Below are positions 1 through 32,830 of a stretch of 32,830 nt of DNA, piece after piece. Each line of letters begins with the position of its first letter. The stretch's first letter is position 1. Origin of the DNA: Acidimicrobiales bacterium. GTDB lineage: Bacteria; Actinomycetota; Acidimicrobiia; Acidimicrobiales; VFJN01. The stretch is from contig JAUXRW010000059.1 of assembly GCA_030681555.1 (NCBI GenBank), positions 1 to 32,830 on the forward strand. Direction: 5' to 3'. The notes beneath the pieces are model-generated. The model was not told the DNA's origin, searched no databases, and was given only the letters and a program-made list of their open reading frames with translations. Both the position numbers and the translations under genes were made by a program.

Positions 1-68
1 CGCCAATCCCGAAGCGCTCCCTCCAGATCAGCCAGAGGATCGACAGCAGCCACCAGGCCGCTCGACGA

Positions 69-1268
69 CTAGAGCCGCTCCACCACCATCGCCATGCCCT
101 GGCCGCCCCCGACGCACATGGACTCGATGCCGTAGCGGCCACCGCTGTCCTCGAGGCCGTTGAGCAGGGTGGTCATGATGCGGGCGCCGGTCATGCCGAA
201 GGGGTGGCCGAGGGCGATGGCGCCACCGTTGACGTTGAGCTTCTCGTGGTCGATGCCGAGGTGCTTGGCGGACGGGAGCACCTGGGCGGCGAACGCCTCG
301 TTGATCTCGACGAGGTCGATGTCATCGATGCTGAGGCCGGCCCGCTCGAGGGCCTGCCGGCAGGCCTCGACCGGGCCCATGCCCATGATCTCGGGGTTGA
401 GGCCGGTGACGCCGGAGGACACGATCCGGGCGATCGGCGTGATGCCCAGCTCGTTGGCCCGGGTGTCGCTCATCACGATGACGGCGGCGGCGCCGTCGTT
501 GAGGGGGCAGGCGTTGCCGGCGGTGACCTTGCCGTCGGGGCGGAACACGGGCTTCAGCTCGGCCAGCTTCTCGGCGGTGGTGCCCGGGCGGGGGCCGTCG
601 TCCTTGCTGACGACGGTGCCGGACGGCGTTGTGACGGGGGTGATCTCCCGGTCGAAGAAGCCTCGCTCCTGGGCGGCCACGGCTCGCTGCTGCGAGCGTG
701 CGCCCCACTCGTCCATTTCCTCGCGGCTGACGCCCTCGGAGACGACGACGTTCTCGGCGGTCTGGCCCATGGCGATGTAGATGTCGGGGAGGCCGGCCGG
801 CGGGGTCCAGCTGTCGGCGCCGTTGGTGCGCTCGCTGGTGACGGCCTCGGCGTCGGCGAAGAGCGGGTTGTGCGGGCCCGTGTCGGAGGCACCGTACATG
901 TAGCGGCTGACCGTCTCGACGCCGGCGGCGACGAAGACGTCGCCTTCGCCGGCCTTGATGGCGTGGGCGGCCATTCGGATGGTCTGCAGCGACGACGAGC
1001 AGTAGCGGTTGACGGTGACGCCGGGGACGTCGGGGAGACCGGCGAGCAACGCCGCGACGCGGGCGACGTTGAAGCCGGCCTCGCCTCCGGGCTGGCCCGA
1101 GCCCATGATCACGTCTTCGACCGTATGCGGGTCGAGTTGCGGCACCTTCTCGAGCACGGTCTTCACGATGAAGCCGGCAAGGTCGTCGGGCCGGCACTCG
1201 GTGAGGCTGCCCTTGTTGGCACGGCCGATGGGCGTGCGGGCGGTTGCGACGATGACGGCTTCGGGCAT
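69..1268 (-). CDS. acetyl-CoA C-acyltransferase (thiolase)
   Basis: A 399-residue thiolase that would cleave 3-ketoacyl-CoA with CoA or condense two acetyl-CoA. The nucleophilic cysteine is Cys90 in NRYCSSS. The NEAF motif is present, His355 lies in GGAIALGHPFGMTGAR, and the second catalytic cysteine is Cys385 in CVGGGQG near the C-terminus. The full family length and all three catalytic blocks are there. I chose the ATG at 1268 because the protein then begins with the usual thiolase N-terminus (MPEAVIVATARTPIG) and GAGAGGGG lies just upstream; a longer reading frame to 1430 adds 54 unconserved residues. It is monocistronic here, divergent from xseA. Whether it serves degradation (FadA-like) or acetoacetyl-CoA formation cannot be told from sequence alone. 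Confidence 0.95.
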   Translation of the reverse strand: MPEAVIVATARTPIGRANKGSLTECRPDDLAGFIVKTVLEKVPQLDPHTVEDVIMGSGQPGGEAGFNVARVAALLAGLPDVPGVTVNRYCSSSLQTIRMAAHAIKAGEGDVFVAAGVETVSRYMYGASDTGPHNPLFADAEAVTSERTNGADSWTPPAGLPDIYIAMGQTAENVVVSEGVSREEMDEWGARSQQRAVAAQERGFFDREITPVTTPSGTVVSKDDGPRPGTTAEKLAELKPVFRPDGKVTAGNACPLNDGAAAVIVMSDTRANELGITPIARIVSSGVTGLNPEIMGMGPVEACRQALERAGLSIDDIDLVEINEAFAAQVLPSAKHLGIDHEKLNVNGGAIALGHPFGMTGARIMTTLLNGLEDSGGRYGIESMCVGGGQGMAMVVERL

Positions 1269-1536
1269 CGGGGGCCCCTCTCGTGTCGATGCGTTGGTCG
1301 GGTCAGTCTGCCGTGATGCCGGCGGGGCAGGAAATCCCTTGGGGGGCCGTCGTGCGGATGGCGGGGACCGTCGGTGTGCGGTGGGCGCCGGCGCGGGCAC
1401 CTGCGTCCACCCGTGCAGGATCGTGTCCACCGGCAGGACGCCTGGGTGCGATCTCCGTGTGCGGCATGTCCCCGTGCCCCCGGGCTGCGCTGACCGGAAC
1501 CCACCGACCGGCCGCTGGGCCGTCGCACGGCAGCCC

Positions 1537-1542
1537 TAACGT
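1537..1542 (+). promoter_or_regulatory. candidate -10 hexamer for leaderless xseA transcript
   Basis: TAACGT fits the actinobacterial TANNNT -10 pattern and ends 6 bases before the ATG at 1549. No Shine-Dalgarno sequence lies between them. This spacing puts the transcription start at or next to the start codon. The rest of the 280-base divergent gap to the thiolase shows nothing else I can name. Confidence 0.4.
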
Positions 1543-1548
1543 GACGGC

Positions 1549-2898
1549 ATGTCGCTGTTCGACGACCCCGATGTGGGAGCGATCCCGGAGCCCACGTGGT
1601 CGGTCACCGAGCTGGCCGACCGCATCGGCAACGTGCTCCGTGCCGCGTTCCGTGACGAGGTGTGGGTGCGCGGCGAAGTGCGCGACCTGTCCCGGCCGAG
1701 CTCGGGCCACGTGTACTTCACCCTCACCGAGCCGGGAGATGACGGCGGTGCGTGCCTGTCGGTGATGCTCTCGTCCCGCAACAAGGCGGGGGTCAACGCC
1801 ATCCTCAAGCGGGCGGGTGGTCGGGTCCGCATCACCGACGGCACGGACGTCCGGATCCGCGGCCGGCTCGACTGGTACCTGCCGCGCGGCCAACTCCAGC
1901 TCCGCATGACGTCCATCGATCCCGCCCACACCCTTGGCCAGCTGGAGGTCGCCCGGGCCGAGCTCATCGCCCGCCTCACCGAGGAGGGGCTGCTGGCCGC
2001 CAACGCGGCGCGCCCGATGCCGCTGGTGCCGTTGCGGATCGGTCTCGTGACGAGCCGCGGGAGCGCGGCCGAGGCCGACTTCGTCGAGGAGCTCCGGTCG
2101 AGCGGCTTCGCCTTCGACCTCGTGCGGATCGACACCCGGGTGCAGGGCCTCGGCGCGCCTCTCGAGATCGCAGCCGCCATCGCCGAGGCGGCCGCCGGTG
2201 GGGTCGACGTCGTCGCCCTCGTTCGGGGCGGGGGCGCCCGCACCGACCTGATGGCCTTCGACGACGAGCGGGTGGCGCGAGCGATCGCGGCCTGCCCGGT
2301 GCCCGTGGTCACCGGAATCGGGCACGAGATCGACCGCTCCGTGGCGGACGAGGTGGCCCACACGAGCCACAAGACCCCGACGGCGTGCGCGCAGGGCCTC
2401 GCCTCGTCGGTGGCCGAGTTCTCGATGCAGGTCTCTGGCCTGTGGGCCGCCATCGCCGGCCGAGCCACGCGGGACGTCGCCGACCAGGAGCGGTGGCTGG
2501 GCGTGGTCGCCGACCGCGTCCGCCGAGGGGCCACCTCAGGGCTCCTCACGGCGCAGCGGCGACTCGACGGCCACGGCGGGCGTGTGGCCGGCGCGGCGCG
2601 GGCCCACGTCCGGGCGGGCGACTCGCGGGCGGAGGCCGCCGCGCGACGCCTCGTGCACCGTGCGCCGCGCGCGCTGGCGGAGGCCGAGCGCGTGGTCACG
2701 TCCACGGAGGCGAGGGTGCGGGCCAACGATCCCGAGCGCACGCTGGCGCGGGGTTGGTCGATCACGCGCTCCCACGACGGTCGGCTCGTCCGGTCGCCAG
2801 ACGACGTGGCCGCAGGCGACGACCTCGTCACGCTGCTGGCGGGGGGAGAGGTGCGGTCCACGGTCATCCCGCCCTCTACGGTGGCAGACGATGGTTGA
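1549..2898 (+). CDS. xseA: exodeoxyribonuclease VII large subunit
   Basis: A 449-residue XseA, the catalytic subunit of exonuclease VII, which degrades single-stranded DNA from both ends. The N-terminal OB-fold covers about residues 15-110 (SVTELADRIGNVLRAAF, VWVRGEVRDLSRPSSGHVYFTL). The catalytic region follows, with the family's GLVTSRGSAAEADFVEEL, VRGGGARTDLMAFDDE and PVVTGIGHEIDRSVADEVA blocks. The C-terminal LARGWSITR block is also present. Length is normal. The ATG at 1549 begins directly with the conserved N-terminus and has no Shine-Dalgarno sequence. The gene overlaps xseB by 8 bases, so the two subunits are co-expressed. Confidence 0.96.
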   Translation: MSLFDDPDVGAIPEPTWSVTELADRIGNVLRAAFRDEVWVRGEVRDLSRPSSGHVYFTLTEPGDDGGACLSVMLSSRNKAGVNAILKRAGGRVRITDGTDVRIRGRLDWYLPRGQLQLRMTSIDPAHTLGQLEVARAELIARLTEEGLLAANAARPMPLVPLRIGLVTSRGSAAEADFVEELRSSGFAFDLVRIDTRVQGLGAPLEIAAAIAEAAAGGVDVVALVRGGGARTDLMAFDDERVARAIAACPVPVVTGIGHEIDRSVADEVAHTSHKTPTACAQGLASSVAEFSMQVSGLWAAIAGRATRDVADQERWLGVVADRVRRGATSGLLTAQRRLDGHGGRVAGAARAHVRAGDSRAEAAARRLVHRAPRALAEAERVVTSTEARVRANDPERTLARGWSITRSHDGRLVRSPDDVAAGDDLVTLLAGGEVRSTVIPPSTVADDG

Positions 2899-3127
2899 CG
2901 ACCCGCCGCCCGCCGCCGACATCGGCTACGCGTCCGCGCTGGCCGAGCTCGAGACGATCCTCGTCGAGATCGAGGACGACGCCGTCGACGTCGACGTCCT
3001 GGCCACGCGGGTGCGCCGGGCGGCGGAGCTGCTACGGGTGTGCCGCACGCGCATCGCGGCGGCTCGGGTGGAGGTCGATCAGATCGTCACCGAGCTGCAG
3101 CCGGACGCCGAGCCCGACGACGGCTGA
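2891..3127 (+). CDS. xseB: exodeoxyribonuclease VII small subunit
   Basis: A 78-residue partner of XseA. The small subunit is a helical hairpin that binds the large subunit and is needed for activity. The family pattern is visible: YASALAELETILVEIED in the first helix, then a second helix LATRVRRAAELLRVCRTRI ending with an acidic tail. The ATG at 2891 lies inside the last codons of xseA (8-base overlap), and the stop is 3 bases before the prenyl synthase start. Placement directly after xseA and before a polyprenyl synthase matches the common bacterial order xseB-ispA. Confidence 0.92.
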   Translation: MVDDPPPAADIGYASALAELETILVEIEDDAVDVDVLATRVRRAAELLRVCRTRIAAARVEVDQIVTELQPDAEPDDG

Positions 3128-3130
3128 CCC

Positions 3131-4195
3131 GTGGTGCCCGGTCCGACGCCCGCGCCACCCAGCCTCGCGGCGATCTCCGAGCGGGTGAGCGGCCGGCTCG
3201 ACGGGCTGCTGACGGCGGAGCACGACCGCTGGCGGAAGCTCGACCCGAGCCTCGCGGAGCCGCTCGACTCCCTGCGCCGGTTCGTCCTCGGGGGCGGCAA
3301 GCGCCTGCGGCCCGCGTTCTGCCACTGGGGTTTCGTGGGGGCGGGCGGCGAGCCCGACGACCCGGCCGTCGTCGATGCCGGGGCCGCCTTCGAGCTCCTC
3401 CAGGCGTTCGCATTGGTGCACGACGACGTGATGGACGGCTCGGCGGTGCGCCGCGGGGCCCGCACGGTGCACCTCGCCTACGCCGACCGCCACCGTGCGG
3501 AGGCCTGGCGGGGCGAGGTCCGCCGGTTCGGCGAGGGCGTGGCCATCCTCATCGGCGACCTGGCCCACGTCTACGCGGATCGGCTGCTCCCCCGCGCCAA
3601 CCCGGACGTGCAGGCGGTGTGGGACGAGCTGCGCACCGAGCTGAACGTCGGCCAGTACCTCGACCTCGTCGGGACGGCGAGCGGCGACGTCGGCCTCGAG
3701 ACAGCGCGTCGGATCGCCCGCTTCAAGTCGGGCAAGTACACGATCGAACGCCCCCTCCACGTGGGCGCGGCGCTGGCCGGACGGTTCACGGACCTGGTCG
3801 GTCCGCTGTCGGCGTACGGCGACCCCCTCGGCGAGGCCTTCCAGCTGCGGGACGACCTCCTCGGTGCGTTCGGGGAGGAGGCGCTCACGGGGAAGCCGGT
3901 GGGCGACGACCTGCGCGAGGGGAAGCCGACGCCGCTCCTCGCGCTGGCCGTGCGGTCGGCCACGCCGGCCCAGGCCGACGTGCTGGCCGAGGTCGGGTCC
4001 GCCGACCTCGACGCGGCCCAGATCGCACGGCTGCAGGAGGTGCTCGTCGCCACCGGCGCACTCGCCTCGGTGGAGTCGGCCATCGACCGGCTCGCCCAGC
4101 AGGCCCTGGCTGCGCTCGTCGACGCCCCGATCGCGCCGGAAGCGGCCGACGAGCTGGCTTCCCTCGCGGCCTTCGTCGCGTGGCGCGAGGGCTGA
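3131..4195 (+). CDS. polyprenyl diphosphate synthase (GGPP synthase-like)
   Basis: A 354-residue trans-prenyltransferase that condenses isopentenyl diphosphate with allylic diphosphates. GGGKRLRP (54-61) is the IPP-binding motif. The first aspartate-rich motif is DDVMD at 98-102, followed by RRG. The second is DDLLGAFG at about 241-248, in which glycine replaces the last aspartate of DDxxD; this DDLLG form is familiar from actinobacterial IdsA-type synthases. Chain length cannot be fixed from sequence. Two GTG codons in tandem (3131 and 3134) are possible starts. It is the third gene of the xse operon and converges on a hydrolase, with only 6 bases between the two stop codons. Confidence 0.9.
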   Translation: MVPGPTPAPPSLAAISERVSGRLDGLLTAEHDRWRKLDPSLAEPLDSLRRFVLGGGKRLRPAFCHWGFVGAGGEPDDPAVVDAGAAFELLQAFALVHDDVMDGSAVRRGARTVHLAYADRHRAEAWRGEVRRFGEGVAILIGDLAHVYADRLLPRANPDVQAVWDELRTELNVGQYLDLVGTASGDVGLETARRIARFKSGKYTIERPLHVGAALAGRFTDLVGPLSAYGDPLGEAFQLRDDLLGAFGEEALTGKPVGDDLREGKPTPLLALAVRSATPAQADVLAEVGSADLDAAQIARLQEVLVATGALASVESAIDRLAQQALAALVDAPIAPEAADELASLAAFVAWREG

Positions 4196-4205
4196 CGATC
4201 GTCAG
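4192..4205. repeat. perfect 14-base palindrome across two convergent stop codons
   Basis: CTGACGATCGTCAG is its own reverse complement. It contains the TGA of the prenyl synthase (4193-4195) and the TGA of the facing hydrolase (read from 4204 to 4202). It is short for a terminator and has no T-run, but it is the only inverted repeat at this junction. Confidence 0.5.
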
Positions 4206-4861
4206 TCGACGGCGGCGAACATCCGCAGCGCCTCGCCGAGCGGGCACGTGAGCGTGCCGGGCTCGGCCGCGACGGCTTCCAGCCACGGCGGACGGTTCAC
4301 GCCGCACACGGCGATGGCGATCTCGAGCCCCGAGCGGGCGACCGCCTGGCGGGCGAAGCTCGCCGCGTAGTCCGGCGGGCGGAGGTCACGGGTGAGCTCG
4401 AGGATCGCCCACGGGTCGGGCGTGCCTCCGGGCGGCGGCGGGTCTACCCCCGACGGGATGAACGGCGACACCGGCGAGGGCCCGCCGCCGGCCAGGCCCG
4501 GCCCGTCGAAGCAGATGGTGCCGCGCACCAGCTCGGGCCGGCCGCCCGACGTGAGCAGCCCGATGTAGGCGCCCAGCCCCCGTCCGAACACGGTGACCGG
4601 ACCGAGGTGGGCCAGGGCGGCGTCGACGTCGCCCATGAGCACCTCGCAGAAGTAGCCGCCGCCTCTGGCTACGTCGGAGTCGCCATGACCCGACAGGTCG
4701 AGGGCGAACACCGGCCCGGGCCACGCGGCGAGGTGCGCCGGCACGCTGCCGGGCGAACGCTCGCCGAGCCCGTGCAGGTGCAGCAAAGGACGGCCGTCGC
4801 CGGCCCGCAGCTCGTGCAGGGCGAGGACGAGCTTGTTGTGCCGGAGCCGCACGGGTGTCAC
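4202..4861 (-). CDS. alpha/beta hydrolase-fold protein lacking the catalytic serine
   Basis: A 219-residue protein with the early part of the alpha/beta hydrolase fold: oxyanion-loop HLHGLGE at about 28-34, the ALDLSGHGDS strand-turn at 53-62, then the nucleophile elbow. In the elbow the expected G-x-S-x-G reads GRGLG (93-97), so Gly95 (codon GGG) stands where the serine nucleophile should be. No C-terminal GHF-type histidine block follows, and the protein is 50-80 residues shorter than usual. It is therefore probably not a working hydrolase. It begins at GTG 4861, overlapping the TGA of the upstream hydrolase (GTGA), which implies translational coupling. It could act as a partner or regulator of that enzyme, or be decaying. 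Confidence 0.75.
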   Translation of the reverse strand: MTPVRLRHNKLVLALHELRAGDGRPLLHLHGLGERSPGSVPAHLAAWPGPVFALDLSGHGDSDVARGGGYFCEVLMGDVDAALAHLGPVTVFGRGLGAYIGLLTSGGRPELVRGTICFDGPGLAGGGPSPVSPFIPSGVDPPPPGGTPDPWAILELTRDLRPPDYAASFARQAVARSGLEIAIAVCGVNRPPWLEAVAAEPGTLTCPLGEALRMFAAVD

Positions 4862-5835
4862 GAGAGGTGCTCCAGGACGAGTGCGGCCATGTCGTGGGGG
4901 CGCTCGATGTGGACGAAGTGGCCGGCGCCCTCCACCGTCACCAGGCGGCCGTCGGGAGGGAGGTGCGACTCGACGTCGACCGGCAGTGTGCCCCACCCCA
5001 TCGGATCCGCCTCGGTGCCGAGCACCGCCAGCACGGGGACGCCGATGTCGGGCAGGCGCATCATCGACCACTCCGGCCGCCACGGCCCGAACCCCCCGAA
5101 GCGCATCACGGGGTCGATCTTCCAGCGCCAGCCGTCCTCGTCCTCGCGGCCCCCCACGGTGACCAGGTACTGCAGCCACGCCTCGGACAGGCGCGGGTTG
5201 AGCCGACCGCGACGCGCCGCCAGCTCCGGGATCGTGCCGGGCTTGCGCTGCGCGCTCACCAGCCCGCGCCGGTGATCGAGCCAGGACGTCAGCTCCTGGG
5301 CCAGGAGCTTCGTGCGCTGGTGGTCGGCCACGTCGGGGAAGCTCCGTCGGGAGGGCAGGCCGTCGACGTTGATCAGGTGGCTGACCCGGTGGGGCAGTGC
5401 GTCGGCCAGCTGCAGCATGAGGCTGCCGCCCTTCGAGTGCCCGACGATCGGCGCTGCCGCGGGGGTGACGGAGTCGAGGACCTGGACCGCATCGCGCAGG
5501 TCGGCCTCCCAGCTGTAGAGCGGGGCGTGCTCGGAGTCGCCGTGCCCGCGGTGATCCCACGACACGACCCGCCACCCTGCGTCGGCGAGGATCGGCGCGA
5601 AGACGTCGAAGGTTCGGGCGAAGTCCATCCCTCCGTGGGCGAGGAACAGCGGCGGCGCGCCCTCGTCACCCCACTCGTGGACTGCGATGCCCAGGCCGTT
5701 GCTGTCTACGAAGCGCTGGCGATCCGGCGCACGCGCTCCCGGAAAGCTCCCGACGTCCGCCTCGGCCACGGGCGCCACCCTGATCCTCGGGGGCTCCGGC
5801 ATGCAACTCGGGCGTGCGCTTGTGACCGACGTCAT
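4858..5835 (-). CDS. alpha/beta hydrolase
   Basis: A 325-residue alpha/beta hydrolase with an intact active site. The oxyanion region is LAHGGMDFARTF, followed by SWDHRGHGDS. The nucleophile serine lies in GHSKGGS, a candidate acid in GTEADPMG, and the histidine in GAGHFVH near the C-terminus. The substrate is unknown; the family includes esterases, epoxide hydrolases and C-C hydrolases. ATG 5835 is used here, but an internal ATG 11 codons later (MPEPPRIRV) is equally possible, since the first residues are unlike family N-termini. Its gene overlaps the start of the degenerate hydrolase downstream. It is divergent from an MMPL exporter across an 82-base gap holding two inverted repeats, so the same regulator may control both. 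Confidence 0.85.
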   Translation of the reverse strand: MTSVTSARPSCMPEPPRIRVAPVAEADVGSFPGARAPDRQRFVDSNGLGIAVHEWGDEGAPPLFLAHGGMDFARTFDVFAPILADAGWRVVSWDHRGHGDSEHAPLYSWEADLRDAVQVLDSVTPAAAPIVGHSKGGSLMLQLADALPHRVSHLINVDGLPSRRSFPDVADHQRTKLLAQELTSWLDHRRGLVSAQRKPGTIPELAARRGRLNPRLSEAWLQYLVTVGGREDEDGWRWKIDPVMRFGGFGPWRPEWSMMRLPDIGVPVLAVLGTEADPMGWGTLPVDVESHLPPDGRLVTVEGAGHFVHIERPHDMAALVLEHLS

Positions 5836-5862
5836 CTGGACGGATGGCAGGCGACGTGTTGA

Positions 5863-5877
5863 GGTAACGCCGTTACC
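5863..5877. promoter_or_regulatory. candidate TetR operator (7-1-7 perfect inverted repeat)
   Basis: GGTAACG-C-CGTTACC is a perfect palindrome around one central base. It sits in the 82-base divergent region between the hydrolase pair and the MMPL-TetR operon. TetR proteins bind 15-18 base palindromes of this shape, and a TetR gene lies in the operon it precedes. The assignment is inference from position and symmetry. Confidence 0.5.
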
Positions 5878-5881
5878 CAGA

Positions 5882-5899
5882 CGCTGGGATCACCCAGCG
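5882..5899. promoter_or_regulatory. second inverted repeat (7-4-7) before MMPL gene
   Basis: CGCTGGG and CCCAGCG flank ATCA. A further CCCAG lies immediately upstream at 5876-5880, so CCCAG and CTGGG alternate three times. It ends 4 bases before the ribosome binding site of the MMPL gene. It could be a second operator or an RNA hairpin in the leader. Confidence 0.4.
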
Positions 5900-5917
5900 C
5901 ACACGAGGAGGCCGCCC

Positions 5918-8200
5918 ATGCTGACCCGTCTCGGCGCCTTTGCGATCCGTCGCCGGCGGCTCGTCCTGGTCGGTGCCGTGCTGACCTTCGTCCTCTCCGG
6001 GGCGTACGGCGGGCCCGTGTCGGAGCACCTCAGCGCCGGCGGGTTCGACGACCCCGGCTCCGAGGCCTACAAGGCGGACAAGGCACTGCTCGAGACGTTC
6101 GGGGCGGCGACGCCCAACGTCATCCTGGTCGTCACCGCACCCGGCGGCAGCGTCGACGACCCGGCGACGGCAGCGGCCGGGCTCACGCTCACCCAGGAGC
6201 TGGCCGCGGAGGAGGACCTCGCCAACGTCGGGTCCTACTGGTCGCTCGACAAGGCGCCGCCGCTGCGCAGCGACGGCGGCGACCGGGCGCTCGTGCTCGG
6301 CCGGGTGGAGGGCTCGCAGGACTACGTCAACGACCGGATGGAGGAGCTCACCCCGAAGTACACGCGAGACGGCGAGCTCGTGGTGGGGGTCGGCGGCTTC
6401 GGCGAGGTGTTCCGAGAGGTCGGCACGACCATCGAGGACGACCTCGTGCGCGCCGAGACCATCGCCCTGCCGATCACGCTGATCCTCCTGCTGCTCGTCT
6501 TCGGCAGCCTCGTGTCGGCGTCGCTGCCGCTGGCCATCGGCGCGCTGGCCGTCGTGGGCACGTTCGTCGTGCTGCGCCTGCTGGCGACGGTCACAGAGGT
6601 GTCCATCTTCAGCCTCAACCTCACCACCGGGATGGGCCTCGGCCTGGCCATCGACTACTCGCTCTTCATGGTCTCCCGGTTCCGGGAGGAACTCCGCGCC
6701 GGCCACGCGCCGGACGTTGCCGTGAGGCGCACCGTGCGCACCGCCGGCCGGACGGTGGCCTTCGGCGCCGTGACGGTGGCCGCCTCGCTGTGCGCGCTGC
6801 TCGTCTTCCCGCTCGCCTTCCTCCGGAGCTTCGCCTACGCGGGCGTGGCCGTGGCCTTCCTCGCCGGCACCTTCTCCGTCGTCGTGCTCCCCGCCGTCCT
6901 GGGCGCCCTCGGCCACCGGGTCGACTCCCTTGCCCTCTTCAAGCGCTCGGCAGCGAGCCGCGACGAGGGGTTCTGGCACCGCACCGCGGTCCTGGTCATG
7001 CGACGCCCCGTGGTGTTCGCGGTCGGCTCGATCGCGGTGCTCCTCGCCCTCGGCACCCCGTTCCTCCGCCTCGACATCTCGCTGCCGGACGACCGGGTCA
7101 TGCAGGAGGACGCCCGCAGCCGCCAGGTGCACGACATCATCCGCGAGGAGTTCAGCTCGCAGGAGGCCGGCGCCGCGGCCGTGGTCGCCATCGGGATCGG
7201 CGACCTCGCGGCGCGCTCCTCCGAGATCGGCGAGTACGCCACGGAGCTCGCCCAGATCCCCGGCGTGTCCCGGGTCGACGCCAGCACGGGCACCTACTGC
7301 GCGCAGGGCACCGCCGCCGAGTTCGGCTGCGAGGTCGGCACGAAGGTGCTCGAGGGCGGGTCGGGTCGGCACCTCACGTTCAGCACGACCGCCGGCGGAG
7401 GCAGCACCTACCTCTCCGTCGTCCCCGACGTGGAGCCGCTCTCCTCGGAGGGCGAGGACCTCGTCGCTGCCATCCGAGACACCGAGGCGCCGTTCCCGGT
7501 GCAGGTCACCGGTATGTCGGCGGAGCTCACCGACATCAAGTCGGCGCTGTTCGGCCGGTTGCCGCTGGCCCTCGGGATCATCGCGATCATCACCTTCGTC
7601 ATCCTGTTCATCCAGTTCGGGTCGGTGATCATCCCGATCAAGGCGCTCATCCTGAACCTGCTCAGCCTCACCGCCACATACGGCGCGATGGTCTGGGTGT
7701 TCCAGGACGGCAACCTGAGCGGCCTCCTTGACTTCACGGCCACCGGGCAAATCGACGCGGCCATCCCGATCCTCATGTTCTGCGTCGTCTTCGGGCTGTC
7801 GATGGACTACGAGGTGTTCCTCCTGTCCCGCATCAAGGAGGAGCACGACCGCACCGGCGACAACGAGCAGTCGGTGGCCATCGGCCTAGAGCGCACGGGC
7901 CGGATCGTCACCGCGGCTGCGCTCCTGATTGCGGTGGTGTTCCTCTCCTTCGCCACCAGCAACATCACCTTCATCAAGCTGTTCGGCGTCGGTCTGACGC
8001 TGGCCGTGCTGATGGACGCGTTCCTCATCCGGGCGCTCCTCGTGCCCGCCTTCATGCGCCTGGCCGGGGAGTGGAACTGGTGGGCGCCCGCCCCCCTCCG
8101 CCGGTTCCACGATCGCTTCGGCATCAGCGAGCACGTGGATCTGTACGAGCTCGAGGAGCTCGAGCCGACGGACAGGGAGCCCGTGGGAATGTCAGGCTGA
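5918..8200 (+). CDS. MMPL family RND-type transporter
   Basis: A 760-residue MMPL exporter. These RND-family membrane proteins use the proton gradient to move lipids, lipoconjugates or hydrophobic drugs across the inner membrane. It has two internally similar halves, each with one N-terminal membrane helix, a periplasmic domain and a five-helix bundle. The proton-relay Asp-Tyr pairs are visible: GLAIDYSLFMVSRFREE (Asp246) and GLSMDYEVFLLSRIKEE (Asp630). I chose ATG 5918 because the first helix starts right after it (RRRRLVLVGAVLTFVLSG) and ACGAGGAG lies 7 bases upstream; the open frame further upstream is not conserved-looking. The TetR gene follows after 4 bases, the usual layout of a self-regulated exporter. 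Substrate unknown. Confidence 0.93.
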   Translation: MLTRLGAFAIRRRRLVLVGAVLTFVLSGAYGGPVSEHLSAGGFDDPGSEAYKADKALLETFGAATPNVILVVTAPGGSVDDPATAAAGLTLTQELAAEEDLANVGSYWSLDKAPPLRSDGGDRALVLGRVEGSQDYVNDRMEELTPKYTRDGELVVGVGGFGEVFREVGTTIEDDLVRAETIALPITLILLLLVFGSLVSASLPLAIGALAVVGTFVVLRLLATVTEVSIFSLNLTTGMGLGLAIDYSLFMVSRFREELRAGHAPDVAVRRTVRTAGRTVAFGAVTVAASLCALLVFPLAFLRSFAYAGVAVAFLAGTFSVVVLPAVLGALGHRVDSLALFKRSAASRDEGFWHRTAVLVMRRPVVFAVGSIAVLLALGTPFLRLDISLPDDRVMQEDARSRQVHDIIREEFSSQEAGAAAVVAIGIGDLAARSSEIGEYATELAQIPGVSRVDASTGTYCAQGTAAEFGCEVGTKVLEGGSGRHLTFSTTAGGGSTYLSVVPDVEPLSSEGEDLVAAIRDTEAPFPVQVTGMSAELTDIKSALFGRLPLALGIIAIITFVILFIQFGSVIIPIKALILNLLSLTATYGAMVWVFQDGNLSGLLDFTATGQIDAAIPILMFCVVFGLSMDYEVFLLSRIKEEHDRTGDNEQSVAIGLERTGRIVTAAALLIAVVFLSFATSNITFIKLFGVGLTLAVLMDAFLIRALLVPAFMRLAGEWNWWAPAPLRRFHDRFGISEHVDLYELEELEPTDREPVGMSG

Positions 8201-8204
8201 AGGG

Positions 8205-8825
8205 GTGACGGTCACCCGCAAGCGCGCTCGCAAGGGCGAGGGAGAGCTCCTCCGCGAGGAGATCCTCCAGGCCACGGAGCGCCTGCTGCTCGAGACCGGG
8301 TCGGAAGAGGCGGTGTCGATCCGCTCCGTCGCTCACGCCACCGGGGTCACCCCGCCCTCGATCTACCGGCACTTCGTCGACAAGACCCACCTCCTGTTCG
8401 AGGTGTGCGCCCGGCAGTTCGCACTCCTCGACGACGTCATCGAGGAGGCGGTGGCCGGCATCGACGACCCGCTCGAGGCGATGGCCGCTCGAGGTCGGGC
8501 CTACGTGCGCTTCGGCGTCGAGCATCCGGAGCACTACCGGATCATGTTCATGGGTCCGGCCTACACCACCCCCGACCAGTGGGGCGATGTCCTGAGCACC
8601 GGCTCCTTCGCCCACCTGGTCGACGGCATCCAGCGAGTCGTCGACGCCGGCCTGATGCCCGCCGACACGGACCCGTTCACGACGGCCCTGCACGTCTGGG
8701 CCAACATCCACGGGCTGACCTCTCTGCTCGTCGCCCGGCCGGACATGCCGTGGCCCGACATCCCGTCGTTCGTGGAGGAGCACCTCCACCTCTGCCTGGC
8801 CGTGCACCTCCACCCCGTCCGCTGA
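8205..8825 (+). CDS. TetR/AcrR family transcriptional regulator
   Basis: A 206-residue regulator. The N-terminal TetR helix-turn-helix spans about residues 17-62, ending in the hallmark TPPSIYRHFVDKTHLLFEV. The remainder is helical ligand-binding domain, with the ARGRAYVRFGVEHPEHYRIMF stretch common to the TetR_C_13/WHG-like group. The GTG at 8205 follows the MMPL stop by 4 bases. It most likely represses its own operon and possibly the divergent hydrolases through the palindrome at 5863-5877. Ligand unknown. Confidence 0.92.
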   Translation: MTVTRKRARKGEGELLREEILQATERLLLETGSEEAVSIRSVAHATGVTPPSIYRHFVDKTHLLFEVCARQFALLDDVIEEAVAGIDDPLEAMAARGRAYVRFGVEHPEHYRIMFMGPAYTTPDQWGDVLSTGSFAHLVDGIQRVVDAGLMPADTDPFTTALHVWANIHGLTSLLVARPDMPWPDIPSFVEEHLHLCLAVHLHPVR

Positions 8826-8854
8826 GCCCCGGCGGGCTCCACTCGTCGCGCCGG

Positions 8855-8860
8855 TAGCCT
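8855..8860 (+). promoter_or_regulatory. candidate -10 (TAGCCT) for HExxH gene
   Basis: TAGCCT matches TANNNT in the 65-base gap after the TetR gene, 30 bases before the ATG at 8891. I see no clear -35, so this is a positional guess. Confidence 0.25.
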
Positions 8861-8890
8861 CGGGGCACCCGGCGTCGTCGGGCTCGCACC

Positions 8891-10402
8891 ATGCCGCTGC
8901 CGCCGCCACCCCCCGCCCCCGCTCCCGAGGCCGCCTGGGCGCCCACGCCCCCGCCCCGGGTGCCCCCGCCCGGGTCGGGCGGGCGGGCGTCCCCCCGCGA
9001 CCGGGGCCTGGGGGTGGCCATCCTCGGCGTGTTCGCGACCGGGGTGCTCGCGGTCGTGACGGGGGCTGTCGATGAGCCCGGCGTGGCTCACCCGGATCGC
9101 TGGGACCCGAGGATCGCCGACCTCGCCGAGTTCGTGGAAGACGAGCGCGAGCTGGAGTTCGACCACCCGGTCCACGTCGACTTCCTCACCGCCGCGGAGT
9201 ACTCCGCCGAGACGGTCACGGAGGGCGACGCCCTCGACGACGCCGACCGCGAGGAGCTCGACCTCACGATCGCCCAGCTGCGCGCCGTCGGTCTCGCCTC
9301 CGGGGACGTCGACCTGTTCCAAGTGATCAACGACGTTTCCGACGGTGGCACGCTCGCCTTCTACACGCCCGAGGACGAGCGGGTCCGCGTGCGAGGCACC
9401 GAGCTGACGGCGGGCCTGAGGGTGACCCTTGTCCACGAGCTCACCCACGCGCTGCAGGACCAGCACTTCGACCTGGGCGGCGTCCTCGATGGGGCGGCCG
9501 ACAGCAGCGAGTCCGTGGCGCGGCGCGGCCTCGCCGAGGGCGATGCCCTCCGGGTCGAGGACGCGTACGTCACCGAGGAGCTCTCCGACGAGGAGGCAGC
9601 GGCGTACGAGGCGGAGTACGAGGCGGAGGTGGCCGGCGCCGAGGCGACGACTTCGGGGGTCCCCGACTCCATCGCGGCGATCTTCCGGATCCCCTACGAC
9701 CTCGGCGGTCCCTTCGTGAACGCGCTCTTCGAGGACGGCGGCAACGACGCCGTCGACGACGCCTTCCGCGATCCGCCGTCCACCGAGGAGCACCTCTTCG
9801 ACCCGGCGAGCTACCTGGCCGGCGAGGACGCGACCGACGTCGGGCTCTCGCTCGGCGACGTGGAGACCCTCGACGAGGGACCGTTCGGCAGCCCGGGCTG
9901 GTTCCTCATGCTCGCCGAGCGGCTCGAGCCCTCCGTCGCCTTCGACGCCGTCCTCGGCTGGGCCGGCGACGCCTACGGCGTGTTCGAGCGCGACGGCCGC
10001 ACCTGCGTGCGCACCGTCTTTGCGGGAGACGCCGAGCCCGAGGAGACGGAGATGCGCAACGCGCTCAAGGCCTTCCAGGACGCCCTCCCCGGCGAGCTCA
10101 CCGAGGTGCTCGAGGTCGGCGGCCACCCCGCCATCGACGCGTGCGACCCGGGCCCCGATGCCGATCTCGCAGTGGTCGGGCGGTCCACCCAGGTGCTCGT
10201 GCTGCCGAACCTCTGGGGCTACCTCGTCGGCGGCTCGGCCCCCGAGCTCGGACCGGACGGCAGCCGGTGCTTCGCAGGTTCCGTGCTCGACGGCCTGACG
10301 TACGAGGAGCTGATCGCGCCGGAGGCCCAGGAGGGTCTCGTCGCCGAGGTGCAGGGCCTGGCGGCGGCCGCCTACGTGGAGTGCGGGTCGGGCGAGAGGT
10401 AG
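8891..10402 (+). CDS. membrane-anchored HExxH putative metallopeptidase
   Basis: A 503-residue protein I cannot assign to a named family. It has a proline-rich N-terminus (1-35), one membrane helix (about 40-60, GVAILGVFATGVLAVVTGAV) and a large acidic extracytoplasmic region. HELTHALQDQHF has the zinc-binding HExxH at 182-186, with Glu183 as the candidate catalytic residue. An EGDALRVED stretch about 30 residues later offers Glu216 as a third ligand, as in gluzincin-type enzymes. There is a highly acidic insert at about 225-250 (DEEAAAYEAEYEAE). Orientation would be type II: N-terminus inside, catalytic domain outside. The 3' end overlaps the convergent transporter gene by 31 bases. Peptidase activity is inferred from the motif only. 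Confidence 0.75.
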   Translation: MPLPPPPPAPAPEAAWAPTPPPRVPPPGSGGRASPRDRGLGVAILGVFATGVLAVVTGAVDEPGVAHPDRWDPRIADLAEFVEDERELEFDHPVHVDFLTAAEYSAETVTEGDALDDADREELDLTIAQLRAVGLASGDVDLFQVINDVSDGGTLAFYTPEDERVRVRGTELTAGLRVTLVHELTHALQDQHFDLGGVLDGAADSSESVARRGLAEGDALRVEDAYVTEELSDEEAAAYEAEYEAEVAGAEATTSGVPDSIAAIFRIPYDLGGPFVNALFEDGGNDAVDDAFRDPPSTEEHLFDPASYLAGEDATDVGLSLGDVETLDEGPFGSPGWFLMLAERLEPSVAFDAVLGWAGDAYGVFERDGRTCVRTVFAGDAEPEETEMRNALKAFQDALPGELTEVLEVGGHPAIDACDPGPDADLAVVGRSTQVLVLPNLWGYLVGGSAPELGPDGSRCFAGSVLDGLTYEELIAPEAQEGLVAEVQGLAAAAYVECGSGER

Positions 10403-11088
10403 ATCAGCGGAAGGCTCACCGCGCTGACGAGGGCCTTGACCGTCAGGTTCACCCAGAAGATCTGCCACACCGCGTCCCAGGGAAGCGTCAGCGCGTGGTC
10501 GCCGAGGCCGGGCAGCGCGCCGAACGCGCCCACGGCGAAGATCACGTTGTCGAGCGGGACGCTCACGGCGTTGCTCACCGCGACGCGGGCCCACTGGTGG
10601 CGGCGCGTCACCCGGGTGACGAACCAGGAGTACACCTCGGTGTCCACGAGCTCGCTCACCACCTCGGCGACGATCGATGCGGTGGTGATGCGCCAGAGCG
10701 GTGCGAGCACGGCCTCGAACTCGGCGGCCAGCGGGTAGGAGACGTCGCTGGGCGCCTTGGCGGCCCACTGCAGGTACGCCGCCATGCAGACATTGACGAC
10801 GGCTGCGGTCACCACGAGCGTGCGCGCCGCCCGCTTGCCGAGCGCCTTGTGCACCACGTCGCGGAGCGTGAACGTGATCGGGTAGATGAACGTGCCCATG
10901 TCGACCGCACGGCCCGTGACGTTCCCGATCTTCAGGCTCGTGACGTCTGCGATGACCTGTGCGCCGACGTAGGCACCGACCGCCGCGATCGCGATGCGGG
11001 AGATCGGGCTGAGGAGGGAGGGGCCCGCGTCCGCGGCTGCGCGGCCGCCCGGGCCTGCGCTCGGGATGGCACTGGAGGGTGTCGTCAT
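10372..11088 (-). CDS. queuosine precursor transporter, YhhQ/VUT family
   Basis: A 238-residue multi-pass membrane protein of the Vut_1/YhhQ family, members of which import 7-cyano- or 7-aminomethyl-7-deazaguanine for tRNA queuosine synthesis. Family blocks are visible: GRAVDMGTFIYPITFTLRD near the first third, ASIVAEVVSELVDTEVYSWF in the middle, and ARVAVSNAVSVPLDNVIF before the last helices. I chose ATG 11088 because GGAG lies 8 bases upstream. An in-frame ATG at 11160 adds 24 residues and would run into the divergent ECF41-type promoter. The 3' end overlaps the facing HExxH gene by 31 bases. No queuosine synthesis gene is nearby, consistent with salvage. Confidence 0.85.
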   Translation of the reverse strand: MTTPSSAIPSAGPGGRAAADAGPSLLSPISRIAIAAVGAYVGAQVIADVTSLKIGNVTGRAVDMGTFIYPITFTLRDVVHKALGKRAARTLVVTAAVVNVCMAAYLQWAAKAPSDVSYPLAAEFEAVLAPLWRITTASIVAEVVSELVDTEVYSWFVTRVTRRHQWARVAVSNAVSVPLDNVIFAVGAFGALPGLGDHALTLPWDAVWQIFWVNLTVKALVSAVSLPLIYLSPDPHST

Positions 11089-11154
11089 CTGGTCTCCGGT
11101 TTTGGTTCGAGCGAGGTCTGGCGGGTGGTCCGGTACCGCCGAGCCCGGTGACTC

Positions 11155-11181
11155 TGTCACACATCCCCCGGCTGTCTCGTC
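11155..11181 (+). promoter_or_regulatory. ECF41-type promoter (TGTCACA-N16-CGTC)
   Basis: TGTCACA at 11155-11161 and CGTC at 11178-11181 are separated by 16 bases. As I recall, this is the promoter pattern described for ECF41 sigma factors. It lies 29 bases before the GTG of an FAD oxidoreductase, which itself precedes an ECF41 sigma gene. The implied transcription start (about 11188) leaves room for the GGAGG at 11199-11203. Confidence 0.7.
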
Positions 11182-11210
11182 AGGGTCGTGACGACGACGG
11201 AGGTGTGGCT

Positions 11211-12506
11211 GTGGAACAGGTGGACGTGGTCATCGTGGGAGCGGGCCTGGCCGGGCTGACGGCAGCGGCCGCCGCCGCCGGGCGCGGGCGGTCCGTGGTC
11301 GTCCTCGACGGCCAGGCGCCGGGCGGGCGCGCCCGCACCGATGTCGTGCGGGGCTTCCGCTTCAACCGCGGCGCGCACGCGCTCTACGTCGGCGGGGTGG
11401 GCAACAGCGTGCTCGACCGGCTCGGTGTCCACCTGCCCAGCGTCCTGCCGCCGCTGAAAGGTGCACGAGGGCGTCGGGGCGATCGGCTCGGAATGCTGCC
11501 GGCCGGGCCCCTCAGCCTCGCCCGCACCGACCTCGTGTCCGCCAAGGGAAAGGTGCGGCTGGTGCGGGCGCTCGCGGGCGCACGGCGGTGGCGACCGGCC
11601 ACCCTGGCCGACCGGACGGTGTCGACCTGGTTCGACGAGCTCGGCCTGGACGGGGACGAGCGCGACCTCGTCGCGATGCTCACCCGCACGGCCACGTACG
11701 TGGCCGACCACGAGGTCGCGTCCGCCGACGTCGCCGCCGGCCAGCTCCAGCTCGCGCTCGGAGCCGGCGTGCGCTACCTGCACGGCGGGTGGGGACGGCT
11801 CATCGACGAGCTGGCGACGAAGGCGGCACGGGCCGGAGCCGAGCTCCGCGCCGGTGCCGCGGTCAGCCGGATCGAACCCGAGGCCGGCCGCACGTCGGTG
11901 CACGCGGCGGACGGACGGGCGCTACTGGCCCGGCAGGTGATCCTGGCCAGCGGCCCGCCGAAAGCCTGCGCCGCCCTGCTCGAGGAGTCGCCGACAGCCT
12001 GGACCGACGCCGGTCCGGAGGCCGCAGCCGCGTGCCTCGACCTCGGCTTCGACCACGTCCCGGACGTGACCGTCGTCCTCGGCGTCGACCGCCCCGTCTA
12101 CCTGATCCGCCACGCCCCGCCGGCCGACCTCGCACCTCCCGGCGGTTCCGTCGTGCACGCGATGCGCTACCTCACCGCCGACGAGCACCCGGAACCAGGA
12201 GCCGGGCGCGCCGAGCTGACGGACTACGCCAAGGTGGCGGGCGCCGATCCAGCGGATGCCGTGGAGCAGCGCTATCTGCACCGGATGGTCGTATGCAGCG
12301 TCGTCCCCACGCCGCAGCGGGGCGGCCTGGCCGGCCGACCAGGAATCAGTAGCGCCGGGCCGCCCGGCGTGCTCGTGGCCGGCGACTGGGTCGGCCCCGA
12401 AGGCCACCTGGCCGACGCCGCCCTGGCCAGCGGCGAGGCCGCCGGCCGCACGGCCGCCCGCGCGCTGGACGAAGGCGACCGCACGATTCCGACCGCCTCC
12501 CGTTAG
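11211..12506 (+). CDS. FAD/NAD(P)-dependent oxidoreductase (amine oxidase / phytoene desaturase-like)
   Basis: A 431-residue flavoprotein. The N-terminal dinucleotide-binding fold is VVIVGAGLAGLTAAAAAAGRG, followed by the acidic ribose-binding strand end VVVLDG and the PGGRARTD segment typical of amine oxidase and desaturase folds. The C-terminal FAD block is VLVAGDWVGPEGHLADAAL with ASGEAAGR. The substrate cannot be told. Start GTG 11211 is chosen because GGAGG at 11199-11203 is 7 bases upstream and the Rossmann strand follows within six residues. The sigma factor gene follows after 37 bases. ECF41 sigma genes are known to sit beside oxidoreductases, carboxymuconolactone decarboxylases or epimerases, so this is the likely ECF41 target. 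Confidence 0.85.
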   Translation: MEQVDVVIVGAGLAGLTAAAAAAGRGRSVVVLDGQAPGGRARTDVVRGFRFNRGAHALYVGGVGNSVLDRLGVHLPSVLPPLKGARGRRGDRLGMLPAGPLSLARTDLVSAKGKVRLVRALAGARRWRPATLADRTVSTWFDELGLDGDERDLVAMLTRTATYVADHEVASADVAAGQLQLALGAGVRYLHGGWGRLIDELATKAARAGAELRAGAAVSRIEPEAGRTSVHAADGRALLARQVILASGPPKACAALLEESPTAWTDAGPEAAAACLDLGFDHVPDVTVVLGVDRPVYLIRHAPPADLAPPGGSVVHAMRYLTADEHPEPGAGRAELTDYAKVAGADPADAVEQRYLHRMVVCSVVPTPQRGGLAGRPGISSAGPPGVLVAGDWVGPEGHLADAALASGEAAGRTAARALDEGDRTIPTASR

Positions 12507-12543
12507 CAGGCATCGGCGTGGCGCACCGAGCAGACTTCGCGAC

Positions 12544-13464
12544 GTGAGCACGGTGGCGGACGCACCCAGCGAGCGGTTCGAGGCCGAGCGGCCCCGGCTC
12601 GTCGGGCTGGCGTACCGGATCCTGGGGTCGCGCCTCGATGCGGAGGACGTGGTGCAGGAGGCATGGCTGCGGCTGCAGGCCGCGTCGCCAGGATCGATCC
12701 GGGACGAACCGGCGTGGTTGACGACCGTTGTGTCCCGCCTCGCGCTGGACGTGCTGCGCTCGGCCCGCGTGCGTCGAGAGCAGTACGTCGGACCGTGGCT
12801 CCCGGAGCCCGTGCTGGGACGCAGCGGGGTCGGCGCTTCGGCGGACCCCGCCGACGATCCTGCGCACGCGGCGGAGATGGCCGAGTCTCTGACGTTCGGG
12901 TTCCTCCGGATGCTCGAGGCCCTGGGACCCGAGGAGCGCGTGATCTTCCTCCTGGCCGATGTCTTCCGCCTGCCGTTTGCCGACATCGCGGCCATCGTCG
13001 ACCGCTCTCCCGCGGCGTGCCGGCAGGCAGCGTCCCGGGCCCGGAAGCGGGTGCGGACCGATCGAGACCACCCGTCCGCCGCGCCAGCCGACGCCCGAGA
13101 CGTGGCTACGCAGCTGGTGGGCGCGATCATCGCCGGAGACCTCGAGCAGGTGGTCAGCCTGCTCGCCGACGGGGCCGTGCTGATCAGCGACGGCGGCGCG
13201 CTGGCCAGGGCGGCGCGCCAGCCGGTCATCGGCCCACACCGCATCAGCCGCTTCCTCGTCAACATCTCGCACCGTATGGCCGGCTACGAGATGACGGTGG
13301 AACCCGCCGAGCTCAACGGCGATCCCGGAGTCGTCGTCCGCCTGCACGGGATCCTGTTCATGGCCCTCGCCCTCCACGTGCGCGACGGGCGGGTCACCGA
13401 CCTCCACATGGTGCGGAACCCGGACAAGCTGGCCGCGCTCAATGTCCAGGGCAACCTCGTGTGA
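12544..13464 (+). CDS. ECF41-family RNA polymerase sigma factor with SnoaL-like C-terminal domain
   Basis: A 306-residue extracytoplasmic-function sigma factor. Region 2 spans about 12-80 (LAYRILGSRLDAEDVVQEAWLR), region 4 about 115-172 (LGPEERVIFLLADVFRLPFADIA, SPAACRQAASRARKRV). The linker carries YVGPWLPEP (81-89) and the fused NTF2/SnoaL-like domain carries SDGGALARAARQP (215-227) and RNPDKL (291-296). These three blocks are hallmarks of ECF41, whose fused domain controls activity in place of a separate anti-sigma factor. The DGGGK motif appears here as DGGAL. CAGACT lies 7 bases before the GTG without a Shine-Dalgarno sequence, so a second, leaderless promoter is possible besides read-through from the oxidoreductase. 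Confidence 0.93.
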   Translation: MSTVADAPSERFEAERPRLVGLAYRILGSRLDAEDVVQEAWLRLQAASPGSIRDEPAWLTTVVSRLALDVLRSARVRREQYVGPWLPEPVLGRSGVGASADPADDPAHAAEMAESLTFGFLRMLEALGPEERVIFLLADVFRLPFADIAAIVDRSPAACRQAASRARKRVRTDRDHPSAAPADARDVATQLVGAIIAGDLEQVVSLLADGAVLISDGGALARAARQPVIGPHRISRFLVNISHRMAGYEMTVEPAELNGDPGVVVRLHGILFMALALHVRDGRVTDLHMVRNPDKLAALNVQGNLV

Positions 13465-13541
13465 CAGCTGTGGGGCTGGGAACCCGGCACCGCAACCGGG
13501 TAGACAGGCCGGAGCCGACCGGCCCGACCAGGGGGACGCAC

Positions 13542-14267
13542 ATGGAAGCACGGACCGCCGCCAAGGACACCGCCGCCGCCGTGAGCGCGGTGGGCGGCCA
13601 CTTCATGCTCGACGGCAATACCTACCAACGAGGCGCCGAGCTCGGCTTCCAGGGGCTCGACTTCTACACCACGGGGCGAGGCGGCGTCCTCGGCGACGTC
13701 GACGCCGACGTCGTGGCTGCGGCGTTCACCTTCTTCGAGCCCGGGCACGTGCGGGCGCAGTGGGAGCTCGGGTGCTCCGTCCTGCCAGCGCGGCAGGCCG
13801 CGGCGGAGTTCGGCGCGTGCTGCGCGGCATGGGCCGAGGACCGGGTGCCCGACGAGCTCGATGCCGAGCGCTTGTCCAGGCTGCTCGACCAGGCGGTCGC
13901 CGGCGCCCGCCCCGCCTGCGCCCCGATCTTCGCCGCCTTCCGAGCCCTCGATGTGCCCGCCGCCCCGAAGGCGCACGCCGTCCACCAGATGAACGCCCTG
14001 CGCGAGCTCCGCAACGGGCTCCACGGCGCGGCCGTCATCGCTTCCGGGCTCACCCCGCTGCAGGCCGTCTCCCTCCGCTCCCCCGCCATGGCGCCGCTCT
14101 TCGGGTGGCCCGACGTGACGGACGTCGACGGGCTGGCCCCGCAGTGGGACGCCGCAGAGGCCGCCACCGACGAGGCCATGGCCCACGCGTTCGAGCCCCT
14201 CACCGACGGTGAGCGGGCCGAGCTCGTCGCCTTGATCGGGCAGCTGCACGCGGCGACGCAGGGCTGA
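13542..14267 (+). CDS. SCO6745 family protein
   Basis: A 241-residue, helix-rich cytoplasmic protein of the actinobacterial SCO6745 family, recognised from its overall pattern: a start like AVGGHFMLDGNTYQRGAELG, then FYTTGRGGVLGDVDADVVAAAF with FFEPGHV, and RELRNGLHGAAVIASGLTP in the C-terminal half. The biochemical role is unknown to me. The ATG at 13542 follows CAGGGGGA. It is 77 bases after the sigma factor and 4 bases before the VOC gene, so it is probably co-transcribed with the latter. Confidence 0.8.
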   Translation: MEARTAAKDTAAAVSAVGGHFMLDGNTYQRGAELGFQGLDFYTTGRGGVLGDVDADVVAAAFTFFEPGHVRAQWELGCSVLPARQAAAEFGACCAAWAEDRVPDELDAERLSRLLDQAVAGARPACAPIFAAFRALDVPAAPKAHAVHQMNALRELRNGLHGAAVIASGLTPLQAVSLRSPAMAPLFGWPDVTDVDGLAPQWDAAEAATDEAMAHAFEPLTDGERAELVALIGQLHAATQG

Positions 14268-14271
14268 CCCG

Positions 14272-14802
14272 GTGGCAGGCAGCTACACGGCCGGGAGCGA
14301 CGAGGTGGGGGCCGAGGACCGAGCGCGGCTCGCGACCGAGCGCGATCGGATCCGAGCGACCTACCTGCGGGACCGGGACGGACGGCCGCCGTCGGCCGCC
14401 CGAGGCGTCCACCACGTGGCGCTGGTGTGCAGCGACGTCGAGCGGACCACGCACTTCTACCAAGAGGTGCTCGGCTTCCCGCTGACGACCATGTTCGAGA
14501 ACCGCGACCTGGCCGGGTCCACCCACTTCTTCTTCGACCTCGGCGCCGGCAACACCATCGCCTTCTTCGACCTGCCCGGCGTCGACCCCGGCCCGTACGC
14601 CGAGGTGCTCGGCGGCCTGCACCACCTCGCCATCTCGATCGAGGTCGCCCACTGGCACGAGGCCAAAGCCCGCCTGGACGCCGCCGGTGTCGCCTACGAC
14701 CACGTCGACGAGACCTCCCTCTATTTCCTCGGCCCGGACGGCGAGCGGCTCGAGCTCCTCGCCGACCCCCTCCGTTGGATGTACGGGGAACGGGTGGACT
14801 GA
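14272..14802 (+). CDS. VOC family (glyoxalase/bleomycin resistance/dioxygenase-like) protein
   Basis: A 176-residue single vicinal-oxygen-chelate protein. The domain starts at about residue 44 with GVHHVALVCSDVERTTHFYQ, a metal-ligand histidine followed by the ERTTHFY helix. The second half has LHHLAISIEVAHWHEAKARL, and the end has SLYFLGPDGERLELL with the usual C-terminal Glu. About 40 charged residues precede the domain. Reaction unknown; the class includes dioxygenases, glyoxalases and epimerases. Start GTG 14272 lies 4 bases after the SCO6745 stop. Confidence 0.85.
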   Translation: MAGSYTAGSDEVGAEDRARLATERDRIRATYLRDRDGRPPSAARGVHHVALVCSDVERTTHFYQEVLGFPLTTMFENRDLAGSTHFFFDLGAGNTIAFFDLPGVDPGPYAEVLGGLHHLAISIEVAHWHEAKARLDAAGVAYDHVDETSLYFLGPDGERLELLADPLRWMYGERVD

Positions 14803-14841
14803 TCGAGGTCGGGCGGCTGCGCCCCGTCGAGGTCGGGCGGC
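14803..14841 (+). repeat. tandem 15-base direct repeat
   Basis: TCGAGGTCGGGCGGC occurs at 14803-14817 and again at 14827-14841, a 24-base period. It lies immediately after the VOC stop codon and before the terminator hairpin. Confidence 0.8.
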
Positions 14842-14860
14842 GGAGCCGGCCCGCTCGCCG

Positions 14861-14882
14861 GTGAGGGGGAGTTCCCCCTCAC
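14861..14882. terminator. bidirectional hairpin terminator between convergent genes
   Basis: GTGAGGGGGA and TCCCCCTCAC are perfect inverted copies separated by two bases, in practice a 9-base stem with an AGTT loop. A further CACTCCCCC follows. It lies between the VOC gene and the thioesterase, which face each other. There is no U-run, as is common in high-GC actinobacteria. Confidence 0.7.
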
Positions 14883-14921
14883 ACTCCCCCGGGCGCACCG
14901 CTCAGCTCGCCGAGGCTGGCG

Positions 14922-15731
14922 TCAGCCGGCCGATGGCGACGTCTTTCTCAGGAGGACCTCTTGGGCGATGGTGGCTACGTGGGTGCCTCCTGAGGTCAGG
15001 ACGTGGCCGATGGCGAGGCCGCGGCTGGAGAGGTAGCCGTGGCTGGCGAAATCGTGGACGTGCCACTGGTCGGCCACGGGCGGTCGGTGGAACCAGATGG
15101 CGTGGTCGAGGCTCGCCGCCATGAAGCCGAGCTCGTACGCGTCGCCCTCGTCCGCCCGCGGCCGCTCGGGATGGAGCGCCACCACGGCGTCGGTGGGCAG
15201 GTCGTCGGAGAGGTAGGCCAGCGCGCAGGCCTGGAGGACCGGGTCGGGACCGACCTCTTCCGCCATCTTCATCCACGCGATCCCCCGGCCCTCGACCGCG
15301 TTGCGCGGCGTCGCGAACCGCCGCTCGAAGATCGTCATCCACGTGTCGCCCTCGAGACCGTCCGGGCCCGGGATGTCCGGCAGGCGGGCGATCTGCACGT
15401 CGTGGCCCGCCTCGTCCACCTGGAACGACAGCGACATCGTCAGGATCACCCCGACGGACTGGCGCGCGACCACGTGCCGGGTGACGAACGAGCGGCCGTT
15501 GCGCATCCGGTCCACCTCGAACCGGATCGGCTCCGCGTGGTCGCCCCGGCGGATGAAGTAGGCGTGCAGCGAGTGGACCCGGAAGCGCTCCTCCACGGTG
15601 GCCGCCGCCGCCCGGAGGCCCTGGGCCACGATCTGGCCCCCGTACAGGCCGCCCCAGGGGTAGCGGGGCCCGACCCCCACGTACACGTCGGGGCCGTGCT
15701 CCTCCAGCTGCATCATCCTCGAGAAGTCCAC
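14922..15731 (-). CDS. acyl-CoA thioesterase II (TesB family)
   Basis: A 269-residue double-hotdog thioesterase hydrolysing acyl-CoA to free acid and CoA. The first hotdog carries GGLYGGQIVAQGL and the second SLDHAIWFHRPP, with the active-site Asp in SLDH, the SSRG turn, and Gln in ATIAQEVLLR. These correspond to the Asp/Thr/Gln triad of E. coli TesB, with Ser in the Thr region. I take GTG 15731 as start, since family members begin shortly before the LxLEExGPDVY segment; ATG 15716 is the alternative. It is divergent from the DUF2330 gene across 100 bases and separated from the VOC gene by a hairpin terminator. Confidence 0.92.
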   Translation of the reverse strand: MDFSRMMQLEEHGPDVYVGVGPRYPWGGLYGGQIVAQGLRAAAATVEERFRVHSLHAYFIRRGDHAEPIRFEVDRMRNGRSFVTRHVVARQSVGVILTMSLSFQVDEAGHDVQIARLPDIPGPDGLEGDTWMTIFERRFATPRNAVEGRGIAWMKMAEEVGPDPVLQACALAYLSDDLPTDAVVALHPERPRADEGDAYELGFMAASLDHAIWFHRPPVADQWHVHDFASHGYLSSRGLAIGHVLTSGGTHVATIAQEVLLRKTSPSAG

Positions 15732-15831
15732 GCCGGATGGTCGCTCCCCCGATGCCGGCGAGGCAAGGACGGGGAACCAGGACCCATCGCGCGCTCGTCG
15801 TAGGGGGGACCGACCTTCCGAGGAGCCCACC

Positions 15832-16926
15832 ATGCCCCACCCCCACCACCGCACGATCCGACGACTGCGGCGATCCCTGCTCCTTGCTGCCGCCGCCGTC
15901 GCAGCCGCCCTCGCGGTGATCGTGGCCGGGGCGTCACCCGCCGCAGCGTGCGGCGGCCTCATCGGTGAGAACGGCACCGTCCAGCTGACCCGGACCAGCA
16001 CCTTGGCGGCGTTCCACGATGGCGTGGAGAGGTACGTCACCTCGTTCGAGTTCACCGGCGAAGGCGAGGAGGTGGGCTCCATCATCCCGCTGCCCGACGT
16101 CCCGACCGAGGTGGTCCGGGGCGGGGACTGGACGCTGCAGCGCCTGGCCCAGGAGGTGGCGCCCCCGGCCGGGGCAGAGGCAGCCGCGCTGACGTCGGGA
16201 CGAGCGACGGCCGACGCGGAGGTGGTCCTCGAGACGAAGATCGACGCGCTGGACATCACGGTCCTGCGGGGCGGGGGCGTGGAGGTGGGCCGGTGGGCCA
16301 CGGAGCACGGCTTCCTCCTCACGCCCGACGCGCCCGAGGTGCTCGACTTCTACGCCGCTCGCAGCCAGGTGTTCATGGCCGCGCGGTTCGACGCCTCGCG
16401 GGCGGCCGAGCTCGGCCAAGGCGCGGGCGACGGCACGCCGATCATGCTCACCATCCCGACGGAGCAGCCGTGGGTGCCGCTGCGGATCCTGAGCCTCGGC
16501 CTCGACGAGAGCCGCTTCGTGGAGGCCGACGTGTTCCTCCTCACCGACGACACTCCCGACCTGCTCGCCGGCGGGCCGGGCCTGCGCCTCGAGCGCAGCG
16601 AGCCGGCCTCCGCCGGGCTCCTCGACGACCTCCGGTCGGACGTCGGCATGGAGTGGGTGCCCGAACGGATGTGGTTCACGTACCTGCAGGTCGCGGCGCC
16701 CGCCGGCGACCTCGACTACGACCTCGCCGTGTCCGCCGACGGCGCGCTCCCGGATCGCCGGGACACCGGCGTGGAGGGCCCCGACGTCCAGCCGATCAGC
16801 TCGGTGCTCGGCGAGTCGGACCGCTCCGCCTGGCCGCTCGTCCTCGGCGCCGCCGCCGGGGCGGCCGTGCTCGGCGGCGGCGTGGTGCGGGACCGGCGGC
16901 GCTCCGACCGGGACAATGCGCCATGA
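15832..16926 (+). CDS. DUF2330 family exported protein
   Basis: A 364-residue extracytoplasmic protein. An arginine-rich N-terminus (HHRTIRRLRRS) and hydrophobic core (16-35) form a signal peptide ending AAAC40GG. The family's conserved cysteine-glycine-glycine thus sits at or near the mature N-terminus. C40 is the only cysteine I see. The body is a beta-rich DUF2330 domain with SFEFTGEGEEVGSIIPLPDVP and IPTEQPWVPLRIL. A C-terminal helix (about 331-350) followed by RDRRRSDR anchors it with the tail inside. Function is unknown. ATG 15832 has GAGGAG upstream. The stop overlaps the cupredoxin start (ATGA), a strong sign of paired function. Confidence 0.85.
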   Translation: MPHPHHRTIRRLRRSLLLAAAAVAAALAVIVAGASPAAACGGLIGENGTVQLTRTSTLAAFHDGVERYVTSFEFTGEGEEVGSIIPLPDVPTEVVRGGDWTLQRLAQEVAPPAGAEAAALTSGRATADAEVVLETKIDALDITVLRGGGVEVGRWATEHGFLLTPDAPEVLDFYAARSQVFMAARFDASRAAELGQGAGDGTPIMLTIPTEQPWVPLRILSLGLDESRFVEADVFLLTDDTPDLLAGGPGLRLERSEPASAGLLDDLRSDVGMEWVPERMWFTYLQVAAPAGDLDYDLAVSADGALPDRRDTGVEGPDVQPISSVLGESDRSAWPLVLGAAAGAAVLGGGVVRDRRRSDRDNAP

Positions 16927-17366
16927 GGCGCCTGAGGCGATGGGCGCTCGTGGCCGCCGCAGCCGGGCTCGGCACGGCCACCGGGTACGCGGTCGACGCC
17001 TCCGCCGACCCGCACGGCGCCCTGGGCCCGGGGGTCGTGCGGGTGGAGATCGGCATCGAGCACAGCCGCTTCTCCGTCGGCCGCCTGCGGGTGGTCGAGG
17101 GCACCCTCCTCGAGCTGGTCGTGCGCAACGACGACCCGATCGCCCACGAGCTGGTCGTCGGGCCGCCCTCAGTGCAGCGTGCCCACGAGGACGGGGCGGA
17201 GCAGCGCCACCCGCCGGTGCCCGGCGAGGTCTCCGTCGCGCCGGGCGAGCGGGGGTTCACCTTCGCCACCTTCGACGAGCCCGGCGTGGTCGCGTACGCA
17301 TGTCACCTCCCGGGCCACGTGGCCTATGGCATGGCGGGCGAGATCGAGGTCGTCGCCGCTCCCTGA
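16923..17366 (+). CDS. cupredoxin-domain protein
   Basis: A 147-residue small blue-copper-type protein. An N-terminal arginine-rich segment and hydrophobic stretch (8-24) form a signal peptide or anchor. The type-1 copper ligands are visible: His75 in DPIAHELVVG, Cys127 and His132 in CHLPGH, and Met137 in YGM. The spacing (Cys-x4-His-x4-Met) matches plastocyanin/azurin-type sites. It probably carries electrons or holds copper outside the membrane. The ATG overlaps the stop of the DUF2330 gene. GACAAT five bases before the ATG could also give an internal leaderless start. Confidence 0.85.
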   Translation: MRRLRRWALVAAAAGLGTATGYAVDASADPHGALGPGVVRVEIGIEHSRFSVGRLRVVEGTLLELVVRNDDPIAHELVVGPPSVQRAHEDGAEQRHPPVPGEVSVAPGERGFTFATFDEPGVVAYACHLPGHVAYGMAGEIEVVAAP

Positions 17367-17379
17367 CGTCGCGGCCCGG

Positions 17380-17385
17380 CAGAAT
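17380..17385 (+). promoter_or_regulatory. candidate -10 for leaderless ald transcript
   Basis: CAGAAT ends 6 bases before the ATG at 17392, with no Shine-Dalgarno sequence between. The A at position 2 and T at position 6 fit the actinobacterial -10 pattern. Confidence 0.3.
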
Positions 17386-17391
17386 GGCCCG

Positions 17392-18510
17392 ATGGCGACG
17401 CACGTGGTCGGGATCCCCGCCGAGGTCAAGGCCGACGAGCGCCGTGTGGCGCTCACGCCCGACGGCGTCCGCGAGCTCGAGGCCCACGGGGTCGACGTGC
17501 TCGTCGAGGCCGGCGCCGGGGAGGGCGCGAGCATCGCCGACGACGCGTACGCCGCCGCCGGGGCCGAGCTGGTCGACACCGCAGCCGAGGTCTGGGCCCG
17601 CGCCGACCTCGTGTGCAAGGTGAAGGAGCCCCAGGCCGAGGAGCTCCCGCGCCTGCGCGCCGAGCAGACCCTGTTCACGTACCTCCACCTCGCCGCCTAC
17701 CCGGACCTGGCCCGCGGCCTGTGCCACTCGGGCACCACCGCCCTCGCCTATGAGACCGTGATGCGTGAGGACGGGCAGCTCCCGCTGCTCGCGCCTATGA
17801 GCGAGGTCGCAGGGCGCATGGCCGTGCAGGCCGGGGCCCGGTTCCTCGAAGCGCCGCAGGGCGGTCGCGGGGTGCTGCTCGGCGGGGCGCCCGGCGTGCA
17901 GCCTGGACGGGTGGTGGTGATCGGCGCCGGCAACGTCGGCTGGAACGCCGCGTGGATCGCCGCCGGCATGGAGGCGGAGGTCAACCTGCTCGACCGCAAC
18001 CTCGACCGGCTGCGGGTCGTCGACCAGATCCACAAGGGACGGATCAGCACCCTCGCCTCCAACCGCGGCACCCTCGAGCGGTGCATCGCCGAGGCGGACC
18101 TCGTCATCGGCGCCGTGCTCCTCGCCGGTGGCCGGGCGCCGGTGGTGGTCACCGAGGACATGGTGCGGTCGATGCGGCCCGGGTCCGTCATCGTCGACGT
18201 CGCCATCGATCAGGGCGGCTGCGTGGCCACCGCTCGCGAGACCACCCACCACGACCCCACCTACGTCGTGCACGACGTCGTCCACTACTGCGTCGGCAAC
18301 ATCCCGGGGGCGGTCCCGGCCACCTCCACCCACGCCTTGACCAACGCCACGCTGCCCTACATCGTCGCTCTCGCCGTCCACGGCACAGAGGAGGCGATCC
18401 GGCTCGATCCCGTCCTGGCCGCCGGGCTCAACGTTCAGGGCGGGGCGCTCGTCCACCCAGCGGTGGCCGAGGCGCTCGGCGTGGCCGTGGGCCACGCCCC
18501 GCCTGGCTGA
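17392..18510 (+). CDS. ald: alanine dehydrogenase
   Basis: A 372-residue NAD-dependent L-alanine dehydrogenase interconverting alanine with pyruvate and ammonium. The N-terminal substrate domain has IPAEVKADERRVALTP, KVKEP with the pyruvate-binding lysine at about 78, and YLHLAAY with the catalytic His99. The NAD fold has GAGNVGWNAAWIAAGM, and DVAIDQGGC contains the catalytic aspartate. The C-terminal HYCVGNIPGAVPATST block is diagnostic and distinguishes it from the transhydrogenase alpha subunit, which shares the fold. Length matches the family. It ends 88 bases before the convergent transporter operon, with a hairpin between them. Confidence 0.95.
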   Translation: MATHVVGIPAEVKADERRVALTPDGVRELEAHGVDVLVEAGAGEGASIADDAYAAAGAELVDTAAEVWARADLVCKVKEPQAEELPRLRAEQTLFTYLHLAAYPDLARGLCHSGTTALAYETVMREDGQLPLLAPMSEVAGRMAVQAGARFLEAPQGGRGVLLGGAPGVQPGRVVVIGAGNVGWNAAWIAAGMEAEVNLLDRNLDRLRVVDQIHKGRISTLASNRGTLERCIAEADLVIGAVLLAGGRAPVVVTEDMVRSMRPGSVIVDVAIDQGGCVATARETTHHDPTYVVHDVVHYCVGNIPGAVPATSTHALTNATLPYIVALAVHGTEEAIRLDPVLAAGLNVQGGALVHPAVAEALGVAVGHAPPG

Positions 18511-18533
18511 GGTACGGGGGTAGGACGCGACGA

Positions 18534-18552
18534 GGGGGCCCCAGAGGCCCCC
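18534..18552. terminator. bidirectional hairpin terminator
   Basis: GGGGGCC and GGCCCCC form a 7-base G/C stem around the loop CCAGA, in the 88-base gap between ald and the convergent liv operon. No U-run follows on either strand. Confidence 0.65.
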
Positions 18553-18598
18553 CCGTCACCTCCGTCGGTTCAGCCCGGAGGGCCCCCGACCGCCGTCG

Positions 18599-19906
18599 TC
18601 ACTCGTCGACGCGCGTGAACTCGAAGTCCTTCGCGAACGGCGCCTCGATGTCCCGCTCGAGCAGGGAGAGGCCCGTCGGGTTGGCCGGGTCGACCTTGAA
18701 GATCGTCGACTTCGTCGGCGGCACCCGCTCGTCGGCCGGCCCGTAGGTGTAGTCGCCGCTGAGCCCGTCGAAGGTCAGCGTCTCGAGCTCCTCGAGAGCC
18801 CGGAGCACGCCCTCGTGGGACAGGTCGCTGAGCTCGACAGCCTTCTCGAGCAGCGCGGTCACGGCCTTCGCCTGCAGGTAGCCGAAGTTGAAGTACACAT
18901 CGGGCTGCTGGCTGGCGGCATAGGTGTCCTTGATGCGGACCAGCTCGGCCATGCCCTCGACGCTCGTGTCGCCGTACTCCACGCCCTCGGAGGCCACGAG
19001 GAAGTTGGCCTGCAGGTACGGGGCCAGCGGCGATGCGCCGAGTGCGCCGATCCAGCTCGGGGACTGCCCGATCCACTGCGGCGCGAACTGGGCCTTCACG
19101 GCCTCGCCGAGCGCCGCGCCGGTGGCCGACGGGGTGGAGACGAGGAACACCATCTCGCAGCCGTCGCCCTGGAGCTGGCCGATCGGCGCCGTGAACGCAT
19201 CGGCGGTCGCGCCCACCGGGAACCGGGCCGTGACGCCGAGCTGGATCTCGAGCTCCTCGGCGGCGAAGTCGAGGCCGGCCTGGCCCGCCTCACCGTAGGG
19301 GTCGTCCTGGATCAGCGAGCAGACCTTCTTGCCCTCGCCCTCACCTTCGGTGACGTACCAGTTCAGGGCGTTGATGGCCTGGATCTGGTACGGCCCGCCG
19401 ATGGGGAGGAGGTTGGGCTCCCGCACCCAGAACGAGTCGAGGGATGCAGGCGCCGCGACGACCTCGTCGTCGATGAGCTGCTCGAGGATGGCGTTGACGA
19501 TCGGCGTGCCCAGCAGCTGGGCGATCATCACCGTGTTCTCCTTGACCGACGCGTACTCCTGGCCCGCCTTGGTTGGGTCGTAGCCGCTGTCCCGGATGTC
19601 GAGCTCGATCTTGTACTTGCCGTCGATGCCACCGAGCTCGGTGTTGACGTAGTCGAAGTACGCCTTGTTGCCCGCGGTCAGCGGCTCGCCGATCAGGGCG
19701 ACGGGGCCGCTCGTCGGGGTGATGACGCCGAGCTTGATCGTGGTCCCGTCGAAGCCCGGCACCGTTGCCAGCTCGCCGCCGGTCTCGGCGCTGGTGCCGC
19801 TGTCGTCGGTCTCCGCGCTGTCGTCGTCATCGCCTCCACAGGCTGCCGCCGTCAGCGCGAGCGCCAGGGCCAGGGCCAGTGGTCGGGACCACGTGTGTCG
19901 CTTCAT
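18599..19906 (-). CDS. branched-chain amino acid-type ABC transporter substrate-binding lipoprotein
   Basis: A 435-residue periplasmic-binding-fold protein. The signal peptide (KRHTWSRPLALALALALTAAAC) ends in a lipobox with Cys23, followed by an acidic linker GGDDDDSAETDDSG. The receptor domain shows IKLGVITPTSGPVALIGEP at its first strand, as in the LivK/Peripla_BP_6 family. GGGGGAG lies 7 bases before ATG 19906. It is the last gene of the operon and separated from livM by 65 bases. Extra expression of the receptor is typical, but I see no clear promoter in the gap. The ligand is not readable; the embedded CoA ligase suggests a carboxylic acid. Confidence 0.92.
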   Translation of the reverse strand: MKRHTWSRPLALALALALTAAACGGDDDDSAETDDSGTSAETGGELATVPGFDGTTIKLGVITPTSGPVALIGEPLTAGNKAYFDYVNTELGGIDGKYKIELDIRDSGYDPTKAGQEYASVKENTVMIAQLLGTPIVNAILEQLIDDEVVAAPASLDSFWVREPNLLPIGGPYQIQAINALNWYVTEGEGEGKKVCSLIQDDPYGEAGQAGLDFAAEELEIQLGVTARFPVGATADAFTAPIGQLQGDGCEMVFLVSTPSATGAALGEAVKAQFAPQWIGQSPSWIGALGASPLAPYLQANFLVASEGVEYGDTSVEGMAELVRIKDTYAASQQPDVYFNFGYLQAKAVTALLEKAVELSDLSHEGVLRALEELETLTFDGLSGDYTYGPADERVPPTKSTIFKVDPANPTGLSLLERDIEAPFAKDFEFTRVDE

Positions 19907-19971
19907 GTTGGTTCTCCCCCAGGGTTGGTGTGGTTTCGGTGTGAGCAGGGTCGGGTTGTCGGACGGTCGTA

Positions 19972-21135
19972 TCAGTACGAGAAGGGCCAGGTGAGCAGCC
20001 AGGCCTTGGCGCGCAGCCACAGCGCGGCCAGGCCGCGCGGCTCGAACATCAGGAAGACGACGATGAAGAGCCCGAAGAGGATGTTGTTGAACTCGCCGAT
20101 CGAGAGGAAGCCGGAATCGCCCGGGCTCGCGATGATGATCGGGTCGAAGACGAAGGCGCTGCTGTTCCGGGCGATGAGCTGCTGGCCCCCGGACACCAGG
20201 AGGGCGCCGAGGATCGACCCGAAGATCGTGCCGACGCCGCCGATGATCAGCATGGCGACGAACGTGATCGACAGGAAGAGCGTGAAGATCCCCGTCTCCA
20301 AGCGGTTCGTGACGATCCCGTAGAGCGCGCCCGACAGGGCGGCGAGGGCGCTCGACCACGCGAAGGCACCGACCTTGTACCGGGCCAGGTTGACGCCGAT
20401 CACCTCGGCCGAGAGGTCGCGGTCGCGAACGGCCTGCATGGCCCGGCCCGCCCGGGAGCGGACGAGGTTCTTGGCGAGGAGGGCGACGATCGCGACGATC
20501 GCCCAGACGAGCCAGAACATCCCCTGCTCCTTCTCGTAGGAGCTGCCGGCGATCTCGAGCTCCCGGAAGTCGAGCCCGCCGATCGACACGGAGGCGCCGC
20601 GCAGGCTGGTGCCCGACCCGCCGCCCGTCACGCTGTCCCAGGTCTTCCAGATGTGCTCGCCGAGGAACACCAGCCCGAGGGTCACGATGACGAGGTAGTT
20701 CCCACGGAGGCGGAGCGCGAACGGGCCGACGACGGCGCCGACGACGAAACCGATCAACGCGGCCGCCGGGAGGAACAGGAGCATCGGCCAGTCCCGCTGC
20801 GCGCCGAGGTAGGCGGCGGCGTACCCGCCGGCGCCGAAGAAGAACGCATGGCCGAGGCTGACCTGCCCGGCGTAGCCGGTGAGGAGGTTGAGGCCGATCA
20901 CGCCGACCGCGTAGACGCCGCAGATCGTGAGGACGCCGAGGACGTAGTTGCTGAAGTAGCCGGGCGCCCAGAGGTAGAGGAAGATCAGCAGCCCCAGCCC
21001 GAGCTTCCGCCAGGGGCCTCGGAAGAGCTTGAGGTCGTCGGCGTAGTCGAGGACGAGGTTGCGGTGCGGCGACCCCCCCGCCGGCGCGCGGCGGACGAAG
21101 GCGGTGAGGCCGCTGAGGCCGCTGAGCGCAGCCAT
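19972..21135 (-). CDS. livM: branched-chain amino acid-type ABC transporter permease (LivM)
   Basis: A 387-residue inner-membrane permease with about 8-10 helices. The LivM hallmarks are present: GLNLLTGYAGQVSLGHAFFFGAGGYAAA in the first half and the EAA-like cytoplasmic loop SRAGRAMQAVRDRDLSAEVIGVN, which contacts the ATPases. The N-terminal 45 residues are a soluble extension. ATG 21135 shares one base with the livH stop (TGATG), so translation is coupled. Confidence 0.93.
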   Translation of the reverse strand: MAALSGLSGLTAFVRRAPAGGSPHRNLVLDYADDLKLFRGPWRKLGLGLLIFLYLWAPGYFSNYVLGVLTICGVYAVGVIGLNLLTGYAGQVSLGHAFFFGAGGYAAAYLGAQRDWPMLLFLPAAALIGFVVGAVVGPFALRLRGNYLVIVTLGLVFLGEHIWKTWDSVTGGGSGTSLRGASVSIGGLDFRELEIAGSSYEKEQGMFWLVWAIVAIVALLAKNLVRSRAGRAMQAVRDRDLSAEVIGVNLARYKVGAFAWSSALAALSGALYGIVTNRLETGIFTLFLSITFVAMLIIGGVGTIFGSILGALLVSGGQQLIARNSSAFVFDPIIIASPGDSGFLSIGEFNNILFGLFIVVFLMFEPRGLAALWLRAKAWLLTWPFSY

Positions 21136-22061
21136 CAGACCCGCCGCACCTCCTTCGTGCCGAAGAGGCCGTAGGGCCGGACCAGCAGGATGACGATCAT
21201 GACGAGGTAGGGCGACACGAGCTCGAAGCCCTGGCCCGCCCACTCGAGGTACTCGGGGGCGAGCAGCGCGGTCATCTGCTGCACGATGCCGATGATCACC
21301 CCGCCGACGACGGCGCCCAAGGGCGAGTCGAGGCCACCGAGGATCATGGCGGGGAAGGCCACCAAGGCGATGAGCCCGACGGTGGGGCCGAGGGCGGCGC
21401 TGCCCGCCGAGAGGACGGCGCCGGCGAGGGCAGCGACCAGGCCCGCGATGCCCCACGACACGCGGTAGACGACCCGGGCGCTGATCCCCTGCGCCATCGC
21501 CGCTTCCTGGTCGAGCGCCGTGGCGCGCATGGCCAGGCCGAGGGAGGAGTAGCGGAAGAACAGGAAGAAGGCGCCCAGCACCGCCGAGGTGAAGACGATG
21601 GTCCAGATGTCGCGGTCGGCGATGGCGACGTCGCCCACGGTTCGGACGTTCAGCCCCCAGGGATCACCCAGGTTCTTCGGGTCAGGGCCCCAGATCGCCG
21701 TGACCACGTTGTCGATGATGAAGAGCACGCCGATCGTCACCATCACCAGCGTGAAGGGCGCCTCCCCGATCATGCGCCGTAGCACCAGCGCCTCCAGCAG
21801 CATGCCGATGGCCGCGCCCCCCGCCATGGCCACGAGGAGCGCGAGGTAGAAGTTGAGGCCCCAGGTCTCGCTGGCGTTGAAGGTGAGGTACCCGCCCACG
21901 AGGACGAAGCTGGCCTGGGCGAAGTTGATGACGCCGGTGGCCTTGAAGACGATCACGAAGCCGAGGGCCACGAGCGCGTACTTGCAGCCGAGGGCGAAGC
22001 CGGAGACGAGGCTGCGCAGGAGGTCGGATTGGCTGATGTCGGCGAGGACCGCAGCGATCAC
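21135..22061 (-). CDS. livH: branched-chain amino acid-type ABC transporter permease (LivH)
   Basis: A 308-residue inner-membrane permease. The N-terminal GFALGCKYALVALGFVIVFKATGVINFAQ is the LivH signature, and the coupling loop is SSLGLAMRATALDQEAAMAQGI. It pairs with LivM to form the channel. The start is GTG 22061, overlapping the stop of the acyl-CoA synthetase (GTGA). An upstream extension of the frame lies inside the synthetase and is not conserved. Confidence 0.93.
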   Translation of the reverse strand: MIAAVLADISQSDLLRSLVSGFALGCKYALVALGFVIVFKATGVINFAQASFVLVGGYLTFNASETWGLNFYLALLVAMAGGAAIGMLLEALVLRRMIGEAPFTLVMVTIGVLFIIDNVVTAIWGPDPKNLGDPWGLNVRTVGDVAIADRDIWTIVFTSAVLGAFFLFFRYSSLGLAMRATALDQEAAMAQGISARVVYRVSWGIAGLVAALAGAVLSAGSAALGPTVGLIALVAFPAMILGGLDSPLGAVVGGVIIGIVQQMTALLAPEYLEWAGQGFELVSPYLVMIVILLVRPYGLFGTKEVRRV

Positions 22062-23884
22062 CGGTAGAGCCCCTCGATCAGGTCCTTGAACTGGGTCTCG
22101 ACGGCCCGACGCTTCACCTTCTGCGTGGCCGTGACCTCGCCGTCCTCCGGGTCGAGCTCCTTGGGCAGCAGCGCGAAGGCCTTGACGGTCTCGACCTGCG
22201 CCAGCTCGCCGTTGACCTGCTGCACCCACTCGTCGATGAGGGCAACGACCTCGGGCTTTCGCGACAGGTCGGCGTAGGTGGTGAAGCCGATGCGGTGCTG
22301 GAGCGCCCATGCGCCGACGGTGTCGAGCTCGATCCCGATCAGCGCGACGAGGTGCTTCCGCTGGTCACCGATCACGACGGCTTCGCGCACGAAGGGCGAG
22401 ACCTTCAGCTTGTTCTCGATCTCGGAGGGGCTGATGTTCTTCCCGCCGGCCGTGATGATGATGTCCTTCATCCGATCGGTGATCTGGAGGAACCCGTCCT
22501 CGTCGAGGACTCCGACGTCGCCCGTGTGGAGCCACCCGTCCGCGTCGATGGCCTCCTTCGTCGCCTTAGGATCCTTGAAGTAACCCAGGAAGGTGCCCGG
22601 CCCACGGGTGAGGATCTCACCGTCGGGCGCGATGCGCAGCTCGCACCCGTCCACGGGCGGCCCGACCTTGCCGAGGCGGACGTCCTCGCCCGGTGTGACC
22701 GTGCCCTGGGCTGTGTTCTCGGTCTGGCCGTAGCCCTCCCGCACCGGCACGCCGAGGGTCCAGAAGAACTCGAGCACCTGCGGCGCGATCGGTGCGGCCC
22801 CCGAGAGCACGCCGCGAGCCCGGGATAGGCCGAGCTTGTGTCGGAGGGGGCGGTACAGGAACAGCCAGCCGAGCGCGTAGCGGAGCTTGTCGAGACCGCC
22901 GATGCGCCCACCGCTCCACCGCCGCCGGGCCACGCCTCGGCCCACCCCCATCCAGAGCTTGTAGTTGGCCCGCTTGACCCAGCCGGCGTCGGCCATACGG
23001 ATCGTGATGCCAGCCATGAGCTTCTCCCACACGCGCGGCACCCCGAGGAAGAAGGTCGGCTGGACCTCGCGCAGGTCCTGCAGGAAGGTCTCCCCGCTCT
23101 CCCCGAAGTTCACGACGTAGCCCTGGGCCACCGCGTCAATCCCGGAGATGAGGCGTTCGGCGATGTGGCACAGCGGCAGGTAGGAGAGGACCTCGGTCTC
23201 GGCGCTGACGCCGAAGGCGGCGCCGGAGTTGGCGGCCGCGCTCAGCAGGTTGTGGTGGCTGAGCATCGCCCCCTTAGGGGGCCCGGTGGTGCCGCTGGTG
23301 TAGACGATGATCGCCGGGCCCGAGAGGTCGATGGCCGCCGCGCTGGCCTCGACGTCGAGGATCGAGGAGCGACCGATCTCCTCGAGCTCGGCCAGGGTCA
23401 TCAGCAGGTCGTCGTCGAGGTCGATGCCGCGCGGGTCGATGACGACGATCCGCTCGAGGTGAACCAGCTGCTGGCGGACGGCGAACGCCTTGTCCACCTG
23501 CTCCTCGTCCTCCGCGATGAGGACGCGGGCCTCGGAGTGGTTGAGGAGGTACTCGACCTCGGCGGCCGGCGAGGTCGGGTAGATCCCGACGGTGACGCCG
23601 CCGAGCGCCTGGGTGGCCAGGTCGGCGAAGAGCCACGCCGGCCGGTTCTCCGCGTGGATCGCCACACGGTCGCCGGCCTGCACGCCGAGCTCGGCCAGAC
23701 CCCGTGCGATGGCCGTGACGCGGTCCGCGTAGTCGGCCCACCTGTAGGTCTTCCAGCGGCCTCGATCCTTCTTGCGCAGCGCCACCCGTGCGGGGTCGGT
23801 GGCGGCCCGGCGCAGCACTGTGCTCGGCAGGCTCTCGGTGGCGTGGCCGCCTGGGGCCGTGGGCGTCTCGAGCACTGCCGTCAT
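22058..23884 (-). CDS. AMP-dependent long-chain acyl-CoA synthetase
   Basis: A 608-residue ANL-superfamily ligase that activates a carboxylic acid to its acyl-adenylate and then its CoA thioester. Motifs in order: ATP-binding P-loop YTSGTTGPPKG (195-205), GYGQTE, DGWLHTGDVG, and the hinge and A8 region DRMKDIIITAGGKNISP. The C-terminal lysine appears in the GEVTATQKVKRR tail. It resembles FadD15/AMP-ligase types rather than short-chain synthetases. It sits inside the transporter operon, overlapping livG (ATGA) upstream and livH (GTGA) downstream, so its stoichiometry is tied to the transporter. Probable role: trap the imported acid as a CoA ester. Chain length or ring type of the substrate is unknown. 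Confidence 0.93.
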   Translation of the reverse strand: MTAVLETPTAPGGHATESLPSTVLRRAATDPARVALRKKDRGRWKTYRWADYADRVTAIARGLAELGVQAGDRVAIHAENRPAWLFADLATQALGGVTVGIYPTSPAAEVEYLLNHSEARVLIAEDEEQVDKAFAVRQQLVHLERIVVIDPRGIDLDDDLLMTLAELEEIGRSSILDVEASAAAIDLSGPAIIVYTSGTTGPPKGAMLSHHNLLSAAANSGAAFGVSAETEVLSYLPLCHIAERLISGIDAVAQGYVVNFGESGETFLQDLREVQPTFFLGVPRVWEKLMAGITIRMADAGWVKRANYKLWMGVGRGVARRRWSGGRIGGLDKLRYALGWLFLYRPLRHKLGLSRARGVLSGAAPIAPQVLEFFWTLGVPVREGYGQTENTAQGTVTPGEDVRLGKVGPPVDGCELRIAPDGEILTRGPGTFLGYFKDPKATKEAIDADGWLHTGDVGVLDEDGFLQITDRMKDIIITAGGKNISPSEIENKLKVSPFVREAVVIGDQRKHLVALIGIELDTVGAWALQHRIGFTTYADLSRKPEVVALIDEWVQQVNGELAQVETVKAFALLPKELDPEDGEVTATQKVKRRAVETQFKDLIEGLYR

Positions 23885-24651
23885 GCGGCACCTCCGAGGT
23901 AGGCCTCGATCACGCGGGGGTCGCTCTGCACGTCGTCCGGGCTCCCGGTGGCGATGGATACCCCGAAGTCGAGGGCCATCACCCGATCGGCCAGGTCCAT
24001 GACCATGTGCATGTCGTGCTCGACGAGGACCATCGGCAGGTGGAGGCGCTGGCGGATCTCGATGATGTAGCGCGCCATGTCCTCGGTCTCCTCGAGGTTC
24101 ATGCCGGCGACCGGCTCGTCGAGCAGGAGGAGCTTCGGTTCCATCGCGAGCGCCCGTCCGAGCTCGATGCGCTTCTGCACCCCGTACGGGAGGGAGCCGA
24201 CGGGGAGTCGGCGGTAGGCGGTGAGCTCGAGCAGGTCGACGATCTCTTCGACGGCGGCGCGGTGCTCGAGCTCCTCGCGACGGGCCTTCCCGAACCACAG
24301 CGCGCCCGCCAGGAACCCGGAGGACATGCGGTGGTGCCGGCCGAGCAGCAGGTTGTCGATCACGTCGAGGTGCACGAAGAGACCCAGGTTCTGGAAGGTG
24401 CGCCCGATGCCCAGCTGGGCGGTGACGTCGGGACGGACGCCGATGAGGTCCTTGCCGTCGAGCACCATCTTCCCGGACTGCGGGCGGTACACCGCGGAGA
24501 GGCAGTTGAAGATCGACGTCTTGCCGGCGCCGTTGGGGCCGATGACCGCGAACAGCTCGTCCCGCTCCACCTCGAAGGAGACCTGGTTGAGGGCGGTCAC
24601 GCCGCCGAAGCGGAGCGTGAGGTTGTCGACGGTGAGGAGAGGATCGTCCAT
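23881..24651 (-). CDS. livG: branched-chain amino acid-type ABC transporter ATP-binding protein (LivG)
   Basis: A 256-residue ATPase. Walker A is GPNGAGKT (38-45), the Q-loop is in GIGRTFQNLGLF, and Walker B is KLLLLDEPVAGM. The switch histidine is in LVEHDMHMVM. The signature motif is LPYGVQKR rather than LSGGQ, a LivG-typical variant. The LivG-specific insert around RHHRMSSGFLAGALWFGKARREE is present. ATG 24651 shares a base with the livF stop, and the stop overlaps the synthetase start. Confidence 0.94.
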   Translation of the reverse strand: MDDPLLTVDNLTLRFGGVTALNQVSFEVERDELFAVIGPNGAGKTSIFNCLSAVYRPQSGKMVLDGKDLIGVRPDVTAQLGIGRTFQNLGLFVHLDVIDNLLLGRHHRMSSGFLAGALWFGKARREELEHRAAVEEIVDLLELTAYRRLPVGSLPYGVQKRIELGRALAMEPKLLLLDEPVAGMNLEETEDMARYIIEIRQRLHLPMVLVEHDMHMVMDLADRVMALDFGVSIATGSPDDVQSDPRVIEAYLGGAA

Positions 24652-25430
24652 CAGGACCCCCAGCTCTTCTTGCGGCGGTAGGTCTTCACGTCGCGGAACG
24701 ACCGGCGCCCCGCCTCCCCCATGCCCAGGTAGAACTCGCGGATGTCCTTGTCGTCGAGCAGCTCCTGGCCCGGACCGTCCTTCACGATCCGGCCGTGCTC
24801 CAACACGTAGCCCTCGTCTGCGATGGACAACGCCATCGTGGCGTTCTGCTCGACCAGCAGGACGCTGGTGCCCTGGTCGTTGACCTGCACGATGATGTTG
24901 CGGATCTGCTCGACCACGAGGGGCGCCAGACCGAGGGAGGGCTCGTCGAGCAGCAGGATCCTCGGCTCGGCCATGAGCGCCCGGCCGATGGCGAGCATCT
25001 GCTGCTCACCTCCGGAGAGGTACCCGGCCGTGTCCTTGCGGCGGTTCTGCAGGATCGGGAACAGGTCCATCACCCGGTCGTAACTGGCGGTGACGCCCGC
25101 CTTGTCGCTGCGGGTGTACGCACCGGCGCGGAGGTTCTCGTCCACGCTGAGCTCGGCGAAGATGCGCCGCCCCTCCATCACCTGTGATACGCCCGACCGC
25201 ACGATGGCCGACGGCTCGCAGCGCGTGATGTCGTGGCCCTCGAGCTCGACCGAACCCTTCGTCACGCGACCGCGGTGGAGGTCGAGCAGGCCCGTCACCG
25301 CGCGGAGGAGCGTGGTCTTGCCAGCGCCGTTGGCGCCCAGGAGGGCGACGATCCGACCGGTGGGCACGCGCAGGCTGACCCCTCGGAGCACGAGGACGAC
25401 GTCGTTGTAGACGACCTCCAGGTTCGACAC
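24651..25430 (-). CDS. livF: branched-chain amino acid-type ABC transporter ATP-binding protein (LivF)
   Basis: A 259-residue ATPase, first gene of the operon. Walker A is GANGAGKT (32-39), the signature is YLSGGEQQML, Walker B is RILLLDEPSLGLAP, and the switch region is LLVEQNA. The C-terminal tail (AGRRSFRDVKTYRRKKSWGS) is longer and more basic than in E. coli LivF. The start is uncertain. GTG 25430 fits the domain boundary but lacks a Shine-Dalgarno sequence. An AGGGGGG sits about 45 bases further upstream, before an in-frame CTG at 25472, which would add 14 residues. Confidence 0.92.
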   Translation of the reverse strand: MSNLEVVYNDVVLVLRGVSLRVPTGRIVALLGANGAGKTTLLRAVTGLLDLHRGRVTKGSVELEGHDITRCEPSAIVRSGVSQVMEGRRIFAELSVDENLRAGAYTRSDKAGVTASYDRVMDLFPILQNRRKDTAGYLSGGEQQMLAIGRALMAEPRILLLDEPSLGLAPLVVEQIRNIIVQVNDQGTSVLLVEQNATMALSIADEGYVLEHGRIVKDGPGQELLDDKDIREFYLGMGEAGRRSFRDVKTYRRKKSWGS

Positions 25431-25829
25431 CGCGAGCGCGGTGTCGGTGCGTGCACCAGCTGTCGTGGCCAGCGTCGATCCCCCCTGTGTCCAGTGTCAC
25501 AGCGCCTGGCGACATCATGACCGAATCTGTCCCAGCGCGCCGCGCGCGGTCCGACTCGACCGATACGACCTCGGGTGGGCGGTTCGGGCGTGCGCCAGCT
25601 CGTCGTCCTTCACCGCGACCTCCGTTCGATGCAGGATTCCCGACGGACCGGCGGTAGGGTGCCCCGACGTCGGCAGCCGCTGACGGGCCGTGTCGAGCTG
25701 TGGCTTGAGACTGCCACCCTTGGAGCAGTGGACGAGATCCCTGCGCTCGACACGATGCGGCCACGGGCCGTCCCTCGCGTGGAGTGCTCGCGTGCGCCGC
25801 TCCGCTCGATGCAGGAGACCCCCCCGAAC
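25431..25829. other. 399-base divergent intergenic region, livF operon / DEAD-box helicase
   Basis: No convincing gene is present, although the helicase frame stays open upstream to 25575. Near the livF side there is an imperfect palindrome at 25485-25502 (CTGTG...CACAG, six of nine pairs). Towards the helicase there is a TAGGGT -10 candidate at 25655-25660, then two small stems in the presumed leader: GTGGC/GCCAC at 25700-25717 and CCACG/CGTGG at 25761-25782. A TGTCACA at 25495 has no CGTC partner. Confidence 0.5.
25485..25502. promoter_or_regulatory. imperfect palindrome upstream of livF operon
   Basis: CTGTG and CACAG flank eight bases, with one more matching pair inside. It lies 55-72 bases upstream of the livF GTG, a reasonable operator position. 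No regulator gene is adjacent, so the binding protein is unknown. Confidence 0.25.
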
Positions 25830-27329
25830 ATGTCCCCCACCTTCGCCGATCTCGGCGTGCCCGCCGCTCTGTGCCAGCGTCTCGACGATCTCGGGATCGT
25901 CGAGCCCTTCCCGGTCCAGGCAGCCACGCTGCCCGACGCCCTCGCCGGCCGCGACGTCTGCGGCAAGGCGCCCACCGGTTCTGGCAAGACCATCGCCTTC
26001 GGCCTCCCGCTCCTCGCCCGGGTGGGCAAGGCCCGCCCCAAGCGGCCCCGCGCCCTCGTGCTCGTGCCCACCCGCGAGCTGGCCTCGCAGGTGGAGGAGC
26101 AGCTCACGCAGCTGAGCATCGGCAGCGGCACCACCGTCCTCGCCGTCTACGGCGGCGCCGGGATGCAGAAGCAGATGCAGGCGCTCGGCCGGGGCGTCGA
26201 GGTCATCGTCGCCACCCCGGGTCGGCTCAAGGATCTCCTCGAGCGAGGCTCGCTCCGCCTCGACGAGGTGGAGATCGTCGTGGTCGACGAGGCCGACCGG
26301 ATGGCGGACATGGGCTTCCTGCCCGAGGTGCGCCGCCTGCTCGACATGGTGCGCTCCGACCGGCAAACGCTGCTGTTCTCGGCCACGCTCGACGGCGACG
26401 TCGACATCCTCGTTCGCAACTACCAGAAGAACCCGGCCAAGCACGAAGCCCAGTCGATGGAGGAGCAGGGCGAGGTCACGCACCGCTTCTGGAGCGTCTC
26501 CCACGCCGACCGCATCCAGGTCGCGGCATCCATCGTCGAGCGGTCGTGGCCGGCCATCGTCTTCAGTCGCACCCGGCACGGCGCCGAGCGCCTGTCGAAG
26601 CAGCTGAACAAGGCGGGCATCCGTTCCGAGGCCATCCACGGCGACCGCAGCCAGTCGCAGCGGGAGCGAGCCCTCGCCCAGTTCGGCCGTGGCCAGGTGA
26701 CGGTGCTGGTCGCCACGGACGTGGCCGCGCGCGGCATCCACGTCGACGGCGTCGCCTGCGTGCTGCAGTTCGACCCGCCGGCCACCGACAAGGACTACGT
26801 CCACCGCGCCGGGCGCACCGGCCGGGCTGGCGCCGCCGGCACGGTCATCACGCTCGTCGCCCCCGAGAAGGAGAAGGACGTCCGCAAGATGCAGCGCGAG
26901 CTGCGTCGCCGGGAGCCCATCGAGGTGGCCACGGTCGCCACCGCGGCCGACGTGCTGGCCGCCACCCCACCCAAGCCGATGGCCCGGGACGACGACCTCG
27001 ACGGCGTGTCCCGCCGGGAGCGGGCGCGCGCCGAGAGGCCCGACCGCCCCACCGGCCCGCGGCCCAGCCGCCAGCCCCATCGCAAGGGCGGTGCGGAGAC
27101 GCGGGCGAAGGGCGACGGTCGGGGGCGGCCCTCGGAGGCCGGCGCCGGCGGGGCCGGGGCTCGTGGTGGCCAGGCCCGCACGGACGGACAAGCTCGCAAC
27201 GGTCAGGGGCGTGCTGGTGCACCCGCACGCTCCGGTCGCCCTGGCGCAAAGCCCGGCCGACGACCCGCTGGTGCTGGATCGGCCCGTCCGGGCCGCCCCG
27301 CCGGCGGCAACGCACGCCGGGCCCGCTGA
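25830..27329 (+). CDS. DEAD-box ATP-dependent RNA helicase
   Basis: A 499-residue RNA helicase. The Q motif (Phe5, Gln30) precedes Walker A APTGSGKT (47-54). PTRELA, TPGR, DEAD (153-156), SAT, VATDVAARGIHVDG and HRAGRTGR (325-332) follow in the usual order, so both RecA domains are complete. Residues from about 385 form a basic, Arg/Gly/Pro/Ala-rich tail, as in actinobacterial RhlE-like helicases, that likely binds RNA. Role: remodelling of structured RNA or ribosome assembly, often cold-induced. ATG 25830 puts the Q motif at the usual distance; ATG 25809 is an alternative with poorer context. A leader of up to about 165 bases would suit post-transcriptional control. Confidence 0.94.
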   Translation: MSPTFADLGVPAALCQRLDDLGIVEPFPVQAATLPDALAGRDVCGKAPTGSGKTIAFGLPLLARVGKARPKRPRALVLVPTRELASQVEEQLTQLSIGSGTTVLAVYGGAGMQKQMQALGRGVEVIVATPGRLKDLLERGSLRLDEVEIVVVDEADRMADMGFLPEVRRLLDMVRSDRQTLLFSATLDGDVDILVRNYQKNPAKHEAQSMEEQGEVTHRFWSVSHADRIQVAASIVERSWPAIVFSRTRHGAERLSKQLNKAGIRSEAIHGDRSQSQRERALAQFGRGQVTVLVATDVAARGIHVDGVACVLQFDPPATDKDYVHRAGRTGRAGAAGTVITLVAPEKEKDVRKMQRELRRREPIEVATVATAADVLAATPPKPMARDDDLDGVSRRERARAERPDRPTGPRPSRQPHRKGGAETRAKGDGRGRPSEAGAGGAGARGGQARTDGQARNGQGRAGAPARSGRPGAKPGRRPAGAGSARPGRPAGGNARRAR

Positions 27330-27345
27330 CCAAGCGGCAACGCAG

Positions 27346-28863
27346 TCAGGGCGTCCCGAGGCGGAGGGCCCGGACGGTGTCGATGAGGTCGGCGTCGTCA
27401 GGGTCCTTGTCCGGGCGATACCCCTTCACCCGCGCGAAGCGCAGCGCAACGCCACCCGGGTACCGCGTGCTCGTCTGCACGCCGTCCAACGCGATCTCGA
27501 CGACGAGTTCGGGGCGGACGTGCACGACGATGCCCTCCCGCGCCACCTCCCGTTCGAGGAGGGCCTCGGTCTGCCAGGCGAGAAGCGCGTCGGTGAGGCC
27601 CTTGAAGGTCTTGCCCACCATGACGAAGCCGCCGTCGGGAGCGCGCGCCCCGAGATGCAGGTTCGACAGCCATCCCTGCCGGCGCCCGTGGCCCCACTCC
27701 GCGGCCAGCACGACGAGGTCGAGTGTGCGGACGGGCTTCACCTTCCGCCACGAACCCCCTCGACGACCGGCGTCGTACGGTGAGCCGAGCGCCTTCACCA
27801 TCACGCCCTCGTGGCCGTGGGCGAGCGCGTCCGCCAGCATGGCCTCCGCCTCCGCAGGCTCCTCGGCGTAGACGCGCGGCACGGCCAGCTCGCCGACGAG
27901 GCCGTCGAGCCGATGGTGCCGAGTGGTCAGCGGCTCGTCGATGAGGTCGTCACCGTCGAGGTGCAGCACGTCGAAGAAGCGGACGAGCAGCGCGTCGCCA
28001 CCCGCCGCGGGATCGTCTCGCCCGAAGGCGGACATCGTGTCCTGGAAGGCCTTCGGCGTCGCGTCCTCGGCCAGCCACAGGATCTCTCCGTCGAGGACGA
28101 ACGTCTCGGCCGGCGCCGCGAGGGCCAGCGCGACGATGCCCGGCAGCCGGTGGGTGACGTCGTTGAGGTTGCGGGTGAAGATCCGCACCTCCGTGCCCGC
28201 CCGGTGCACCTGCACCCGTGCGCCGTCGAGCTTCCACTCCACCGACGCAGCGCCGGTGAGCGACAGGGCCTCGGTGACGTCGGTCGCGCCGGCCGCCAGC
28301 ATGGGCTGGATCGGGTTGAGCACGGCAAGGCGCACCGCCTCGAGGGCGGCCTCGCCGGGGCCGAGGGCCAGGCAGGCCGTCCGTCCGAGGTCGCCGGAGA
28401 GCATGGCGGCCCGACGCACGAGGCCGAGCGGGACGCCCGCGGCCTTCGCGACGGCATCGGTCATGATCCCGGCGAGCGCACCTTGGCGGAGGCCGCCGGT
28501 CAGCAGGTTGCGGACGAGCTCCGCCTCGGCCTCGGTGGCCCGTTCGAAGAGGGAGGTCAGCAGCGCCCGTCTGGCGGCCACGGAGCCCGACCCGCTGGTG
28601 ACGGCCAGCTCGGCGAGCGTGGCGTCGACCTCCAGCACCTCGAGGGAGGGCTCCAGCGCCGGGGTGACGTCGACCGCCACGGCGGTCCTCCAGCCGACGC
28701 CGATCCGGCCCTGGCGCGGCGCGCCGGTGAGGAAGCCGATCGTGGCCTCCACCTCGTCCGGCGCGAGCCGTCGGAGCAGGTGGACCAGCGCGGCGACCTT
28801 CGTCGTCCGCGAGCGCGTGGCGGCCACGGCGGCGGAGGTGGCGACGAGGTCGGCGAACAGCAC
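27346..28863 (-). CDS. ATP-dependent DNA ligase (LigB type)
   Basis: A 505-residue ATP-dependent ligase sealing DNA nicks. The N-terminal DNA-binding domain (1-185) starts with ATSAAVAATRSRTTKVA. The adenylated lysine is Lys211 in EWKLDGARVQ (motif I). Motif III is FVLDGEILW, with the neighbouring FFDVLHLDG. Motif IV is EGVMVKAL, motif V WRKVKP, and the C-terminal OB domain includes LALDG-like and RFARVKGYRPDKD segments. Architecture and length match mycobacterial LigB, an accessory ligase beside NAD-dependent LigA. GTG 28863 gives the family N-terminus (VLFADLV); the frame upstream to 28911 is not conserved. CACCAT lies 6 bases before the GTG, suggesting leaderless transcription. It converges on the helicase with 16 bases between. 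Confidence 0.94.
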   Translation of the reverse strand: MLFADLVATSAAVAATRSRTTKVAALVHLLRRLAPDEVEATIGFLTGAPRQGRIGVGWRTAVAVDVTPALEPSLEVLEVDATLAELAVTSGSGSVAARRALLTSLFERATEAEAELVRNLLTGGLRQGALAGIMTDAVAKAAGVPLGLVRRAAMLSGDLGRTACLALGPGEAALEAVRLAVLNPIQPMLAAGATDVTEALSLTGAASVEWKLDGARVQVHRAGTEVRIFTRNLNDVTHRLPGIVALALAAPAETFVLDGEILWLAEDATPKAFQDTMSAFGRDDPAAGGDALLVRFFDVLHLDGDDLIDEPLTTRHHRLDGLVGELAVPRVYAEEPAEAEAMLADALAHGHEGVMVKALGSPYDAGRRGGSWRKVKPVRTLDLVVLAAEWGHGRRQGWLSNLHLGARAPDGGFVMVGKTFKGLTDALLAWQTEALLEREVAREGIVVHVRPELVVEIALDGVQTSTRYPGGVALRFARVKGYRPDKDPDDADLIDTVRALRLGTP

Positions 28864-28965
28864 CCCGCCATGGTGCCAGCGTCGGCGGCGCGAGCCGGCA
28901 GACGCCACCACCGGACGCTGCGGGACGGATCTCGTCCGCCCTGTGAGGCGTTGCCGGGCCCGGCG

Positions 28966-29160
28966 CTACCGGTTGCCGCGGTGGTGACCAGATCGCGTGG
29001 GGCCGATCGGACCGGATGATGGCCGCCCCGGGGCGGGGGCGACGCGTCCGGGTGCAGCGCGGGGGGCGTGGGAGTCCGAGCTTCCCGCCTTGCCCTTGGA
29101 GCTGGACGGCGGCTGGGTGCCCTTGGGGGTGACCCGGCCGCCTCGCTTCTTCGCAGTCAT
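28966..29160 (-). CDS. small basic protein of unknown function
   Basis: A 64-residue, strongly basic, low-complexity protein: MTAKKRGGRVTPKGTQPPSS followed by Ser/Lys/Pro/Gly/His-rich sequence, with no hydrophobic helix. The KKRGGRVTPKGT start recalls the N-terminus of actinobacterial CrgA-like division proteins as I remember them, but the YTPP and membrane segments of those are missing. It may be a nucleic-acid-binding or intrinsically disordered peptide. It is supported as a real gene by a strong AGGAGG nine bases before ATG 29160, partly held in a hairpin. Its stop is 102 bases upstream of the ligase start on the same strand. Confidence 0.6.
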   Translation of the reverse strand: MTAKKRGGRVTPKGTQPPSSSKGKAGSSDSHAPRAAPGRVAPAPGRPSSGPIGPTRSGHHRGNR

Positions 29161-29165
29161 TGGGT

Positions 29166-29184
29166 GATCCTCCTCTCGAGGATC
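29166..29184 (-). promoter_or_regulatory. hairpin overlapping the Shine-Dalgarno of the small basic protein
   Basis: GATCCTC (29166-29172) and GAGGATC (29178-29184) are perfect inverted repeats around a five-base loop. On the minus strand the AGGAGG ribosome binding site (29169-29174) lies in the 3' arm and loop edge, so folding would hide four of its six bases. Confidence 0.5.
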
Positions 29185-29488
29185 CGACCAGGCCCCTGAT
29201 CCGGGACCCCGGGCCGGCACCGTGGACGGGCAGGGATGGCAGGGCGGGGCCACAGGCCATCGAAAGGGCACGCTCGTCACGTGCGGGCTCAGGGGCGCAT
29301 GGGATGACCCTACCGACGCGGGCCAGCCGGCAGGGGGGATTTACCGTCCGGTGAAGTTCGGCGGCGGCTCTCGAGGGACGCCCGAGGGCAGCCCTGCATC
29401 CTTCGAGGCCATCACCTCCCTGCCCCAAACCGGACCCGTGGGGTCACCTGCGCTGAGTGGCGTCGCGGAACACCACATTGACCTTGCG
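29185..29488. other. intergenic region without recognisable gene
   Basis: This stretch lies between the hairpin before the small basic protein and the operator-like repeats before the ribbon-helix-helix gene. Short open frames exist on both strands, but none has a ribosome binding site or recognisable protein. It must hold the divergent promoters; TTGACC at 29478-29483 is the only -35-like hexamer I see. Confidence 0.5.
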
Positions 29489-29508
29489 TGACGTCATAAA
29501 TGACGTCA
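29489..29508. promoter_or_regulatory. tandem TGACGTCA palindromes, candidate autoregulatory operator
   Basis: TGACGTCA at 29489-29496 and at 29501-29508 are each perfect 8-base palindromes, separated by TAAA, so their centres are 12 bases apart. They end 9 bases before the ATG of a ribbon-helix-helix protein. Such proteins bind short palindromes as cooperative dimers on repeated sites near their own promoters. Confidence 0.6.
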
Positions 29509-29517
29509 TAGTGAGGC

Positions 29518-29988
29518 ATGGACCTGACGCCGTACGTCGAGAGCCTTCGGGGAGACCTCGAGGCGGCGGCCGCAGCGGGCAGCGACGAGACGCGCGAGAC
29601 CGTCCGTCACCTGGCCGGCGCACTCGACGCGTCGGTGCGGCTGTGCTTGCTCGACGCGCTGTCGTCGATGGCGGCGGAGGTGACGGCGGCGACGGACCTG
29701 GCATCCGTGGAGATCCGGATGCACGGGCGGGAACCGCAGGTCGTCGTGACGCCCGTCGACGTCCCGTCGGCCGCCGCGCCAGAGCCCCCGGAGGACGACG
29801 AAGACGGCGCCACCGCCCGGGTGACGCTCCGACTGCCGGAGCCGCTCAAAAGCAAGGTCGACACCTGCGCGGCGGCCGCCAACCTCTCCGTCAACGCGTG
29901 GCTCGTCCGCGCCGTCGCCGGGGCCGTGCGACCCGCCGCCGCCTCCCCCCTCCGAGGCCGCCGGATCACCGGCTACGCCCGCAGCTGA
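29518..29988 (+). CDS. ribbon-helix-helix (HicB/Arc-like) DNA-binding protein
   Basis: A 156-residue protein in two parts. Residues 1-80 are a helical/beta domain I do not recognise, resembling the N-terminal region of HicB-family antitoxin annotations in actinobacteria. An acidic linker (EPPEDDEDG) leads to a C-terminal ribbon-helix-helix at about 100-138: strand ARVTLRLPEPL, helix A KSKVDTCAAAANL, helix B SVNAWLVRAVAGAV. No toxin gene is adjacent. The next gene, 15 bases on, encodes a DUF4097 protein, a pairing I recall from other actinobacteria. It probably represses its own operon through the twin TGACGTCA sites. GTGAGG gives a close, weak ribosome site. Confidence 0.8.
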   Translation: MDLTPYVESLRGDLEAAAAAGSDETRETVRHLAGALDASVRLCLLDALSSMAAEVTAATDLASVEIRMHGREPQVVVTPVDVPSAAAPEPPEDDEDGATARVTLRLPEPLKSKVDTCAAAANLSVNAWLVRAVAGAVRPAAASPLRGRRITGYARS

Positions 29989-30003
29989 ACGAACCGAGGA
30001 ACC

Positions 30004-30801
30004 ATGCCCACCGCCACCCACCGCTTCGCCACCCCGGAGCCGATCACCCTCCGCCTGCGCAACCACGCGGGCTCCGTCGAGATCCTCGCCAGCGAGACCG
30101 ACGAGACCGTCGTCGAGGTCACGGGCCACCCCGACGAACCGGCCACCGTCGAGCTGTCCGCCGACAGCCGCACCCTCGTCGTGGAGCCCGAACGGGGGCG
30201 CCGCATCCACCGGCACCGGCTCGACATGGTCGTCCGCCTGCCGGCCGGCTCACTCGTGCACGCGCACACCGCTGCTGCGTCGGTGGAGGTGCGGGGCCGG
30301 ATCGCCGAGTTCGACGCAGCCACGGCCAGCGGCCGGGTGTCGGCCGAGGAGGTCGCCGGCCGAGCCGAGGTGTCGACCGCAAGCGGGTCGGTCCGGTTCG
30401 GACGGGTCGGCGGGTCGGCGTCATTCCAGAGCGCCTCGGGATCCCTCGAGGTCGAGCACGTCGGGCAGGCCTGCACGGCGCGCACGGCGTCGGGATCGGT
30501 GCAGATCGGCTTGGCGGACGGCGACGTCGCCGCCACCACCGTGTCCGGCACCGTGGCCGTGCGGGAGGTGCACCGCGGGATCGTCGACGTGAGCTCCACG
30601 TCGGGCCGGGTCGACGTGGGCGTGCGGCGCGGCACGCTGGTGTGGCTCGACGTCTCCAGCGTCGCCGGGCGCACCCGCTCCGACCTTGCGCCGGAGGACG
30701 GCGCCGGAGGGGGCGCGGGATCGACGCTCTCGCTGCGGGCGCACTCCGTGAGCGGCGCCGTCACCGTGAGCCCCACGGGCGCCGCCCCCATCGCCCTCTG
30801 A
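30004..30801 (+). CDS. DUF4097 family beta-strand repeat protein
   Basis: A 265-residue protein with no signal peptide or membrane helix. An N-terminal strand-rich section (ITLRLRNHAGSVEILAS) leads to about six repeats of 18-20 residues containing TASG or a variant: TASGRVSAEEVAG, STASGSVRFGRVGG, QSASGSLEVEHVG, RTASGSVQIGLADG, TTVSGTVAVREV, SSTSGRVDVG. This is the beta-solenoid pattern of DUF4097/adhesin-like proteins. Function unknown; being cytoplasmic and paired with a DNA-binding protein, it may be a sensor or scaffold rather than an adhesin. ATG 30004 has GAGGA upstream. Confidence 0.88.
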   Translation: MPTATHRFATPEPITLRLRNHAGSVEILASETDETVVEVTGHPDEPATVELSADSRTLVVEPERGRRIHRHRLDMVVRLPAGSLVHAHTAAASVEVRGRIAEFDAATASGRVSAEEVAGRAEVSTASGSVRFGRVGGSASFQSASGSLEVEHVGQACTARTASGSVQIGLADGDVAATTVSGTVAVREVHRGIVDVSSTSGRVDVGVRRGTLVWLDVSSVAGRTRSDLAPEDGAGGGAGSTLSLRAHSVSGAVTVSPTGAAPIAL

Positions 30802-30841
30802 CGAGCGGCAGGACGCGGCCCCGCGTGGGCCATGCCGACAT

Positions 30842-30975
30842 CGACGGGTCACCAGCTTCGGAGCGACGTCCACGAGGGCTTCACCCTTCGGCGATCTCGT
30901 CGATGAGCTGCCGGCGAAGCCGGTCGCCGGCGCCGGGGTCGGGGGCACCCCAGAGGACGTAGACGGCTTCTCCAC
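30842..30975 (-). pseudogene. truncated, frameshifted gene remnant (EthD-like N-terminus?)
   Basis: GTG 30975 lies two bases after the stop of the PAQR gene and reads VEK. Shifting frame by one base then gives AVYVLWGAPDPGAGDRLRRQ and LIDEIAEG to a stop at 30881-30883. A second shift gives EALVDVAPKLV. Joined, the three pieces look like the start of an EthD-domain type protein. This is from memory of the family, without a search. The rest would run into the intact DUF4097 gene, so the remnant is about 45 codons. A random coincidence of frames cannot be excluded. Confidence 0.35.
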
Positions 30976-30977
30976 GC

Positions 30978-31652
30978 TCAGGTGGCGACGGGGTTGTCCA
31001 CCGCCGATGCGATCGCGACGAAGTGGCACACCACCGCAGCGACCACGAGAACGTGCCAGACCTCGTGGTAACCGAAGACGCGGGGGAAGGGGTCGGGCCA
31101 GTTGGTGGCGAGGAAGGTCGCGCCCACGGTGAACAGCAGTCCGCCGATGGCGATCAGCGCGAGCTCCGCGCCGGACAGGTTGCGAACCAGCTGGGGTGCG
31201 GCGATCAGGGCCGCCCAGCCGAGGGCGATGTAGAGCGAGCCCCGGGCGATGCGGCTTCGGCGCCCACCGGTGAAGGCCAGCACTGCCCCGAGCACGGCCC
31301 CCGCCCAGGCGAGGACCAGCATCAGCGGAGCCACCCAGCCCTGCATCGCGACGAGGCACAGGGGCGTGTAGCTGCCGGCGATCATCACGAAGATCGTCGC
31401 GTGGTCGAGCTTCTGCATCCGGCTGCGGGCCGCCTGCGACCAGCGGCCGCGGTGGTATGAACCGCTGACCCCGAACAGCGCGACGAGGGCGACGGCGTAG
31501 ACGGCGGCACCCACCCGGCCCTCAGTGGTGTCGGCGAGGGCGACCACGGCGACGCCGGCCGGGACGGCCAGGAAGAAGCACACGAGGTGGAGCCAGCCGC
31601 GGAGCAGCGGCTTCGCGAACAGCTCGGCGACGACACGGGTCGGCTCGGTCAT
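30978..31652 (-). CDS. hemolysin III / PAQR family membrane protein
   Basis: A 224-residue, seven-helix membrane protein of the PAQR/hemolysin III family. Conserved metal-site residues are visible: SGSYHRGRW after the second helix, LDHATIFVMIAGSYTP in the next, and FGYHEVWHVLVVAAVVCHF near the C-terminus, which supplies His-x3-His. Bacterial members are of uncertain function; membrane-fluidity sensing and hydrolase activity have been proposed. The ATG at 31652 has no Shine-Dalgarno sequence; TAGCCT nine bases upstream suggests a near-leaderless transcript. It is divergent from azlC across only 42 bases. Confidence 0.9.
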   Translation of the reverse strand: MTEPTRVVAELFAKPLLRGWLHLVCFFLAVPAGVAVVALADTTEGRVGAAVYAVALVALFGVSGSYHRGRWSQAARSRMQKLDHATIFVMIAGSYTPLCLVAMQGWVAPLMLVLAWAGAVLGAVLAFTGGRRSRIARGSLYIALGWAALIAAPQLVRNLSGAELALIAIGGLLFTVGATFLATNWPDPFPRVFGYHEVWHVLVVAAVVCHFVAIASAVDNPVAT

Positions 31653-31694
31653 ATCGGGATCAGGCTACGCGGCGGCGCGCGGCATGATGCTGCG
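31653..31694. promoter_or_regulatory. compact 42-base divergent promoter region
   Basis: On the minus strand TAGCCT (31667-31662) lies 9 bases before the PAQR ATG. On the plus strand CATGAT (31683-31688) lies 6 bases before the azlC GTG. Neither gene has a Shine-Dalgarno sequence. Their -35 regions would have to overlap each other's transcript starts. Confidence 0.35.
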
Positions 31695-32474
31695 GTGCCG
31701 TCGTCGACCCGTGCGGAAGTGCTGGCCGGCATCAAGGCGGTGGCGCCGATGCTCGTTGGCGTCATCCCCTTCGGGCTGGTCGCCGGAGCGGCACCGGCCA
31801 CGGAGGGCCTCGGCGGCGGGGTGTCCATCGGCCTGTCGACGATCGTGTTCGCGGGCGCCTCGCAGCTGGCCGCCACTGACGTGCTGGCCGACGGGGGCTC
31901 GGCCCTGGTCGCCGTCGTGGCGGCGTGCACCATCAACCTCCGGATGCTGCTGTACGCCGCATCCCTCGCTCCCCACCTCACCCACGTGTCCCTGCGGCAC
32001 CGGCTCGGGATGGCCTACGTGCTCACCGACCAGGCCTATGCCGTCTCGATCACCCGCTGGACCCAGGAGGAGGAGGAGGCGGCCGCAGCCGGCGAGCCCC
32101 CCGCCGACGAGCGCGCTCGCCTCCCCTTCTACCTCGGGGCGGGCGTGCTGCTCTGGGCCAACTGGCAGGCCTGCACGATCGTGGGGATCCTCATCGGCTC
32201 GGCCGTGCCCGACGAGCTGCCGCTGGACTTCGCCGTCCCCCTCGTGTTCCTGGTGCTCCTGGTGCCCGCGATCAGCAGCCGGCCCGCCGCGATCGCCGGC
32301 GTCATGGGAGGGCTGGCCGCCGTGGTCGGGGCCGAGGCCGGCGCCGGCCACCTCTCGGTGATCGTCGGCGCGGTGAGCGGCATCGCCGCCGGGGCTCTCG
32401 CCGAGGTCGCCATCGAGCGCCGCGCCGCCCGCGATGGCACGCCCCTTCCGGCCGACCCGGGGCTCGCGCCGTGA
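31695..32474 (+). CDS. azlC: AzlC family branched-chain amino acid exporter, large subunit
   Basis: A 259-residue membrane protein of the AzlC/LIV-E family, which with AzlD exports branched-chain amino acids. Family blocks include KAVAPMLVGVIPFGLVAGA at the N-terminus, FAGASQLAATDVLADGGSALVAVVAACTINLR in the second and third helices, and MAYVLTDQAYAVSITRW. GTG 31695 starts just before the first helix; the longer frame upstream overlaps the divergent PAQR gene. It overlaps azlD (GTGA). Confidence 0.92.
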   Translation: MPSSTRAEVLAGIKAVAPMLVGVIPFGLVAGAAPATEGLGGGVSIGLSTIVFAGASQLAATDVLADGGSALVAVVAACTINLRMLLYAASLAPHLTHVSLRHRLGMAYVLTDQAYAVSITRWTQEEEEAAAAGEPPADERARLPFYLGAGVLLWANWQACTIVGILIGSAVPDELPLDFAVPLVFLVLLVPAISSRPAAIAGVMGGLAAVVGAEAGAGHLSVIVGAVSGIAAGALAEVAIERRAARDGTPLPADPGLAP

Positions 32475-32782
32475 GCCGGCCGTGGATCGCCATCGTCTTC
32501 GCGGGCATCGGCACCTACGCCATGCGCGCGTCGTTTCTCGTGTTCGCCCACCGCATGGCCGACGTACCGCCCGCCCTGCAGCGGCTGCTCCGGCAGATCC
32601 CCCCGGCCGCCCTCGCGTCCATCGTCGTGCCCGCGCTGCTGCGGCCCGAAGGACACATCGACGTTGTCCAGCCCCGCCTGCTGGCCGGCGCCATCGCCGC
32701 GATCGTCGCCTGGCGCACGCGCAACATCGCGCTGACGCTCGTCGTGGGCATCGCCAGCGTGATGCTCGTCGACGCCCTCTGA
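32471..32782 (+). CDS. azlD: AzlD family branched-chain amino acid exporter, small subunit
   Basis: A 103-residue membrane protein with three to four helices. The AzlD pattern is present: GIGTYAMRASFLVF at the first helix, IPPAALASIVVPALL in the middle, and AAIVAWRTRNIALTLVVGIASVML at the end. The small subunit is required by AzlC for export. GTG 32471 overlaps the azlC stop, so expression is coupled. Its length is normal and the gene is complete. Confidence 0.92.
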   Translation: MSRPWIAIVFAGIGTYAMRASFLVFAHRMADVPPALQRLLRQIPPAALASIVVPALLRPEGHIDVVQPRLLAGAIAAIVAWRTRNIALTLVVGIASVMLVDAL

Positions 32783-32784
32783 CC

Positions 32785-32800
32785 TGCCCCCACCCGGGCA
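32785..32800 (+). terminator. weak hairpin after azlD
   Basis: TGCCC and GGGCA form a five-base stem around six bases, two bases after the azlD stop. It is small and has no U-run. Confidence 0.3.
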
Positions 32801-32830
32801 AGGCCGCAGCCTCCCGAACTCGGCGTGGGG

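Follow-up and report, generated by a model that had tools for sequence, protein, structure and literature searches.

Computational analysis of the 32,830-nucleotide stretch of Acidimicrobiales DNA considered here at its full length (the window) revealed a gene for a predicted ribbon-helix-helix (RHH) protein, ORF1, followed by a gene for a DUF4097 (Toastrack) protein, ORF2; this gene pair is conserved, its tandem palindromic operator is conserved in sequence and position, its relatives are linked to exporters, and its second member has the Toastrack beta-helix fold. We consider it rather probable (roughly 70%) that the pair is an autoregulated transcriptional switch from an exporter-controlling family, present here in a pump-less, two-gene form that comprises the RHH repressor and its Toastrack partner.

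Table. Features of the RHH-Toastrack locus and its surroundings, in window coordinates
Feature	Position	Strand	Remarks
ATP-dependent DNA ligase, neighbour of the pair	27346-28911	-	no evident functional link
-35-like TTGCGT	29484..29489	+	17-nt spacing to CATAGT; nearest relatives have TTGACT/TTGCRT, spacer 17
Putative operator box 1, TGACGTCA	29489..29496	.	exact palindrome; in most relatives a box at -30/-29
Putative operator box 2, TGACGTCA	29501..29508	.	exact palindrome; in most relatives a box at -19/-18
-10-like CATAGT	29507..29512	+	5 nt before ATG
Degenerate third box, TGAGGCAT, overlapping the ATG	29512..29519	.	11 bp after box 2
ORF1, predicted RHH repressor, 156 aa	29518..29988	+	profile and model
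ORF1 N-terminal domain: helices 4-19 and 23-59, beta-hairpin 62-79	29518..29757	+	model
RHH domain, residues 100-137	29815..29928	+	profile and model; C-terminal in ORF1
DNA-facing strand RVTLRLP with Thr103	29824-29826 (Thr103 codon)	+	residue class tracks operator sequence
Conserved C-terminal tail GRRITGYARS, after a linker	29956..29985	+	motif in 114 of 116 loci with DUF4097
ORF2, predicted cytoplasmic Toastrack (DUF4097) beta-helix protein, 265 aa	30004..30801	+	Pfam and model
HlyIII-like membrane protein, neighbour of the pair	30978-31652	-	no evident functional link

The window contains exactly two copies of TGACGTCA (by exact match), with both their starts and their centres 12 bp apart; nine bases separate the second copy from the ATG of ORF1, and a 15-base gap separates the stop codon of ORF1 from the start of ORF2. 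An earlier note on this DNA had described this arrangement, namely paired palindromes, an antitoxin-style autorepressor and a cytoplasmic beta-repeat partner with no toxin, and the distances and reading frames bear out the description at the level of the layout. Overlooked in that note were the degenerate third box, at the position of which the relatives have a good box, TGACGTCATGG or TGGCGTCATGG, and the -35/-10 pair around the boxes. Given that the -10-like element is so close to the ATG, the window transcript is probably leaderless. A lone TGACGTCA is unremarkable, with 0.69 expected per shuffled window; two copies within 14 bp were encountered in none of 3000 Markov sequences of window length, and a chance origin of the box pair was rejected. 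The pair is flanked by the DNA ligase gene upstream and by the HlyIII-like gene downstream, the latter on the other strand, so the operon in the window includes neither an ABC ATPase nor a permease and, as regards membership in the PSP/Lia systems, no PspA, PspC, LiaF or membrane-anchored Toastrack adjoins it.

The lack of conserved palindromes in front of orthologous pairs had been named beforehand as the outcome that would speak against the proposed module, and conserved box pairs were found: tandem exact TGRYRYCA boxes at a pitch of 11-12 bp are located just upstream of ORF1 in 55 of 81 loci, compared to 3 of 638 control stretches taken further upstream (Fisher p 2e-58). The boxes cluster at about -52, -30, -18 and -7 relative to the ORF1 start and therefore lie on one face of the helix. 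In 82 of 106 box-bearing loci, they are surrounded by -35 and -10 elements spaced 17-18 nt apart and, in 69 of these 82, the -10 element ends 6 nt before the ATG; the boxes fill the -35/-10 spacer, and the promoter abuts the start codon. In the deeper lineages, the boxes are found 130-300 bp upstream of ORF1, leaving room for a small ORF. Across 24 whole genomes, the twin pattern is found mainly at the ORF1 promoter and often nowhere else, with the exception of one genome (G206). Conversely, when 345 genomes of the window's class were scanned for the operator first, 73 of them gave hits (the reversed-pattern control gave 1 hit). ORF1 relatives are present in 60 of these 73; in a comparison set of 73 operator-less genomes, chosen from the same listing and mostly among its more complete genomes, they are present in 13 (p 3e-15).

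The assignment of ORF1 to the RHH (MetJ/Arc) fold draws on profile and model, both with weak scores, which together yield a beta-strand followed by two helices, with the DNA-facing R-x-[TNS]-x-R strand. The family profile weakly matched the RHH repressors AtaR, VapB26, Arc and Mnt in the PDB (E 0.03-0.23), and residues 102-132 showed a weak match to Pfam HicB, an RHH family, at 16.6 bits, below the cut-off of 21. The structural model, of moderate confidence (pLDDT 76.5, pTM 0.41), contains the RHH helices 108-120 and 125-137 and gave weak matches to Arc, AtaR and VapB26. A fold search of the N-terminal domain (~80 residues) against the PDB produced no meaningful match. The C-terminal tail is retained also in three loci in which no DUF4097 was detected (L063, L086 and L089), and the idea of a strict tie between the tail and DUF4097 was dropped for this reason.

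The central residue of the DNA-facing strand goes with the box sequence: threonine, serine or alanine accompanies TGAyrTCA boxes in 28 of 28 loci, and asparagine accompanies TGGyrCCA boxes in 72 of 73. Such a match fits direct recognition and, should the rule be true, T103 would pair with TGACGTCA and an asparagine at 103 with TGGCGCCA. Since about four changes are seen on the tree and 1-3 independent pairs are available, common descent could also account for the match, and we rejected the covariation as proof of contact.

ORF2 matched Pfam PF13349 (DUF4097) with an E-value of 2.8e-10 (40.4 bits, cut-off 22.9) and was modelled as a beta-helix with a mean pLDDT of 94, the best PDB matches of the model being the DUF4097-type structures 4qrk (E 1.6e-8), 3pet and 3lyc, and also 4opw. 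It is the sole DUF4097 protein of the window genome. Inspection of the sequence revealed no membrane segment and a conserved, hydrophilic N-terminus with the family motif MPxFxTPEPI, which fits a cytoplasmic protein; at this level of inspection, the previous observation that the protein carries no export signal holds.

A DUF4097 gene directly follows ORF1 in 116 of 124 complete ORF1 loci, mostly from Actinomycetota. A search with ORF2 gave a match in 33 of 296 genomes of the phylum, and all 30 ORF2 loci that were fetched include an upstream ORF1 relative, save where none was detected at the fetched edge. The ORF1 profile detected relatives in 45 of 396 sampled genomes of the phylum (11%), and the pair is common in Streptomyces; the 80 named loci come from Streptomyces, Kitasatospora, Micromonosporaceae, Pseudonocardiaceae and Rhodococcus and, outside Actinomycetota, from Candidatus Dormiibacter. 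Relatives of ORF1 are found on plasmids as well, and none was found in phage records. The nearest ones belong to Geodermatophilaceae MAGs (57-58% identity), and ORF1 is absent from the sampled genomes of the same genus and the same family, so the window copy may have been acquired horizontally or else lost by its relatives. The window version groups with relatives from Geodermatophilaceae, Catellatospora and Hamadaea that lack ABC genes, as do its nearest relatives (L053-L055); the pair's neighbours are common to eight such ABC-less relatives, and those recognised in L054 are RNase J, ThyX and an AlkZ-like glycosylase. Two loci, L171 and L173, encompass stand-alone RHH genes that have operators and are devoid of both DUF4097 and the C-terminal tail; both adjoin dapA, and L171 adjoins an RNase J gene, too.

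In Streptomyces and many other bacteria, a DrrA-like ABC exporter is encoded behind the RHH-DUF4097 pair; an ABC ATPase gene comes after the pair in 67 fetched loci, and the one that was tested is of the DrrA type. On annotated plasmids, the gene order is RHH, DUF4097, ABC ATPase, ABC permease, with ABC genes in four of the five plasmid loci, the fifth of which, inside a biosynthetic cluster, consists of the pair alone. The operator is also found away from the pair. Among 21 non-self sites with the 11-bp pitch in several families of the window's class, all inspected individually, 14 are at exporters: 11 are promoters of a single MFS family (members 46-93% identical; TIGR00900 antiporter and Mef-like by NCBIfam, below the cut-offs), and three precede a gene for a DrrA-like ABC ATPase. 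As near-identical pairs are among these sites and a few families contribute them all, they represent fewer than 14 independent events. Sites with a 12-bp pitch or with TGATATCA boxes are mostly unrelated, e.g. those at HigBA-type loci. In the window genome, the scan for twins recovered the pair's own promoter, an exact twin at a HigBA-like locus (C97:23259) and a third site with two mismatches; beyond the own promoter, no further module site or exporter site was found there. A regulon within this genome was accordingly rejected, and the exporter role is deduced from the relatives.

Twin sites of 12-bp pitch are located at HigBA-like (XRE antitoxin) loci both in the window genome (L052:1501-1520, that is, G000:C97:23259-23278) and in G545 (L297), so another regulator uses a similar box. 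Several of the remaining non-self sites precede short ORFs of ~35-60 codons. In L272, L273, L279, L285 and L291, near 2500-2650, short ORFs lie directly behind good twin or triple boxes and are alike between related genomes; they might encode leader peptides or else small proteins belonging to the regulon. In L230 (7511-8872), an MFS exporter is preceded by a TTGACA promoter with twin boxes, ~4.5 kb from an RHH-Toastrack pair; L262 has a similar layout, and so do L261, L264 and L267, with a DnaE2-like neighbour.

MetJ, Arc and CopG are RHH repressors with tandem palindromic operators, and the MetJ box, AGACGTCT, recurs with a pitch of 8 bp. ORF1 resembles these proteins in the RHH fold and in the 8-bp palindromic tandem boxes within the core promoter that it is predicted to bind; the MetJ box itself is similar to TGACGTCA, although the pitch in the window family is 11-12 bp, not 8, and ORF1 differs from all three in having an extra N-terminal domain and a C-terminal tail and no known co-repressor. 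From RHH biology, we infer that ORF1 binds the conserved palindromic boxes as a dimer and represses its own synthesis. One dimer would occupy each 8-bp box and, given a box spacing of about one helical turn, adjacent dimers would bind next to each other; the bound protein would cover the -35/-10 region and turn its own promoter off. The co-expressed ORF2 would most likely be a binding partner that tunes or relieves the repression, with envelope stress or drug stress as possible triggers. That the Toastrack protein tunes DNA binding by ORF1 is a plausible conjecture and, together with the nature of the signal, the least certain part of the scheme. In the relatives, the same operator would drive drug-type exporters, both within the operon (DrrA-like ABC ATPase and permease) and in trans (Mef-like MFS and DrrA-like ABC). 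A bolder proposal, to which we assign slightly less than even odds, is that these systems form a distinct family in which the operator affinity of an RHH repressor is set by a cytoplasmic Toastrack beta-helix protein sensing stress from drugs or at the envelope, with ABC and MFS exporters controlled in cis and in trans throughout Actinomycetota and the minimal, self-controlled pair as the core.

A simpler scenario, in our estimation unlikely but deserving serious attention, is that the Toastrack protein is only the output: ORF1 would be engaged in simple negative autoregulation, and ORF2 would act elsewhere, for example, as an envelope-stress scaffold, with no feedback. This would be compatible with the own promoter being the sole module operator in the window genome, with the loci L171 and L173, in which DUF4097 is missing and ORF1 persists with its operators, so that repression need not require DUF4097, and with the proposal, made in PMC11237479 for Toastrack proteins elsewhere, that they are sub-membrane scaffolds. 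However, the two genes are nearly always adjacent across deep lineages, and ORF1 possesses the conserved tail and the N-terminal domain beyond its DNA-binding part, which suggests a partner.

By contrast, it is highly improbable that the pair is a type II toxin-antitoxin system, with the RHH protein neutralising a hitherto unrecognised toxin, the Toastrack protein, even if the autoregulated two-gene layout, the patchy distribution (with absence from the sampled same-genus and same-family genomes), the presence on plasmids and the NCBI name 'toxin-antitoxin system HicB family antitoxin' all point in that direction. No toxin activity is known for DUF4097, which is a scaffold fold; exporters are found in the same operon or behind the same operator, and some loci retain ORF1 in the absence of DUF4097. 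Moreover, the RHH domain is located C-terminally in ORF1, behind a domain of ~80 residues, unlike the usual antitoxin layout, and the relatives are linked to exporters, not toxins, so the earlier suggestion that a toxin had been replaced is not supported. With the HicB antitoxin, ORF1 shares the RHH-type DNA-binding part and the weak, sub-threshold Pfam match; its partner, however, is DUF4097, exporters are linked to it, and no HicA toxin was seen beside ORF1 relatives in the annotated loci viewed; the five plasmid loci carry DUF4097. Membership in the type II or HicAB systems was rejected on the HicB score under the cut-off, the DUF4097 partner and the exporter-linked plasmid loci. The family is filed under a misleading antitoxin name and looks like a mislabelled pump-control switch. 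Finally, it is scarcely credible that the palindromes are fortuitous or serve another regulator: a single TGACGTCA is expected by chance, and 12-bp-pitch twins are found at HigBA-type loci too, but the position and pitch are kept before ORF1 orthologues across the phylum and are near-absent elsewhere, and the boxes co-occur with ORF1 and match its strand residue.

Toastrack operons, including an actinobacterial RHH-Toastrack-ABC version within the PSP/Lia world, have been reported (PMC11237479); for the RHH version, neither an operator nor a regulon nor a mechanism is given in the main text of that report. As far as that text goes, the pair described here is the same, with the same adjacency of the two genes and, in many relatives, the same ABC neighbours, which the window pair lacks; the feature in common with the PSP/Lia-world Toastrack operons at large is a cytoplasmic Toastrack beside a transcription factor. 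The PadR-HAAS-Toastrack and GntR-Toastrack-ABC operons in the same text likewise combine a small repressor, a Toastrack and membrane or export functions, but employ another DNA-binding fold and a Toastrack that is membrane-anchored or fused. In the open-licence literature, we found neither experimental work on the RHH-DUF4097 pair nor any paper dealing with its operator, with an exporter regulon or with the pair on its own; these aspects, including the pump-less form, appear to be undescribed. The characterization of the system as poorly described in the earlier note is apt in this respect but not for the gene neighbourhood, which appears in PMC11237479, nor for the proteins, which carry NCBI names. 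If the model is true, a single operator rule (twin TGRYRYCA, 11-bp pitch) would predict the controlled exporters, some of them from drug-efflux families, and the unsolved role of Toastrack would become directly testable in a two-gene system.

DUF4097 genes, some with an RHH partner or DrrA-type ABC genes, sit in antibiotic gene clusters, as seen at L051:5001-6415 and at Lun1-Lun2 and Lun25-Lun27 of S. lunaelactis, where they are listed as being of unknown function (PMC9866976). In G206, about a dozen further twin repeats with an 11-bp pitch and a different sequence, TGGTRTCAGAGTGGTRTCA, are scattered over contigs C73, C98, C149, C192, C197, C204, C205 and C412, some of them contained in L231 and L232, which suggests a different, larger regulon.
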